Program-made: the position numbers and the translations under genes | Notes under the pieces: model-generated | What the model saw: only the letters and a program-made list of their open reading frames with translations | The model's database searches: none | What the model was told of the DNA's origin: nothing | NCBI RefSeq assembly: GCF_002215035.1 | Contig: NZ_NKFP01000001.1 | Coordinates: 307,501-371,500 of the forward strand | Direction: 5' to 3' | Source: Leptolyngbya ohadii IS1 | GTDB taxonomy: Bacteria; Cyanobacteriota; Cyanobacteriia; Elainellales; Elainellaceae | Length of the DNA stretch: 64,000 nucleotides | Part shown: one piece after another, positions 1 through 64,000 of the stretch | How the letters are laid out: each line of letters starts with the position of its first letter | How positions within the stretch are numbered: the first letter of the stretch is position 1

Positions 1-1
1 T

Positions 2-3000
2 TCTCACAGGGAGCAGGATTTCCCGATAGAGCTGTGCTGCTTCCTGGAGGCGATCGATGATGTGGTTCTTGTCCTTGACTGGAAGGGCACCCTGATCAAG
101 CCGATTTCAACCAACCCTAAAAATTTCTACCGTCCCGCCGAGGAATGGCTGGGTCAATCGCTGCGAGATGTTTTTCCGGCAGAGCAGGCAGAAATCTTCC
201 TGGCTTGCATTCGTCAGGCTCTAACGGTGGGGCAACCCCAAGACTGTGAATATCGTCTGCCCATTGGAACAGTAGAACAATGGTTTGCTGCAAAATGTGT
301 GCCGATTACCTCAGAAACCGTGCTGTGGATTGCCAGAGATATCACCGATCGCAAACGTGCCGAAGCCGAAGCCCAACAGACAGAAGCCCAGCTGCGAACC
401 CTATCCGATCGGCTCTATCTGGCAGTCCAGGCTGCAAAAATCGGCATCTGGGATTGGGACGTGGTTAACGATCAGCTCCTGTGGGACGATCGCATGTACG
501 AACTTTATGGGGTGTCGTCGTCTGAAACTCCGGAGACCTACGAAATCTGGAAAGCGAGAGTTCACCCCGAAGATGCCTTTGCCAGCGATCGCTTAATCCA
601 GCAAGCCCTGACGGGAGAAAAGGCGTACAAAACTGGGTTTCGGTTGCTTCTACCGGATGGCACGATTCGCTACATCGAATCCTATGGGCTGGTTCAGCGC
701 GGCTCTGATGGGCGCCCTCTGCGGATGATCGGGCTGGATCTGGATATTAGCGAGCGTAAAGTAGCTGATGTTGCCCTGCACAACCTGATGGAAAGTACGG
801 CTGCGGTGACGGGCAAAGATTTCTTCTCGACGCTGGCACAGCAGCTCATGCTGGCATTAAAGGTGCAGCACGTCCTGATTACGAAACTGGTGGACGATCG
901 GCTGGAATCCCTGGCGTACTGGAAAGATCACCAGCCCCAGCCTGAAATTTCCTTTGCGTTAATCGATGTACCCGCCTGCGCTCGATCGATCGAGCAGGGA
1001 CAGTTCTACTGCCCGGATGGCTTTCAGCAAGAATTTGGAGACTATCCTGTGATTCGGGCACTGGGGGTAGAAGGCTATTTAGGGGTGGCGCTGGTTGACA
1101 GAAACGGGCAAAAGCTGGGCAATCTTTGCATTATGGACAGCAAGCCCCTACAGGACATTCAGTGGGCAGAAGTCTTTTTACGCATCTTCGCAACGCGGGC
1201 AGTCGCAGAGCTGGAAAGGCAGCAAGCCACAGAAGCCCTGAAGCTGCTGAACCAGGAACTTGAACTGCGGGTCGAACAGCGCACGGCGGATCTGAGCCAG
1301 AGTGAAGAGAAATTTCGCCAGCTTGCGGAAAACATTCAAAGCGTTTTCTGGATTGCGAATGTGCCGTTTAGCGAAATTATTTACGCTAGCCCCGCCTACG
1401 AAACGGTTTGGGGACGTTCCTGTGAGTCGCTCTACACTTCACCGCGCAATTTTATTGATGCGATTCATCCTGAAGACCGGGCGAGGGTAACAGCAGCGCT
1501 TGAACGGCAGACCGACGGCTTTTTTGAGGAGGAGTATCGCATTTTCCGACCCGACGGCACAGTGTGCTGGGTGCGCGATCGCGGTTTTCCCATCTACAGT
1601 ACAGAGGGCAAGATCTACCGAATTGCCGGAATTGCTGAGGACATTACTGCTCAAAAACAGGCGGAGGAAACCCTAAATCGGCAGCTCGCGGCGATCGAAG
1701 CGGCAATCGACGGAATTGCAATTCTCAATACAGCTGGGGAGTTTACCTACCTAAATCAGTCCTATGTGGGTCTCTATGGCTATCGTTCTGCTGAGGAGCT
1801 GTTGGGTCAAACCTGGCGGGCAGTCTGCCATCCCAGCGAGATGAGGCGCTTTGAGGAGGAGGTATTTCCCGTTCTTAGAAAAAAGCGGGCATGGAGGGGG
1901 GAAGCGATCGCGGTTCGGCAGGACGGTAGCCCGTTTACCACCGAAATTTCTCTCACCTTGAGCGATCGGGGAGAACTGATCTGCATCTGTCGAGATATTA
2001 GCGATCGCAAAAGTGCTGAGGCGAAGCGCAAACAGGCTGAACTGGCACTGCGCCAGAGCGAAGCAGAGTTTCGCACAATCTTTGACTATTCGCCGATCGC
2101 GATTAGCTTGCTGAGATTAGAAAATCAGCAAATCATTAAAACAAATGCAGCCCATTATCAGCTATTTGGTTACAGTGAAGCTGAGCTGGCAACGATGGCG
2201 CTAGCAGACCTGACCTACGCCGAAGATATGGAGCGCGACCTCGAGCAGATTGCGCGAATGCAACGGGGGGAGATTTCAGGGTTCCATCTGGAAAAGCGAT
2301 TTATCCGCAAGGATGGACAGGAGATTCTGGTTAATATGACCTCTGCTCTGATCCGCGATCGCGACGGCACACCTCTGTACAGTTTGGGGATGTTTGAGGA
2401 CATCACTGAACGCAAGCAATCGGAAATGCTTCTGAAAGAGCAGCAGGAGTTTCTCCGTCGCCTGATTGATACTCTGCCGAACCTGATTTTTGTGAAGGAT
2501 TGGGATGGGCGATTTACCCTGGTCAACCAGGCAACTGCCGATATTTATCAGTCCACCATTGCCGATCTGATTGGCAAGCGAGACGCAGATTTTAATTCCA
2601 ACTCGGTGGAGGTTGAGCAATTTCTAGCCGTCGATCGGGAAGTCATGCTCACCCTGACGCCTACCATTCTGGAGGAAACCGTTACCTCTCCCAGCGGCAA
2701 GCAGCGCTATTTTCAGACCATCAAGACCCCCATCGTTTCGCTCAATGGACGATCGCGAGAGATCCTGGGAATTTCTACGGATATCACCCACCGCAGACAG
2801 GTTGAGGAGCAGTTGCGGCATAGTAATCAGCAGCTTGCCAGCATGAACGCCGAGCTTGCCCGCGCCACCCGCCTCAAGGATGAATTTCTTGCCAACATGA
2901 GCCACGAGCTGCGTACCCCCCTGACTGCCATCCTGGGCATGACGGAAATGCTGCGGAATGAGGTGTACGGTGAACTCAATTCAAAACAGCACCAATATCT

Positions 3001-4009
3001 GGAGGTTACTTATCAGAGCGGAAAACATCTGCTTTCCCTGATTAATGACATTCTGGATCTGGCAAAAATTGAATCGGGTAAGCTGGATTTAATGATTTCG
3101 CCTGTGGCTGTGCAGAATTTGTGTCATGCCAGCTTGAGCTTTATCGAACAAACGGCTTGCGATAAAAATATTGAGCTAATGATGCAAGTTGTTGATGATA
3201 TTGAGGAAATCTACGTTGATGAAATTAGGATGCGTCAGGCAATTATCAATTTATTAGGCAATGCAGTTAAGTTTACGCCAGACGGAGGACAGATTGCGCT
3301 AATGGTCAGGCGCGATCGCGTTCAACAAACCATTCAGTTTAGCGTCATGGATACGGGCATCGGAATTGCGCCCGAAAATATGCCTAAGCTGTTCCAGTCC
3401 TTTGTACAAATTGACAGTAGCCTGAGCCGTCTGTATGGCGGTACGGGACTGGGGTTGGCGCTGGTCAAGAAAATCGTGGAACTGCATCAGGGCAGCGTGG
3501 CGGTGGAGAGTGCTTTAGGGCAGGGAAGCTGCTTTACCATTAGCCTGCCAGATGATCCAACCTTTTATCCTTTGCAGGCGCAGTCTATTTTGTCTAAGCG
3601 ATCGCCCGAACAAGCCTATATTCCCGCAATACGCCGATCGATCGATCCGCTAGTGCTGCTGGCGGAAGACCATGAAGCCAATATTGAAACGTTTTCAAGC
3701 TACCTTATCAGTCATGGCTACCGTTTGCTGGTTGCAGTAGATGGGCAGCAGGCAGTTTCCCTGGCAAAACAGCACCAGCCCGATATTATCCTGATGGATG
3801 TGCAGATGCCGCAGCTGGACGGACTGACCGCAATTCAGCAAATCCGGCAACTCCCCGCTTTAGCCAATACCCCAATTATTGCCTTAACCGCTCTGGCAAT
3901 GTCAGGCGATCGAGAACGCTGTCTTGCCGCAGGTGCCAATGAGTATTTAACAAAACCCGTCAAGCTAAAGCGCCTGCTAGAAGTGATGAAACAGTTTTGT
4001 GAGCAGTAG
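2..4009 (+). CDS. Multi-PAS/GAF hybrid histidine kinase with C-terminal receiver (5' end outside window)
   Basis: The frame is open to the left edge. Codons before the first in-frame GTG (62) still read as PAS sequence, so the true start lies upstream. Counting from that GTG, the order is a partial PAS (1-95), PAS/PAC (about 115-235), GAF (240-400), four more PAS modules (about 415-540, 545-660, 670-795, 800-925), HisKA with the phospho-acceptor motif SHELRTPL (about 950), HATPase with the G-box GGTGLGLAL, and a receiver (about 1195-1312) with the phospho-acceptor Asp in LMDVQMP. No membrane segment is visible in this part, so a cytoplasmic sensor is likely. The ligand cannot be read from the sequence. 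The receiver suggests a phosphorelay to an Hpt protein or an output regulator elsewhere. It converges on the amidase gene 36 bp downstream. Confidence 0.93.
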   Translation, partial: SHREQDFPIELCCFLEAIDDVVLVLDWKGTLIKPISTNPKNFYRPAEEWLGQSLRDVFPAEQAEIFLACIRQALTVGQPQDCEYRLPIGTVEQWFAAKCVPITSETVLWIARDITDRKRAEAEAQQTEAQLRTLSDRLYLAVQAAKIGIWDWDVVNDQLLWDDRMYELYGVSSSETPETYEIWKARVHPEDAFASDRLIQQALTGEKAYKTGFRLLLPDGTIRYIESYGLVQRGSDGRPLRMIGLDLDISERKVADVALHNLMESTAAVTGKDFFSTLAQQLMLALKVQHVLITKLVDDRLESLAYWKDHQPQPEISFALIDVPACARSIEQGQFYCPDGFQQEFGDYPVIRALGVEGYLGVALVDRNGQKLGNLCIMDSKPLQDIQWAEVFLRIFATRAVAELERQQATEALKLLNQELELRVEQRTADLSQSEEKFRQLAENIQSVFWIANVPFSEIIYASPAYETVWGRSCESLYTSPRNFIDAIHPEDRARVTAALERQTDGFFEEEYRIFRPDGTVCWVRDRGFPIYSTEGKIYRIAGIAEDITAQKQAEETLNRQLAAIEAAIDGIAILNTAGEFTYLNQSYVGLYGYRSAEELLGQTWRAVCHPSEMRRFEEEVFPVLRKKRAWRGEAIAVRQDGSPFTTEISLTLSDRGELICICRDISDRKSAEAKRKQAELALRQSEAEFRTIFDYSPIAISLLRLENQQIIKTNAAHYQLFGYSEAELATMALADLTYAEDMERDLEQIARMQRGEISGFHLEKRFIRKDGQEILVNMTSALIRDRDGTPLYSLGMFEDITERKQSEMLLKEQQEFLRRLIDTLPNLIFVKDWDGRFTLVNQATADIYQSTIADLIGKRDADFNSNSVEVEQFLAVDREVMLTLTPTILEETVTSPSGKQRYFQTIKTPIVSLNGRSREILGISTDITHRRQVEEQLRHSNQQLASMNAELARATRLKDEFLANMSHELRTPLTAILGMTEMLRNEVYGELNSKQHQYLEVTYQSGKHLLSLINDILDLAKIESGKLDLMISPVAVQNLCHASLSFIEQTACDKNIELMMQVVDDIEEIYVDEIRMRQAIINLLGNAVKFTPDGGQIALMVRRDRVQQTIQFSVMDTGIGIAPENMPKLFQSFVQIDSSLSRLYGGTGLGLALVKKIVELHQGSVAVESALGQGSCFTISLPDDPTFYPLQAQSILSKRSPEQAYIPAIRRSIDPLVLLAEDHEANIETFSSYLISHGYRLLVAVDGQQAVSLAKQHQPDIILMDVQMPQLDGLTAIQQIRQLPALANTPIIALTALAMSGDRERCLAAGANEYLTKPVKLKRLLEVMKQFCEQ

Positions 4010-4045
4010 GCAGAATCAAGCGATCGCAGAATTTGTCTTGCCTTG

Positions 4046-5458
4046 CTAAAGAGATGCCCAGCGGTGACGAAAATCTAGCTGTTCTTGCAGCAGATAGGCA
4101 AATTGAAGCAATTCGGTTTCGCCCTGCGGTTTACCCACGAGCTGAAGTCCGATCGGAAGCCCGGATGCCGTCCAGCCACAGGGAATGGAGAGGGCGGGGA
4201 GTCCCGTCAGGGTAATAGTGTAGGTAATTTTGAGGTAGTCGATGATATGGGGCAGGGGAATGCCGTTGACCTCCAACACCTCTGGCTGACTGTGGGGAAA
4301 GGGAGGAACGCAGGCAGTGGGAATTGCCAGAACATCGTACTGCTGGAAGAACAGCATGAATTGACGATAAAGCCGACTGCGAGCCGTTTCCGCTTGAAGG
4401 AGTGCCGCAGCCGTCAGGTTAAATCCGTGCTCAATGTTCCACCGCACGGTTTCTGAAAGCTGCTCTCGATGGCGATCGTAGTGGTGCTGGTGTAGATGGG
4501 CGATCGTGGCGGCGCGAAGGGTCTCAAAGGCAAAGGGAGCTTGTGTGCAGTCGGGATGGGCGGACTGTAATCGACGACAAAGGGATGACATTTGAGCGAT
4601 CGCCGCTTCAAACACCGTCTTGACTTCATTATCGATGATGGCAATGCCCAGGTCAGCGCTGTATCCCACGCGCATTTGCCCCCGCAGCCGATTACATACA
4701 TCGGGTGTAAATAAAGGCATTTGCCAGGGAGTCGTAAGGGCGATCGGATCGCGCTGATCTTCCCCCGACATTACCGACAGCATCAGTGCGGCATCTTCCA
4801 CCGATCGCGCCAGCACTCCATCCGTAGACAGGGTTTCCCACAGCAGCGGTTTTCCAGGACGCGGGATTCGACCGATCGCCGGACGCAGCCCCACAATGCT
4901 GCAAAAACTTGCCGGAGTACGCACTGACCCGCCCATATCAGTTCCCTGTGCCAGGTATGCCATCCCGGATGCCACTGCTGCCGCTGAACCCCCGCTCGAA
5001 CCTCCAGAACTGCGATCGAGGGCGTAGGGAGTTGCCGTATGGGGCAGAATGGCGTTGCTGGTCTGTGCCCCCATCCCAAACTCTGGCGTATTGGTTTTGC
5101 CCAGAATAATTGCCCCTGCCGCTTTCAGCCGCGCTACAGCCAGCTCATCCTTTGTAGGGACGTGATCCTGATAAATAGAAGAACCGTAGGTTGTGCGAAT
5201 TCCCGCAGTTGCGGTCAGGTCTTTGATGGCGATCGGGACACCGTGTAACGCCCCCAGAAGATGTCCTGCTTCCAGCAGACGATCGGCTTCCAGGGCAGCT
5301 TGCCGTGCCGAGTCTTCGCACAGGGTTATAAAGGCTCGAATCTGGGAATCCCAGCGTTTAATTTGCTGTAGACAGGCATTTACCGCGTCGATCGCCCTAA
5401 TTTCCCGATCGCGTATCTTTTGCGCTAATTCACTGGCAGAAAGCTGATGCAGTTCCAT
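4046..5458 (-). CDS. Amidase (amidase signature family, GatA-like)
   Basis: 470 aa, a normal length for the amidase signature family. The Ser-cisSer-Lys triad is recognisable: Lys in IAIKDLTATAG (about residue 78), the Gly/Ser-rich signature GGSSGGSAAAVASGM (about 150-165), and the nucleophile Ser in TDMGGSVRTPASF (about 177). These enzymes hydrolyse carboxamides to acid and ammonia. Substrate cannot be assigned, and the C-terminal half differs enough from GatA that a role in tRNA transamidation is not assumed. It lies 75 bp downstream of an Asp/Glu-racemase-like gene on the same strand, so the two are probably co-transcribed; such pairs often belong to amide, hydantoin or pyrimidine catabolism. 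ATG start at 5458. Confidence 0.9.
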   Translation of the reverse strand: MELHQLSASELAQKIRDREIRAIDAVNACLQQIKRWDSQIRAFITLCEDSARQAALEADRLLEAGHLLGALHGVPIAIKDLTATAGIRTTYGSSIYQDHVPTKDELAVARLKAAGAIILGKTNTPEFGMGAQTSNAILPHTATPYALDRSSGGSSGGSAAAVASGMAYLAQGTDMGGSVRTPASFCSIVGLRPAIGRIPRPGKPLLWETLSTDGVLARSVEDAALMLSVMSGEDQRDPIALTTPWQMPLFTPDVCNRLRGQMRVGYSADLGIAIIDNEVKTVFEAAIAQMSSLCRRLQSAHPDCTQAPFAFETLRAATIAHLHQHHYDRHREQLSETVRWNIEHGFNLTAAALLQAETARSRLYRQFMLFFQQYDVLAIPTACVPPFPHSQPEVLEVNGIPLPHIIDYLKITYTITLTGLPALSIPCGWTASGLPIGLQLVGKPQGETELLQFAYLLQEQLDFRHRWASL

Positions 5459-5490
5459 TTTCTAGGGCTATATCTTATATCTGTTTTGAC

Positions 5491-5535
5491 TATTCTGTCT
5501 ATTCTGTCTATTTATTCTGTCTATTCTGTCTATTT
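5491..5535. repeat. Short tandem repeat TATTCTGTC in the amidase/racemase spacer
   Basis: Four copies of the 9-mer TATTCTGTC, separated by TATT units and followed by a decayed copy (TATACTGAC). The array fills most of the 75 bp between the two genes and reaches the stop codon of the racemase-like gene. It looks like a slippage-prone simple repeat. No hairpin or operator symmetry is evident. Confidence 0.8.
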
Positions 5536-6289
5536 ATACTGACTGCATTTCTGTCATTACTAAGGAATCATCCTGAAATAAGCTGCCCCATCCCTGAACT
5601 CGTGCCGGATCAACTCCAGCGATCGTCAGCGATTTCCAGACAGCAACAGTCACCGTATCGTAAATCGGAATCTGAATTTCCTGCTCCAGGGTATCCACTA
5701 CACCAGCTGCCTTAAGATTGGTACAAAAGGTCGTAATTGCTTCTGGCTTTGCGGTTGCCACAGTTCTGACCATCGACTGAATTTCTGCGGGCGTCACCTC
5801 TGCAAAAGAGAAATTGACCTGGCGATCGAGGTGCTGTTCGGCAACACAGTCGAAACCTGCCTGCCGATAATTCCAGATGATCTTTTCCTGCACATTGCCC
5901 CGATAGGGAGTGACTAAACCAAACTGCCGTATGCCCCGCCGCTGAAAAATTTCGTTGAGTGCCAGAACAGATGTCGTTGCCGGAATGCCCGTTGCCGCCT
6001 GAATGCGATCGCACAGATGCCGATCCGCTTCAAATCCTAGCCAGCCTGCGGAAGTGCCGTTCCAGGCAATCACATCAACTTTTGCATCCGCCAGTAACAG
6101 AGCAGCTTCTAAAATGGGTTCATCGTTGAACTGACCTAAGGCTTTGTCGCTCAAGGCAATCTCAGTGACTCGAAACCGACTGAAGTGAGCCGAAACCTCC
6201 GGCAGTCCGCCAACCATCTCACAGACGATCGGTTCCAGAGCAGTATTAGAAGAGGGCGTCAGCATTCCCAGCCGAATGGGTTGAACCAT
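5534..6289 (-). CDS. Asp/Glu racemase superfamily protein (maleate isomerase / arylmalonate decarboxylase-like)
   Basis: 251 aa. The N-terminus (IRLGMLTPSSNTALEP) and the two-lobed fold resemble maleate cis-trans isomerase and arylmalonate decarboxylase. The second catalytic Cys is present in TTFCTNLKAAG (about residue 190). The first position, Cys in maleate isomerases (C-T-S context), is Gly here in AWNGTSAGWLG (about 77). That G-T-S plus single-Cys pattern is the one known from arylmalonate decarboxylase, so decarboxylation or one-base chemistry is a possible alternative to isomerisation. The substrate is unknown. It is the upstream gene of a pair with the amidase. ATG at 6289. Confidence 0.8.
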   Translation of the reverse strand: MVQPIRLGMLTPSSNTALEPIVCEMVGGLPEVSAHFSRFRVTEIALSDKALGQFNDEPILEAALLLADAKVDVIAWNGTSAGWLGFEADRHLCDRIQAATGIPATTSVLALNEIFQRRGIRQFGLVTPYRGNVQEKIIWNYRQAGFDCVAEQHLDRQVNFSFAEVTPAEIQSMVRTVATAKPEAITTFCTNLKAAGVVDTLEQEIQIPIYDTVTVAVWKSLTIAGVDPARVQGWGSLFQDDSLVMTEMQSV

Positions 6290-6513
6290 AATGAACTCCG
6301 CTGTAAGGATCTAGAAAAAATGCCTCAGGAAGAAATGTTTAAGCAAGCTGACTATCACAAGACTGGCTGGAATCAATCGAGAATGTATTTTGATACACAG
6401 AATCACCGTTGAGAGTCATGCATTGTCTATTTCTGTGGCAAAGAGTCGAAAACTAAAGTAATGACAGACGTTGCCCTGATAATAGCCTTATTGCCAAATA
6501 TTGTATGCAAAAT

Positions 6514-6548
6514 TGTACACAAACTCTGTACACAATGATTTGTATAAT
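6514..6548 (+). promoter_or_regulatory. Candidate promoter with paired TGTACACAA operator
   Basis: Two identical 9-mers TGTACACAA with a 13 bp period end 8 bp before a perfect -10 hexamer TATAAT (6543-6548). They cover the expected -35 position. The arrangement suggests a regulated promoter directed to the right. The bound regulator is unknown. Confidence 0.45.
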
Positions 6549-6924
6549 AGGTAGTTTAAGTCGATCGCCAAAAGCTGTACCCGATGTACCCGACCCGGAC
6601 TATGTAACCAACTCAAACCTCTGGTAGCTTAGGAGCATTTGAAGTCCACGACGCTGAGGGATTAACGGATTTAGCGCACCGTCGCTGGAATTAGTCGGTG
6701 GGAGAGTCGTCCGGAGAAACGCGATCGAAGTAGCTCAGAAGTGAATCAATAGATGAGCTTAAAAACCCTCTAAAAAGCATTCAGCAAATATTATCAATTT
6801 ATTCTTTAGAATCTATCTAAAGTCAGATTTTCTGCTGATGGAATCGCAATTCGCTGAAATCGATCGGTAGAACTTAATAACTTAATGTTTAAGTATTCGC
6901 CAATACAGTAGATTGTAAGGTAGA

Positions 6925-7029
6925 TACAGCTTTCACAAATAGATTGTGAACAAGGGGGAGTGTGGGCGGTGCCCCCACGCAGGGGTGAAACCCCCGCACC
7001 CCGTTTAAACCCAAGAAAGGATTGCTGTA
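6925..7029 (+). repeat. MITE-like palindromic element, copy 1
   Basis: Begins TACAGCTTTCACAA and ends GATTGCTGTA. Inside are a TTCACAA/TTGTGAA hairpin, a G/C-rich palindrome (GGTGCCCCCAC) and the CACCCCGTTTAAA segment shared with copies at 31262, 49459 and 52282. The ends TA-CAGC and GCTG-TA suit a TA target duplication. No coding capacity. Confidence 0.85.
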
Positions 7030-7192
7030 GCTTTGAAAGCACATTGATAAAGACTAATTTAATATTCAACCTGCAAAGTCTTCCTTACTATTTTTGAGAT
7101 ACCTGAAAGAATCAAGACTCGTGGGCTAATCTAAAAAAACGTCCTGATTTCATCTGTGTCGGTGTAGTTAAGATAACCCTGGATAAATACCA

Positions 7193-8401
7193 ATGAACTC
7201 TACAGATTCACTCAGGCGGCAGATTGACGCATTACACGGTCGTCTGGAAAAACTTTATGCCCATCTTGAACAGCCAACCTCCTTAACTTCCCAGGTGATC
7301 GATTCGGTGTGGAAAGAGTTAGGCATTGCAGCCGAAGAATTACAGGTTGCTAACGAGGAACTAACCCAGCAAAACGACCAGATTGCCACCATGCTGCAAG
7401 ATGCAGCCGTCCAGCATCGCTACTATCAAAACCTGGTTAACCATATTCCTGAGGCATACCTGACTACCACGCAGGACGGCAAAGTGCAGGAAGCAAACCT
7501 GATGGCGGCTCGCCTGTTGAATCTGCCCCAGTCTCAGCTAATTGGCAAGCTGCTCGTTACGTTTGTTCCGCCAGAACAGCGGATGTTTTTTCGCAAAGAG
7601 CTGAATCGGGTGAGCCAGGAATGCCGTCCCTGCAATTGGGCAATCTGGTTTCAACCCAGGGATCTGATGCCCATTCACCTGACCCTTACAACTTCTATTG
7701 CTGCCCATCCAGACGGCGAGGAGCAAATTAGCATTCACTGGATTCTGCGGGAAGCGAACGATGCCTGGAGCAAATCGACTTTTCCTTTGCAGGAACAGCC
7801 CTCCCAAAAGGACGAGCCAGATCCGACGATCGATTCCCTTCTGGATAATCGGCTGATACTGAGCTATCCCAGAGGTGAAACCATTTCCCTGACGCGACAG
7901 AATCTTTGGCTAGTGCGGGAAGGGCTGGTTAAACTCCATACCCTTACCGAAGACAACGAGGAAGTTCTGCTGGGGTTGCTGGGACCCATGACGCCCTTCA
8001 GTGCGGGTTCCGCCTTCCTCCCCGTTTATCAAGCAACGGCAGTAACGGATGTGCAGCTACTTCAGTTCTCTGCCGCCGAAGTGAAAGCCTCCCCCCCATT
8101 GGCACGACTGCTGCTTCCCCGGCTCGGCGATCGCCTCCAGCAAATGGAATCCCTTTTATCGATCGCGGGACAGCGTCACGTCCGCCAAAGGCTGTATCTG
8201 CTGCTAAAACTGCTCAAACAGGAAGTGGGAGAACCCTTTGCAGACGGTGTGCGGCTTAAACTGCGGCTAACCCACGAGGAAATTGCCAGTGCTTGCTGTA
8301 CCAGTCGAGTCACCATTACCCGCTTGCTGGGCGAACTTCAGCGGCAGCAGAAAGTGGCGATCGATTCCCGGTTTCACATCATCCTGACTTCAGCGTTTTA
8401 G
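7193..8401 (+). CDS. PAS-Crp/Fnr fusion transcriptional regulator
   Basis: 402 aa, nearly twice a normal Crp/Fnr protein. An N-terminal coiled-coil stretch (about 1-75) leads into a PAS domain (about 80-185; NHIPEAYLTTTQDGKVQEAN). A cyclic-nucleotide-binding-like barrel follows (about 215-310; LSYPRGETISLTRQNLWLV), then a winged helix of Crp type (about 320-395) with recognition helix CTSRVTITRLLGEL. It probably binds DNA as a dimer and integrates a PAS signal with the effector barrel. The barrel lacks an obvious cAMP phosphate-binding cassette, so cAMP need not be the ligand. No Fe-S cysteine cluster as in FNR is visible. The upstream region carries a MITE copy ending 163 bp before the ATG. 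Confidence 0.88.
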   Translation: MNSTDSLRRQIDALHGRLEKLYAHLEQPTSLTSQVIDSVWKELGIAAEELQVANEELTQQNDQIATMLQDAAVQHRYYQNLVNHIPEAYLTTTQDGKVQEANLMAARLLNLPQSQLIGKLLVTFVPPEQRMFFRKELNRVSQECRPCNWAIWFQPRDLMPIHLTLTTSIAAHPDGEEQISIHWILREANDAWSKSTFPLQEQPSQKDEPDPTIDSLLDNRLILSYPRGETISLTRQNLWLVREGLVKLHTLTEDNEEVLLGLLGPMTPFSAGSAFLPVYQATAVTDVQLLQFSAAEVKASPPLARLLLPRLGDRLQQMESLLSIAGQRHVRQRLYLLLKLLKQEVGEPFADGVRLKLRLTHEEIASACCTSRVTITRLLGELQRQQKVAIDSRFHIILTSAF

Positions 8402-8648
8402 AACGTTTAACAGCTTAGGTGGGGGACTTTGAACTCTGAAGTTCTCACTGCTGGATAGTGTTGCCTGCCGTTTGAGCAATGGCTCGACTACTTCACGCAG
8501 CCGCTAAAGGCGAATGGCTGGATGGAGGATTAGAATCTCTGTATAAAATAGGGGAAGTTTCCACTGCTTACTGATGTTAGACGCTAAATCTAGCGTGTAC
8601 TGACCTGACTGTGATATTCTGTCCTGGCGAACGTGCGGGAGGTGTCCT

Positions 8649-9254
8649 GTGGGTGAACCAGAACAGGTGTCAGAGCAGGTATCAAAGCAGATGTCATTAT
8701 TTGCCGCAGCAGAGGTTCCGGGCAGTTACGTGGTCAAACAGCCCCAACCTCTCAAGATGGGCACGATCGTCCTTCAAGAGTGGAAACAGCGCATTTACGA
8801 GTATCAAACTCAGATTCGGGCAAATCCTGCCCAGCCCGCGACCGATCTCTTTGGTCAGCCTGTAGAGCTATCGATCGCCGATCGCCTCGACCCCTTCACC
8901 ATGCGACAGCAGAATATTGAGTTCTGGCGCTGGAAAAACGGTGATCAGGGCACAGCAGCCCTCTATTTCGTGATTGATTATGAAATTCCTATCCTGCTGT
9001 ATGTGGGCGAAACGATTAAATCAGGGCAGCGCTGGAAGGGCGAGCATGGCTGCAAATGGTATCTAGATCACTACTGCTCTGCTAACTCCTCCCATCGGAT
9101 CAAGACAGCGATCGGGATTGCCTTCTGGTCACAGGCTCCTACAGCGACTCGTCCCCGACAGCAGATTGAATCTGATTTGATTTATAAGTGGCGATCGCCC
9201 TTCAATAAGGAAAACTGGACATTTTGGGGCACGCCGTTTGTTCCTCCTAAATAG
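8649..9254 (+). CDS. GIY-YIG nuclease-like protein
   Basis: 201 aa. The segment at residues 104-135 (ALYFVIDYEIPILLYVGET followed by Arg128 and His133) matches the GIY-YIG pattern of two short strands, a conserved Arg and a His. An acidic residue (E174, QIESDLIYKW) and Asn (N186 or N189) sit where the metal-binding Glu and following Asn are expected. The N-terminal 90 residues are unassigned. The GTG at 8649 follows GGAGG well, but the in-frame ATG at 8691 (MSLFAAAEV) is an alternative start. It stands alone, and a role in DNA repair or processing is only inferred from the fold. Confidence 0.68.
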   Translation: MGEPEQVSEQVSKQMSLFAAAEVPGSYVVKQPQPLKMGTIVLQEWKQRIYEYQTQIRANPAQPATDLFGQPVELSIADRLDPFTMRQQNIEFWRWKNGDQGTAALYFVIDYEIPILLYVGETIKSGQRWKGEHGCKWYLDHYCSANSSHRIKTAIGIAFWSQAPTATRPRQQIESDLIYKWRSPFNKENWTFWGTPFVPPK

Positions 9255-9719
9255 CATTAATGCATCGGTTTTCCGTAGCTGGAGGCTGCCTAATGCCCCT
9301 TATGTTTTCTGTAGGCTATCTCAATAATACAATCCTGTTAGACAACCATAAAAAGGACAGAAGAGTTGAAAGCTTGGTGAAATTGCAGCGAAACTCCGGT
9401 GAGACATTAGTGAAACTCTAGTGTAACTCCAGGGAAACTTAAGTAGAAGCTTAGCGAAACGCCAGCGAAATCCAAGTAGAAGCTTGGTGAATCCTAAAAA
9501 AGCCTGATGAAAGCCTAATGAAAGTCCGGCGACTGAAATAGTTGAGTGCAACTCGTTGGATGAAATGCCGGATGAAATGAATGAGACTGTGGCATGGCTT
9601 GTGGCAGGGAAAGAAGCCTCGATCGACTACCTCTGCGGGTAGATCTATGGCTGAGCTTCTACAACTGCCGTTATCGCACCTGCTATATTTTTACAGTTCC
9701 AGCAAAAAGACTAAACTTT
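9255..9719. other. Intergenic region with degenerate GAAACTCC-type repeats
   Basis: Between about 9375 and 9545 the plus strand repeats variants of GTGAAACTCC and AAGTAGAAGCTTGG at roughly 15-20 bp spacing, too diverged for a clean tandem array. Reading frames through it look like low-complexity artefacts. Nothing else is recognised before the XRE gene. Confidence 0.55.
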
Positions 9720-9968
9720 ATGGCGCTCAGCTCATTGCAAGAAGTTAGCGTCTTAATCCGGGAAACCCAAAAATTACTAAACGTTTCTCAAACTGAGTTT
9801 GCTGCCAAGCTCGGCATGTCCTTCCACAGTGTAAACCGCTGGGAAAATGCGCGCGCTTATCCCCTGCCGTTAGCTCTCAAACAGGTTGAGGAATTACTGC
9901 ACCAACTTGGCAACCCTGGTGAGGCTCTGTTAGCCCAGCATTTTGCTTCAGGAGAGTCGCGATCGTGA
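9720..9968 (+). CDS. XRE-family helix-turn-helix regulator
   Basis: 82 aa from the ATG at 9720. The frame continues upstream to a GTG at 9594, but the extra 42 residues look non-coding. Residues about 9-62 form a Cro/C1-type HTH: LIRETQKLLNVSQTEFAAKL, then GMSFHSVNRWENARAYPLPL. It resembles the small single-domain regulators found just upstream of hybrid sensor kinases in cyanobacteria. The stop TGA overlaps the GTG start of the next gene (GTGA at 9965-9968), so the two are translationally coupled. It could autoregulate the unit or act with the kinase; neither is shown. Confidence 0.82.
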   Translation: MALSSLQEVSVLIRETQKLLNVSQTEFAAKLGMSFHSVNRWENARAYPLPLALKQVEELLHQLGNPGEALLAQHFASGESRS

Positions 9969-10714
9969 TATCAAAGCACCCCTCCTTTAAAGCCGTGGTT
10001 CCGGACTGGCTGGGCAACAGTGAGATGGCAGAGCGGATTCGCTCGTTTGACTGGTCAACCACTCCCCTGGGTTCTCTGGATGCCTTTCCCCAGAGCCTGC
10101 AAAGTGCCCTCAGCATCATGCTGTCCTCTAAGGCATACATGGCTATTTTTTGGGGAGCTGAGCTAAACAAGTTTTACAACGATCATTACGCGACGCTAAT
10201 TGGAGAAAAGCATCCGTTCGTTCTGGGGCAGCCCGCCCACACCGCCTGGCACGAAATTTGGGATGTTCTGGGACCGCTGCTGCATCGTGTGCTGGAAACC
10301 AGGGAAGGCGTTTATGCCGAGGATCATCTGTTTGTGCTTGGTCGCCACAATTACGCAGAGGAAGCGTACTTTGATATCTCCTACGATCCAATCTGCGATG
10401 AAAGTGGCAGGGTGGGTGGAGTTTTCTGCATTGTTAAGGAGACAACTCGGCGTGTGGTGGGCGATCGGCGCATTCAAGCCCTGCGGGAGCTGAGTGTCCA
10501 AACCGTGACGGCAAAAACCGCTGATGCTGCCTGTACTGCCGCTGCTAAAGTTCTCAACAGCAATACTGCCGATCTGCCTTTCTCGCTGCTTTATCGCCTC
10601 AATGCAGAGGACAAAGCAAGCCTGATGAGTACCACAGGCATCCAGTTATCTGCAAATTTAGCGTGCGGCTACCGATGGGAACTGCCCATCTTGCGGATTC
10701 CCTGGCTGATGTAG
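9965..10714 (+). CDS. N-terminal PAS plus truncated GAF part of a split hybrid histidine kinase
   Basis: 249 aa starting with GTG inside the stop of the XRE gene. Residues about 5-165 are a PAS_4-like sensor (FDWSTTPLGSLDAFPQSLQS, then PICDESGRVGGVFCIVKETT). From about 170 a GAF-like segment begins (RRIQALRELSVQTVTAKTAD, then DLPFSLLYRL) but stops after about 75 residues at TAG 10712-10714. Related kinases continue with the rest of GAF and then catalytic domains. Here those lie in another frame from 10663 on. The junction around 10680-10695 would fuse in frame with a two-base deletion or one-base insertion (WELPI followed by ADSLADVGG). This is probably one gene broken by a frameshift, or a sequencing error. 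Confidence 0.75.
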   Translation: MISKHPSFKAVVPDWLGNSEMAERIRSFDWSTTPLGSLDAFPQSLQSALSIMLSSKAYMAIFWGAELNKFYNDHYATLIGEKHPFVLGQPAHTAWHEIWDVLGPLLHRVLETREGVYAEDHLFVLGRHNYAEEAYFDISYDPICDESGRVGGVFCIVKETTRRVVGDRRIQALRELSVQTVTAKTADAACTAAAKVLNSNTADLPFSLLYRLNAEDKASLMSTTGIQLSANLACGYRWELPILRIPWLM

Positions 10715-13020
10715 GAGGTTTTTCTGGAGCTTCTTCTGGAAGTTCTTCTGGAAGTTCTTCTAGAGGTTCTTCTGGGGGTTCTTCTGGAGGTTTTTCTCCG
10801 ATCGCTGTCCATGCTACATCCTATGTTCAGGAAGCCACTGGATGGCTCTCTCAAATATCATCGGAAGAGTTATCGAAAGAACTATCTGAAAAATCATCGA
10901 AAGAATTATCTAAATATCTCTCGGAATGTTCTGAAGCGTCATCTCAGAAACCGTTCGCCAATCTATCCGATAAACCATCTGAAAACGGTGCGTCGATCGG
11001 CTCTCTGGATCACCGCAGGCTGCAATTCTTTACTCCGGCTCGGATTCTGATTATTGACGACAGTGCGGATATACGAAGCTATCTGTCCCGCATCCTGAGT
11101 CAGTCCTACGGAGTCGAGACGGTGGCAGACGGCAAAGCAGCCCTGACCGCAGTTCGCCACCACCCTCCTGATCTGGTGCTAAGCGACGTTATGATGCCGG
11201 GAATGAGTGGATTTGAGCTACTGAAGCAGCTTCGTAGCAATCCCCAAACTCGCGATCTTCCCATTTTGCTGCTGTCGGCGCGGGCTGGCGAGGAATCCTC
11301 TGTAGAAGGACTGGAAGCGGGAGCCGATGACTATCTGGTTAAACCGTTTAGTGCCCGTGAACTGCTGGCTCGGGTTGCCGCCAATGTGGAACTGGGACGA
11401 TCGCGCCAAGTCACTGCACGTCGCCGTCTGGATGCGGTTGTCTCTTCTGTGCCGGATTTTATTTATACGCTGGATCTGGCAGGACGGTTCACCTACGTCA
11501 ATCAACCGCTGCTCGATCTCTGGCAAAAATCCTATCCGGAAGTTATGGGGAAAACCTGCTTTGAATTGGACTATCCGGCAGATTTAGCGGAGCGGGTGCA
11601 TCAGCAGATTCAGCAGGTGATTACAACGCGCCAGCCCCTCAAGGATGAAATTCCCTACGCGGGTGCATGGGGCAGGCGGGACTGTGAGTATATTCTTGTG
11701 CCCTTGTTTGACTCGGAAGGGACGATCGAAGGTGTGGCAGGCACCAGTCGCGATATTACCGATCGCAAACGGGCTGAAGTGCAGCGCGATACTCTCCTCG
11801 CTCAAGCCCAGTCTGCTCGTGAAGCGGCTGAGCAAGCTAACCGAATTAAGGACGAATTCCTGGCGGTTTTATCCCATGAGCTGCGCTCTCCGCTCAATCC
11901 AATTCTGGGCTGGTCGCGGCTGCTGAAAAGGGGAAGTTTAAACGCTCATAAAACGGCTGAGGCGCTCAATACGATCGAACGGAATGCAAAGCTACAATCC
12001 CAGCTCATTGAGGATCTGCTGGATATCTCACGGATTTTGCAAGGAAAACTGGCGCTAACGGTTGCCCCTGTCGCTCTGACTCCCACGGTGGAAGCGGCTC
12101 TGGAAACGGTTCGACTGGCGGCAGAAGCAAAACAAATTGAAATTCGGACGGTTTTTGTGATCGCAAACGATCGTGTGAATGGAGATGCGGAACGGTTGCA
12201 GCAGGTGGTCTGGAATCTACTTTCCAATGCGGTGAAGTTTACGCCGGAGCGGGGACGGGTGGAGGTGCGACTGACCCAGGTTGGGGAGGCTGCCTGTCTT
12301 CAGGTGATAGATACGGGCAAGGGAATTCGTCCTGATTTTCTACCCTATGTGTTTGAGCATTTCCGGCAGGAGGATGGCGCGACGACGCGCAAGTTTGGCG
12401 GTTTGGGGTTGGGTCTGTCGATTGTGCGGCAGTTGGTTGAATTGCATGGTGGCACGGTGGATGCCCAGAGTGCGGGCGAAAATCGGGGCGCGACGTTTAC
12501 GGTGACATTGCCACTGCTGAAGCAGCCAGTTCATCGGGTCAGGAATACGAATCATGCGGCGATTCCGGAGAGTCCGGCTCCTCTGGACGGATTGAAAATT
12601 CTGGTGGTGGATGATGAACCCGATTCGCGTGAGTTTGTGACCTTTGTGCTGGAGGCGGCAGGAGCGAATGTTGTTACCTTCTCTTCGGCAAGCGAGGTAA
12701 TGCAGGAGATAGGGCAGGTTCAGCCGGATCTGCTGGTCAGCGATATTGGAATGCCTGAAATGGATGGCTACATGCTGATGCAGTACATCCGGTCTCAACT
12801 TCCTGCGCCTCTGGGTCAGGTTTGTGCGATCGCGCTAACGGCTTATGCTGGAGCAGCCAATGAACGCCAGGTGCTAAATGCTGGATTCCAGAAACATCTG
12901 GCGAAGCCGATCGATCCGGTGGATCTGGTTGCCGCGATATCCCAGACTTTGCAGGATATATCTGATGAAGGGACTGCTTACGATCTAAAGACAGACGATT
13001 CCTGTTTGCACGATCGCTAA
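10663..13020 (+). CDS. Hybrid histidine kinase, REC-PAS-HisKA-HATPase-REC part of the split gene
   Basis: 785 aa from a GTG at 10663 that has no ribosome binding site, so it is probably the 3' part of the gene beginning at 9965. A Gly/Ser repeat (about 20-45) and a Ser/Glu/Lys/Leu repeat (about 65-95) come first. Then a receiver (127-245; LIIDDSADIRSYL, acceptor Asp in LVLSDVMMPGM), PAS (255-370), HisKA (395-460; LSHELRSPLNPILGWSRLL), HATPase (500-620; FGGLGLGLSIV) and a second receiver (645-765; LVVDDEPDSREF, LVSDIGMPEMDG). All phosphotransfer residues look intact. The catalytic part closely resembles that of the kinase at 37722-41231. Confidence 0.85.
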   Translation: MRLPMGTAHLADSLADVGGFSGASSGSSSGSSSRGSSGGSSGGFSPIAVHATSYVQEATGWLSQISSEELSKELSEKSSKELSKYLSECSEASSQKPFANLSDKPSENGASIGSLDHRRLQFFTPARILIIDDSADIRSYLSRILSQSYGVETVADGKAALTAVRHHPPDLVLSDVMMPGMSGFELLKQLRSNPQTRDLPILLLSARAGEESSVEGLEAGADDYLVKPFSARELLARVAANVELGRSRQVTARRRLDAVVSSVPDFIYTLDLAGRFTYVNQPLLDLWQKSYPEVMGKTCFELDYPADLAERVHQQIQQVITTRQPLKDEIPYAGAWGRRDCEYILVPLFDSEGTIEGVAGTSRDITDRKRAEVQRDTLLAQAQSAREAAEQANRIKDEFLAVLSHELRSPLNPILGWSRLLKRGSLNAHKTAEALNTIERNAKLQSQLIEDLLDISRILQGKLALTVAPVALTPTVEAALETVRLAAEAKQIEIRTVFVIANDRVNGDAERLQQVVWNLLSNAVKFTPERGRVEVRLTQVGEAACLQVIDTGKGIRPDFLPYVFEHFRQEDGATTRKFGGLGLGLSIVRQLVELHGGTVDAQSAGENRGATFTVTLPLLKQPVHRVRNTNHAAIPESPAPLDGLKILVVDDEPDSREFVTFVLEAAGANVVTFSSASEVMQEIGQVQPDLLVSDIGMPEMDGYMLMQYIRSQLPAPLGQVCAIALTAYAGAANERQVLNAGFQKHLAKPIDPVDLVAAISQTLQDISDEGTAYDLKTDDSCLHDR
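10722..10960 (+). repeat. 12-bp coding repeats (TTCTTCTGGAAG-type, then TCATCGAAAGAA-type)
   Basis: About 10722-10800 carries repeated TTCTTCTGGAAG or TTCTTCTGGGGG units giving Gly-Ser-Ser repeats. About 10855-10960 carries TCATCGAAAGAA/TTATCTAAA units giving Ser-Lys-Glu-Leu repeats. Both sit where the missing half of a GAF domain would be expected. Multiples of 12 bp keep frame, so length change would only alter the linker. Confidence 0.75.
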
Positions 13021-13052
13021 AGTGAAGGAACGTTTTTCTAAATCCCTTTTCC

Positions 13053-13991
13053 ATGCCCGAAGGACCAGAAGTACAGCGATTTGCCGATCAGCTTGATCGG
13101 GTTCTAGCGAATCAACCGATCGTTCAACTGACTGCCCGTACGCAGGTGGCAAAGCGATGGCTCACAGAACACCCAGAAATGCTGCTGGGAAGAGAGATTG
13201 TCCGGGTTTCGGCATTTGGCAAGAATTTGATTGGCTGGATTGCGGGGGACTATTACTTTTATTCCCATCTAATGATGTGGGGACGCTGGACGACTTTCAC
13301 CGGGGTTCCGCCCCATGAGGTTGACCGTCGCGAACGCGCCAGAATTATTACTGCAACGGGCGGCGCGATTTTGCTGTCGGCTCCTGTGTTCCAGCTTGGG
13401 CAGGGCAATCCCTATACTCAAATTGAAATTCTCCGATCGCTGGGCGCTGATATTCTGCCCCAATCTAGTGAGCCGTTTGACCAGGCGCGATTTGTGGAGG
13501 CTTTGCGGTTGTCACAGCCTGACCGGACGATCGGTGCTGCTTTGCTGGATCAGTCGATCGCGGCGGGAATTGGCAACTACCTGCGAGCAGAAATCCTCTT
13601 TCTGTGCCAGCTTGACCCCTGGCGGCGTGTGGGCGACCTCACTGAACAAAATTTACATCAGCTTTGCCAGACGGTTCCTCAGGTTGCGCGTCGTGCCTAT
13701 GAAACGGGCGGATTTACGGTTTCTGATCTCGATCGCACCCGAATGCAGCAAGATCCAGGTCTGGTCTACCGTTCGGGCAGCGAGTGGGGAACCCGTCACT
13801 ATGTCTTCCGCCGCACTAATCTGCCTTGCCTCCGCTGCAACACCCCAATTCGGCAGCAAAAGCAGCTTGTTCGCACCGACGGAACAGAGGAAAAGACGCG
13901 AATTATCTATTTCTGCCCAGTCTGCCAGCAGGTCTCAATCAACCTTAAACCCAGATCTACTAAGCGATCGACAGCCGACACCACGATTTAA
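13053..13991 (+). CDS. Formamidopyrimidine-DNA glycosylase / endonuclease VIII family protein
   Basis: 312 aa. It starts with the family hallmark MPEGPEVQRFADQL: Pro2 and Glu3 are the catalytic N-terminal residues for the Schiff-base glycosylase/AP-lyase reaction once Met is removed. A helix-two-turn-helix region is present (LDQSIAAGIGNYLRAEILF, about 165-185). The C-terminal zinc finger keeps four Cys (CLRCN at about 258, CPVC at about 288). The length and the GIGNYLR context favour the Nei-like subgroup over MutM. It repairs oxidised bases. It starts 33 bp after the kinase gene on the same strand and may be read from the same transcript, though function gives no clear link. Confidence 0.88.
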   Translation: MPEGPEVQRFADQLDRVLANQPIVQLTARTQVAKRWLTEHPEMLLGREIVRVSAFGKNLIGWIAGDYYFYSHLMMWGRWTTFTGVPPHEVDRRERARIITATGGAILLSAPVFQLGQGNPYTQIEILRSLGADILPQSSEPFDQARFVEALRLSQPDRTIGAALLDQSIAAGIGNYLRAEILFLCQLDPWRRVGDLTEQNLHQLCQTVPQVARRAYETGGFTVSDLDRTRMQQDPGLVYRSGSEWGTRHYVFRRTNLPCLRCNTPIRQQKQLVRTDGTEEKTRIIYFCPVCQQVSINLKPRSTKRSTADTTI

Positions 13992-14024
13992 CAGTGATGG
14001 CTGCAACTGGGAAAGCTAGTCTCT

Positions 14025-14134
14025 GCTCCAATCCCTGAAGCGGCTTACCTGCGATCGTTAAGGAGTTAACCAAAACGTTTGAGTTAACGGGCGATCGGTT
14101 TCAAGTTTTGCAAGGGGTTGTGTGCGATCGTCAA
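14025..14134 (-). repeat. Two decayed CRISPR repeats at the leader-distal end of the array
   Basis: Positions 14025-14061 and 14098-14134 each match 24 of 37 bases of the intact repeat by hand alignment. The first keeps CAATCCCTGAA; the second keeps GTTTCAA and a GGG core. They are separated by 36 bp, and the second lies 30 bp from the first intact repeat, close to the 33-37 bp spacer length. They therefore look like fossil array units. Confidence 0.65.
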
Positions 14135-14164
14135 GACCAACACTGGTTCTGGTACTAATACTAG

Positions 14165-14560
14165 GTTTCAATCCCTGAAAGGGTTTATTTGTGATTTTCG
14201 CTCGATTCTTCCTTTATGCCTGTAGGGGTAGGCGTTGTTTCAATCCCTGAAAGGGTTTATTTGTGATTTTCGCCCGATCGGCTAAGGTTGCCAATCATTG
14301 CCCACCATGTTTCAATCCCTGAAAGGGTTTATTTGTGATTTTCGCGTTTATGTACACATCGCCAGACGCGCAGGAAAGGTTTCAATCCCTGAAAGGGTTT
14401 ATTTGTGATTTTCGCGTTTGAAGTCTTCTCTCAAAAATCGCAATTCTTTGTTTCAATCCCTGAAAGGGTTTATTTGTGATTTTCGCTCATGATTGTCTGT
14501 GTTTTTTCTCCCCATTCTGTCTCGTTTCAATCCCTGAAAGGGTTTATTTGTGATTTTCGC
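14165..14560 (-). CRISPR. Type I-D CRISPR array, 6 repeats and 5 spacers
   Basis: Six identical 37 bp repeats start at 14165, 14237, 14309, 14379, 14450 and 14524 (plus strand GTTTCAATCCCTGAAAGG to GATTTTCGC). Spacers are 35, 35, 33, 34 and 37 bp. On the minus strand the repeat ends ATTGAAAC, the usual 8-nt crRNA 5' handle, so transcription is probably leftwards in the same direction as the cas genes. The leader would then be at 14561-14806. The palindromic CCCTGAAAGGG gives the crRNA hairpin that Cas6 would cut below. The newest spacer would be the one at 14487-14523. Confidence 0.96.
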
Positions 14561-14806
14561 GGCGGAAGCTCAAGATACTTATTGTATGGAGTTTTCAAGG
14601 TTCGACTGCGCGGATGCTCCGATTTTAGCATTGCTGGTTGGTCAAGGTGCAACATATTTCTCCTCGCGAAGTCCAAATCCTAAGCGCGATCGCCATCACA
14701 GACAATGCGCGGAACAAGTTTTTTCCTCAAACGCCATTTTCCTTGCGGCAAAACACTTTCAGCCATCGCGATCGAAAGAACAGCAAAACACCTACCCATC
14801 CGCGCC
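14561..14806 (-). promoter_or_regulatory. Probable CRISPR leader between cas2 and the array
   Basis: 246 bp without a credible gene separate the cas2 stop from the leader-proximal repeat. On the minus strand a TACAAT hexamer (14581-14586) could be a -10 box close to the first repeat. No strong -35 was seen. Position and inferred crRNA orientation support the leader assignment. Confidence 0.6.
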
Positions 14807-15079
14807 TCAGACAAAAAACACCGTTTCATCTCGAACCGCTTCACCTCCAATCCGTTCAACCTTCGTTTGACAGCAGGCACACAGAAAATAAAGGCGGATA
14901 CTGTCCTCCGCAGGCTTAATCAGCTTGGCTAAACGCGATCGTAGCTTGGCATACTCCGTCGAATCAAGATTGCATTCAAACACGCTGTATTGCATCCATT
15001 GACCGTAGGACTTCAAAATCGTGTGGATTTTGGTTCGCCGTTTATCATCCGGAACGTCATAGCTAATCACAACAAACAT
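14807..15079 (-). CDS. cas2: CRISPR-associated endonuclease Cas2
   Basis: 90 aa. It shows the ferredoxin-like beginning MFVVISYDVPDDKRRTKI, with the conserved Asp8 after the first strand, and the mid segment QYSVFECNLDSTEYAKL typical of Cas2. Cas2 dimers bridge two Cas1 dimers to form the spacer integration complex. The gene starts 5 bp after the cas1 stop and is the last cas gene before the leader. Confidence 0.96.
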   Translation of the reverse strand: MFVVISYDVPDDKRRTKIHTILKSYGQWMQYSVFECNLDSTEYAKLRSRLAKLIKPAEDSIRLYFLCACCQTKVERIGGEAVRDETVFFV

Positions 15080-15084
15080 AAAAA

Positions 15085-16113
15085 TTACTTCAGAACCAGA
15101 GGAGGATACTTTTCCGTTTCGCCCATCAAATATTTCGACATCAGCCGTGCCTGAATCTCAAAAGACTCCTGATAGGTGCATTGGGTTTGCAGCACCGGAT
15201 GCTTAAACTGAGACTGCTTCTTCTGTTCGTAGAGCCGCAGGAAAGTCCGAAGCCCCTCAGAAGTCAGCGATACCGCACCGCTCAAAGGCTCCGCTACAAA
15301 CGCCTCCGGGGAAAGGCTGCGTCGATTAATCGCACTGAGGACGATCGCATCCACCACCAGCGGACGAAATTCCTCCATCAAATCCAGCGCCAGCGAAGGA
15401 CGACCATACCGCTGCGTATGCAGGTAGCCCAGATAGGGATCAAAGCCCACCAGATTGACCGCACTCTGCACATCATGACGCAGCAGTGCATAGCCTAAAC
15501 TCAGCAGCGCATTCACCGGATCGGTCGGCGGACGACGATTTCGCCCCGCAAACTGAAACGCCTTCACCCGAATGAGCTGATTAAAACAGCCAAAATAGGC
15601 AGCACTGCCGCTTCCCTCCAATCCTCGCAGCGAATCAATTGTATTTGTTCGATCGATCGGGTCGATCGCCTGCTCTAGCTGGGTAATCGCAGACTGTAAT
15701 TGCAGCTCCGGAAATTCCCGCTGGGCACGCAGCAGCGAATTGCGATAGTTTTTCAGCTTCCCCCGCACAAACCCCCGCACCAGATGCAAAGCCGCTTCAG
15801 ATGGAGCGTGCTGCTCCGCAGATACCGCAAGGGTCGCCTTCCATTGGGCAGAGCGCACGAAGATATTTTTGGTCAGCTCCGGTTCCAACCGTCCCAAATA
15901 GCGTCCCGTCGAGGTAAGGAAACTGAGAGCAATCCTGCGTTCCAGCAATTCCATCACCACCGCAGGCGAAACCGTTGCCCGTCCCAGTACCACCACCCCA
16001 TCCACCTTAATCAGCGGCACATCCAGCAAGGTTTGCTTATTCGCCCGAACCGTCAACCGTTCATCCGTTTTGCCAATAAAACTGTCGTCCTGCGTAATGT
16101 AGAGCGTTCCCAT
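15085..16113 (-). CDS. cas1: CRISPR-associated endonuclease/integrase Cas1 (type I-D)
   Basis: 342 aa from the ATG at 16113 (MGTLYITQDDSFIGKTDERL). A longer frame begins at 16158, but those 15 residues fall in a duplicated piece of the cas4 tail and are unlikely to be translated. The metal-binding residues are visible: Glu in LEGSGSAAYFGCF (about 165), His in DPYLGYLHTQRYG (about 230) and Glu in LDLMEEFRPLVVD (about 247). With Cas2 it integrates prespacers next to the leader. The adjoining cas4 would trim prespacers and help select the PAM. Confidence 0.97.
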   Translation of the reverse strand: MGTLYITQDDSFIGKTDERLTVRANKQTLLDVPLIKVDGVVVLGRATVSPAVVMELLERRIALSFLTSTGRYLGRLEPELTKNIFVRSAQWKATLAVSAEQHAPSEAALHLVRGFVRGKLKNYRNSLLRAQREFPELQLQSAITQLEQAIDPIDRTNTIDSLRGLEGSGSAAYFGCFNQLIRVKAFQFAGRNRRPPTDPVNALLSLGYALLRHDVQSAVNLVGFDPYLGYLHTQRYGRPSLALDLMEEFRPLVVDAIVLSAINRRSLSPEAFVAEPLSGAVSLTSEGLRTFLRLYEQKKQSQFKHPVLQTQCTYQESFEIQARLMSKYLMGETEKYPPLVLK

Positions 16114-16130
16114 TTCTATCAATTTCCTAG

Positions 16131-16228
16131 TCAACTTCCCGATAGCGCAAAACCTCAACCGCCCCCACTCCCCACTCCCCGCTCCCCACTCCCTTATTCA
16201 ACTTCTCGATAGCGCGAAACCTTAACCG
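16131..16228 (-). repeat. Imperfect duplication of the cas4 3' end around a C-rich simple repeat
   Basis: CAACTTCCCGATAGCGC (16134-16150) repeats CAACTTCTCGATAGCGC at about 16200-16217, at a 67 bp offset, and the similarity continues through ACCTCAACC/ACCTTAACC. Between them lies CCCACTCC-type tandem sequence. The copy nearer cas1 repeats the RYREV codons of Cas4 followed by its own stop, out of register with cas4. Confidence 0.7.
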
Positions 16229-16805
16229 CCGCCTTGGGCAAACACTGACTGTACAAACTGCACCCCTGACAGCGGGACGAATAGACCGCCGGGGGCATTC
16301 TTCCTGTCTCCAATAAATCTGTTACGGCTGCGATCGTCTCAATAGTTCGTTGCCGCAGATCCGCCGACAGTTCCACAGGCTGACGCTGATGCGATTGCGC
16401 GTAGTAAAGATATCCCGTTGTCACAGGCTGTCCGGTCATCTCTTCTAGACAGAGTGCCTGGGCACAAACCTGAAGTTCGTCATTCTCAAAATCACCCCGC
16501 TGTCCCCGCTTATATTCCACCGGATACCAGCGTCCGTCCTGCGCCTCAAGCAAATCCGATTTTCCAATCAGGCGATACCGCTCCGACTTCAGCCACACTG
16601 CCCGAACCTGCCAGGTTTCTTCCTGCTGTTCTTCACCGATCGGCTGTCCTTTCTCTACCGTATGCACGCGATCGTGTAAGCTCGTTCCCTCGATCGTGTA
16701 CTGATTCTCAACAAATCCGCCTAAACAGAACATTCGCCAGCAACGATGGGGACAATAGGCATATTGATTCAGGGCGGCGATCGGAATATACTCACCTTCA
16801 GCCAT
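16194..16805 (-). CDS. cas4: CRISPR-associated exonuclease Cas4
   Basis: 203 aa. The Fe-S cluster cysteines are in place: C18 (AYCPHRCWRMF) and three in CQGCSLYSQCLP (about 179-189). The RecB-type nuclease residues follow: His44 (GTSLHDRVH), Asp83 (IGKSDLLEA), and Glu97 with Lys99 (YPVEYKRGQRG). Cas4 cooperates with Cas1-Cas2 in prespacer processing. It overlaps nothing; a 60-residue membrane ORF ends 2 bp upstream of its ATG, which suggests shared translation. The 3' end has an imperfect duplicate in the cas4-cas1 spacer. Confidence 0.95.
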   Translation of the reverse strand: MAEGEYIPIAALNQYAYCPHRCWRMFCLGGFVENQYTIEGTSLHDRVHTVEKGQPIGEEQQEETWQVRAVWLKSERYRLIGKSDLLEAQDGRWYPVEYKRGQRGDFENDELQVCAQALCLEEMTGQPVTTGYLYYAQSHQRQPVELSADLRQRTIETIAAVTDLLETGRMPPAVYSSRCQGCSLYSQCLPKAAVKVSRYREVE

Positions 16806-16807
16806 TG

Positions 16808-16990
16808 TTAGTCATCCATCTTGATTTTAATCTCATCAACTCTGACTCCCTTCGCCAAATATTTGCCAATTGCCTCTCCAAGCTGCTGTTCCGGAGTCTT
16901 CGGGGGTTCAGGGGGTTTGGGTTTGGGAAATAGCACTTCCTGCGTCCACGCCAGCACAAGACCTCCCAGGACAAACAAAATCGGTTCCAT
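16808..16990 (-). CDS. Small single-pass membrane protein inside the cas operon
   Basis: 60 aa. An N-terminal hydrophobic segment (residues 4-21, ILFVLGGLVLAWTQEVLF) is followed by a Pro/Lys-rich linker (PKPKPPEPPKTPEQQ) and an amphipathic helix (LGEAIGKYLAKGV, then VDEIKIKMDD). The stop is 2 bp before the cas4 ATG and the gene lies 94 bp downstream of cas6, all on the same strand. The biased composition and tight spacing argue for a real gene. It is not a recognised Cas protein. A membrane anchor or accessory factor for adaptation is conceivable but unproven. Confidence 0.65.
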   Translation of the reverse strand: MEPILFVLGGLVLAWTQEVLFPKPKPPEPPKTPEQQLGEAIGKYLAKGVRVDEIKIKMDD

Positions 16991-17084
16991 GATGGTAAAT
17001 GCTCTGGTATTTAATTAGTAAAAATTTGCCTGCATCAGCTCATTTTTCCCAAAAATCAGGGGTTAACGCATCGATGCTGAAACT

Positions 17085-17915
17085 TTAGATCAGCCGTCGT
17101 ACCATGCCCATCCCCATCGGGGTTTTGCGTCCCACCCCGGCATAGAGGGCAAAATCTGCCAGGGTGTTTAATTGCCGAATCGTTGCTGAAGGAACATCAC
17201 CGAGAATGCGATAGGCGATCGTTCCCACACAGCCCGCCCACTTGCCCTGAGGATGGTTGACCAGCTCAGTCTGGATATCAAAAAAGCTGGGAAACAAACA
17301 CTCAACAATGTCCTCCGAAAAGGGAATGCCGCTGTACTGATTCCAGCGATTGAGCAGACTGTGAAACACACATTCCCGCGTGGGCAATGCCGAATCGTAT
17401 TTGCCCTGCCGAAAGGTTGTCGGGGTGCAGAAAGCAAAGGTAATCTGCTTGGTTTCCTCGGAAGCCTGTTCGTAAAGCTGAGCATAGGAACTAAAATTCG
17501 CCCAGGGCTGCGTCGGTTGCGGCGTTCCCAGCACACTCGTAATCGTCAAATCCGCTGATCCCAGATGCCAGGACTGCGCCGGATTCAAATTCAGCCACAG
17601 CGGAGCCAACCGACTAAACAGCGAATCCTCTAACAGCGAAACCCGCCACCAGCAAGACGTTCCTGGTGCAATCGGACGACCATACTCCCACTGCAACCGA
17701 TTCCCCCGCAAAGCGCGATCGTGGATCTGCAACGGACTGAGGGTAAAAGCTTTTTCGGTCTTCTGCTCATGAAGCCGATCGCCCAACGGCTGATCCACCG
17801 AACTTACCAGCGTCAAAAATAGCGCGTGCAGATGCTTTCCGGTCAGGTAATGGGGAGAGATGGGCGATCGGGGTTGGAGGTTGAGAATGAGGCTATGGGG
17901 CATAGGTTGAGCCAA
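17085..17915 (-). CDS. cas6: CRISPR RNA endoribonuclease Cas6
   Basis: 276 aa. The C-terminal glycine-rich loop GVGRKTPMGMGMVRRL matches the G-rich RNA-binding loop of Cas6. The N-terminal half begins with a beta strand (HSLILNLQPRSPIS) and contains His in GKHLHALFL (about 27-30), a candidate general acid/base position. It would cleave pre-crRNA at the base of the repeat hairpin and leave the ATTGAAAC handle. Its start immediately follows the csc1 stop (17916), so the two are likely translated together. Confidence 0.9.
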   Translation of the reverse strand: MAQPMPHSLILNLQPRSPISPHYLTGKHLHALFLTLVSSVDQPLGDRLHEQKTEKAFTLSPLQIHDRALRGNRLQWEYGRPIAPGTSCWWRVSLLEDSLFSRLAPLWLNLNPAQSWHLGSADLTITSVLGTPQPTQPWANFSSYAQLYEQASEETKQITFAFCTPTTFRQGKYDSALPTRECVFHSLLNRWNQYSGIPFSEDIVECLFPSFFDIQTELVNHPQGKWAGCVGTIAYRILGDVPSATIRQLNTLADFALYAGVGRKTPMGMGMVRRLI

Positions 17916-18623
17916 TTAGTTTCCAAAGCGATAGGACATCCGTGCCGGGATCTTAAGTCCTTCAGTTTCGTAATAGTGTCCGCGCATCTGCACATTCCGA
18001 ATCAGGCTGACTGGAGGCATATTTACCGTGTCATAGCTTAAAACTTGATGGGTAAACATGACATCCAGCGGATTGAGCGGATGGGGAAAAACAAACTCAC
18101 CTTCCGATTGCTTAATCTGCGAGAGCTCCTTCACCTCCACGCTTGCTTTACTCGCCCACTTCCCAAGCCTGACCCATCTAGGTAAAGCAAGAGGCTTTTG
18201 GGACAGAATAAAGCTTTCAAACTGGCTTTCTGGCGCAATCTCTTTGGCTCTACCAAAGCTGGGAATATTCTTCTGCGTCTTCTCCATCTCAACGTGGTAG
18301 TTGTTATTGGCATACTTCCAGGTGTTGAGAACCGTGGCATGATTTACTGCCCGTGCCGGAGTCACATAGATTCCCTGCTGGTTTAACGGCGTGAGATGCG
18401 CCTCGTATTTGGGAACCTGCTCTGGGCAAAAATAGCGGTAAGAATCTTCCTCAGCAACAGTCGTGGCATGGCGATCGCTATCCACTAATCCCAGCGCATA
18501 GCACAAGCCGTAGTTGTGCAAAATTGGTTCTGTCTCGTAGAGTCGTCCGATCTCACGCGTCGCGTAATAGAGGCTATCGTGTAGTTCCAGAGTACAGCGG
18601 TAGATAATCGTCATAGCGATCAC
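17916..18623 (-). CDS. csc1: Type I-D Cascade subunit Csc1 (Cas5d)
   Basis: 235 aa. The N-terminus (TLELHDSLYYATREIGRLYE) and the segment LHNYGLCYALGLV match Csc1, the Cas5-type subunit that binds the crRNA 5' handle in the I-D effector. The GTG start at 18623 overlaps the csc2 stop by 4 bp (GTGA), which favours it over the ATG three codons in. Csc1, Csc2, Cas10d and Cas6 form the surveillance complex. Confidence 0.93.
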   Translation of the reverse strand: MIAMTIIYRCTLELHDSLYYATREIGRLYETEPILHNYGLCYALGLVDSDRHATTVAEEDSYRYFCPEQVPKYEAHLTPLNQQGIYVTPARAVNHATVLNTWKYANNNYHVEMEKTQKNIPSFGRAKEIAPESQFESFILSQKPLALPRWVRLGKWASKASVEVKELSQIKQSEGEFVFPHPLNPLDVMFTHQVLSYDTVNMPPVSLIRNVQMRGHYYETEGLKIPARMSYRFGN

Positions 18624-19612
18624 CCCGCCTTTGCCGCAGTCTTCTTGGGTTTCTCAACGTATTTCCCAAAGTAAGTTTTTGCGTCTTGATCCGCGTGTTG
18701 TAGAACCTGCTTGATGCCAGCCTCACTTCCCGTCAATGCTTTGACTTCGTCTAAAAGGGGTGCGAACTGTTCTCCAATGAAATCTGTATGCACAATGAAT
18801 TCCTCTGCCATCAATGCCTCGATCGTCGTTTTTGCAGCCTGCATTACATCATCCTCATCCAGAGGATCAGGGATTTTGAGTGTGTTGTTTGCTTTCATCT
18901 GGTCATAAATTGCCTGTGTCCAGCGCAGATTACTAGCAATTTCACCATCTGCGAACACAACACCGACTAACTCATTCCGAACCCGTCCAGTGCGCGTTGT
19001 TTGCGCTCCGTAGTGCCGTGTTCTAAGAATATTGTTGAAGACGTACAAGAAGCTTGCTTCGGTTGGGTCTTTGAGAGTCACAATGCTAGGGAAAAATACC
19101 TGTGGTTTAATGTGATCCTGCTGGTTAATCCGGCTCGTGACTTCGCCCTGCTTGCTCATCGTCCCATTCTCATAGGGAGCATTGAGGGTAAACGTTTCAT
19201 GGGATTCGTCGAACGCGCTGATTGAAAAAGCCGTGTCTACCACAACTTTAGATTTTTCAGAACCAGAATCGCCGATCGCAAACCCGTAGATGATGCAGTC
19301 AGGATTATTCATCGCGAAATTAACATTGTATTCGCACTCCTCAGCCGTCATCAGGTTGTAGTTCCGCAACAGCTCTCGACCAACTAGACGCTCAGGGGTG
19401 GATTGCTTGCGCTTGAACATTGCAAGACGGCTAATTGTTGTTTTGTCGGTAATACCTGCCCTAACCCGCGCCTTGTTTAGCTCACCGTCTGTCTGAAAGA
19501 GTGGATAGGATTCCGTTACACGAACCGTCAGAAAATGGGCGTATTTTCCCATTGGCTTGTAGGGAATTTCGGCATGAAAGAATTTAGAGTCAACCGTTTT
19601 CAGCATTGCCAT
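18620..19612 (-). CDS. csc2: Type I-D Cascade backbone subunit Csc2 (Cas7d)
   Basis: 330 aa from the ATG at 19612 (MAMLKTVDSKFFHAEIPYKP), which has AGGAG about 10 bp upstream. The frame is open to 19660, but the extra 16 residues have no ribosome site. It carries the Csc2 signature stretches LFQTDGELNKARVRAG and NNILRTRHYGAQTTRTGRV. Csc2 is the RRM-fold backbone that polymerises along crRNA. The terminal Lys/Ala-rich tail (KPKKTAAKAG) may contact nucleic acid. The 4 bp overlap with csc1 shows coupling. Confidence 0.96.
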   Translation of the reverse strand: MAMLKTVDSKFFHAEIPYKPMGKYAHFLTVRVTESYPLFQTDGELNKARVRAGITDKTTISRLAMFKRKQSTPERLVGRELLRNYNLMTAEECEYNVNFAMNNPDCIIYGFAIGDSGSEKSKVVVDTAFSISAFDESHETFTLNAPYENGTMSKQGEVTSRINQQDHIKPQVFFPSIVTLKDPTEASFLYVFNNILRTRHYGAQTTRTGRVRNELVGVVFADGEIASNLRWTQAIYDQMKANNTLKIPDPLDEDDVMQAAKTTIEALMAEEFIVHTDFIGEQFAPLLDEVKALTGSEAGIKQVLQHADQDAKTYFGKYVEKPKKTAAKAG

Positions 19613-19668
19613 AATTACTCTCCTAAGTGATAAAAACGCGACAATCCGATACCCAAACAAGCTGTTAA

Positions 19669-22600
19669 TTAGCTCTCGACATCCTTCTCAGCGGGCTTCT
19701 CACCATTTGCCTGATTCTCCTTATCGTCCTCGAGGCGATACAAAAACTCGCAGGTATCCCGAATCAGATTGAGCTGCCGACCTGCTAAACGAGCGCGATC
19801 GCCTGCAAAGGCAACTTCAAAAACATCCTTCACGAAATACCGAGCGAAATCTAAAATTATCTGCCGCTCCTCCTCACGCTTGCTGATGACCCATCGCCCT
19901 TCCGCAGTTGAGGCATGAACTCGATCCATGAGCTTAGACACTTCAGCCGCTACAGCCGCCACCAACGTTTCTCCCTGGAAAACTGTGGATTCCGCTTTCA
20001 GGATCGTTTCAGCCGCCACATCGATCGGCTTTAGGACAGCATTGGATTTGGGGTTGTATCGCTTTCCGGCACGGTAGAAACGACGATAAAGCTCTGTTAG
20101 CTTCTGGGGATGGTTTAACGGTGATTCTTCTCCCACAATCAGTACCTCCGAATTGAAATCAAATTGAGTGTATGGGTCAAAGCAGGGATAGAAATGGTAG
20201 GCATAGAGGCGAATTTTCTCAATTCGAGCCGTTTCAACACCCTGATTCCGCACCCAGCGATTTAAGTAGCTGAAAACGTAAAGTGAACTGGTTTCAAAAT
20301 CTTTAGCTAGTTCAGTTAGTCTGCCCCAATTCGCGTCATAGCCGCCCTTACCCTGCTTTGCATTCACGTCGAAGTGAATAGCGTAGGCAGCAGTTAGAAC
20401 ATTGAGAGGGGCTGGCTGTTTCGTGCCATCGGGCGCATTCCAACCGTCCAGAATGTAGTCGAGCCGGAATCGATCGCGTCCCGTAAGAACTCGAAATGCC
20501 TGGGGCGCACTGTCTAGAAAAACGCTCTCCTCAAATTCGGCTCCATCAGTAAAGGGTGGAATTGGAGATTCGGACACTACTGTTTTGACATCCAGAATCA
20601 TTGGAAACGCAAAGGCTAACCAGGCAGGCATAACCCAGGATTCTGTGTCAGTCGGATCTCTTCCGGGTGGCAGTGCCATAAAGTAAAACGTCAGCGGCTG
20701 ATCATCGGGATAGGACAGCTTGAATGTGCGATCGCGCCTATACTGAGGGTCATTCTCAGGAAGCTGTTTCTTACGCTCTAGGTCTTCATCAATGAGGAAC
20801 GCATCAACGGTTTGATAGCGATCGCGCCCTAAGTCTGCCCGCATATCCTTTGTGATGAAATGGTTGCGAACGCTGGTATCAAAACGAGTCTGGGCGATGC
20901 CGCTGTATGCTTTCTGCAAAAATCTGTTGGTTTCAGGCGTGAAATAGTAGGTTGGGTAGAAGTAAAGATAGCGGTACTTGCCATCCTCAAATCGCTTGCC
21001 GACTGCCTGTGTCTGATTCATCAGGATTTGTCGCAGCATCATCTCAATTCCAGCAATGCTTGAAATATTGCGTTTAGCGTTTGATCCTCCTAGATGTTGC
21101 TTATTCGTATAAACCTGGGGCGTAAACAGCACGGCTGATTCCATCTGCTCAGTCACCGTATAGGCAGAGTTTGAAATAGAGCAAATTAGCTGCCGTCCTC
21201 GCCCTGGCTTTTTAGCAGCAGAGTAACCTGCCAATTCTTTCAGGAAAGTATCTACCTGCTCTGTAGCCATTTGATTCTGAATATTTCCAGGAAGCATAAC
21301 AATGCGTTCGACCCAGAGCCGCAAATCATCCCAGCCATCGGGTAACTGATACTGCTCAACCAATGGCTGAATTAAATTAGCAAGATAGGCAACAACTTGA
21401 CTACAAACATCGCGCAGATTTTCAATGCCAGGATGCCGCTCTAAGTATTTTGCTGCTAAGAAATACCACTCGTAGGGTACGCCGCCCGTATTACCCGTTA
21501 ACTTATTTGCTTTGAGGTTTTCATTGATTCTCTGAATCTTCTCAATCTGGGGAGAATGCTCTCCTAATCCCCAGAACTCCGCAACTTTATGGACTAATTG
21601 ATCCGGCAGCAGGTCAAGTGGCTTGAGTTCAGGAAGCTGTTTATTCTTCTTGCGATCGGCTTCGTATCTTTTACGGGCTTCCGCAAGCTGTGCAAATCGC
21701 TCACCCCAGATCTTGCGGCTGACTAAATCACCAAACTCTGCCAATTGGTCAATACGAATATCATCCTCAAATTCAAAACTATAGTTTGCAGGTAGAACGT
21801 TTTGCTGCTGAAACTTGACCAGATTTTGGCTCCGACTCTTTGCAACAGAGCCTTTATTGGGGTTAAGAATTCGTAGGGTTGCATCTAACGCAACTTGCAT
21901 CAAGCCCGGAGCGTCAAAAAACAGGTTGTAATATTCCGCATATTTCATTCCCTTGCCGTCTCGCCCAAAGCCTGTCTGCCGAAGGCGTAACTGTCCTGCA
22001 CAGAGACTTTTGATACTGGCAACAACACGATCGGGCAATTCCTTTGGATCAACTTGAGGTGCATTGCGATCGGCTAAGTAAATTACTCCAGTTGGTAGAT
22101 AAAGCAGCGGTTCATAGTAAATCAGCTCTGAGGTATTCAGGCTTGTATGCGCCTCCATCAAAGCATTATTAACGACATTCGTGAGAACACCCCGGTTTTC
22201 CGCAATACTGTGATAGGTCAACTTAAGCTGTCCGTCGCTAAGGCTATGGATGAGTTCCTTGAGGCGGGGATGCTCTGCGTCTTGAGGATGTTTGACGATC
22301 GAAGCTAAGGAATCTGCCAGACAGGTAAGGTCGGAAAGGCTGCGAAGGACGCGATCTTTGAGCGATGGGTTGAGTCCATATTCTGAAAAATTCCAGTTTG
22401 TGTCCCAGCGGCGTTGGGCGTTATATGCCATGCACAGCAAATCATCAAGATACGCTTTATAGGTTTCAGGATGATTGGGATCAATAAAGCGATCTAACCC
22501 AAGCTGATGAACTTTCTCATCAATAATTTGACGATGCTCCTCCAGGGATAACTTACGACAGTTCTCTGGCGCATCTGGGAATTTTTCAAAGTCATGCAGG

Positions 22601-23043
22601 ATGAAGGCAGCGATAACTAATCGGCGTTCCTGTTCCCGCACGACCCGCTGTACTGTGGTATTGAGCTTCTCCAGACGCTTCTCAATTAGGTTGGCTGGAA
22701 ATAGCCCATTCAGTAAATGAGTGTTGAGGGATTGATCCGCCGCATTATCACGCCGAACTCGGTCTTTTCCTGCGGCTTCTCGCTGCTGATCTAGCTCATC
22801 AAAAAATTTGCCCCCTTTAGCCGTAACCCCGATCGCCATCTTCAGAAGATTGGGCAGCACATACTCTGCGAAGTCCTGCATTACCGCGTCGTCTGGATTT
22901 TGCGATCGAATCGCTTCCCGCAATAGTTTAAGGGTTAACAGCTCTCGTTTGGGAGATTCAACAGTGCGATCGGTGCTGCCTTCATTCAAGCCGAGATCAT
23001 CCTCTAACCAATCAATCTCATCGTTATTAGAAGTCATCGTCAT
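19669..23043 (-). CDS. cas10d: Type I-D large subunit Cas10d (Csc3) with HD nuclease
   Basis: 1124 aa. The HD nuclease motif is in the N-terminal part (AAFILHDFEKF, H150-D151), with another likely ligand at H109 (LNTHLLNGLFPAN). In I-D the HD domain resides on Cas10d rather than on Cas3, which fits the HD-less helicase at 24012-26189. The C-terminal region is diverged and no GGDD palm motif was found. It overlaps the hepT 3' end by 17 bp (11 bp if the second Met is used), so translation of the antiviral large subunit follows directly from hepT. Confidence 0.94.
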   Translation of the reverse strand: MTMTSNNDEIDWLEDDLGLNEGSTDRTVESPKRELLTLKLLREAIRSQNPDDAVMQDFAEYVLPNLLKMAIGVTAKGGKFFDELDQQREAAGKDRVRRDNAADQSLNTHLLNGLFPANLIEKRLEKLNTTVQRVVREQERRLVIAAFILHDFEKFPDAPENCRKLSLEEHRQIIDEKVHQLGLDRFIDPNHPETYKAYLDDLLCMAYNAQRRWDTNWNFSEYGLNPSLKDRVLRSLSDLTCLADSLASIVKHPQDAEHPRLKELIHSLSDGQLKLTYHSIAENRGVLTNVVNNALMEAHTSLNTSELIYYEPLLYLPTGVIYLADRNAPQVDPKELPDRVVASIKSLCAGQLRLRQTGFGRDGKGMKYAEYYNLFFDAPGLMQVALDATLRILNPNKGSVAKSRSQNLVKFQQQNVLPANYSFEFEDDIRIDQLAEFGDLVSRKIWGERFAQLAEARKRYEADRKKNKQLPELKPLDLLPDQLVHKVAEFWGLGEHSPQIEKIQRINENLKANKLTGNTGGVPYEWYFLAAKYLERHPGIENLRDVCSQVVAYLANLIQPLVEQYQLPDGWDDLRLWVERIVMLPGNIQNQMATEQVDTFLKELAGYSAAKKPGRGRQLICSISNSAYTVTEQMESAVLFTPQVYTNKQHLGGSNAKRNISSIAGIEMMLRQILMNQTQAVGKRFEDGKYRYLYFYPTYYFTPETNRFLQKAYSGIAQTRFDTSVRNHFITKDMRADLGRDRYQTVDAFLIDEDLERKKQLPENDPQYRRDRTFKLSYPDDQPLTFYFMALPPGRDPTDTESWVMPAWLAFAFPMILDVKTVVSESPIPPFTDGAEFEESVFLDSAPQAFRVLTGRDRFRLDYILDGWNAPDGTKQPAPLNVLTAAYAIHFDVNAKQGKGGYDANWGRLTELAKDFETSSLYVFSYLNRWVRNQGVETARIEKIRLYAYHFYPCFDPYTQFDFNSEVLIVGEESPLNHPQKLTELYRRFYRAGKRYNPKSNAVLKPIDVAAETILKAESTVFQGETLVAAVAAEVSKLMDRVHASTAEGRWVISKREEERQIILDFARYFVKDVFEVAFAGDRARLAGRQLNLIRDTCEFLYRLEDDKENQANGEKPAEKDVES

Positions 23044-23485
23044 CGTCTGTCTCTAATGAATTCAAGTAATTTTGAATCTGCTGGATATACTGCGTGTACT
23101 GGGTTACGGCAAGCTGCAAAGCGCGATAAGCCATCTCCGGCACAATGTCGTCATAAACATGGGCAAGCACGTTTCTAAAACTAGCTGACGGCACAAGCTG
23201 ATTTGCTAACTCCGAAGTGATAAAGCCTAGCTCACTCGCAAGGGTAAATGTTTCCGCGTTAGTTATCCGGGCGGATTCTACATCCCGTACAGACGAAATC
23301 AGCATTTTGTTAACGTCGATCGCCGCTTGAATGACGACCTCTAGATAACGTTCGATCGTTGCCTGTCGATCCTCATCCTGCAAATATTCCTCAAAACTCA
23401 ATGATTGATACGCTGCTAACCTCGTCAGCCTCCTGTTCAGCCCAATCAGCTTTTTGCCAACTCCTTGCAAATCAAGTTCTGTCAT
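23027..23485 (-). CDS. hepT: HepT-like HEPN ribonuclease toxin (DUF86) in the cas operon
   Basis: 152 aa from the ATG at 23485 (MTELDLQGVGKKLIGLNRRL), which overlaps the mntA stop as ATGA. The HEPN motif R-x4-H-x-Y is intact: RNVLAHVY at residues 104-111. In characterised HEPN-MNT pairs the HEPN protein is an RNase, and the MNT partner silences it by adenylylating the Tyr of this motif. The C-terminus is acidic (ETDDDDDF) because its last codons overlap the start of cas10d. With the 4 bp overlap to mntA, this is a tightly packed pair inside the antiviral operon. Confidence 0.93.
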   Translation of the reverse strand: MTELDLQGVGKKLIGLNRRLTRLAAYQSLSFEEYLQDEDRQATIERYLEVVIQAAIDVNKMLISSVRDVESARITNAETFTLASELGFITSELANQLVPSASFRNVLAHVYDDIVPEMAYRALQLAVTQYTQYIQQIQNYLNSLETDDDDDF

Positions 23486-23928
23486 AGACCCCACTGCTTT
23501 AGCGATGCTGCAATCGTTGCTTTTTGCTCACGGCGAATTTCCTTGAGTTGCTGGGGTGTCATCAAAGCTTTCTGTCGAAATTCTTCAAACAGCCCTGGCT
23601 CGCCTTCATAAATAACCACACCATCACGAGCGATCGCATGAGCCAGTAAATCTGAGGCATCTTTCAAATCAATCCAATCTATCTCGTCATCACCTAAACC
23701 TAGGATTTGCTGCAAAACAACCCAGGAGCGAAAACAGTTCCACCCGCCGCCTAGCTCATGTTGCTTGCGAAGGTTCTCATCGAACAGCAGCGCAAAGTCC
23801 CAATCGCTTGCAGGAGAATGATTCCCTCTTGCCCTGGAACCAAAGAGAACCAACAGCTTCAGATAAGGAACTTGTTCCAGTATTCGAGGAATGGCGGATT
23901 GAAGGTCGGCGATCGTTTGAGGTTTCAT
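23482..23928 (-). CDS. mntA: MntA-like nucleotidyltransferase antitoxin in the cas operon
   Basis: 148 aa. The minimal nucleotidyltransferase motif G-S-x10-D-x-D is exact: G30-S31 to D42 and D44 (LFGSRARG, then SDWDFALL). A third acidic position is likely in DDEIDWIDL (about 80-88). Family members transfer AMP to HEPN partners. The C-terminal third (QQLKEIRREQKATIAASLKQ) is a charged helix that may contact HepT. An 83 bp gap separates it from the cas3' stop; the gap contains AAGGA before the ATG, and a secondary promoter there is possible but not clear. Confidence 0.92.
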   Translation of the reverse strand: MKPQTIADLQSAIPRILEQVPYLKLLVLFGSRARGNHSPASDWDFALLFDENLRKQHELGGGWNCFRSWVVLQQILGLGDDEIDWIDLKDASDLLAHAIARDGVVIYEGEPGLFEEFRQKALMTPQQLKEIRREQKATIAASLKQWGL

Positions 23929-24011
23929 TATCCTTGCCGTTTACCGGAAAGCTCTATAACTAGTTGTCGTAATAATGCCTTAACGTAATTTCTCTTCTGT
24001 ACTTCTTTATT

Positions 24012-26189
24012 TTAGGCAATCCACAGTTCACCTCCGTCACTCCTGAAGTAATAAGCCAGCGTATCCAGCAGCAATGCACTTTGCCCAAAGGTGATGGCGT
24101 AGGGTGCAGTTGCATCGTGAATGCTGTACTGGTCGCTGATTGGGTAAATCTGGAAGTGCATGGGCAATCTGAGCCGCTGCCGGACTTCGCTCACAGGACG
24201 ACGAACCACATAGCTCACCAAGCCTTCCTTTCTGAGCCGCTGGTTAATTGCGCCGACCCATCGGTTGTCCGGCTGCCAAATTTCGATTCCAGTCAACACC
24301 TGCACCTTCCAGGCATCTGCAACGGGCTGTAGATCGCCGGAATAGGTAAACTTCCAATTTAGCCGCTCTTCTCGGTAGGAGCGCAGTTTCATGAATGCGA
24401 GGCAGTGAGCAAACCGCCCTCTGGGAATCGGTTGTCCCAGGCGTTCCTTGGTTTCCTGAAGCGATCGCAAAAAATCTGCCTCCGTCATCATCTCGATCTC
24501 CAGGTTGCCCAAAATTCCTGGCAGATCATAGGTCTTAAATCGATCGACCTCATTGGGTTCCGTCAAATCGTAAAGACCGCACTGCAAGGGGCTGGAGCCT
24601 CGAAAACTCAACGCATCTTCATAGATCGGGTTCCCCTTTCTGCCGGAAAGCTGCTGCCAATCTTCACTCCATCCCCTTACCCGACCTGCAACTTTATTCA
24701 GAGTTGTCTCAAAAACCTGCTCGCAGGCTTGTTTGAATGCTTCTAAGCTGCCTGCGTACTGCTGCTGTATTGTTTGATGGGCAAGCTTACGACCCAGGTA
24801 TAGGGACTGCACTGCGCCCCAGCGACGATAATATCCCCGAAAATCGTTAATCTGCCTGTACTTTTCGTAAATAATGCGGTGGAAAAATGGGCGATCGTAG
24901 GTGTCGTTATTTTTCAGCGGTGCGGCTTCTCCTTCAAACAGTCTTTCCACCAGGAAGTTCGGAACAAGGGCATAGGCAGTAAAATCATCAAACCGAATCT
25001 GCTGCCCATCTTGCTCATAACCGTCATGCCGTCCCAATCGTCCCAGCCGCTGAATAAAGTTTCCGGCATCCGCTGACTCAAAAATTAGAAAGTTAATTTT
25101 GAAATCAACACCTACATCGATCGTGCTGGTGCCCAAAACCAAATCAGCCGTGAGCGATCGTTCTCTTTCCGTTTTCCCAGACAATCCTGTGTTTTCTCCT
25201 ACAGTTAGACCGTAGGGCTGTAGCAGTTGGCGAAAGAATGGAGTTAGCCGCTTAATAGCTGCGATCGAATTCAGGATGATTGCCCCCTTGCTGCCGGGAT
25301 GCCGCTGGAATTGAGCCAAAATAAAATTGCTATTGTTTTGTAGCCATGCCTCGGAGGCTTTTGGGGTAGGCTCCAGTGGTACAAACTTGAGCTGAATACT
25401 TCGTGCTACAGTCCGCCAGTGATTTGTTTGAAGTTCTCGAATCTGCGCTGAGGAATCGGGAAACTGATATTTGCCCTCCAAGTTCGGGTCGATCTGCTGA
25501 TAGCGAATTCCAGCAGCGTCAAGACGTTTAAGAATTTGATCGTTTGGAGTCGCTGAAAGGAAAAGAAACTTCTTGCGCCGATTGGTTGAGCGAATTAACA
25601 GCATCGTGTTGAGAACACTGGCAACCTGAGGAGCATTGAAGACATGAAATTCATCAAAAATGAAGAGATCAAAGTCCTTATCAATTCGCCCCCAAAGCTT
25701 ATCGGGGCTATCCTCAGGCATAAGATACGCGCCCTGATGCAGGTAGTGAAAAATATCTGGGTTTGTGAGCAAAACTTCAGACTGATTCGTACGAGTTGCG
25801 ATCGCCGCCCCTTTTCGTAACCCTTCATTTTCTGCGTAAATTTCTAGTTCTGCCCCGCTTAACCGCGTCACTCTTGGATGATTAGACGGCTGAAACTGCT
25901 CAATATAATTTTTTGTTTGCGCTTCCTGATCACGGGCGAGTTCATTGGTTGGATATAGTCCGATCGCACAACATTCCCCCTGAAGCACCTCCAGGTAAGC
26001 CGCTAGACTCTTTCCATCTCCGGTCATTGCCGCATTAAAAATGACATCAATATCAGGATTTCGCAGTGCCTTGAGCGTTTCAACTTGATGCCAGACTAAT
26101 GACCAGCCTTGAGGCAGGGTAACTCCTGAAGGAATGACATCAGCAGGAGAGGAGTAAACAGGTTTGAGGGTAATGCTGTAATCGGACAT
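24012..26189 (-). CDS. cas3': CRISPR-associated helicase Cas3' (type I-D, without HD domain)
   Basis: 725 aa. Helicase motifs are clear: Walker A AMTGDGKS (54-61), DExH box DEFH (179-182), motif III SAT (212-214) and motif VI QRLGRLGRHDG (about 380-390). No HD domain precedes the helicase, as expected for I-D where Cas10d carries the nuclease. It would unwind target DNA after recognition by the Cascade-like complex. It is the first cas gene of the leftward operon and faces the WYL regulator across a 111 bp shared promoter region. Confidence 0.94.
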   Translation of the reverse strand: MSDYSITLKPVYSSPADVIPSGVTLPQGWSLVWHQVETLKALRNPDIDVIFNAAMTGDGKSLAAYLEVLQGECCAIGLYPTNELARDQEAQTKNYIEQFQPSNHPRVTRLSGAELEIYAENEGLRKGAAIATRTNQSEVLLTNPDIFHYLHQGAYLMPEDSPDKLWGRIDKDFDLFIFDEFHVFNAPQVASVLNTMLLIRSTNRRKKFLFLSATPNDQILKRLDAAGIRYQQIDPNLEGKYQFPDSSAQIRELQTNHWRTVARSIQLKFVPLEPTPKASEAWLQNNSNFILAQFQRHPGSKGAIILNSIAAIKRLTPFFRQLLQPYGLTVGENTGLSGKTERERSLTADLVLGTSTIDVGVDFKINFLIFESADAGNFIQRLGRLGRHDGYEQDGQQIRFDDFTAYALVPNFLVERLFEGEAAPLKNNDTYDRPFFHRIIYEKYRQINDFRGYYRRWGAVQSLYLGRKLAHQTIQQQYAGSLEAFKQACEQVFETTLNKVAGRVRGWSEDWQQLSGRKGNPIYEDALSFRGSSPLQCGLYDLTEPNEVDRFKTYDLPGILGNLEIEMMTEADFLRSLQETKERLGQPIPRGRFAHCLAFMKLRSYREERLNWKFTYSGDLQPVADAWKVQVLTGIEIWQPDNRWVGAINQRLRKEGLVSYVVRRPVSEVRQRLRLPMHFQIYPISDQYSIHDATAPYAITFGQSALLLDTLAYYFRSDGGELWIA

Positions 26190-26300
26190 AGAGTTAAATT
26201 TGTGTCCGTAACTTGTTGCTTGAACCGATCATGGCACAGAGAATAGGGATAGACAAGAGGTGTACGGCAATCAGTGTACGGACACTTTTAGGAGGTTCCC
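26190..26300. promoter_or_regulatory. Divergent cas operon / WYL regulator control region
   Basis: GTGTCCGTA (26202-26210) and TACGGACAC (26277-26285) form a perfect 9 bp inverted repeat. GTGTACGG occurs twice with a 14 bp period (26260-26267 and 26274-26281). AGGAGG (26290-26295) is the ribosome site of the WYL gene. The layout suggests an operator read by the adjacent regulator, possibly looping across both promoters. Confidence 0.6.
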
Positions 26301-27158
26301 ATGACTCGCAAAGGACGATCGATTACCCTGTCCCTCGAAGAGAGCGACAAATCACAGCTCGAAGCCATTGCCCTGGAGTTGGGCATGATGTGGGGGGATG
26401 AACCTAATATTTCGCGGCTGATCAAGGCGATCGCCCGTCGCCATCTGACAGTGTTCCCCAATAATGATTGGAGTCGCGATCGCATCAATACCCTGAATAA
26501 GGCGAGAAATTTATTAGTCGATGGTGGTTATCTCGAAGATGCGTTAGTGTTGGCGCACCTGCTGTTAGAGCGGAGTGAATTGACTCTGCCCCTGCGTCAG
26601 GAACTTGAACAGTTTGTGGCGAAACCTGCGGCACCCTGGCGAATGGAAATCGATCGCTACATACGGCAGCAGCAGCCCTTTCAATTAGCCTATCAAGACG
26701 CCGCTGAGCGAGTCTGGAACTTCACCATATCTTTTGCGATCGTCGCCCAGCATGAAGAACGGCAATATCTGGACTGCTGGTGTCGCGAAACGGAGGGCAA
26801 TCAGGATTTATCGGCGCTGGCTCATAACTGGTCGCTGCGAATCGATCGGATTGCGGATGCGGCGGTGTCGCCTGTGAAAGGTCGCTGGCAGGGCGGGCTG
26901 GACTCCATTGCAGTTGAGATGCACTTGCTGCGCGGGCTGGCGTTTGCCTATCGCACAAAAAACGGTGCGGACGAGGTGAACGAATGGCATCCTAATCTGC
27001 CTCAGGTGCGGCGGGTGGTGCGGCGCGTTGCCAATACCTTCTGGTTCTTTCGCGAAATTCGGCGGTACGGCAAGGACTGTATTATTGTGTCTCCGGAAGA
27101 CGTGCGCGATCGGTTTAAGCAGGAACTTTTAGAGATGGTTGAACAGTATGATCCTTAA
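26301..27158 (+). CDS. WYL-domain transcriptional regulator of the CRISPR locus
   Basis: 285 aa. The N-terminal 50 residues (RSITLSLEESDKSQLEAIAL, then NISRLIKAIARRHL) look like a ribbon-helix-helix/HTH DNA-binding module. The middle (QPFQLAYQDAAERVWNFTIS, then QYLDCWCRE) is a WYL-type fold with the signature residues changed. WYL proteins commonly bind a nucleic-acid ligand and repress or activate defence genes; a WYL protein (Sll7009) has been reported as a regulator of a I-D locus in Synechocystis 6803. The divergent position and the nearby inverted repeats support control of cas3' and of itself. Confidence 0.82.
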   Translation: MTRKGRSITLSLEESDKSQLEAIALELGMMWGDEPNISRLIKAIARRHLTVFPNNDWSRDRINTLNKARNLLVDGGYLEDALVLAHLLLERSELTLPLRQELEQFVAKPAAPWRMEIDRYIRQQQPFQLAYQDAAERVWNFTISFAIVAQHEERQYLDCWCRETEGNQDLSALAHNWSLRIDRIADAAVSPVKGRWQGGLDSIAVEMHLLRGLAFAYRTKNGADEVNEWHPNLPQVRRVVRRVANTFWFFREIRRYGKDCIIVSPEDVRDRFKQELLEMVEQYDP

Positions 27159-27184
27159 ATCATTCACTTAATCATTCACGCAAT

Positions 27185-28546
27185 CTACGATCGAAAGAAT
27201 TGGTTTGCAGGGCGTTCCAGTCCCAGGTGGTCGCGCAGGGTCGTACCCTCGTATTCTTTGCGGAAAATACCGCGTCGCTGGAGTTCGGGGATGACGCGAT
27301 CGACGAAATCGTTTAATCCTTCCGGCAGAAATGGAAACATGACGTTAAAGCCGTCCGAGCCTTCTTCGGTGAGCCATTGCTCCATGTCATCGGCGATCGT
27401 TTCTGGGGTGCCGACAAAAATCAGTCCGCCGTAGCTGGCGGCTCGCTGGGCAAGCTGGCGAATCGTCAGGTTTTCCTTTTGGGCAAGGGCAATAATGCGA
27501 TCGCGTCCGGTGTGACTGCCGTTGGTGGGGGGAATTTCTGGCAGGAGTCCGTCTGGGTCAAAATTCGAGACATCGTATCCCAGTGCCATATTTAAGCTGC
27601 TGATGCCGCTGTCGTAATGGATCAGGCTGTTGAGATGCGCCAGTTTTTCCTGTGCTTCTGTCACCGTATCGCCCACCACCACTAGCACTCCTGGCAAGAT
27701 TTTGAGGCTGTCGGGATGCCGTCCGATCGCCTTTGCCCGTCCCTTTACATCTGCAAAAAATGCCTTACCTGCTTCCAGGGAATTGACGCCGGAGAAGATG
27801 ACTTCAGCGGTTTCCGCGGCGAGTTGGCGTCCCACGTCGGAAGCGCCTGCCTGCACAATCACCGGGTAGCCCTGAATCGGTCGGGCGATGTTGAGTGGAC
27901 CTTTTACCGAGAAATATTTGCCCTTGTGGTTTAAGACGTGCATGCGTTCCGGGTCAACATAAATTCCCGCTTCCCGATCGCGGATAAAGGCATCGTCTGC
28001 AAAGGAATCCCACAGTCCTGTTACCACGTCATAGAATTCGCGGGCACGGCGATAGCGTTCATCATGTTCAATTTCTTCCTCCAGCCCAAAGTTAAGGGCG
28101 GCATCGGGGTTGTAGGTGGTGACAATGTTCCAGCCTGCTCGACCGCCGCTGAGGTGATCCAGCGAGGCAAACCGTCGGGCGACATGGTAGGGGGAATCGT
28201 AGGTCGTAGAAGCGGTTGCGACTAAGCCAATTCGTTCTGTAACGGCGGCAAGGGCAGAAAGCAGAGTGAACGGCTCAAAGGAGGTGACGGTATGGCTGCG
28301 TTTGAGGGCAGCGATCGGCAGATTCAAAACCGCCAGATGATCCGCCATAAAGAAAACGTCGAATTTGCCCTGCTCTAGTTTCTGGATAAATTGCTGGATT
28401 GCCGGAAAGTTAAAATTTGCATCGGGAATTGCCCCCGGATAGCGCCACGCCGCCGTATGGATACTGACCGGACGCATAAACGCTCCCAGCTTTAGCTGCT
28501 TTCTCGATCGCTTTTCGTCCTCCATTCGCCCTCCCTCGGCATTCAT
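27185..28546 (-). CDS. LLM-class flavin-dependent monooxygenase (NtaA/SnaA/DszA family)
   Basis: 453 aa. It reads LGAFMRPVSIHTAAWRYPGA near the N-terminus, then FDVFFMADHLAVLNL and HLSGGRAGWNIVTTYNPDA, all typical of the NtaA/SnaA/DszA branch of luciferase-like monooxygenases. These use FMNH2 supplied by a separate reductase to oxidise sulfur or nitrogen compounds. No flavin reductase lies next to it. The ATG at 28546 gives a charged 17-residue leader; the in-frame ATG eight codons in (MEDEKRS) is an alternative. It faces the WYL gene tail to tail with a 26 bp gap. Confidence 0.9.
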   Translation of the reverse strand: MNAEGGRMEDEKRSRKQLKLGAFMRPVSIHTAAWRYPGAIPDANFNFPAIQQFIQKLEQGKFDVFFMADHLAVLNLPIAALKRSHTVTSFEPFTLLSALAAVTERIGLVATASTTYDSPYHVARRFASLDHLSGGRAGWNIVTTYNPDAALNFGLEEEIEHDERYRRAREFYDVVTGLWDSFADDAFIRDREAGIYVDPERMHVLNHKGKYFSVKGPLNIARPIQGYPVIVQAGASDVGRQLAAETAEVIFSGVNSLEAGKAFFADVKGRAKAIGRHPDSLKILPGVLVVVGDTVTEAQEKLAHLNSLIHYDSGISSLNMALGYDVSNFDPDGLLPEIPPTNGSHTGRDRIIALAQKENLTIRQLAQRAASYGGLIFVGTPETIADDMEQWLTEEGSDGFNVMFPFLPEGLNDFVDRVIPELQRRGIFRKEYEGTTLRDHLGLERPANQFFRS

Positions 28547-28811
28547 TCCCTGTCTAATCTCCGCAAATCCGAAAATTGAGGATCATGCTAGCTGCTGGGA
28601 CGATCGCAAATCGACGTACTCAGGGAAGATTCCGCCAGCCCAGGGGCAGACTGTTGCAATTTTGGTGACGAGCCAGGGGAAAGAATGCTTTACGGCTTTG
28701 ATGAAGGAGGGCGATCGAACTGCATTAATCCTGAATCAATCCTGAATGAAACTCTGGAGCAATACAGGGAGTCGATAGCCCTAGCCGTGAACCGGGTGGT
28801 GGGAGAACGTA

Positions 28812-31118
28812 ATGAGCGGGAGAACGATGGGTATCTGGCATCGAATGACTGGGACGTTGAGTTTGTTTATGCTGCTGGGGGCGGCAAATCCACTGTTACC
28901 CGCTTGGGCAGACGTACCCGCTTCTGGGTCGATCGATTGCCGTCAAGAGCGTGACCAGACCACGGAGCAGACTTTGTTTAGCCTCCAGGAACGCATTGGG
29001 CAAGACCTGGATCAGCAGCAGTTCGAGCAGGCAAATCAGCGAATGCGCCAAATGATTCAGACGATCGCACTCTTACAGGATATTCAGTGGCGATCGACCC
29101 GCTTGCAGGGCTTGGTGAATGCGGAAGAGTCCGGGCAGCGCAATCTCTGGGTGGAATTGATCAATCGATCGGCGGAAAAGGGTTTTGCGGAGCAGGCAAA
29201 AGGAGTGTTAGCAGAGGCAGTTCAACTGACCCAAAGTTTAAACAGCGGCTACAGTTCTCTGAAAGCCCAGGCTCTAGTACAGCTTGCCCGCGACTATCAA
29301 ACCTTGGGAGATCGTCAGGCGGGACTGGACACGCTGGCTCTGGCAGTGAATGCGAGTCAAACCGTGCAGGGGGAAGAATTCCAGGTGAATGTCCTGATTC
29401 CGATCGCCGAAGCATACGTTGCGTTAGAAGAACCCGTTACCGCCGTTGATCTAATGCACAGAGCTAAACAATTTGCTGAAGCTGTGAACCCTGCTGATGT
29501 CAGCCGCCGCGATCGGGTGATGGCAAAAGTCGCCCAGGCATACCTGAAAGCGGGACAATTGGAGGCAGCTCTGGCGATCGTCCCGACTTTAACTAAAACG
29601 CCGAATGTTCATGCAGAGGTTTTGCTCTCCGCAGTGCGATTCCAGGTGCAGCAGGGACAAATCGATGCAGCAGCGGAACTGGCGAATTTAATCAACAATT
29701 ATCCCTCCGTTGGGGCGCTCGCCCAGGTAGAAGCGGCACGGGGGTACGCGCTCCAGGGAAATGAATCCCAGGCAGACCGTTTATTTCAGCAGGCAATTCA
29801 AACAGCACAGACGGCAGGCGATGCAGAATATACCCTGTCTCAGGTGATCACCACCTACGGCAAAACCCGACCGGATGCCGCCCTTCCCTTGGCTGAAAGT
29901 CTGACCGACCCAGAAAAACGTCTGGCAGCGCTTACCCAAATTGCCCTCGGCTATGCCAGCAGCAACCAGTCCACCCAGGCAAGGCAAACGATCCAGAAAG
30001 CGATCGCAACTGTACCCAATATTTCCTCAGACTGGCAGGGCTTTGCAGTCCAAAATGCAGCGGATTTAGCGATCGTAGCAAATCAACCGGATCTGGCAGT
30101 GCTTCTGGCAGCGGCATTGACCGATCCCTTTGCCAACCCTCCTCGCGATCTGCTGCTGGAGCGAATTGCCCAAAAAACTGCCGAGCGGGGACAGTTGGAT
30201 GCAGCGCTAAATGCTGTTCAGTCCATTTCTGCCAGTAATCCGGACGCCCGCAGTCGGGCAATTTTGCCGCTGTCGAAGGCTTTTATCCAGGCAAACCGCT
30301 ACAGCGATGCGATTCAGCTTATTGATTTAATTAACGCGACCGATACAGGCTATCGGGCAATGGTGCAGGCAGCGATCGCCAGCGATTTGCTTCTGAGCGG
30401 CAATACTGATCCAGCAGTTGCGCTATTCGAGCAGGCAAAACAAACGGCAGCGACACTTACTGACCCAATTCAGCAGTTTGATGCCTGGGGTGCGATCGCG
30501 ATTCAATACAGCCGTGCCGGACAGCCGATCGATGCGGAAGTGATGCAGCGCTTGCGGGAAACGGTGTCCCGATTTGGAGATAATTCCGTTGCCGCTAACT
30601 ATATTCGTCTGACGGTGGAGCGAGCCTTGCCCGTGCAGCAGTACGAAACCGCACTCCAGATCGCCCAACTGATTCCCGACCCGACCGATCGCGGCTATCA
30701 GCTTAATTCGGTTGCCCAGGAAAGTTTGAAGGCAAATCAGCTCCAGCTTGTTTCCCAGGCGATCGCCCAAATTTCAGCACCGGACAGCAAAATGCGGCTT
30801 TTGCTCAGTTTGATTGATCGATCGCTGCAAGATAATCAGCCCCAAACGGCGATCGCGTTACTGGAACAGGCGGCTCAGGTGGCGCAAACTATCCCAGATC
30901 CAGAGATCCGCGTGCTGCGGTTTGGCAATGAGGGCGGCACCATTGTTGATGACGATAGCGATCGAGCCAGTTCCTATGAGGCGATTGCGCTGCGCTACGT
31001 AAAACTGGGTCGCCAGGCGGAGGGTCTGCGGGTTGCCGGACTAATTCAGGATCGCCCTGAGCGCGATCGGGTGACGCAACGGTTACTGTGTTATGCACCC
31101 AGCGTTGCTCCTAGCTGA
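28812..31118 (+). CDS. Secreted TPR/helical-repeat protein
   Basis: 768 aa from the ATG at 28812 (GGGAG upstream); the ATG at 28827 (MGIWHRMTG) is also possible. Residues about 10-34 form a signal peptide (TLSLFMLLGAANPLLPAWA, cleavage before DVPASG). The rest is a long series of degenerate TPR-like helical hairpins of about 35 residues (for example KVAQAYLKAGQLEAALAIV, ALGYASSNQSTQARQTI). No enzyme motif is seen. It likely works in the periplasm as a protein-protein scaffold. No operon partner is evident. Confidence 0.8.
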   Translation: MSGRTMGIWHRMTGTLSLFMLLGAANPLLPAWADVPASGSIDCRQERDQTTEQTLFSLQERIGQDLDQQQFEQANQRMRQMIQTIALLQDIQWRSTRLQGLVNAEESGQRNLWVELINRSAEKGFAEQAKGVLAEAVQLTQSLNSGYSSLKAQALVQLARDYQTLGDRQAGLDTLALAVNASQTVQGEEFQVNVLIPIAEAYVALEEPVTAVDLMHRAKQFAEAVNPADVSRRDRVMAKVAQAYLKAGQLEAALAIVPTLTKTPNVHAEVLLSAVRFQVQQGQIDAAAELANLINNYPSVGALAQVEAARGYALQGNESQADRLFQQAIQTAQTAGDAEYTLSQVITTYGKTRPDAALPLAESLTDPEKRLAALTQIALGYASSNQSTQARQTIQKAIATVPNISSDWQGFAVQNAADLAIVANQPDLAVLLAAALTDPFANPPRDLLLERIAQKTAERGQLDAALNAVQSISASNPDARSRAILPLSKAFIQANRYSDAIQLIDLINATDTGYRAMVQAAIASDLLLSGNTDPAVALFEQAKQTAATLTDPIQQFDAWGAIAIQYSRAGQPIDAEVMQRLRETVSRFGDNSVAANYIRLTVERALPVQQYETALQIAQLIPDPTDRGYQLNSVAQESLKANQLQLVSQAIAQISAPDSKMRLLLSLIDRSLQDNQPQTAIALLEQAAQVAQTIPDPEIRVLRFGNEGGTIVDDDSDRASSYEAIALRYVKLGRQAEGLRVAGLIQDRPERDRVTQRLLCYAPSVAPS

Positions 31119-31610
31119 ATGAAGTTGTTTGGCGTTAAGGTTGAGGGATTTACTTTCCTTTGTTGCTTCCCTTATCTAAAGCTGCGTCAGTATCTAAATC
31201 ATCCAAATCGTAATCAGGAGTGTATATGATGCATATAACAATAATAAGCAATGTTTTTTTACTACAGCGTTCACAAATTGTTTGTGAACAAGGGGTGTGG
31301 GGGCTTCGCCCCCAGGCAGGGTCACAGCCCTTGCACCCCGTTCAAATCCTGCAAAGGATTGCTGTAGAGGATTTATTTGTTATTCTAGGCACTCTATTGC
31401 AACGGGAGAACCTATGAAATACAAGCAATTGATTGGGTTGCCTTGAGACGAAGCTCCTACTGATAGAAACCTGTGAGAAAGATTAGGTGCTCTAATTTTC
31501 TTATGATTAGCCAAAGATTTTCTGATGCCACGTTAAACCTCTACTGATGTAAGGTTGAACCAGTCGCGTCTTGCAACCTGTAGGGTTTATTCCTGCAAAT
31601 TAAAATTGTT
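31119..31610. other. Intergenic region with MITE copy 2 and the duplicated LysR promoter segment
   Basis: MITE copy 2 occupies 31262-31367. About 31485-31610 is the LysR upstream region, which has a diverged duplicate at about 56460-56583. No gene was recognised. Confidence 0.6.
31262..31367 (+). repeat. MITE-like palindromic element, copy 2
   Basis: Begins CTACAGCGTTCACAAATTG and ends AAAGGATTGCTGTAG, with the central GGGGGCTTCGCCCCC palindrome and the CACCCCGTTCAAA segment. It is the same family as the copies at 6925, 49459 (inverted) and 52282. Confidence 0.87.
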
Positions 31611-32627
31611 ATGGATCACCCAGTCAAGCAGAACGCTGCCCCAAAGCGTGAACTTCATCAATCCGTTACCCTGCATCAGCTAGAAGTTTTTGCTGCAACT
31701 TGCCGCAATGCCAGCTTTAGCCGTGCCGCAGACGAGTTTTCGCTGACCCAACCCACGATTTCAATGCAGGTCAAGCATTTGAGCCAGGTTGTGGGGCTGC
31801 CCCTGCTGGAGATGATCGGCAAACAAATTTACCCCACCGAAGCTGGAGAAGAAGTCCTCAAAGCCAGTCAGGCAATTTTTGAACGATTAGAGCAGTTTCA
31901 ATTTGCCCTCAATGAGTTGAAAGGCGTTAACCAGGGCAAACTTCGCCTCGCTTCCTCCAGAACGGCTAAGTATGTCATTCCTCGCCTGTTGCCGTCCTTC
32001 TATCAGGCATATCCGGAAATTGAACTATCGCTCAAAATCACCTCGCGCTCAAGCGTACTACAGCGATTAGAAAACCATCAAGACGACCTCTACATTCTGA
32101 GCTATCCCCCAAAATCGGATGCAGTTGAGGCTCATGCCTTCCTGGGCAATCCCTTGGTGGTCATTGCGCCGATCGATCATCCACTCGCACGGGAAAAGAC
32201 CATTTCGCTTCAGGCATTGAAGGAAGAATCCTGGGTTTTACGAGAACCGGGGTCAGCCACTCGTATGGCAACCGATCGCTTGTTTCAGAAACACGACTTT
32301 TGCAGCAGAACTCGGATGGAGCTAAACAGCAATGAGGCAATTAAACAGGCAGTCATCGCCGGAATAGGGCTATCTGTCGTGTCGCTTCACAGTTTGCGAT
32401 CGCTGCGTTTCTCCCCAACCCTAACCTGTTTGAATGTAGAAGGATTTCCGCTTTATCAGCAGTGGTATGCCGTCTTTCGCAAAGACAAATTCCTGCCGAC
32501 GACCGCCAAGCTATTTCTGGAGCATCTGATCAAACACAGCCACAGCGAATGCCAGGTTGCCCCTGAAGTTTTGCGGCAGGGAAACAGCAATCTGTGGGGT
32601 ACTCCTGTACTGGCGGGATTACCCTGA
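31611..32627 (+). CDS. LysR-type regulator (CmpR/RbcR/CcmR-like)
   Basis: 338 aa. The N-terminal winged HTH (about 20-80; FAATCRNASFSRAADEFSL, then TQPTISMQVKHLSQVVGLPL) is followed by a LysR effector domain (about 105-320). The helix matches the CbbR/RbcR/CmpR group that controls carbon fixation and bicarbonate uptake. Co-direction with sbtA-sbtB 0.7 kb downstream suggests that the bicarbonate genes are a target, with small-molecule effectors such as 2-phosphoglycolate or 2-oxoglutarate as in relatives (inference). A decayed copy of the gene lies at 56584-56875. Confidence 0.88.
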   Translation: MDHPVKQNAAPKRELHQSVTLHQLEVFAATCRNASFSRAADEFSLTQPTISMQVKHLSQVVGLPLLEMIGKQIYPTEAGEEVLKASQAIFERLEQFQFALNELKGVNQGKLRLASSRTAKYVIPRLLPSFYQAYPEIELSLKITSRSSVLQRLENHQDDLYILSYPPKSDAVEAHAFLGNPLVVIAPIDHPLAREKTISLQALKEESWVLREPGSATRMATDRLFQKHDFCSRTRMELNSNEAIKQAVIAGIGLSVVSLHSLRSLRFSPTLTCLNVEGFPLYQQWYAVFRKDKFLPTTAKLFLEHLIKHSHSECQVAPEVLRQGNSNLWGTPVLAGLP

Positions 32628-33336
32628 TTATTTTCAATTCATCTAGCGGAACAACCGTGGCGCGATCGTCATGACCTGGTCGTAGCAGTACCGGGCAGGA
32701 CTCATAATGATTGCCCCTGGTTCTAATCTATCCTCATGCAGGCGGCTGATTGGTTTATTTGCCGCTGCGCTCAGCGTTATAGCCTGGCTTCACGGTACCG
32801 TGACCAAAACCATAGATTAATTTCTATGTAAACAAGAATTTTTTTCTTGACTGCTCTATAAGTAATCCTACCCAGAGTAGCGTACAGTTAAGAATATCCA
32901 AACGAACTAATGATTACGATTTAGTTTTTCAGACCTTGTAATTACTCAGCGCTTATTCTCGGCAGTTTGTTGCTGAGAGTGTCTTGAGAATACGATCGCA
33001 AATGCCAAATTTCATTCTCCATTCGATTTCTATCCATAACCGATCCTGTATCTACGGGATAGGCTGCTTATCGTTAGCTTGATCTACCATTCATTTCCCT
33101 TGTTATGGCAGTCATCAATCTCATCCGGTTTAGCAACTTCCGAGGGGATATCTTCGGCGGTATCGTGGCCACTGTTTTCCCATGACCTCGGTCTACAGGT
33201 GCCTGTACAACACCTGTGCTGTAGGGATGTGTGCTGTAGGAATAAAGCATCTCATTCTTACTCCCCTTAACTCTTTAAGGTTCATTTAGTTGTTTATTGC
33301 AATACTTCTCGTCAGAGGAGGCATAAGGAGGTATTC
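32628..33336. promoter_or_regulatory. Long upstream region of sbtA with palindromes
   Basis: It contains a perfect 12 bp palindrome CACGGTACCGTG (32791-32802) and an inverted repeat CATAGA-N6-TCTATG (32811-32828), the size of a LysR half-site pair. TTGACT follows at about 32847. A 26-codon SulP-like fragment sits at 33105-33185. Two stacked ribosome sites (AGGAGG and AAGGAGG) precede the sbtA GTG. Confidence 0.5.
33105..33185 (+). pseudogene. N-terminal relic of a SulP/BicA-type bicarbonate transporter
   Basis: 26 codons read MAVINLIRFSNFRGDIFGGI followed by VATVFP and TGA. The F-x-N-x-RGDIFGG motif is the characteristic N-terminus of cyanobacterial BicA-like SulP transporters. The first membrane segment is missing in all frames downstream, so only the first exposed residues survive. 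It lies 151 bp upstream of sbtA on the same strand. It could be a deletion scar of a former bicA-sbtA arrangement. Translation as an upstream leader ORF cannot be excluded. Confidence 0.65.
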
Positions 33337-34985
<1,649 letters not shown>

Positions 34986-35008
34986 ATCGAGAACGATGCA
35001 AGCCAAAG

Positions 35009-35036
35009 AAGCCGGGGTTACTCACCTCGGTTTTTT
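35009..35036 (+). terminator. Rho-independent-type terminator after sbtB
   Basis: GCCGGGGT pairs imperfectly with ACCTCGGT and is followed by TTTTTT (35029-35036). It lies 24 bp after the sbtB stop. Confidence 0.6.
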
Positions 35037-35250
35037 AGTGACTGTTATCCCGGAACACCCATTCCTCGATAAAGGCACTATACAAATATCCCTATCAGGC
35101 GTTTCCCTATGAGCAATTGATCACAGAGAACCGTCGTTGCGATCGCCGGAGGACTCGAACAATCGAAACTCTCTTGTCGTAGAGCCATGGTGTGCGGCTT
35201 AGAATAGGGGGACGTAGCCAATCCTGAAAGAATGGGCATTTTAAGGTGAG

Positions 35251-35988
35251 ATGAATGCAGGATGGATCATGGCGAATCACCTTAAAATTGCGACCTGGAA
35301 TGTTAATCGCCCAAAGCAGGGAGGATGGAAGAACAATCCAACCATTCTGACGAAAATTCGAGAAGTTGCTGCTGATATTTGGATTTTGACAGAAACGAAT
35401 TGCGTCATTTCTCCAGGCGAGAGCTACCAGTCGATCGCGACTCAGCCTGATCCGTCTCATTCAGCAGGCGAGAATTGCACGACAATCTGGTCACACTATC
35501 CAATTAAGCAGACTTTAGCAACGAAGGACTCACAGATAGCGGTATGTGCTGAGGTTGATTTGGGGAATTCGATCGACCCTCTCTTGGTCTATGGCACGAT
35601 TATCACCTGGGCACATGATGGAGTTCTCAGCAAAGAAGCCACGATGTGGCAACGGCATTATGAGTCGATCGCATGGCACAGTGAAGATTGGGCAAAACTG
35701 AGCCAGGATGTTCCATTCTGTGTAGCAGGGGATTTTAATGAGGCATTGAGTGAGCCATATTGTTATGGAACTCAGCAGGGGCGTACTCTACTCAACGAAG
35801 CCTTGGAGCGGAGTAATCTGGTTTGTGTCACAGCAGGTAGTGAACTGGGCTACAACATCGACCATATTTGCTTGAGTGCAGATTGGGCAGGACGAGTGAT
35901 GGATGTGGAGAAATGGCAGGCTTTTCGAGAGGATGGAAAGCCCGTCAGCGATCATTGTGGCATCACGGTTACGTTGAAGTTAGATTAG
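35251..35988 (+). CDS. Endonuclease/exonuclease/phosphatase (EEP) family protein
   Basis: 245 aa, short for the family but with all main motifs: IATWNVNRP (about 13-21), ILTETNCV (Glu, about 48), AGDFNEAL (about 162-169), NIDHICLS (about 205) and SDHCGITV (about 232). These metal-dependent phosphodiesterases act on DNA, phospholipids or other phosphoesters; which of these cannot be told. The ATG at 35269 (MANHLKIATWN) is a good alternative start. The next gene begins 65 bp downstream. It is not obviously linked to sbtAB. Confidence 0.87.
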   Translation: MNAGWIMANHLKIATWNVNRPKQGGWKNNPTILTKIREVAADIWILTETNCVISPGESYQSIATQPDPSHSAGENCTTIWSHYPIKQTLATKDSQIAVCAEVDLGNSIDPLLVYGTIITWAHDGVLSKEATMWQRHYESIAWHSEDWAKLSQDVPFCVAGDFNEALSEPYCYGTQQGRTLLNEALERSNLVCVTAGSELGYNIDHICLSADWAGRVMDVEKWQAFREDGKPVSDHCGITVTLKLD

Positions 35989-36053
35989 AGGAGCAAGGAC
36001 TTCGTCTAAGTTCGCCTGTTCGTTCCAGAAGGTTTTTGGGGAGAATGCTGTGC

Positions 36054-36626
36054 ATGTCTAAACTTATTTATTGGGTTGCCTGTACAGTCGATCGCTTTAT
36101 TGCCCGCGAAGACGGCTCGTTCGACTTCTTTTTAATGGAGGGAGAACACGTTGCGGATTTGCTTTCTGCGTTTCCTGAAACGATTCCAGGATATTTGCGA
36201 GGAACGTTGGGTATTACGGCTGACAATCAACACTTCGATAGCGTTTTGATGGGACGCAGAACTTATGAAGTTGGCGTGAAAGAGGGAATTACAAATCCCT
36301 ACCCGCAGATGAAGCAGTATCTTTTCTCCCGTACTCTCCAGCAAAGCCCTGACCCAAGCGTTGAATTAGTTCTGTCTGACCCAGTCGCATTTGTGCGAGA
36401 ACTCAAGCAGCAACCCGGCAAAGATATTTGGTTGTGTGGTGGTGGAGATCTAGCTACCGTCCTCTTTCCCGCGATCGATGAGATAATTCTGAAAGTACAT
36501 CCCTTTCTCCTTGGCTCCGGGATTCCACTCTTCTCAGGAACAATTCCACTCACTTCTCTGGAATTAACCGACAGCAAAATTTACAAGAATAGTTTCATGT
36601 TGTTGCACTATCACGTGAACCATTAG
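36054..36626 (+). CDS. RibD-C-terminal / dihydrofolate-reductase-like protein
   Basis: 190 aa from the ATG at 36054 (MSKLIYWVACTVDRFIARED) with GGGGAG about 11 bp upstream; 36045 is an alternative. DHFR-fold stretches are SVLMGRRTYEVGVKEG (about 63-78), DIWLCGGGDLATVLF (about 125-140) and EIILKVHPFLLGSGIPLF (about 145-163). Members reduce pterin- or flavin-precursor-like substrates with NADPH. The physiological substrate is unknown. It follows the EEP gene by 65 bp. Confidence 0.85.
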   Translation: MSKLIYWVACTVDRFIAREDGSFDFFLMEGEHVADLLSAFPETIPGYLRGTLGITADNQHFDSVLMGRRTYEVGVKEGITNPYPQMKQYLFSRTLQQSPDPSVELVLSDPVAFVRELKQQPGKDIWLCGGGDLATVLFPAIDEIILKVHPFLLGSGIPLFSGTIPLTSLELTDSKIYKNSFMLLHYHVNH

Positions 36627-36627
36627 G

Positions 36628-36711
36628 TTATAGCTCGGTATAAAGTGCGATTGTCTCCTTTGCTGCTTGTAGAACACGATCGTAGAATTCTAGGGGTTCA
36701 ACCTCCTTCAT
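36628..36711 (-). pseudogene. Possible 3' remnant of a lost gene
   Basis: 27 codons, MKEVEPLEFYDRVLQAAKET followed by IALYTEL and stop, antisense to the gap between two plus-strand genes. The in-frame sequence upstream (GLIASQ) still looks protein-like for about ten codons before a stop. Composition suggests a genuine C-terminus whose upstream part has been lost. The family was not recognised. Confidence 0.3.
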
Positions 36712-36804
36712 TTGAGAGGCGATAAGACCTGCGATAAGAACGCATCCCTATCCGAAAAGATAGATTTGTGTGTAGATTGTGGACTATCCCTATCGGATCG
36801 AGCG

Positions 36805-37428
36805 ATGAACATTCAAGCAGCCTATGATACCTGGTCACAGACCTATGACACCGATCGAAATCTTACCCGTGACCTGGATCAAGCCGTTACCCGAAAAATA
36901 TTAGCGGGTTTAAGCAGTCGTTCAATTGTTGAGATTGGCTGCGGTACAGGAAAAAATACCCTTTGGCTGTCTCAAATTGCTGACAGCGTTCATGCGATTG
37001 ATTTTTCACAAGCAATGCTTGAGAAGGCAAAAGCAAAGGTAAATTCAGCCAATGTTACATTTGCCGTTGGAGATATCACAAAGTCGTGGAACTGTAGCGA
37101 TGCATCCGCTGACTTGATTACCTGTAACCTCGTACTAGAACATATTCTGGATCTATCTCTCATCTTCTCAGAGGCGTCTCGCGTATTAGTCCAAGGGGGA
37201 TACTTTTTTGTTTCTGAGCTACATCCCTTCAGACAGTATCAAGGTACAAAAGCAAATTTTCAAAATAATCAAGAAACAATTGAAATTACGGCTTTCACGC
37301 ATCATATTTCTGACTTCATGAACGCAGCCAAGAGGCATGGTTTCACCCTTGAGGACTTTCAGGAGTGGTGGCACGAAAACGATCAGAGTAAACCCCCACG
37401 ACTTGCAACCTTTCTATTTAAGCGATAA
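36805..37428 (+). CDS. Class I SAM-dependent methyltransferase
   Basis: 207 aa from the ATG at 36805; the frame extends to 36712 but those 31 residues look untranslated. The SAM-binding motif I is VEIGCGTGKNTLWLS (about 42-56), the acidic residue of motif II is in HAIDFSQAM (about 66), and motif IV is near DLITCNLVLEHI (about 104). The C-terminal part is short. The substrate is unknown. It is on the same strand as the preceding DHFR-like gene with a 178 bp gap. Confidence 0.88.
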   Translation: MNIQAAYDTWSQTYDTDRNLTRDLDQAVTRKILAGLSSRSIVEIGCGTGKNTLWLSQIADSVHAIDFSQAMLEKAKAKVNSANVTFAVGDITKSWNCSDASADLITCNLVLEHILDLSLIFSEASRVLVQGGYFFVSELHPFRQYQGTKANFQNNQETIEITAFTHHISDFMNAAKRHGFTLEDFQEWWHENDQSKPPRLATFLFKR

Positions 37429-37721
37429 GAGTCTAGCTAAACGATAAGAGAATGAGGCGATCGTGTAGAAAATGGTGAGGGGTCGGCATGAGAAAAAGCG
37501 ACCAGCACGAGAGTAAGCTAGTTGACCTCATGCATAGAAAGTGGGGTGACTATGAAGACCACCACTCTACGATCTGTTCTATTGAAAAATTAAGATTCTT
37601 TCCTTAGGGGGAGGAAGATAGCTAATCTATTTCGCAGGGTAGGCGGATGGTTCTTCCAAAAGGCGTAAATTAGCTTTAATCCAATTTGTGCCGCTGAGAC
37701 TTTGTCTCGGCTAGATCCTGC

Positions 37722-40700
37722 ATGGCTACGTCCCAAACCCATCCCCCCAGCCTGTTCATCAACCTTGCACTGTTCCTCGCCTATGGGGTAGGACTGTTTG
37801 GGTTATCCCATTTTCTGCAATCCCATTTTCTGCAACCAATGTGCTTCTCTTCAGTTGCAGTGACCCTGTTGAGTAGTGGGGTAGCGGGTCTCGGCGTATT
37901 GGGTCTCATCACAGCTATTCCTACCCTGAACCCCAGGAAGCGCGATTCTGTTCTATCGGCTGACCTATCGGCTGAATTGACCGAGAAGCTACAGTCCCTC
38001 AACTCTCTGCTCTCGGATGCCAGTCAGCAACTCAACGAGAGTGAGGAACGGTTTCGCACGTCGATCGACACAATGCTGGATTGCTTCGGCATCTACAGCG
38101 CCATTCGAGATCAGCAAGGACAAATCCTGGATTTTCGAGTCCAGTTTGTCAACCGGGCGGCTTGTCTGAGCAATCAAATGAGTGCGGCGGAGCAGCTGGG
38201 TAAAGGGCTGTGTGAACTGTTACCGGCTCATCGAACTAGCGGATTATTTGACGAGTATTGCCAAGTCGTTGAAACGGGACGTCCCCTTGTGAAAAATGCC
38301 CTGTCCTGTGAAGACCAATACGGTCAGCGTCAACTGATTCGAGCGTTTGATATTCGAGCAGCTAAATTAGGGGATGGGTTTGTTGCCACCTGGCGGGATG
38401 TCACTGAGCGTCATCCAGCGGAGCGCAAACAAACGGAACGGGCACTGGAACAGGGAAATGAGCGATTCCGGTTGGCGATGGCTGCGATCAATGCGGCGGT
38501 CTATGACTGGGATATTGAACTAAATCAGGTCGATCGCAGTGAAGGAACGAGTTACCTGTTTGGGTTTCCGACAGAGACGATCGAGTCCAATAGTGAGTGG
38601 TGGCTAAACCGGATTCACCCGGAGGATCTGGACGCAACGAGGCAGGCATTGCTGACAGCCCTTCAGCAGGACGAACGCTACAGCCTGGAATATCGGGTTC
38701 GTAATCAACAGGGTGAGTACGTTGATGTGCAGGATCAGGGCTTAATTCTGCGGGATGCCGGAGGGCGAGCCGTGCGGGTGGTCGGCAGTACAACCGATAT
38801 TAGAGAACGAAAGCGGGCAGAAGCCGCACTGAAGCAAAGCGAAGCAACCGCACAAGCCAGAGCCGCAGAGTTAGAGGCGTTCATGGAGGCTGTTCCTGCG
38901 GGGGTTTGGATTGCTCATGATCCCCAGTGCCATCACGTGACGCCAAATCATACCGCTTATGAAATGATGCGGCGATCGCCTGACTCTGTGATGACAGCGA
39001 CCCCTGCAAGTGGCAAATACCCTTTTCAGTTTAAAATTCAGCAGAAAGGGCAGGACGTTGACCCGAATGACTTACCCATGCAGCAGGCAGGTCGTACTGG
39101 GCAAATCGCCTCAGGTGAGTTTGGGTTTGTCTTTGAAGATGGTGATACTTGCGTCCTCTATGGCAGAGCCGTGCCAGTCCGGTATGAGTCAGGAGAGATT
39201 CGAGGGGTGATTGGGGCGTTTCTAGATATCAGTCACCTGAAACAGGCAGAAGCAGCACTTCAACAAAGTGAGGAACGGCTGCAACTCGCTCTAAAAGGGG
39301 CAAAGCAGGGAATTTGGGACTGGGATTTACATACCCAACAGTTAACCTGGGACGATCGCTGCAAAGAACTGTTTGGATTTCCCGCTGATTTTCCAGTGAC
39401 CTATGGGTGGCACATCAATGCCGTTCATCCTGAAGATCGTCAGCGAGTTACGGCTGCGACAACCCATGCTCTGCACAATGGCGGTGAATTTGAGGAGGAG
39501 TACCGAACAGTATGGCTTGATGGTACAGTCCACTGGGTTCTGGCACGGGGACAATGTTATTCAACAGCGAATGGAACACCCTGTCGAATGTCAGGAACGG
39601 TTCTGGACATCACGGAGGTCAAGCGGGACGAAACCACTCGCAAGCAGGCTGAAGCGGCTCTACAAGAGCGTGAACTGATGTTCCGCACTCTCGCGGACAC
39701 CATGCCCCAACTTTTCTGGATCGTTCGCTCTGACACATATCACGAATATTGCAATCAGCGCTGGTGTGAATATACGGGGCTATCTCTGGAACAAGTACAA
39801 GGAGAAGGAGTGGAACAGGTCATTCATCCAGATGATTTCGCCTACACCCTCCAATCCTTTGACGAGGCTGCAACCGCCCGCAGAATGTTCAGGATCGAGC
39901 ATCGGGTTCGTCGGGCTAGCGATGGAGAATACCGCTGGCACTTATCACAGGCTTTGCCTCTGTATGACGAAAAGGGGAACATGGTGAAATGGTTTGGCTC
40001 TTCCACCGATATTCACGATCAGAAATTGCTGATTGAAGAACGGGCACAGGCGTTGGAACGAGAACGGGCAGCCCGCACAGAGCTAGAACGGGCAAACCGC
40101 ATGAAAGACGAGTTTTTGGCAGTTGTTTCCCATGAATTGCGATCGCCCCTCAATGCGATTCTGGGTTGGTCACGGCTGCTCCGAACCCATACCTTTAACC
40201 CTCAGAAGACAGAACAAGCCCTGGCTTCGATCGAGCGCAACGCCCAAGCCCAAACGCAATTGATCGAAGATCTGCTCGACATCTCCCGCATTATTCGCGG
40301 TAAGATTCGGCTGGACTTACGCCCAACCCATCTAATTCCCTGTGTTCAGGCGGCGATCGATACCATTCGTCCTACGGCGGCGGCTAAATCCATTGCGCTC
40401 TCGTTTCATTCAACGCTTGATGGAGATCTGGTTTCCGGCGATCCGGAACGATTGCAGCAAATTGTCTGGAACCTGCTCTCAAATGCCGTTAAATTTACGC
40501 CCGCAAGTGGACGGATTGAAGTATGTGTTCAAGCAATCCACCCAATGGTTCAAATTCAGATCATTGATTCCGGCAAAGGCATCTCTGCTGAATTTTTGCC
40601 TCATATTTTCGAGCGATTCCGACAGGAAGATGCAACCACAACCCGAACACAGGGCGGTTTAGGACTGGGACTGGCGATCGTGCGAAATTTAGTCGAGTTG

Positions 40701-41231
40701 CACGGGGGAACAATCCACGTTGATAGCTCTGGGGAAGAACAGGGTACGACCTTTACGGTTCAGTTACCGCGCCTTACGGTTGCTTTACCCAACCAGTCCG
40801 TGAGCTGTCAGGATCTCCATCGTCGAACAAGGGGTGATGGGGTGTTCGACCTATCCAACATCAATGTGTTAATTGTTGATGACGAGAGAGACACGCGCGA
40901 ATTTTTGCAGGCGGCTTTAGAACAATACGGTGCAAAGGTGATTAGTGCTTCCTCTGCCTCAGAAGCCTGGGAATTCCTAAAAATTCACAAACCTGACATC
41001 CTGCTGAGCGATATTGGCATGCCCGATGAAGACGGACTCACGTTAATTCGTCGTATTCGATCGCTGTCACCTAGCCAGGGCGGACGAATTCCGGCGGTTG
41101 CCTTAACTGCTTACGCGAGAGAGGGCGATCGGCTGGAAGTGTTATCGGCTGGTTTCCATATGCATATCTCTAAACCAATCGAACCAATGCAACTGCTGAC
41201 CGTCATTCTAAGATTAGGGGAGACGCTGTAG
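37722..41231 (+). CDS. Membrane-anchored multi-PAS hybrid histidine kinase with receiver
   Basis: 1169 aa. Two hydrophobic segments at about 8-30 and 42-68 anchor the N-terminus with a very short external loop. Five PAS/PAC modules follow (about 105-225, 240-365, 385-500, 515-640, 645-765), then HisKA (790-855; SHELRSPLNAILGWSRLL), HATPase (900-1010; GGLGLGLAIVRNLVELHGG) and a receiver (1045-1165; LIVDDERDTREFL, LLSDIGMPDEDG). The kinase core is close to that of the split gene at 9965-13020, so the two are paralogues. With no external sensor domain, the PAS modules probably sense cytosolic or membrane signals such as redox or light. Confidence 0.92.
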   Translation: MATSQTHPPSLFINLALFLAYGVGLFGLSHFLQSHFLQPMCFSSVAVTLLSSGVAGLGVLGLITAIPTLNPRKRDSVLSADLSAELTEKLQSLNSLLSDASQQLNESEERFRTSIDTMLDCFGIYSAIRDQQGQILDFRVQFVNRAACLSNQMSAAEQLGKGLCELLPAHRTSGLFDEYCQVVETGRPLVKNALSCEDQYGQRQLIRAFDIRAAKLGDGFVATWRDVTERHPAERKQTERALEQGNERFRLAMAAINAAVYDWDIELNQVDRSEGTSYLFGFPTETIESNSEWWLNRIHPEDLDATRQALLTALQQDERYSLEYRVRNQQGEYVDVQDQGLILRDAGGRAVRVVGSTTDIRERKRAEAALKQSEATAQARAAELEAFMEAVPAGVWIAHDPQCHHVTPNHTAYEMMRRSPDSVMTATPASGKYPFQFKIQQKGQDVDPNDLPMQQAGRTGQIASGEFGFVFEDGDTCVLYGRAVPVRYESGEIRGVIGAFLDISHLKQAEAALQQSEERLQLALKGAKQGIWDWDLHTQQLTWDDRCKELFGFPADFPVTYGWHINAVHPEDRQRVTAATTHALHNGGEFEEEYRTVWLDGTVHWVLARGQCYSTANGTPCRMSGTVLDITEVKRDETTRKQAEAALQERELMFRTLADTMPQLFWIVRSDTYHEYCNQRWCEYTGLSLEQVQGEGVEQVIHPDDFAYTLQSFDEAATARRMFRIEHRVRRASDGEYRWHLSQALPLYDEKGNMVKWFGSSTDIHDQKLLIEERAQALERERAARTELERANRMKDEFLAVVSHELRSPLNAILGWSRLLRTHTFNPQKTEQALASIERNAQAQTQLIEDLLDISRIIRGKIRLDLRPTHLIPCVQAAIDTIRPTAAAKSIALSFHSTLDGDLVSGDPERLQQIVWNLLSNAVKFTPASGRIEVCVQAIHPMVQIQIIDSGKGISAEFLPHIFERFRQEDATTTRTQGGLGLGLAIVRNLVELHGGTIHVDSSGEEQGTTFTVQLPRLTVALPNQSVSCQDLHRRTRGDGVFDLSNINVLIVDDERDTREFLQAALEQYGAKVISASSASEAWEFLKIHKPDILLSDIGMPDEDGLTLIRRIRSLSPSQGGRIPAVALTAYAREGDRLEVLSAGFHMHISKPIEPMQLLTVILRLGETL

Positions 41232-41355
41232 ACATTGTGTTCGACTTCATCTTGAAGCAAATAATTTGGGGTCGCTTACCAGAATTCGTGAATATTATCA
41301 AATCGCTGTCGTTGCATTGCTCGCCTCATCTTGGCTGTATTCTGCCCAAGGAAAC

Positions 41356-41922
41356 TCAACCTGAAACGACAGACGACTCGTTCTCGCAAAGCGTCCTCGA
41401 TAGCTGCTGCATCACTCGCTGAAAAGGAGCAGGATTGTTTAGTCCTTGCGATAGAATGAGTGCCCCTTGAATTGCGATTACCGCATCTTCTCCTCGCTGC
41501 CGAGCCACGGTTTTATTCAGACCCGCTTCGATCAAGACCGTAGCGATCGCCTCAATCCAGACCTGGTAGAGACTCTGGACGCGATCGTGAAAGACATCCC
41601 GCGCCGACCCCAACAGCAAAATAGCCGAGAGACAGGGCTGTTTCCCGCCTTCGTAAACCTCACTGACGCGATCGCCCATCTGCTGCAATCGGGAGAGCGG
41701 ATCGCCTGTCCCTTTCAGCGCTTGCAGAATATTCTCGTCCATCCAGCGTTCCAGATAATCCAGCACGGTAGCAACCATTTCGTCCTTGCCGCCCGGAAAG
41801 TGATGGTAAAGGCTGGCTTTGCCCAACCCGGTCGCTTCAGAGATTTTGGCTAGGGTTGCCCCATCGTAGCCGTATTGCCGAAACAGGCGTAATAGATCTG
41901 GAATGTAGGTTTCTTTAGGCAT
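41356..41922 (-). CDS. TetR/AcrR-family repressor, divergent to GST
   Basis: 188 aa. The N-terminal HTH (about 8-52) reads GATLAKISEATGLGKASLYHHF with the typical TetR YHHF ending. The C-terminal ligand domain is diverged. It is divergently transcribed from the GST gene. Between them lie two copies of a 24 bp operator-like sequence overlapping a sigma70-type promoter, so it probably represses the GST operon until an electrophile or xenobiotic binds. The effector is unknown. Confidence 0.9.
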   Translation of the reverse strand: MPKETYIPDLLRLFRQYGYDGATLAKISEATGLGKASLYHHFPGGKDEMVATVLDYLERWMDENILQALKGTGDPLSRLQQMGDRVSEVYEGGKQPCLSAILLLGSARDVFHDRVQSLYQVWIEAIATVLIEAGLNKTVARQRGEDAVIAIQGALILSQGLNNPAPFQRVMQQLSRTLCENESSVVSG

Positions 41923-41945
41923 TTCCTGAAAGCGAAATCATCTTG

Positions 41946-42003
41946 TTGACATTATACCGAACGAACGGTACAGTTTGACTATACCGAACGAACGGTACAG
42001 TTT
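41946..42003 (+). promoter_or_regulatory. GST operon promoter with duplicated TetR operator
   Basis: TATACCGAACGAACGGTACA(GTTT) occurs twice exactly, at 41953-41976 and 41980-42003 (27 bp period). Its core ACCG-N6-CGGT is palindromic. TTGACA (41946-41951) and TACAGT (41969-41974) are spaced 17 bp, so the first operator copy covers the promoter spacer and -10 box. Confidence 0.8.
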
Positions 42004-42034
42004 ATTAAGTATGACACTTCTGGAGGAACTCATC

Positions 42035-42652
42035 ATGATTCAGCTTCACGGTCACGAGCTGTCGGGCAACAGCTATAAAGTCAGGCTAATGCTGTCGCTG
42101 CTGGGTTTGGAGTACGAGTGGGTTAGGGTTGATTTAATGCAGGGCGTCCATAAACAGCCTGCTTTCCTGGCACTCAATCCGTTTGGGCAGGTGCCTGTCC
42201 TGGTCGATGGAGAAACCGTACTGGCAGATGCTCAAGCCATTCTGGTGTATCTGGCGCGGCAGTATGGCGGCGAATTCTGGTTGCCATTAGATGCAGAATC
42301 CATGAGTCGTGTGGTGCGCTGGCTTTCAACCACTGCTGGAGAAGTGCGCCAGGGTCCGGAAGCTGCCCGTCTATATCATCTGTTCAAAGTTACGAATATC
42401 AGCCTGGAGCGGGCAATGCAAAAATCAGAGTTCATCCTGACCCAGCTCGATCGTTATCTGGCAGAGCGGGACTGGCTGGAATTAGGGCATTCTACGATCG
42501 CAGATGTTGCCGTGTTCCCCTATGTTGCTCTGGCAGGTGATGGCAAGGTTGATTTAACGCCCTATCCCCATGTGCTTGCCTGGATCGATCGCATCACGCA
42601 TTTGCCAAATTTCATTGGCATGACTGGTATTTTAGAACCCGTTATCGCATAG
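42035..42652 (+). CDS. Glutathione S-transferase
   Basis: 205 aa from the ATG at 42035 (GGAGG 8 bp upstream); upstream in-frame codons lie within the operator. The thioredoxin-like N-domain has the catalytic region ELSGNSYKVRLMLSLLG (Ser about 9-11) and the glutathione-binding PFGQVPVLVDG and LADAQAILVYLARQ stretches. The helical C-domain follows from about 85. It conjugates glutathione to electrophiles. It is the first gene of a TetR-controlled unit with the PNPOx-like gene 9 bp downstream. Confidence 0.92.
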   Translation: MIQLHGHELSGNSYKVRLMLSLLGLEYEWVRVDLMQGVHKQPAFLALNPFGQVPVLVDGETVLADAQAILVYLARQYGGEFWLPLDAESMSRVVRWLSTTAGEVRQGPEAARLYHLFKVTNISLERAMQKSEFILTQLDRYLAERDWLELGHSTIADVAVFPYVALAGDGKVDLTPYPHVLAWIDRITHLPNFIGMTGILEPVIA

Positions 42653-42661
42653 GAGAGTTGT

Positions 42662-43294
42662 ATGCCGCGCAAGTTTGGTGAAATTGCGTTTACACCAGAA
42701 GTCAAAGCTGCACAGGCAGAACGAGGATCGCGAGAAACCTACGAGAAATACATTGCGAATGGTTCCGGTGGTGATGTAGTAACGCCGAAGATCGCAGAAT
42801 TTATCGCGCAGCTTGACGGGTTTTATTTAGGAACGGTTAGTTCCAACGGCTATCCCTACATCCAGTTTCGTGGCGGGGCACCCGGCTTTCTGAAAGTTCT
42901 AGATGAGAAGACATTGGGCTTTGCCGACTTTTCGGGCAATGTTCAGTACATCACCGTGGGTAATCTGACTGGAAACGACAAAGCGTTTTTATTTTTGATG
43001 GATTACCGCCATCGCAAACGCATCAAGATCTGGGGCAGAGCGGAGCTGATTGAAGGGAATTCCGAATGGACTGAACGGCTCCAAGTCCCAGGCTATCCTG
43101 CCGCCGTTGAACGGGCAATTCTATTTCACGTTGAAGCGATTAGTGAGAACTGTCCCCAGCATATTCCAATTCGCTATTCAGAAGCCGAAGTTGAAGCGAT
43201 GCTGTCTCCTTTGCACGATCGCATTGCTGAATTAGAACAACAGCTAGCGCAGCAGGTAGAGCAACGATTAAGCCAGCGAAGCAATATCCAGTAA
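42662..43294 (+). CDS. Pyridoxamine 5'-phosphate oxidase-like flavoprotein
   Basis: 210 aa. The split-barrel FMN-binding fold is recognised by FYLGTVSSNGYPYIQFRGG (about 53-71), FADFSGNVQYITVGNLTGN (about 87-105) and MDYRHRKRIKIWGRAELI (about 113-130). A C-terminal coiled helix (IAELEQQLAQQVEQRL) follows. Members bind FMN or F420 and reduce or oxidise small molecules; the true PLP-synthesis function is unlikely at this position. It is coupled to the GST gene by a 9 bp gap, so it probably joins the same detoxification response. Confidence 0.87.
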   Translation: MPRKFGEIAFTPEVKAAQAERGSRETYEKYIANGSGGDVVTPKIAEFIAQLDGFYLGTVSSNGYPYIQFRGGAPGFLKVLDEKTLGFADFSGNVQYITVGNLTGNDKAFLFLMDYRHRKRIKIWGRAELIEGNSEWTERLQVPGYPAAVERAILFHVEAISENCPQHIPIRYSEAEVEAMLSPLHDRIAELEQQLAQQVEQRLSQRSNIQ

Positions 43295-43500
43295 TCTCAT
43301 GGCGATGAGGAAGATCAGGCGTTCCAACAGCAAAAGAGAATATCGGATTTCCGCTGCCGTTTGCGCTGGGCTGATCAGGGTAGAGGTTAGCCGTGTGTCT
43401 CACTTCACAAGTTCCTCAGATTCTTTTCCTATATTGGAGACAAGGAGGACCACGATCGGTTTCCCTGGTGTTCATTCCTTTATAGACTGAGGCAACTCTT

Positions 43501-43995
43501 ATGTTTAATAAAATTTTGGTTGCGCTCGATGATTCGATTCATCATAGAACGGTTTTCGCTGCCGCTTTTGCCTTGGCACAGCAGACCAACGCTCATCTGA
43601 TGCTGCTGCACGTTTTATCAACCAATGAGCCTATAGAGCTGACACTTCCCGTCTTTTCTGGCTATTACCCGACGTTGAGCGAGGATTTAGTGCGGCAATG
43701 CCATGAAGAGCAGCGGGCAATCGAAGAACGGGGTTTGCAAAGGCTGCAATCGCTTGCCGATGAAGCAACAGCTGCGGGAGTTCCGGTCGAATTTACTCAA
43801 AAAATGGGGGTTCCGGGTCCACTCATCTGCACGATCGCGAAGGATTGGGGGGCTGACTTGATTATGGTCGGACGCCGAGGACAGTCTGGCTTAAGTGAGT
43901 TATTACTGGGTAGCGTGAGCAATCATGTGCTTCACCATGCGCCCTGTGCTGTTCTAGTCATCCAACCTCAAGTAAAAGAAACTGAGGAAACGTGA
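43501..43995 (+). CDS. Universal stress protein (UspA family)
   Basis: 164 aa. It starts FNKILVALDDSIHHRTVFAA (alpha/beta Usp strand 1 with the ATP-binding Asp) and ends with the nucleotide loop G-x2-G-x9-GS seen in GRRGQSGLSELLLGSVSNHV, which indicates an ATP-binding member. The last strand is CAVLVIQPQ. It is a soluble cytosolic dimer of unknown partner. The 206 bp gap to the GST unit makes it probably separate. Confidence 0.93.
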   Translation: MFNKILVALDDSIHHRTVFAAAFALAQQTNAHLMLLHVLSTNEPIELTLPVFSGYYPTLSEDLVRQCHEEQRAIEERGLQRLQSLADEATAAGVPVEFTQKMGVPGPLICTIAKDWGADLIMVGRRGQSGLSELLLGSVSNHVLHHAPCAVLVIQPQVKETEET

Positions 43996-44233
43996 ATATA
44001 AAGGGTACAACTAGCCAAATTACTGGACACATTACTAGCCACATTGGACGTTGCACCCGCCAACTGCCACAGAAATCTTGTACGAACGATACAGGTACAG
44101 CCTGAGCAAATCAACCGCGATCGAGATAATCGTACTTAACTTTAGAGGCAAGTAAAAAATACTGTGAACCTCCAATCATAAAGTTAATCGATCGGTGGTT
44201 GAATGAGTAAGCAGACCATCCGAATATGATTTA

Positions 44234-45721
44234 GTGACAAATAATTTACAAAAGACGATAGCTGCTTCTCATCAGGAGAATCCAGACCTTGAATCAGAGC
44301 TGGACTATGCTAGTAAGGTATTGTCTTCAAAGATTTCAAAAGCTGATATTCGTGCCAGTCTTCGCGCTTCTACCCTAGATGGCATTTTTGCTACGCTCTT
44401 TTCCAGCATCACGGGAGGCGTGCTAATCAGCAACTTCTTGATTGAACTTGAAGCAACGCCCTTTCAAATTGGAATGCTGGCTTCTATGCCGATGCTGGCA
44501 AATCTTTTGCAGCCTTTGGGTGCTTACTGCGCTGATCGTACAAATAGCCGAAAACGCTACAGCCTCTGGGTCTACGGAATTTCCCGTCTGCTATGGCTGC
44601 CGCTGGCGATCGTCATCATTGCTTCTAGCCAGTTTACCGATCGGCTCCAGCCCATGATTTTTGCCACCCTTGTCGTTATGCTCGTCACCCACATCATGGA
44701 TGCGATCGGTAGTGCGTCCTGGCTGTCCTGGCTAGCAACACTGGTGCCGCGACAGCTCCGAGGGCGATATTTTGGCTTTCGCAACAGTGCTTTTAGCCTT
44801 ACGGGTCTGGTTGCCCTGCCGCTGCTGGGTCTGATGGTCTCCCGCTGGGCGGGCGGCAGTATTCAGGGATTTGGCATCATGATGATCGTAGCGGTTATTG
44901 CAGGGGGAATCAGTCTCGTCTTTCAGTCTCGCATGACCGATATTGATCCGCAGGTCAATTGGGCGAGCGCAACGGGTCATGCTGAAAAGGCGATTATCTC
45001 CGATCGTTCTGCAAAACCTGGTGATCAGGAGCATTCAGCAATTTCTCAGACCGCAGAATCGAATTGTGCCTCCGCCTCGGATACATCTCAAGTTCAGCAA
45101 ATTCCGAATTCAACCGCTTACTATGGGCTATTCCTGGTCTACTTTGCGCTTTGGGGATTTGGCATTAGCCTCAGCAGTCCCTTTTTCAACCTCTATTTAC
45201 TTGATAATCTGTCCCTCGATCTGAGCTGGGTCACGGTTTATAACGGGTTGGGGGCAGGCGCAAATTTGCTCATGTTGCTACAGTGGGGCAGGTTGGCTGA
45301 CCGGATAGGAAATCGGTCAATTCTGCTGCTGGATGGACTGCTGGTTGCTGTGACACCGTTGTTTTGGCTAGGGACGGGGGCTGATACACGTTCCCTCTGG
45401 CTGTGGTTTCCGCTGCTGCATTTACTGGGAGGTGGCACAGGGGCAGCGATCGATCTCTGTATTAACAACCTTCAGTTTGCGATCGTTCCGGTGCAGCATC
45501 AAACCAAATATTTTGCCACCACAGCGGCGATCGGGGGAATTGCAGGGGCAATGGGGGCTCTTACAGGTGGTTGGTTGGCACAGTCTACCGATGCAGGCAA
45601 TATCACCGGAGTATTTGCCCTCTCCAGCATTTTACGGCTAGGGGCACTATTACCGCTGGTCTGGCTCCAGGAACCTCAGCGACGATCGATTCGAGAGATG
45701 TTGCAGCAAGGATTCAATTAG
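44234..45721 (+). CDS. Major facilitator superfamily transporter
   Basis: 495 aa from a GTG. Twelve hydrophobic helices are expected: six before and six after a hydrophilic cytosolic loop (about 235-295). The MFS motif A is seen in the N-half (GAYCADRTNSRKRYSLW, about 95-111) and its C-half echo is GRLADRIGNRSILLLDG (about 350-366). The substrate is unknown. The N-terminal 50 residues are charged and cytosolic. No ribosome site supports the GTG strongly, but no later in-frame Met precedes the first helix. Confidence 0.86.
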   Translation: MTNNLQKTIAASHQENPDLESELDYASKVLSSKISKADIRASLRASTLDGIFATLFSSITGGVLISNFLIELEATPFQIGMLASMPMLANLLQPLGAYCADRTNSRKRYSLWVYGISRLLWLPLAIVIIASSQFTDRLQPMIFATLVVMLVTHIMDAIGSASWLSWLATLVPRQLRGRYFGFRNSAFSLTGLVALPLLGLMVSRWAGGSIQGFGIMMIVAVIAGGISLVFQSRMTDIDPQVNWASATGHAEKAIISDRSAKPGDQEHSAISQTAESNCASASDTSQVQQIPNSTAYYGLFLVYFALWGFGISLSSPFFNLYLLDNLSLDLSWVTVYNGLGAGANLLMLLQWGRLADRIGNRSILLLDGLLVAVTPLFWLGTGADTRSLWLWFPLLHLLGGGTGAAIDLCINNLQFAIVPVQHQTKYFATTAAIGGIAGAMGALTGGWLAQSTDAGNITGVFALSSILRLGALLPLVWLQEPQRRSIREMLQQGFN

Positions 45722-46067
45722 GACAAAACTGTGATGACTGGCACATTGCTAGTTTTTCCTGTTGTCTGGGATGCAGACGATTGACATTGCGATTGGTAAG
45801 CTTGTCAGATTGAAGCTAGAAAACAAATCAACAACCTTAATACTCTGTTAGAAAAAATGGTGTCCATGCTCATCTCTCTCCATTGCGCCATTTATTGATG
45901 CATCTATTGGACTGAGAAACCGCTACGCATAGATGAATGATTTGGGCTGAGCAATTGAATTTTCACAATCATTAACAGCGAAGCCAGGTAACGATTACTC
46001 TTTGTAAAGAATAAAATTAGACATAGAACTTTTGCATTTGCCCACGTTATAGGACTTGCCAAAGCAT
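45722..46067. other. Intergenic region, nothing recognised
   Basis: 346 bp between the MFS gene and the beta-propeller gene. AT-richer than its surroundings. No hairpin with a T-tract, repeat or ORF of note was seen. Confidence 0.5.
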
Positions 46068-47057
46068 ATGATTAACCTTTTCAAACAATGGTCTGCGGTT
46101 GTGGCTACGGGCTGCTTCAGTGGTGCAATCGCGCTCTCTACTGCTGCTCTGGCGCAATTACCGCCCATCTTTGCCGACGATCCGGTCGTGTTAGTTCCTG
46201 ATACTGCGATCGCTGAGTTTCCGGTCAACACCTTTCTTGAAAACATTGTAGTTGCTGCGAATGGAACGCTGTTTGTTACCAATCACGAAGCTGGTAAAAT
46301 TCTTAGCGTTTCCCCTGACGGCGTCGCTTCAGACTATGCCACCCTGGATGGTAAGGTGTCAGGACTGACGATCGCTCCGGACGGCAGACTGCTGGTAACA
46401 GGCTGGACTCGTAGTAACATCCCTATGATTTCGCAGGTTTCAGTGGATGGCAATGTAGAAACGCTAGCGACCCTACCGGATGCGGTTTTCTTAAATGGAA
46501 TTACCCATTTAGAGGGCGATCGCTATTTGATTGCTGATTCTTATCGGGGAGCAGTCTGGGAGTTCCAAGCAAACGATCGCAGCGTTCAAATCTGGCTAGA
46601 GCATCCCCTGCTGGCTCGACGCTCGCCCGATAGCCCAATTCCGGCGACGAATGGGTTGAAGCGGTTTGGCAACACGCTTTATGTTTCTAATACGGATCAG
46701 ATGCTGCTGCTAACCATTCCGATTGAGAACCAGGGCAACGCAGGCGAACCCAAAATTTTGCTAGAAGGCGTTAACATTGATGACTTTGCCTTTGATGTAG
46801 ATGGCACCCTCTACGCTGCAACGCACATTTACAATAGCGTTATCCAGATTACTCCTGATGGCAAAATTACGACCATTGCGGAGGCAGCACAGGGGGTCAT
46901 AGGCAGCACTTCGATCGCCTTTGGACGAACAGAGCGCGATCGTACTTCAATTTATGTCGTCACCAATGGCGGTATGTTTCTGCCTCCATCAACGGGCGTT
47001 GTTCCAGCAGAAATTGTGCGCTTGGATGTCGGGAAGGAAGGATTAGCTCTCGATTAA
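46068..47057 (+). CDS. Secreted SMP-30/gluconolactonase-like beta-propeller protein
   Basis: 329 aa from the ATG at 46068. A signal peptide (about 1-30; [19 protein letters not shown], cleavage before QLPPIF) directs it to the periplasm. Blades follow with [34 protein letters not shown] and [20 protein letters not shown], typical of the SMP-30/strictosidine-synthase-like six-bladed propeller. Lactonase metal residues cannot be assigned with confidence. It is an isolated gene. Confidence 0.83.
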
Positions 47058-47081
47058 AGGAAGGCGATCGCAGCATAACGA

Positions 47082-47164
47082 TACAGCACAGCGAGGGGAG
47101 TGTTAGCCGAAGCAGACGGGACGCTCCTACCCGGCTCATAGCGACTTGGCGGCTTGTTGCTGTA
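47082..47164. repeat. Short element with TACAGCA/TGCTGTA ends (possible MITE relative)
   Basis: 83 bp between the beta-propeller and TetR stop codons begins TACAGCACAGCG and ends TTGTTGCTGTA, the same TA-CAGC ends as the four ~100 bp elements. The interior is not alignable to them, so kinship is uncertain. Confidence 0.35.
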
Positions 47165-47206
47165 CAGTTTCAATCTATTTATTCGATCTATTTGTTCAAT
47201 CTACAG

Positions 47207-47839
47207 CTATTCTCCTGGCAGTGGGGCTAATGCTTTGAATGCGATCGCCTCCGCTTCAACATCAACTACGCCTAAAGATTTCAGAATTAGCTTTGTGATC
47301 TGCTCTGGATAGTTCGGTTCTGTATGCCCTTCTAAAATGGTTCGCATTGCCATTAGTGACGTTCCTAAAACCAAATCCACTGCGGCTTGCAAACTGTCTA
47401 CACGAAAACGTTCCAACCGGATTCCGGCTTCTAGATCCGACAGCAAACCCCGTTCGATCGTCTCACTTAATGGGGCTGCGACTAATCCTATGCGAACAAT
47501 TACCCATCCCCAGGTGGTATCTCGCATGGCTTGATGAAGAAATTGACGCAAGCCGATCGCCATTCGTTCAGCCGGATCTTGGATCGTCGCGTACTGTGCC
47601 CAAATCTTTTGATTCATAACGTCACTCAACGATGCAGCAACGGCTCTCAGCACCTCTTCGCGGGTTTGGAAGTAGTTGTAAAAGGTTCCCCTGGCAACGC
47701 CTGCCTCAGCAATGATGTCGTCAATCGTGACCGCATCCGTTTCTTTACGCGCAAAGACTCGATAGGCGGACTCAATCAAATGCGATCGTGTCCGTTCCCG
47801 CTTTTCCATGCCAATAGAGGCTCGACGAGAGGGTTTCAT
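47207..47839 (-). CDS. TetR/AcrR-family repressor, divergent to glycosyltransferase
   Basis: 210 aa from the ATG at 47839 (MKPSRRASIGMEKRERTRSH); the frame runs to 47872 but those codons approach the operators. The HTH is TIDDIIAEAGVARGTFYNYF (about 39-58). The C-terminal domain is long and hydrophobic. The divergent promoter region carries three evenly spaced palindromes, so autoregulation and control of the neighbouring glycosyltransferase are likely. Confidence 0.9.
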   Translation of the reverse strand: MKPSRRASIGMEKRERTRSHLIESAYRVFARKETDAVTIDDIIAEAGVARGTFYNYFQTREEVLRAVAASLSDVMNQKIWAQYATIQDPAERMAIGLRQFLHQAMRDTTWGWVIVRIGLVAAPLSETIERGLLSDLEAGIRLERFRVDSLQAAVDLVLGTSLMAMRTILEGHTEPNYPEQITKLILKSLGVVDVEAEAIAFKALAPLPGE

Positions 47840-47882
47840 GAATCTGACGTTGAACGATACCGACCCTAGCATACCCCGCTGT

Positions 47883-47930
47883 TGACACTCTTATCAAAAT
47901 GACGCTATCGTCAAAGTGACAAGAATGTCA
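47883..47930. promoter_or_regulatory. Triple TetR-type operator array
   Basis: Three 14 bp palindromes: TGACACTCTTATCA (47883), TGACGCTATCGTCA (47900) and TGACAAGAATGTCA (47917). Their starts are exactly 17 bp apart. All fit TGAC-N6-GTCA or a near variant. TTGACA (47882-47887) overlaps the first as a likely -35 box for the glycosyltransferase. Confidence 0.8.
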
Positions 47931-47971
47931 TTATTTTGCTGTTAGCTCCAGTTCACCTATAGGAGTCACCC

Positions 47972-49246
47972 ATGATCCGTATCGCCATCATTGCTTTGGG
48001 GAGCCAGGGCGATGTTCAACCTTACATTGCCTTAGGGAAAGGGCTAAAAGCAGCAGGTTACGATGTTTGTTTGCTGACCCATGAGAACTTTGAGGGACTG
48101 GTTACTTCTCACGGACTCGCGTTCTATGCCATGCAGGGAAATGTGCAAGAACTGATTGAAACCCCGGAAATGCGCGAACTGACGGAGAAGGGAAACTTTA
48201 TTACGATGACCCTTCGCACAGCAAAAGAAACTGAGCAGGTGGCAATTGGTTGGGCACAGACTGCCCTGGTGGCTTGTCAGGGGATGGATTTACTGATTGC
48301 AGGGGTGGGCGGACTGTATCTTGCTCTGGCGATCGCAGAGAAGTTCAGCATTCCTCTGCTGCAAGCCTTTGTGTTTCCCTTTACTCCCACCAGAGCCTTT
48401 CCGGGAGTGCTGTTTCCCCAGTCGATCGAGCGATGGGGCGGAACAGTCAATTGGCTTTCGCACCAGGCTCTCCGGCAAATCATCTGGCAAGGCTCTCGTT
48501 CAGGAGATGCAGCGACCCGTAAGCGAGTTCTCGACTTACCGCTCCCCTCATTTTGGGGTCCGCATCGGTCTCCCCATTTGCATCACCTACCGACACTCTA
48601 CGGCTTCAGCCCTGCTGTAATTGCCAAACCATCGGACTGGCAGAACACCTATGTTACAGGCTACTGGTTTTTAGATGCCGCATCTGATTGGACGCCTCCG
48701 CCCGATCTGGAAAACTTCCTGCAAGCGGGTTCGCCCCCGGTATATATCGGCTTTGGCAGTATGGGCAATCGTGACCCCGAAGAAACCGCCGATCTGGTTT
48801 TGCAAGCCCTTAAGAAAACGGGACAACGAGCGATTCTGTCGGCGGGCTGGAGTGGAATGCAAACAGAAAACCTGCCAGATACCGCTTTTCTTGTCCATTC
48901 GGTTCCCCATGCGTGGCTATTTCCGCGAGTCGCAGCAGTTGTCCATCATGGAGGGGCAGGCACAACTGCCGCAGGGCTTCGGGCAGGCGTTCCAACAGTG
49001 ATTATTCCCTTCTTTGGCGATCAGGGCTTTTGGGGAAAACGAGTGGCAGACCTGGGCGTAGGAACAGCCCCAATTCCCCGTAAACAGCTTACGGTCGAAC
49101 GACTGGCGCAAGCGATTCAAACGGCGGTGAGCGATCGAACAATGCGTCAGCGTGCGGCGAGTTTAGGAGAAAGCATCAGATCTGAAAACGGGGTTGCGAA
49201 TGGGGTAGCAATTGTCCAACGACTTGAGAATTTTAGTGTTGTTTGA
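47972..49246 (+). CDS. UDP-glycosyltransferase family 1 (sterol/macrolide glucosyltransferase-like)
   Basis: 424 aa, GT-B fold. The N-domain starts IRIAIIALGSQGDVQPYIAL with the typical G-D-V-P pocket. The C-domain carries the sugar-nucleotide signature HHGGAGTTAAGLRAGVPTVI (about 328-347) followed by PFFGDQGFWG. This subgroup glycosylates lipids, sterols, carotenoids or antibiotics. The acceptor is unknown. The divergent TetR repressor and its operators suggest induction by a toxic or hydrophobic compound, which fits a detoxifying role. AGGAG precedes the ATG. Confidence 0.9.
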   Translation: MIRIAIIALGSQGDVQPYIALGKGLKAAGYDVCLLTHENFEGLVTSHGLAFYAMQGNVQELIETPEMRELTEKGNFITMTLRTAKETEQVAIGWAQTALVACQGMDLLIAGVGGLYLALAIAEKFSIPLLQAFVFPFTPTRAFPGVLFPQSIERWGGTVNWLSHQALRQIIWQGSRSGDAATRKRVLDLPLPSFWGPHRSPHLHHLPTLYGFSPAVIAKPSDWQNTYVTGYWFLDAASDWTPPPDLENFLQAGSPPVYIGFGSMGNRDPEETADLVLQALKKTGQRAILSAGWSGMQTENLPDTAFLVHSVPHAWLFPRVAAVVHHGGAGTTAAGLRAGVPTVIIPFFGDQGFWGKRVADLGVGTAPIPRKQLTVERLAQAIQTAVSDRTMRQRAASLGESIRSENGVANGVAIVQRLENFSVV

Positions 49247-49997
49247 TATCGAATTGAGTTTTTTGAAGAAGATTGTGGAATACCACTGAAGATCACTCAA
49301 ACGATACAGAGTAACGTTCCGAAAAACTTCCTGCAACTGCATTCTTGAACTGATTATGTTCATTCTTGAAGCCCACAACCTGAATTTCAGCTAATTTGCG
49401 TTCATCTTTATGCTGGATACTTACGCTGAATATTGACACTGGATATTTACGCTGAATATACAGCAATCCTTTGCAGGATTTGAACGGGGTGCAGGGGTTC
49501 CCCTGCCTGGGGGCGCAGCCCCCACCCCCCTTGTTCACAACCTACTTGTGAACGCTGTAACAGCCATTCCTATAGTCCCGGTCTAAGAATTTTTTCGACT
49601 AATTGAGGTAGCCATCTGTTGCTGTCTGGGCAATCGTTTTTGGAGAAGTTCTACGTTGACGTTGAAGGGCGATTTCCTATTCTGGCAGATATCCATCTGT
49701 TCACCGAAAATCAACAGAACCGCTAATTTTCGTGCAAAACGGCATCTCAGGACAAGTTGAAATGCCGTTCTCATGTTTATCCCTAACCTTGACAGCCTTT
49801 TCCAGGCTAATAGATTGCAAGAAATGGGGTGCAGGGACATAACTCCTGCGCGAGAGATTCGCCCCACACCCCAATACCTTACGAGAGTGAAAAACGCTGT
49901 ATCCAGGTTCAGGATTTTGGTCAGATTTGCGTCGCTTCGCTCTCTGATGACAACATCAGCTGAGTCTACTGGCTGAATCTACTGGCTAAATCTACTG
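49247..49997. other. Intergenic region with MITE copy 3
   Basis: Between the glycosyltransferase and katG stops. An inverted MITE copy lies at 49459-49559, preceded by the repeated TTTACGCTGAATAT (about 49446). No gene was recognised; short frames lack protein character. Confidence 0.6.
49459..49559 (-). repeat. MITE-like palindromic element, copy 3 (inverted)
   Basis: Reads TACAGCAATCCTTTGCAGG to GTGAACGCTGTA, the reverse complement orientation of the copy at 31262, with the CCTGGGGGCGCAGCCCCC centre. Confidence 0.87.
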
Positions 49998-52753
<2,756 letters not shown>

Positions 52754-53701
52754 CTATTCTGGTCGCTGTAGCCCGGAGGGTAGAGTTACCCATGCTAAAT
52801 TTGCTTCACTCACAGAGATCAGATCAACCCAAGCATCGCTCAAGTCGGCTCCTCGCAAGATTGCAGTCCTCAAATCGACATCCGCCAGTACGGCTTTGTG
52901 TAGCGTTGCTGCACTCAAGTTTGTTCCCCGTAAGCTTGCCCAACTCAAATCTGCTTCCGTCAAATTGGAGTGAGTTAACTCTGCTTTGTCTAACTTGGCT
53001 CCTCTCATCGATGCAAGCATCAACTTGGCATTAATGAGATTAGCTTGAGTCAGGTTTGCCCCAGTTAAATTTGCGCCATCCAGACTGGCACAATCAAGAT
53101 TGGCTCCGCTGAAATTGGCAGCACTGAGGTTGGCTCTGCCCAAATCGGCTTCCACGAAGATCGCTTTGCTGAAATTTGCTCGCTCCAGGTCGGCACCCCG
53201 CAACTGCGATCGCACGAGCTTTGCTTCTGCACCATTCACCCACCTCAGATTTGCTCCCGTCAAATTTGCGCCACTCAAATTGGTGTGGGTTAAATCTGCT
53301 CCGTTTAGAGTCGTTTGGGTTAAGATCGCTTCTGTCAAATCTGCTTCATGCAAGTTTGCTCGATTCAGGTTTGCACCGTGGAGAATCGATCTTCTCAGCA
53401 CTGCTCTCCACAGGTTTGCTCCACTTAAATCTGCCTTGATCAGTTTCGTCTCTGACAGATTAGCCCCGGCTAATTTAGCGCCAGCGAGACAAACTTCCGT
53501 CAGATTAGCTTGCCTTAAAATTACACCGTTTAGATTGACATCAATCAGATTGGCTCCGCTCAGATCTGCTTCAAACAGGATGGCGTTTTTCAAGCTAGAT
53601 CCGCTGAGATCAGCTTCACGGAGCTGAATGCCACTTAAATCTGTTGTATTAAAATCCCGTTCTCCTGCGGCATAGCGTTGCAGGAGTTCTTGAGCGTTCA
53701 T
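52754..53701 (-). CDS. Pentapeptide-repeat protein
   Basis: 315 aa, almost entirely A(D/N)LXX repeats (for example LSGANLIDVNLNGVILRQAN) forming a right-handed quadrilateral beta helix of about 55 repeats. The N-terminal ~20 residues (MNAQELLQRYAAGERDFNTT) are a short cap seen in many cyanobacterial members. There is no signal peptide. Function is unknown; such proteins can mimic DNA or scaffold complexes. The minus-strand gene reads towards katG, with MITE copy 4 between. Confidence 0.92.
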   Translation of the reverse strand: MNAQELLQRYAAGERDFNTTDLSGIQLREADLSGSSLKNAILFEADLSGANLIDVNLNGVILRQANLTEVCLAGAKLAGANLSETKLIKADLSGANLWRAVLRRSILHGANLNRANLHEADLTEAILTQTTLNGADLTHTNLSGANLTGANLRWVNGAEAKLVRSQLRGADLERANFSKAIFVEADLGRANLSAANFSGANLDCASLDGANLTGANLTQANLINAKLMLASMRGAKLDKAELTHSNLTEADLSWASLRGTNLSAATLHKAVLADVDLRTAILRGADLSDAWVDLISVSEANLAWVTLPSGLQRPE

Positions 53702-54107
53702 AGAAATACCCTACACCTTAATGAAAGGTTCACGAACTATTTCCGTTTACTCCTCCTGCGGAATCTAGACTGCATGAATTTTCTGTTTCATTATTTTCTC
53801 CCTAATTGTTTCCTTCCTAATTTTCTTTCTAGCTTTCTTCCGGATAGATATAAGCTCTAGGAGTTCGTTGAGAATCTGAGGTGAATACTCCAAAGCTAAA
53901 CATTCTATCGAAAGTAAACTCTTGCCATGCTCACAGCGTTCACTTCAACCAGACATAAGGATTTCTGATGCTGTGTTCAATTGTAGTTGATTGAGCCATA
54001 ACCAGACGCGACCTTTAAAATTGTTCATACTCATAACGGGTACGCATATCATCCAATTTTAGTTAGTATAGATTTACGATTAGATCTGCTTTAAGGGGCT
54101 GAGGGCT
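53702..54107. other. Divergent spacer before the Fur-family gene
   Basis: 406 bp, AT-rich, between divergent genes. A run of TTTCT/TTCCT units lies at about 53790-53835. No clear Fur box was recognised by eye. Confidence 0.45.
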
Positions 54108-54530
54108 ATGGCTCCTCATCTAAAATCCTATGAGGATTGTTTGGCATATTGTGCTCAACAAGGAATGCGGCTGAGTAAGCAACGCCAGTTCATTCTTAAG
54201 CTACTGTGGAATACGGATGAGCACTTGTCTGCCAGAGCTATCTATGACCGTCTCAATCAGCAAAATGCAAAGGTCGGTCACACATCGGTTTATCAAAATC
54301 TGGACGCTTTAGCGCGGGCGGGTGCTATTGAACGGGTGGAGCGAGCAGAAGGGTGTCTCTACAGCCATCAAACCCTTCCTCATTCTCATGTTCATTGTTT
54401 AGAGGATGGAAGTTTATTTGACGTAGTAGTGGCGTTGCCATCCGACCTTGTGACGGCTATAGAATTACAGACTGGACTGAAGGTAATCGATTATCGGATT
54501 GAGTTTTTTGCCTATAGAGAAGAAAAATAA
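54108..54530 (+). CDS. Fur-family metalloregulator (PerR-like or other)
   Basis: 140 aa. The winged HTH (about 18-85) contains RLSKQRQFILKLLWNTDEHL and KVGHTSVYQNLDALARAGAI. The metal-site His residues are in HSHVHCLEDG (about 90-100). The C-terminal CxxC pair found in many Fur/PerR proteins is absent. The katG gene 1.9 kb away hints at PerR-type peroxide control, but the proteins are not adjacent. It could also be an iron or zinc sensor. Confidence 0.86.
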   Translation: MAPHLKSYEDCLAYCAQQGMRLSKQRQFILKLLWNTDEHLSARAIYDRLNQQNAKVGHTSVYQNLDALARAGAIERVERAEGCLYSHQTLPHSHVHCLEDGSLFDVVVALPSDLVTAIELQTGLKVIDYRIEFFAYREEK

Positions 54531-54601
54531 AATAGGTTGACGATAGGGAAATTGCGAAAGATAAGTGAAAAATAGTGCTGTGTGACTTTAAAAAGCGTTT
54601 T

Positions 54602-54619
54602 ATCCCCTGAGGAGGGGAT
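54602..54619. other. Hairpin between convergent genes
   Basis: ATCCCC-TGAGGA-GGGGAT forms a perfect 6 bp stem between the Fur-family gene and the antiporter stop. It lacks a T-tract on either strand, so a terminator role is uncertain. Confidence 0.4.
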
Positions 54620-54639
54620 CTGGAAATGGCTAGCTAGCC

Positions 54640-56082
54640 TTACTGTAGAGTCTGAGGTTCGCCCTCCAGCGCTATCGACTCAACAACCGGCTCTGACTCG
54701 GCGGATTGCCCGAATGCTACACGCAGGAAGGGCGGTGCCAGGAATGTGGTCAGAATTACCATTGTAATAATGCCTGCTTCCAGCGGTTTACTCAACACGC
54801 CACTGGCAGATCCAATTCCGGCAAACACCAGACCCACTTCACCCCGCGGAATCATGCCTACCCCGATCGCCAGACGGTTGATCCCAGGTTGTCCAAAGAC
54901 TGCCCATCCGGTCACAACCTTACCGATAATCGCCACTCCGATCAGAAAAGTCGCAATCACCAAGCCTTCCCGGTTTGCAGCAACCGCCGGATTCAGGACG
55001 CCCAGATCCGCCTTTGCCCCTACCGTCACAAAGAAGATCGGAACCAGAATATCGGCGATCGGAATGATTTGCTGATCGAGTTCTTTGCGGCGATCGGTCT
55101 CGTCCAAAACTAACCCTGCTGCGAATGCCCCCAAAATTGCTTCCAGGTGAATTGCATTTGCCAGAAACGCCATCAGAAATGCAAAGATCAGGGCAGGGAT
55201 GACCAGTTTTCCGCGCGTTTGCAGCTTATCTACGATCGTTACAAATGCCTGATTAAAGAACTTGCCAAACAGGATTGCGCCCAGCAGAAAACCTGTCGCA
55301 CTGATGATGAGATAAATCACGTTCATCACATCGACTTCACCCGTTTTAGCCAGGCTGGCAACTACGGCGAGAACAATAATCCCCAGCACATCATCAATGA
55401 CTGCCGCACCGACAATAATCTGTCCTTCCCGTGATTTCAGCCGCCCCAGCTCCGACAGCACTTTCGAGGTAATGCCAATGCTGGTCGCCGTCAACGCTGC
55501 CCCGGCAAAAATTGCAGGAATGGCAGCAACGTGAAACAGCATCATCAGCCCGACCGTGCCTGCGGCAAAAGGAACTGCTACCCCGACACAGGCAACCAGT
55601 GCCGCCTGATAGCCCACCTTCTGCAACTCGTGCAGATTAGACTCCAAGCCAATTTCAAACAGCAGAATAATCACGCCCAGTTCTGCCAGCAGCGAAATAA
55701 TCTCGCTTTGCGACTCGAACACTTCGGTCACGGCTTCAGGGGTTAAGCCCCCAACCCACTGCAAAACGGGCATCAGCAGGGAATCGGTTGCCTGTGCGCC
55801 GCTCTCTGGAAACACCAGCAGATGGAACGCTGAAGCGCCAACCAGAACACCGCCAATCAGTTCACCTAATACAGGCGGAAAATCTAAGGCTTTTGAAATT
55901 TCACCGCCCAGCTTACTAGCCAAGTAAATAATCACCAAACTCAGCAGCACCCCCGATAAAACGATCGGAGCATTTTCAGGGGATGCCATTGCCAGAGTGG
56001 GCAAGCTAGGACTCGCCCAGGATAACCCTGTCGGTACTAAACCTGTGCCAATCGAAAGCAGATTGGATGTAATCCAAACCAT
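54640..56082 (-). CDS. CPA2 monovalent cation/proton antiporter (NapA/KefB-like)
   Basis: 480 aa with about twelve to thirteen membrane helices. The CPA2 signature with paired acidic residues is GAAVIDDVLGIIVLAVV (about 225-240). The hydrophobic helix GELIGGVLVGASAFHLL (about 75-91) and the unwound-helix region ALTATSIGITSKVL (about 195) fit the family. It exchanges Na+ or K+ for H+. Na+ gradients drive SbtA, so linkage with bicarbonate uptake is plausible; a decayed LysR gene faces it from 502 bp upstream. Confidence 0.9.
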   Translation of the reverse strand: MVWITSNLLSIGTGLVPTGLSWASPSLPTLAMASPENAPIVLSGVLLSLVIIYLASKLGGEISKALDFPPVLGELIGGVLVGASAFHLLVFPESGAQATDSLLMPVLQWVGGLTPEAVTEVFESQSEIISLLAELGVIILLFEIGLESNLHELQKVGYQAALVACVGVAVPFAAGTVGLMMLFHVAAIPAIFAGAALTATSIGITSKVLSELGRLKSREGQIIVGAAVIDDVLGIIVLAVVASLAKTGEVDVMNVIYLIISATGFLLGAILFGKFFNQAFVTIVDKLQTRGKLVIPALIFAFLMAFLANAIHLEAILGAFAAGLVLDETDRRKELDQQIIPIADILVPIFFVTVGAKADLGVLNPAVAANREGLVIATFLIGVAIIGKVVTGWAVFGQPGINRLAIGVGMIPRGEVGLVFAGIGSASGVLSKPLEAGIITMVILTTFLAPPFLRVAFGQSAESEPVVESIALEGEPQTLQ

Positions 56083-57257
56083 GCGTAATACCTCTAAACT
56101 TACGTCCTGTGAATACTTTGGATCAGATCAGTTGACCTACTAATGAATCCCCTATTACAGCGACTGTTTGATCTACTGCACCTGGATCATTGAGGGTAAA
56201 TCAGTACTGAGGTTTGCAACTGACCGTTCGTGTAGCCCGTTGCGATCGTCACAGCTCGCCGCAGTGCATCTGCCCGATGGGTGAAGCGATCGATCTGCAA
56301 ATTCCTGGAATAATCCGGATGGTTATTTGCATAGAAGCTCAATGGACTACAAGATGAACGATGCTGAACATTGGATTCACTCTATAGAATAGGGAGATAT
56401 GATTGATTTACCCTGATAAAAAGCTATCATTGACAGGAGCCTATATCAAAAACCAGGGTCTCTAATTTTTTGATAGTTATCCAAAGTTTTTCTGATGGGA
56501 CGTAGAGTTTTTGCTGATGTAGCGCTGAACCAGCCACGTTCTGCAAGCTGTCAGACCTATTCTTGCAATCCCAGAACCAGGTTATGGATGACCCAGTGGA
56601 TCAGAATACTGACTTATAACGTGAATTTCACCAATCCCTTACGCTGCATCAGCTAGAGTCTTTGCGGCAACCTGCTGCACGAAAATCGATCGCCTGTTTC
56701 AGAAACACGACTGGATGCAGCAGAATTCGGGATGGCGCTAAGCAATGAGGCAATTAAACAGGCAGTCGTTGCCGGAATAGAGCTATCTGTCGTATTGCTT
56801 CACAGCTTGCGATCGCTGCGCCTTAACCCTGACCGTACTCAATGGCTTATTTCTGTACGGGCAGGATTACCCTGATCATTCTCAATTAATTCCTTTCCGT
56901 TATCTCAAGTGGTTTACCTTTCTCAAACCTCTGTAAGAATTAGCATTAAACAAAAATTGAAGGGCTGAAAACAAGGATTTTGTATTCTGAGAGACGGAAT
57001 TTTTACGAGCGTCTGAGTTTAGACTACTGAGAATCAATTTATTCTATTACGCCTATTGAGTAATGGCGGGGAAACGGCTGGAAGTTTTATTTTAGCGGTG
57101 TCATAGAATTTCTATCAAAAGCTCCCGAATTGGTTGCTGGAAAAGACTTGCAAGGATTCATCATCCTGTTTTCTGGCAGCTCTGTTGAGTCATTAAACTG
57201 ACGCTAGACCTCGCCATATTTGCTCTACGTTGAGTTAGTTTGAGAAGTGAACCACCC
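56083..57257. other. Long region between antiporter and secreted-protein gene, with LysR pseudogene
   Basis: Apart from the decayed LysR copy (56584-56875) and its duplicated upstream segment (about 56460-56583), no gene was recognised. 57010-57240 is the upstream region of the next gene. Confidence 0.6.
56584..56875 (+). pseudogene. Decayed, internally deleted copy of the LysR gene at 31611
   Basis: It starts ATGGATGACCCAGTGGATCA, parallel to the LysR start at 31611, but reaches a stop after 11 codons. The 5' part matches to CTGCATCAGCTAGA. Then about 580 bp are missing, and the segment CGCCTGTTTCAGAAACACGA to the TTACCCTGA end matches the 3' part of the intact gene, with a further 3' deletion. 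The upstream ~125 bp also match. It is a whole-locus duplicate under decay, facing the antiporter gene divergently. Confidence 0.9.
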
Positions 57258-57743
57258 ATGTTGAAATTCTTACCCGCGTTTCGCGCCCTGCTGCTGTCAT
57301 TCATGCTGTTTCTGGGCACTCTGTTCGGTGTCGCCCAAACCGCCAGTGCTGTCCCTGAAAACACGACATTTCCAGCTCAGAAGTCGATCGTCCGATTCAT
57401 GCGATCGCCCCTGCTAGCAGAACTTTTCTTAGCAGAAACTATCCCGGCAGAAGAGGTCTTAGAAAAAATTGCTGAAGCTCCTGCAATTGAAGTATCTCCT
57501 ACCGAAGCAGTAGACGAGAAAGAAGCAGAAGAAGCAGCGAAAGCAGCAGAAAAGGCTGAGAAAAAAGCAGCAAAAGCAGAAGCAGAACGGCTGAAGGAGG
57601 AACAGGAAGCTGCGGAAGAAGCTGCGGAAGAAGAGGAAAAGAAACTGGCGAAGGCAGCGAAAGCAGAAGCAAAAGCCGCTAAAAAAGCAGCAGAAGCAGA
57701 AATGAAAGCATCAGAAACGGAGTCGGCAGCAGAAACCGATTAA
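57258..57743 (+). CDS. Secreted Ala/Glu/Lys-rich coiled-coil protein
   Basis: 161 aa from the ATG at 57258. The signal peptide (1-30; ALLLSFMLFLGTLFGVAQTA, cleavage near ASA-VPENT) is followed by a linker and a long, charged Ala/Glu/Lys helix (about 90-155; EAEEAAKAAEKAEKKAAKAE). It probably forms a coiled coil or single alpha helix in the periplasm. No family is recognised. Composition makes homology searches unreliable. It is the first of several small envelope-protein genes on the same strand. Confidence 0.75.
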   Translation: MLKFLPAFRALLLSFMLFLGTLFGVAQTASAVPENTTFPAQKSIVRFMRSPLLAELFLAETIPAEEVLEKIAEAPAIEVSPTEAVDEKEAEEAAKAAEKAEKKAAKAEAERLKEEQEAAEEAAEEEEKKLAKAAKAEAKAAKKAAEAEMKASETESAAETD

Positions 57744-57814
57744 AGGCTCGATCGATTCTGAGGAATCTCCTATCGCAGCACGATTATCCTATAGGGTTTG
57801 AAGGGGAGCGAGCA

Positions 57815-58594
57815 ATGACCACAATTCCGCAGCGCAAGGCGGCATTTGAGTTGAGTGCTTTTCTAATCAGCGATGGACCTGCTGGATTTCTATTAAGCTG
57901 GGTTGCAGGCTTTGTGGATACGTCAGCATTCATTATTTTGTTTGGCATCTTTACCGCCCACGTAACGGGAAACATTGCCCTTGCCGGATCATCGTTTGTT
58001 AGCGCCGATCAGGAAACCACTGCCACTCGTTTATTAATGCTGCCAACCTTTGTGGTGACGGTTGCGCTCACTTCCCTGCTGGCACGATATGCCCGTCGCA
58101 ATCAGTGGTCTGTTTTTGCTGTTCTGCTTACGGCTGAGGCGATCGCCCTGGGTATTTTTTTGATTATTGGTGTCAGCCTCTCTCCTGCCCTGCTGCTTGA
58201 TGTTCAGGAGGAATACATTCTGCCAATTGGAATGTCTGGCGTCGTAGCAATGGCAATTCAGAATGCCTTGATGAAAGAATCTCATGGAGTATTTAAAAGC
58301 TACATTCCCACAACCGTTATGACGGGCAACACGACCCAGCTCACGATCGATCTGGTGCAGTGGATCAGCGCAAAACTGACTCGCGACGATCGGGCAAAGC
58401 GGGAAGCCGAAGAAGCTCTGGAGCGGATCAGCCGATTTGTCCCTGTAATTGCTGGTTTTGCCCTGGGTGGATTAGCGGCAGCGGTGTTCATTCTGGTGTC
58501 GGAGTCCTGGTGGAGTCTGATCTTTCCACTGGTCATTATTGCAATGCTAGCGATCGCCGCTTACGTTCAACATAGTCGGTCTTCGATTGCCTGA
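57815..58594 (+). CDS. YoaK/DUF1275 family membrane protein
   Basis: 259 aa with about six helices. The family stretches VAGFVDTSAFIILFGIFTAH and VTGNIALAGSSFV (about 30-65) and GMSGVVAMAIQNALMKES, then TVMTGNTTQLTIDL (about 140-180) are clear; the second repeats the T-G-N motif. Function is unknown in this family. GGGGAG precedes the ATG. It sits between two secreted-protein genes. Confidence 0.9.
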   Translation: MTTIPQRKAAFELSAFLISDGPAGFLLSWVAGFVDTSAFIILFGIFTAHVTGNIALAGSSFVSADQETTATRLLMLPTFVVTVALTSLLARYARRNQWSVFAVLLTAEAIALGIFLIIGVSLSPALLLDVQEEYILPIGMSGVVAMAIQNALMKESHGVFKSYIPTTVMTGNTTQLTIDLVQWISAKLTRDDRAKREAEEALERISRFVPVIAGFALGGLAAAVFILVSESWWSLIFPLVIIAMLAIAAYVQHSRSSIA

Positions 58595-58692
58595 CGTTTT
58601 GCCTGATGTTTCGCCTGATGTTTCATCTGATATTCGGTCAAGATCGACTTGACCGTGTTTACTTTTACCTCTTGCTTGCTGTAAGCCCTTTT

Positions 58693-59301
58693 ATGAACAA
58701 ACTACCTGTAATCAAACGGCTGCTTGCTTCGCTGCTGGTCTCGATCGTCGTTTTCGGATGTGTCTTGGTAGACGGTGCGGTTGCCAGTCCGCGATCGCTT
58801 TTTACCCCGCCGCCGGTCTATCTAGCTGATGCCCCTGGAATCCCCGAAGCGGATTGGATGGTGAAGATCAAAGACGAGATTCTGCCGAAAATTGAGGAAA
58901 TTCTCAGTCCCGCTCAGCGAGAACGATTTGAAACAACCCTGGCGGATGGGATGAGTTTCCGTAAGGCGTTTAAGTCGCTGATGCTAACACCAGAACAAAA
59001 AATGCAGATCAGTTCAGTGCTGAAATCGGCAACGAAGAAGGATATTTTTGCGGCGTTGACACCGGAGCAGAAAAAGCAGCTCTTCTTGAAGAAGAAAGAA
59101 ATGACGGCACCAACGGCTGCGGAAATCACCGAAAGAATTGAAGCTAGCCTGAAGGAGAAAGGATTGGAGCTACCCACCGATGTCAAAGAAAAGATTAATG
59201 CCGGACTAAAAAGGAAGGATAGCTTTATGCCCAGTGCGGAATCGATCGTTGAAAAAATTGAATCTAGCGTTAGCGCGATCAAGCAGCAGTTTGAAGACTG
59301 A
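58693..59301 (+). CDS. Secreted helical protein with Leu-Thr-Pro-Glu-Gln repeats
   Basis: 202 aa from the ATG at 58693; the longer frame from 58606 would place 29 unlikely residues before the signal. The signal peptide is KRLLASLLVSIVVFGCVLVD (about 8-27) with cleavage near AVAS. The mature part is helical, with repeated LTPEQK motifs (about 98 and 118) and KEKINAGLKR, resembling Spy/CpxP-like LTxxQ periplasmic chaperones in pattern only. No clear family assignment. Confidence 0.72.
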   Translation: MNKLPVIKRLLASLLVSIVVFGCVLVDGAVASPRSLFTPPPVYLADAPGIPEADWMVKIKDEILPKIEEILSPAQRERFETTLADGMSFRKAFKSLMLTPEQKMQISSVLKSATKKDIFAALTPEQKKQLFLKKKEMTAPTAAEITERIEASLKEKGLELPTDVKEKINAGLKRKDSFMPSAESIVEKIESSVSAIKQQFED

Positions 59302-59331
59302 TCCTCCACCTTTTCATAACGCGACCTCTTG

Positions 59332-60030
59332 ATGTCAAATTCCCTGCCCAATCCGCTGTCCGATTCAGAAGCTGAGGAGGTTTTCTACAGCAGCCTCGTC
59401 ATCGAGCATATTGTGCCTAAGGGCAAGGGGTTTGTTTTCCGGCGATGGTATCAAACTCTGATTCAGTCCGCTCGAAGACAGCCCGGATTTGTGCGAGCCG
59501 ATCGCTGCCCGCCGCTGCCCTGCAAAAATGATGTGGAAAAATGGTACGCCATTATTCATTTTGATACGCCAGATCATCTGGCAATTTGGGTGGAATCGGA
59601 CGATCGCAAACAGTTATTTGAGCAGGGACAGCCTACCTTTCGCGCCTATCGATTTAAGTCTTTCACAACTGGGCTAGAGGGCTGGTTTTCGCAGCATACT
59701 GGCTCCGAACAGAGTAACCTGGGACCGCCGGTGTGGAAACAAATCCTCTCCGTTGTGCTGGGGCTGTATCCGGTCGTTATCCTCCAAGGGCAGATGTTCA
59801 ACGCTTTTGGCATAATGCAGTCCTGGTCTTTTGCCAGTGCAATGGTCGTTAATAACCTGATTACTTCCACGATTTTGAGCTTAGCCGTGATGCCAATGGT
59901 CTGCCGGCTCCTCGGCTTCTGGCTGCGTCCGTCCTATCGCCTTTCTTCAGGAAAGACAGATCTGCTGGGGCTGATGATTGTGGTTGTTGCCCTGGGCAGC
60001 ATGGTCGCCCTGTTTGATTATTTCTTCTGA
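59332..60030 (+). CDS. ABM-domain (antibiotic-biosynthesis monooxygenase-like) protein with membrane tail
   Basis: 232 aa from the ATG at 59332. Residues about 18-115 look like a dimeric alpha/beta barrel ABM domain ([40 protein letters not shown]). Two or three membrane helices follow (about 137-160, 166-190, 212-231). This ABM-plus-membrane layout is known from conserved hypothetical proteins. No catalytic residue can be named. Confidence 0.78.
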
Positions 60031-60106
60031 ATTCCTTTTTTGAGGATTTCTTTTTGATTATTTCTTCTGATTATTTCTATTGTTGTCTTTGTCCTTAAGG
60101 TGCTGT

Positions 60107-60349
60107 ATGGATTCACTGCTGGATTTGCTCGATTCGCAAACTGTAGTGGCTATAGGGGCGATCGTGGTTTCGCTGCTGCTGCTGCGTTTGCTGCTTCAGG
60201 TCGTTCAGGTGGGATTTGGCTCGATTGTTTCAATCCTGATTGTTGGGCTGGTGCTGTACTTTGTGTTTGGAGTCAGTCCCAGACAGCTCTGGTATGAAAT
60301 CAGCCATTTGTCGCAGGATCTCGTGCGGTGGGCGCAGTCATTGACATAG
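60107..60349 (+). CDS. Small membrane protein
   Basis: 80 aa from the ATG at 60107 (AAGG upstream). Two hydrophobic stretches, VVAIGAIVVSLLLLRLLLQV (about 12-31) and IVSILIVGLVLYFVFGV (about 38-55), with a short amphipathic tail (LWYEISHLSQDLVRWAQSLT). It is on the same strand as the ABM gene, 76 bp downstream. Function unknown. Confidence 0.65.
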   Translation: MDSLLDLLDSQTVVAIGAIVVSLLLLRLLLQVVQVGFGSIVSILIVGLVLYFVFGVSPRQLWYEISHLSQDLVRWAQSLT

Positions 60350-60528
60350 GGACTGGAGGGCAAATTTCATACTAGAGGGGGAGGAAAATTTGCTGTGTCT
60401 GATGATACATTCTAATATGTAATTAAGTTTGGGCACAGAAAAAGATTCGGACATACCTCCCAGGCTGCTAACGGGAGAACGTATGGTGACAGGTTTAATG
60501 TGCCTCCCCTGTGACATTGAGGAGGTTC

Positions 60529-60810
60529 ATGATGAATTCCACACCGCACCGCACCGTAGACGAGAGTCGCTGGCATCTGTACAAGCAGCTAGAACTGCTT
60601 CCGGCGTCAGTTCCGAATCCTGCCAACAAAGATAATCCTTTTGCGATCGGTTTGAATGCACTGTGGCGACCGCTGCTCGGTTTATTGATGGACGAACTGG
60701 TTGAAGAACAGCAAGTTGAATACCTCGATCGCTGCTGGGCTTTAAACGAATGGGGTGAAGACCAAAATTCTGCAAGTTCTCTGCGTCGGCTCTGGGTTTT
60801 GATGGAATAG
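60529..60810 (+). CDS. Small conserved-looking hypothetical protein
   Basis: 93 aa, start 60529 or 60532, with GGAGG at 60521-60525. The soluble, mildly acidic sequence includes NPFAIGLNALWRPLLGLLMD and EEQQVEYLDRCWALNEWGED. It ends before a good terminator. No motif recognised. Confidence 0.65.
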   Translation: MMNSTPHRTVDESRWHLYKQLELLPASVPNPANKDNPFAIGLNALWRPLLGLLMDELVEEQQVEYLDRCWALNEWGEDQNSASSLRRLWVLME

Positions 60811-60848
60811 AGAGATTGCCCTGAAGGCACTAAGGTAAGAAAGTATAG

Positions 60849-60881
60849 AAGCCGCTGATTCCAGGGATCGGCGGCTGTTTT
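60849..60881 (+). terminator. Rho-independent terminator
   Basis: AGCCGCTGAT and ATCGGCGGCT form a near-perfect stem (60850-60876) around TCCAGGG, followed by GTTTT. It lies 39 bp after the hypothetical gene stop. Confidence 0.75.
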
Positions 60882-61159
60882 GCAATCGGGCACTTGTGCC
60901 AATGCAATTACCTGTAAGATACAGTTCGTTTCACCCTGACCCATTTCGTGAAATTCAGCATTCCGGGCTTGAGTAAACGTATTTAGAGACACAAACTAGC
61001 AGGATTGATTGATATAGGTTATACGGAATGATTTCTTCAGAATTGTTTGCTAAAGCAAATGAACCCTTGTTCTGAAGATTGAGATTGTTCTTAGAATGAT
61101 GAGCCTTGCCGGTCGGTGGTCAAGTCGTGATGTAGTTTATCCAACGTCAATAGGCATTT

Positions 61160-62602
61160 ATGACTGAATCTAACCAAAACCTGATTGTAGAGGAACGCTC
61201 AGATAGCGTACAGCTTCCTCAGAAAAGTGAACTGCTCTATGGCTTGACTGATCGTCCACCGACCGTAGAAGCAATCTTTGTAGCGTTTCAGCACGTTCTG
61301 GCAGCATTTGTTGGCATTATTACACCCGCCATTATTATTTGCTCCAGTCTAGGACTTGATCCGGCTAACACTAGCTACATCATCAGTATGTCGCTTTTTG
61401 CATCAGGGATATGCACTTTTATTCAATGTAAAAGGATTGGTCCGGTAGGGTCAGGGTTGCTGAGCTTGCAGGGGACAAGCTTTGCCTTTTTAGGACCGAT
61501 TATTGGTGTTGGCACCTTCGCTGTACAGGGAGGACGATCGCCCGAACAAGCGTTAGCGCTAATCTTTGGCGTTTGCTTCTTTGGATCTGCCATCGAAATC
61601 ATTCTCAGCCGCTTTCTGCATCTGATGAGCAAAATCATCACTCCGGTTGTCTCCGGAACGGTGGTCATGATCATTGGCTTGGGTTTAATTCGGACGGGCA
61701 TTGTTAGTCTGGCAGGCGGTGTTGCGGCGCAGCAAAATGGTACCTTCGGCAGTGTGCAAAATCTTTTGTTGGGTGGCGGTGTGCTGCTGCTCGTCGTGAT
61801 TTTGACGACCTCTAATAATCGGTTTTTGCGAATGGGTGCGATCGCAATCGGATTGGCAATTGGATACATCATTGCTGCATTCATGGGCATGGTGAATTTG
61901 AGCGTGTTGGGTCAACTGCCAATTATCAGATTACCGATTCCATTCCGCTACGGTTTGAGCTTTGACTTCGGCGCGTTCCTGCCGTTTATTTTGCTCTATG
62001 TGTTGACTGCAATCGAAACCGTGGGCGACCTGACCGCAACCTCGGCGGTTTCCGGCGAACCTGTATCGGGTTCACTTTATATGCGTCGGATTAAAGGAGG
62101 GGTTTTAGGAGATGGCATCAACTCAGCGATCGCTGCCCTGCTCAATACCTTTCCCAACACAACCTTCAGCCAGAACAACGGTGTGATTCAGATGACGGGT
62201 GTTGGTAGCCGCTATGTCGGCTTCTATGTTGCGGGCATTTTTGCAATCCTGGGACTGCTGCCGATCGTAGGCGGTATTTTTCAAGCAATTCCCCAGCCTG
62301 TTCTGGGAGGTGCAACCACGGTTATGTTTGGGTCGATCGCCGTTGCGGGGCTAAACATTGTGGCATCGGAGAAGCTCGATCGTCGCTCGATGATTATTGT
62401 GGCAGTCTCATTAGCAATGGGGTTGGGTGTACTTTATGCGCCGGAGATCTTCAGCGATAAACCTGCAATTGTCCAAAACCTGTTTGGTTCGAGCATCTCA
62501 ACGGGTGGTTTAACGGCAATTTTGCTGAGCTGGCTGCTGCCTCACAGCACAGCTGCTGAATCCCAAGGCGCTCCACTGGCTGATATGGACGCCACACCCT
62601 GA
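61160..62602 (+). CDS. NCS2-family nucleobase (xanthine/uracil) permease
   Basis: 480 aa, fourteen expected helices. Signature stretches are LQGTSFAFLGPIIGVGTFAV (about 107-126), ETVGDLTATSAVSGEPVSG (about 290-308; acidic residue for substrate) and NTTFSQNNGVIQMTGVGSRY (about 333-352; the QNxG/xxxTGxxSR motif). Proton-coupled uptake of purines or uracil is likely. The SQNNGVIQMTGVGSR form favours the xanthine/uric-acid branch over UraA, but this is not certain. The start is ATG 61160. It is preceded by a terminator and stands alone. Confidence 0.93.
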   Translation: MTESNQNLIVEERSDSVQLPQKSELLYGLTDRPPTVEAIFVAFQHVLAAFVGIITPAIIICSSLGLDPANTSYIISMSLFASGICTFIQCKRIGPVGSGLLSLQGTSFAFLGPIIGVGTFAVQGGRSPEQALALIFGVCFFGSAIEIILSRFLHLMSKIITPVVSGTVVMIIGLGLIRTGIVSLAGGVAAQQNGTFGSVQNLLLGGGVLLLVVILTTSNNRFLRMGAIAIGLAIGYIIAAFMGMVNLSVLGQLPIIRLPIPFRYGLSFDFGAFLPFILLYVLTAIETVGDLTATSAVSGEPVSGSLYMRRIKGGVLGDGINSAIAALLNTFPNTTFSQNNGVIQMTGVGSRYVGFYVAGIFAILGLLPIVGGIFQAIPQPVLGGATTVMFGSIAVAGLNIVASEKLDRRSMIIVAVSLAMGLGVLYAPEIFSDKPAIVQNLFGSSISTGGLTAILLSWLLPHSTAAESQGAPLADMDATP

Positions 62603-62750
62603 GCCAGTCCAGGTTAGGGCTAGTATTCGGGGAGCATCAGTAAGCCAACGGATCAGGTTTCTAAAACTCCCTTAAACAGCAACTAAGCTCCCCGTTCTGC
62701 CAACTGCTCCTGGATAACTAGAGGTGTTCCCAGAAAGCTGACAGTACACA

Positions 62751-62869
62751 TAAGTAGCTGGGCGCAATTAAACAACGGATGGATTTGGGGGTGGTGGGGG
62801 CTGTGCCCCCACCCTGGGGCGAAGCCCCAGACCCCCTCTATCTTCTAAATAATTACAACCACCTACTTA
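62751..62869. repeat. Second MITE-like element with ~20 bp inverted ends
   Basis: TAAGTAGCTGGGCGCAATTA at the left end matches the reverse complement of the right end at 16 of 20 positions. The ends are TA. The interior carries two nested G/C palindromes (GGGGGCTGTGCCCCC and TGGGGCGAAGCCCCA). It differs from the TACAGC family. Confidence 0.65.
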
Positions 62870-63329
62870 GCCTCTATTCAAACCTCGGTTTCCGATGCTT
62901 CCCCGGTGCGGCAAAGCAACCGTTCGGCAAAATAAATTAAATGATATTGTCCTGACGCCCGGAAGAACAATAGCCCTGAGGCGCTGCTCTTATTGAGGTA
63001 TAGATTAATAGCTTTTGTTTAAGAATTCGCCGTAATCCATACCATAATCCTCCTTTTTGCCCAATAATTGGTTTACTCGCGATCGTAAATATTGCTCGTA
63101 AATATTGCTCGTTATTGCGATTCTTTTGAAATGGGTAGCTCTTCGATCCCTTGCTGTACCCATTTGCTCTATTGCTTTGCTTTATTTCCTTGCTTTGGCG
63201 CGCATTGCCTCGGCAGATGTTTCCTGCCGCAATTTGTTCTATTTTTGCGGATTGCCAAATTATTTTTCAATCTGCCTGCTCGGCTGAACGCTCATTTTGA
63301 CGCTTAGCTTGGTATTTCCATAGCCGATC

Positions 63330-63400
63330 GCCTGCTGTCCCTGGTTGCCCGCTGTCCCTGAGCGCCTGCTACCACTAGATTGCCTGCTGTCCCTGATAAC
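63330..63400 (+). repeat. GCCTGCTGTCCCTG direct repeats
   Basis: Three imperfect copies of GCCTGCTGTCCCTG (one as GCCCGCTGTCCCTG) lie in the ~140 bp before the sheath gene, separated by short spacers. No known function. Confidence 0.7.
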
Positions 63401-63472
63401 ACAGGCTGTAATTGGCTTGCTTAAGCTTCGAGCGATGCTTTGAGTTCTGCAATCTCAATCAAGGAAGAATCT

Positions 63473-64000
63473 ATGCCTGTTATTCCGACTTATCCCGGTG
63501 TGTATGTTGAAGAACTGCCGAGTGGCGTGAGGACGATCGCAGGGGTTGCGACTTCGATCACGGCTTTTATTGGGTTTGCGCTAAAAGGCAGAACCAATGA
63601 CCCAACGCGAATTCAAAGCTTTGGTGATTTTGAACGCCAGTTTGGTGGACTGTCGCTAAACAGTACGATGAGCTATGCCGTCCAGCAGTTCTTTCTCAAT
63701 GGCGGATCGGACGCGCTGATCGTGCGGCTGTCGAATCCGGGCACCCGCGCCACGACTCAGTTAGGCAATTTAGTCCTGGAAGCCAAAGCACCGGGCGTCG
63801 AAGGCAACGCGATCACGGTTACGGTTGATACGAATGGCATCGATGCCGCCGATACCGAGTCGTTTAATCTCACGTTTAAGCGGGATACGGCGGCGGAAAC
63901 CTTTGCGAAAATCAAACCCAACGAAATTAATACCAAGCTGGCAGGGGCAAAGCTGGTTCGAGTCAAAAGCGGCTCCCTGGCTGCGCGTCCGGCTGCGGTT
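63473..64000 (+). CDS. Contractile tail sheath protein (injection system or phage-derived), 3' end outside window
   Basis: 176 codons to the window edge, no stop. It starts MPVIPTYPGVYVEELPSGVR, followed by AGVATSITAFIGFALKG and FGGLSLNSTMSYAVQQFFLN, the characteristic N-terminus of phage tail-sheath and extracellular contractile injection system sheath proteins (sheath handshake strand plus first domain). AGGAAG precedes the ATG. In cyanobacteria such genes usually open clusters of contractile injection systems, including thylakoid-anchored types, rather than complete prophages. What follows is not visible. Confidence 0.92.
   Translation, partial: MPVIPTYPGVYVEELPSGVRTIAGVATSITAFIGFALKGRTNDPTRIQSFGDFERQFGGLSLNSTMSYAVQQFFLNGGSDALIVRLSNPGTRATTQLGNLVLEAKAPGVEGNAITVTVDTNGIDAADTESFNLTFKRDTAAETFAKIKPNEINTKLAGAKLVRVKSGSLAARPAAV

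What the first reader, a model, noticed from the sequence alone, without database searches (positions are those of the whole stretch)
23027..23928. HepT/MntA toxin-antitoxin pair embedded in the type I-D cas operon
The HEPN motif R-x4-H-x-Y (RNVLAHVY) and the MNT motif G-S-x10-D-x-D are both intact. mntA-hepT overlap by ATGA, and hepT overlaps the cas10d start by 11-17 bp, so translation of the nuclease subunit depends on the TA pair. This could make immunity failure trigger the RNase. I recall that a HEPN-MNT pair beside a I-D locus in Aphanizomenon has been studied, so the association is not wholly new; the translational coupling to cas10d deserves attention.
Basis: partly seen in the sequence, partly recalled or inferred. 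Interest (0 to 1): 0.78.

Follow-up and report, generated by a model that had tools for sequence, protein, structure and literature searches.

The report
RNase toxin-antitoxin pair inside CRISPR operon
A bacterial RNA-cutting toxin and the enzyme that disarms it sit inside a cyanobacterial CRISPR immunity operon, at a spot where related operons often carry this pair or another nuclease module, which suggests a backup shut-down device that travels with this kind of immunity.

Summary
mntA (23482-23928) and hepT (23027-23485) lie between cas3' and cas10d of a type I-D operon, both catalytic motifs are intact and the overlaps are as stated. The nearest solved relatives are the HEPN and MNT of PDB 7AE2 (Aphanizomenon, recalled); a review places the Aphanizomenon pair beside a I-D locus. 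So this is a new member of a known kind.

Three wider results: (1) in 386 cyanobacterial genomes, 24 of 26 members of this HepT clade lie in I-D-type cas loci, at several positions. (2) The cas3'-cas10d slot is exchangeable: of 43 canonical loci, 14 hold intact MntA-HepT, 5 its remnants, 9 YhcG, 3 DUF433-DUF5615, 1 a DUF5615 fragment, 1 XisHI, 10 none of these. (3) Three full-length HepT lack MntA; all three have lost catalytic Arg and His, yet their frames stay open.

hepT-cas10d overlap is common (31 of 38 loci) but neither universal nor HepT-specific, and cas10d survives toxin decay. That immunity failure triggers the RNase through translational coupling is therefore not supported. Most likely it is an ATP-gated backup RNase made together with Cas10d; toxicity, AMPylation and trigger were not tested.

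The parts
23482..23928 (-). mntA, MNT-domain adenylyltransferase antitoxin, 148 aa, GSX10DXD intact
   Evidence: PDB 7ae2_B 1e-29
23027..23485 (-). hepT, HEPN RNase toxin, 152 aa, RX4HXY intact (R104, H109, Y111)
   Evidence: PDB 7ae9_A 3e-24
23482..23485 (-). ATGA overlap of mntA stop and hepT start
   Evidence: sequence
23027..23043 (-). 17-bp overlap of the hepT end with the cas10d start (11 bp from the second ATG at 23037)
   Evidence: sequence
19669..23043 (-). cas10d/csc3, large subunit with N-terminal HD nuclease domain; no GGDD
   Evidence: TIGR03174 1099 bits; HD context and GGDD check
24012..26189 (-). cas3' helicase of type I-D
   Evidence: TIGR03158 402 bits
18620..19660 (-). csc2/cas7d
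   Evidence: TIGR03157
17916..18623 (-). csc1/cas5d
   Evidence: TIGR03159
17085..17915 (-). cas6
   Evidence: TIGR01877
16194..16805 (-). cas4
   Evidence: TIGR00372
15085..16158 (-). cas1
   Evidence: PF01867 316 bits
14807..15079 (-). cas2
   Evidence: PF09827 97 bits
14167..14562 (.). CRISPR array with six repeats
   Evidence: in the window the repeat core matches only these six places at up to 3 mismatches
26301..27158 (+). divergent regulator with a WCX domain, WYL-type by comparison with I-D regulators
   Evidence: PF25583; WYL label from PMC10212523 passages

Best explanation
A type VII (HepT/MntA) toxin-antitoxin pair that has become a recurrent, exchangeable accessory of cyanobacterial type I-D loci. 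mntA, hepT and cas10d probably share one message with overlapping ends, so antitoxin, toxin and nuclease subunit are made together. MntA uses ATP to put AMP on Tyr111 of each new HepT and keeps its RNase off. When a phage outruns the CRISPR complex and drains ATP or stops normal synthesis, new HepT stays unmodified, cuts tRNA and halts growth: a backup behind Cascade. Shown here: gene identity, motifs, operon geometry, recurrence in I-D loci, loss of the HepT active site in the loci that lack MntA. Taken from published work on the Aphanizomenon system, seen second-hand: di-AMPylation, tRNA 3'-end cleavage, the ATP-sensor proposal. Inferred: co-transcription in this host, and phage infection as the trigger.
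For: Motifs and families; closest solved structures are the 7AE2-series HEPN and MNT. 24 of 26 clear clade members in 386 cyanobacterial genomes lie in I-D-type loci; the 20 best matches of an independent NCBI model in the 62 Cas10d-positive genomes all do. Nearly identical HepT occur in different I-D variants and positions. Three of three full-length HepT without MntA lost both R and H, as expected if HepT is toxic and MntA protects. No GGDD in 63 Cas10d, so a cyclic-oligoadenylate route is unlikely. HepT distances follow MntA (r 0.951) more closely than Cas10d (0.795) (31 loci).
Against: No toxicity, AMPylation or infection data for this locus. The pair is missing from most canonical loci and decays often (5 remnants against 14 intact). 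Six of 60 distinct cyanobacterial loci show no I-D genes in the stretch held. The three dead HepT form one clade, so they may be a single event. The profile behind the 24 of 26 was built from I-D members. The slot also takes unrelated modules, so the chemistry of HepT is not what is conserved.
Confidence: 0.45

Rival explanations
1. Addiction module: the TA pair stabilises the costly I-D operon or the element that carries it. Cells that lose the operon keep toxin but stop making antitoxin. Any TA module will do, hence the exchangeable slot.
For: Unrelated TA-like modules in the same slot; the pair moves between I-D variants; several loci are on plasmids; CreTA is a published precedent for toxins guarding CRISPR loci (PMC12737573, passages).
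Against: Covalently modified HepT would stay harmless after gene loss, so killing on loss should be weak (inference). Toxin loss with cas genes kept is frequent (L039, L040, L049, L064, L070). L105 kept the pair while the effector genes were lost.
Confidence: 0.25
2. Neutral passenger: a mobile TA pair and other modules pile up in defence loci, and an intergenic slot in a long operon simply tolerates them; no joint function with type I-D.
For: Other modules and remnants of modules in the slot; 10 of 43 loci have none of those sought; 6 of 60 clade members stand outside I-D loci.
Against: 24 of 26 members of the clade in I-D-type loci is far from random placement; several positions and variants; strong constraint on intact hepT (omega mostly 0.04-0.30); overlaps kept in 31 of 38 loci.
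Confidence: 0.2
3. One reading: translation of cas10d depends on hepT, and failure of immunity releases the RNase.
For: Overlap in 31 of 38 loci. The catalytically dead hepT frames stay open (about 10.8 stops expected under neutral drift, none present), which would fit a need to translate through them.
Against: 7 of 38 have no overlap; hepT is broken upstream of full-length cas10d in L040 and L064; cas10d stands without hepT in more than half of the canonical loci; DUF5615 overlaps cas10d in the same way in L073 and L075. Dead hepT has omega 0.29-0.47, so the protein too is constrained. Ribosome-site strength is alike with and without hepT.
Confidence: 0.08

Closest known systems
HEPN-MNT TA of Aphanizomenon flos-aquae (Songailiene et al. 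2020, Mol Cell; PDB 7AE2, 7AE6, 7AE8, 7AE9; organism of these entries recalled; paper not held)
   Same: Closest solved relatives of both proteins; also described as beside a I-D CRISPR-Cas system (review passage); same catalytic motifs; the window's Y111 aligns with position 109 of the chain.
   Different: Its exact gene junctions with cas10d were not seen. In this window the pair sits 83 bp after cas3' with no other slot module, and overlaps cas10d by 17 or 11 bp.
HepT/MntA of Shewanella oneidensis (Yao et al. 2020, PMC7641770, passages read; PDB 5YEP and 6M6U series)
   Same: RX4HXY toxin, GSX10DXD antitoxin, antitoxin gene upstream; AMP added to the RX4HXY tyrosine.
   Different: Distant in sequence (MntA 7e-6 by phmmer; HepT found only with the profile, 2e-15); no occurrence of 'CRISPR' in that paper.
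CreTA and related CRISPR-controlled toxins (PMC12737573, passages)
   Same: A toxin-antitoxin unit inside a CRISPR-Cas locus, proposed to guard it.
   Different: There the antitoxin is a crRNA-like RNA acting with Cascade; here it is a protein enzyme, and no repeat-like sequence was found by the pair.
Cmr1-MntA fusion chain (PDB 9Z7Q, 9Z7V, 9Z7X)
   Same: By its chain name, an MntA domain tied to a CRISPR effector subunit.
   Different: The name points to a Cmr (type III) complex; 30 to 42 residues match; no paper on it was found.

Membership tests
Type VII toxin-antitoxin, HepT/MntA | HEPN toxin of the PF01934 family with RX4HXY | tested here: met
   PF01934 71 bits, NF047751 87.9 bits over cut-off; RNVLAHVY
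Type VII toxin-antitoxin, HepT/MntA | Upstream MNT antitoxin with GSX10DXD | tested here: met
   NF047752 85.4 bits over cut-off; GSRARGNHSPASDWD
Type VII toxin-antitoxin, HepT/MntA | HepT is a toxic RNase neutralised by MntA through AMPylation of the tyrosine | not testable with these tools
   Indirect only: 3 of 3 full-length HepT without MntA lost R and H
Type I-D CRISPR-Cas locus | cas3', cas10d with HD domain, csc2, csc1, cas6, cas4, cas1, cas2 and array | tested here: met
Orthology with the I-D-linked HEPN-MNT clade of cyanobacteria | HepT groups with HepT of other I-D loci rather than with non-cyanobacterial HepT | tested here: met
   Tree of 66 rows (quick method): sister to L203 (72% identity) inside a starred set of I-D members, which however also takes in two haloarchaeal rows on a branch of length 2.77 that I do not trust
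CreTA-like CRISPR-regulated toxin | crRNA-like antitoxin with repeat-like sequence near the toxin | tested here: not met
   Repeat core with up to 3 (23-mer) or 2 (14-mer) mismatches occurs only in the array within the window
Cyclic-oligoadenylate-activated ancillary RNase | Cas10 with GGDD that makes the signal | tested here: not met
   GGDD or GGDE in 0 of 63 canonical Cas10d

The most novel reading that the evidence does not exclude
Cyanobacterial type I-D operons carry a dedicated toxin slot between cas3' and cas10d, filled by interchangeable nuclease modules (HepT RNase, PIN-like DUF5615, YhcG, XisH), often tied to the cas10d start by overlapping reading frames. The slot would be a built-in second line of defence, and the catalytically dead HepT that stays under selection would be a domesticated part of the I-D system.
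Probability: 0.3. Interest if true: 0.72.

Novelty: new member of a known kind. Interest (0 to 1): 0.48.

Why it matters
Which toxin-antitoxin systems are truly wired to CRISPR immunity, and which merely sit beside it, is an open question. Here a toxin family with a characterised relative recurs inside one CRISPR subtype, shares a slot with unrelated nuclease modules, and leaves natural knock-outs (truncated toxins, antitoxin-less dead toxins, a locus without effector genes). These are ready-made comparisons for asking whether I-D loci carry a backup shut-down layer although their Cas10d lacks the GGDD motif of the cyclic-oligoadenylate route.

Tried and rejected
Translational coupling as the core of the mechanism: rejected as general, because overlap is missing in 7 of 38 loci and the slot is empty or holds other modules elsewhere. 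Lack of a ribosome-binding site as evidence for coupling: not supported; pairing to the anti-Shine-Dalgarno is alike with hepT (35 loci, median -2.9 kcal/mol, 6 at or below -4.4) and without (30 loci, median -2.85, 10 at or below -4.4) (the 65 include loci with uncertain cas10d starts and two loci with broken genes, L164 and L178).

Cyclic-oligoadenylate control: unlikely, no GGDD in 63 canonical Cas10d. CreA-like guide control: no repeat-like sequence near the pair. Promoter scan over 22900-26400: no promoter-like site, against 4.2 expected by chance, so it says little. A link between TA presence and cas10d integrity looked possible (decayed cas10d in G121, G385 and G056 without this HepT), but numbers are small and L164 shows both broken.

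Exclusivity of the clade to I-D: rejected as absolute. G131, G187, L150, L155, L159 and L168 show no I-D genes in the stretch held, some on short contigs. Of seven haloarchaeal plasmid hits two were looked at and stand apart from cas genes.

Rows dropped before counts: G007 (49 bits) from the 26; five duplicate rows (L140, L141, L146, L166, L189) from the 43 junction rows; the six loci that repeat a genome of the first set (those five and L163), confirmed by identical hepT DNA, from the 60; broken or duplicate HepT (L040, L064, L164, L178 and the duplicates) and all but ten non-cyanobacterial rows from the tree; broken or orphan HepT from the distance test. Corrected on checking: the slot census gave 11 loci with none of the modules; one search showed a DUF5615-like fragment (21.5 bits) just before cas10d in L058, so 10. 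L052, counted among the 10, has a YhcG gene just upstream of cas3'.

Full report
WHAT IS THERE. The reading frames, motifs and overlaps of the finding are all present. The order on the minus strand is cas3', 83 bp, mntA, ATGA overlap, hepT, 17-bp (or 11-bp) overlap, cas10d, csc2, csc1, cas6, cas4, cas1, cas2 and a short array of six repeats; a WCX-domain (WYL-type) regulator diverges upstream of cas3'. In its own genome (7.9 Mb, 8 contigs) the profiles find one HepT and one clear MntA of this clade; one other HepT-like gene lies on contig C6. A second, divergent Cas10d locus on contig C2 has no such pair in the 15 kb examined (L078).

WHAT IT IS. HepT and MntA pass the curated NCBIfam cut-offs for the type VII toxin and antitoxin. 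The nearest solved structures are the HEPN toxin and MNT antitoxin of 7AE2, 7AE6, 7AE8 and 7AE9, which I recall to be the Aphanizomenon flos-aquae pair of Songailiene et al. 2020. That paper is not held. A review passage states that this system lies adjacent to a I-D CRISPR-Cas system, cleaves four nucleotides from tRNA 3' ends, is inactivated by di-AMPylation and was proposed as an ATP sensor (PMC11676413, passages). In the alignment the window's Y111 matches position 109 of the chain.

HOW OFTEN IT GOES WITH TYPE I-D. Of 386 cyanobacterial genomes, 62 have a Cas10d match. In those 62, the 20 best single-stretch matches to the NCBI HepT model (78 to 118 bits) all lie in loci with I-D cas genes. 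At least 14 further hits pass that model's cut-off only when stretches are summed, and lie elsewhere by their coordinates (its list is cut off). With a profile of the I-D HepT, 27 of the 386 genomes match at 1e-10 or better. One (G007, 49 bits) was set aside. Of the other 26, 24 lie among I-D-type cas genes (G119 rests on a WYL, a weak Cas3d and a Cas6 match; G235 holds only a HepT fragment) and two do not (G131, G187). In the larger named collection 179 stretches encoded a relative and the best 80 were kept: 35 are cyanobacterial, of which 31 show I-D genes in the stretch held, and 45 are not, of which none does with models built from cyanobacterial Cas proteins (several contigs are short). 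Six of the 35 repeat genomes of the first set. With five cyanobacterial plasmid loci this makes 60 distinct cyanobacterial loci, 54 of them in I-D-type surroundings. The profile and the pattern search were built from I-D members, so these shares lean towards I-D; the NCBI model was not built by me.

WHERE IN THE OPERON. Most pairs lie between cas3' and cas10d. Others lie between cas3' and cas6 (L100, L152, L165, L196); upstream of the large-subunit gene of a variant I-D locus (annotated csc3 in L101; inferred from a 2.7-4.5 kb interval before csc2 in L098, L099, L134, L135); between csc2 and csc1 with a 4-bp overlap to csc1 (L169); between csc1 and cas6 (L178, broken HepT); and upstream of a variant cas3' (L092). 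In the HepT tree (66 rows, quick method, SH-aLRT only) near-identical HepT occur in different positions and variants (L043, L046, L104 and L142 before cas10d; L098 and L134 before a variant large subunit; L092 before cas3'), and 16 changes of position label, 'no cas' included, are needed among the 56 cyanobacterial rows. Two haloarchaeal rows join the window's group by a branch of length 2.77, which I do not trust. HepT distances follow MntA (r 0.951) better than Cas10d (0.795), while Cas10d follows Csc2 at 0.855 (31 loci). So the pair moves as a unit, or effector cassettes are exchanged around it.

THE SLOT IS EXCHANGEABLE. In the 43 canonical loci of the 386-genome sample the cas3'-cas10d interval holds: intact MntA-HepT, 14 (four of them with other modules or module fragments, L041, L042, L048 and the fused L057); remnants of the pair, 5 (L039, L040, L049, L064, L070); YhcG/DUF1016 without the pair, 9 (L036 and L044 shortened; three with DUF433, one of these with DUF5615 too); DUF433 plus PIN-like DUF5615, 3; a DUF5615-like fragment, 1 (L058, weak); XisH plus XisI, 1; none of these, 10. 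Example proteins were named by Pfam and the rest found by sequence search with those examples, which can miss distant members. DUF5615 overlaps cas10d by 4 bp in L073 and L075. In L057 and L197 a DUF433 domain is fused to MntA. I call these modules TA-like from recalled knowledge of the families; DUF433 with PIN-domain partners is listed as TA in Synechocystis (PMC4963859, passages).

A NATURAL TEST OF TOXICITY. Among the cyanobacterial loci, the full-length HepT with an MntA in the same locus all keep RX4HXY. MntA copies without the GSX10DXD pattern are the truncated one of L093 and one of two copies each in L183 and L138. Three full-length HepT have no MntA: G042, G103 and Anabaena sp. 90 (L039, L049, L106), each behind a YhcG gene. 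All three have lost both R and H. They form one clade, so this may be a single event. Their frames are open: neutral drift at their synonymous divergence would give about 10.8 stops, and 0 of 4000 simulations gave none (substitutions only). Their pairwise omega is 0.29, 0.47 and 0.47; among nine intact genes it is 0.04 to 0.30 except for two pairs (0.37, 0.52) and one undefined, with synonymous sites near saturation in several. The dead protein is thus still constrained, for reasons unknown. Elsewhere HepT is broken or missing with MntA kept (L040, L064, L164, L178, and L093, whose partial MntA runs straight into a variant cas3'). No full-length motif-bearing HepT without MntA was seen among these cyanobacterial loci. 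This is what a real toxin with a real antitoxin predicts.

THE JUNCTION. Of 38 distinct loci with HepT or a remnant upstream of canonical cas10d, 31 overlap by 8 to 23 bp, most often by 8 bp as ATGNNTAA (L162 counted from an inner in-frame ATG; L144 and L145 start 9 bp earlier by the longest frame). Seven do not overlap: gaps of 4, 4, 23, 51 and 59 bp, and about 1 kb in L048 (YhcG between) and L161. The overlap is common but not obligatory, and ribosome-binding signals do not differ between loci with and without hepT.

MECHANISM. I favour an ATP-gated backup RNase made together with Cas10d. The gating chemistry comes from the literature on relatives, the co-production from the gene layout, and the link to phage escape is inference. 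Covalent neutralisation argues against simple killing on gene loss. L105 (Kovacikia minuta plasmid) keeps motif-intact mntA-hepT with cas6, cas4 and cas1 but no effector genes in the 18 kb held, no Csc2 match on the plasmid and only a partial Cas10d about 0.5 Mb away (its chromosome was not searched). This speaks against a toxin that is released whenever the local effector is missing.

NOVELTY. The pair beside I-D is published. My searches for print on the wider pattern (open-licence papers only) found the Aphanizomenon case, general HEPN-MNT papers, two I-D or cyanobacterial CRISPR reviews in which the word 'toxin' does not occur (PMC10212523, PMC11903412), and a TA-CRISPR review in which 'I-D' does not occur (PMC12737573). 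Most subscription papers, including the 2020 original, could not be searched, so I do not claim that the slot is unreported.

Noticed in passing
L039 7154-7591, L049 7154-7579, L106 4076-4513: HepT without MntA and without the catalytic Arg and His, but with an open and constrained frame directly before cas10d and behind a YhcG gene; what the dead protein does is unknown.
   Followed up: partly
L038 6378-6707, L067 6214-6510, L052 7319-7591, L066 4675-4905, L069 7289-7537 (oriented with cas10d forward): Small frames of about 75-110 aa between cas3' and the slot modules, several ending in a shared motif like PYSxDGxAxCN; no Pfam match for the one tested (L038).
   Followed up: partly
L057 6519-7202 and L197 9333-10007: Antitoxin fusion: DUF433, usually paired with PIN-like DUF5615, fused to the N-terminus of MntA.
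   Followed up: partly
L183 8630-10423, L063, L138: Tandem copies of mntA or mntA-hepT in the slot, some antitoxin copies without the GSX10DXD pattern.
   Followed up: no
L105 (Kovacikia minuta plasmid pA): mntA-hepT with cas6, cas4 and cas1 but without effector genes nearby; a patatin-like or other gene pair stands between the regulator and mntA (label by eye).
   Followed up: partly
own genome, contig C2 60737-75514 (L078), outside the window: A second, divergent type I-D-like locus in the same genome, without MntA-HepT.
   Followed up: no
window 16808-16990 (-): A 60-aa frame between cas6 and cas4 with no NCBIfam match.
   Followed up: no
PDB 9Z7Q, 9Z7V, 9Z7X: Chains named Cmr1-MntA match the MntA profile, which hints at another CRISPR type with an MntA tied to its effector; no paper found.
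   Followed up: partly
L052 3812-4837: A YhcG gene just upstream of cas3' with a 4-bp overlap, so that this module too is not bound to one place.
   Followed up: no
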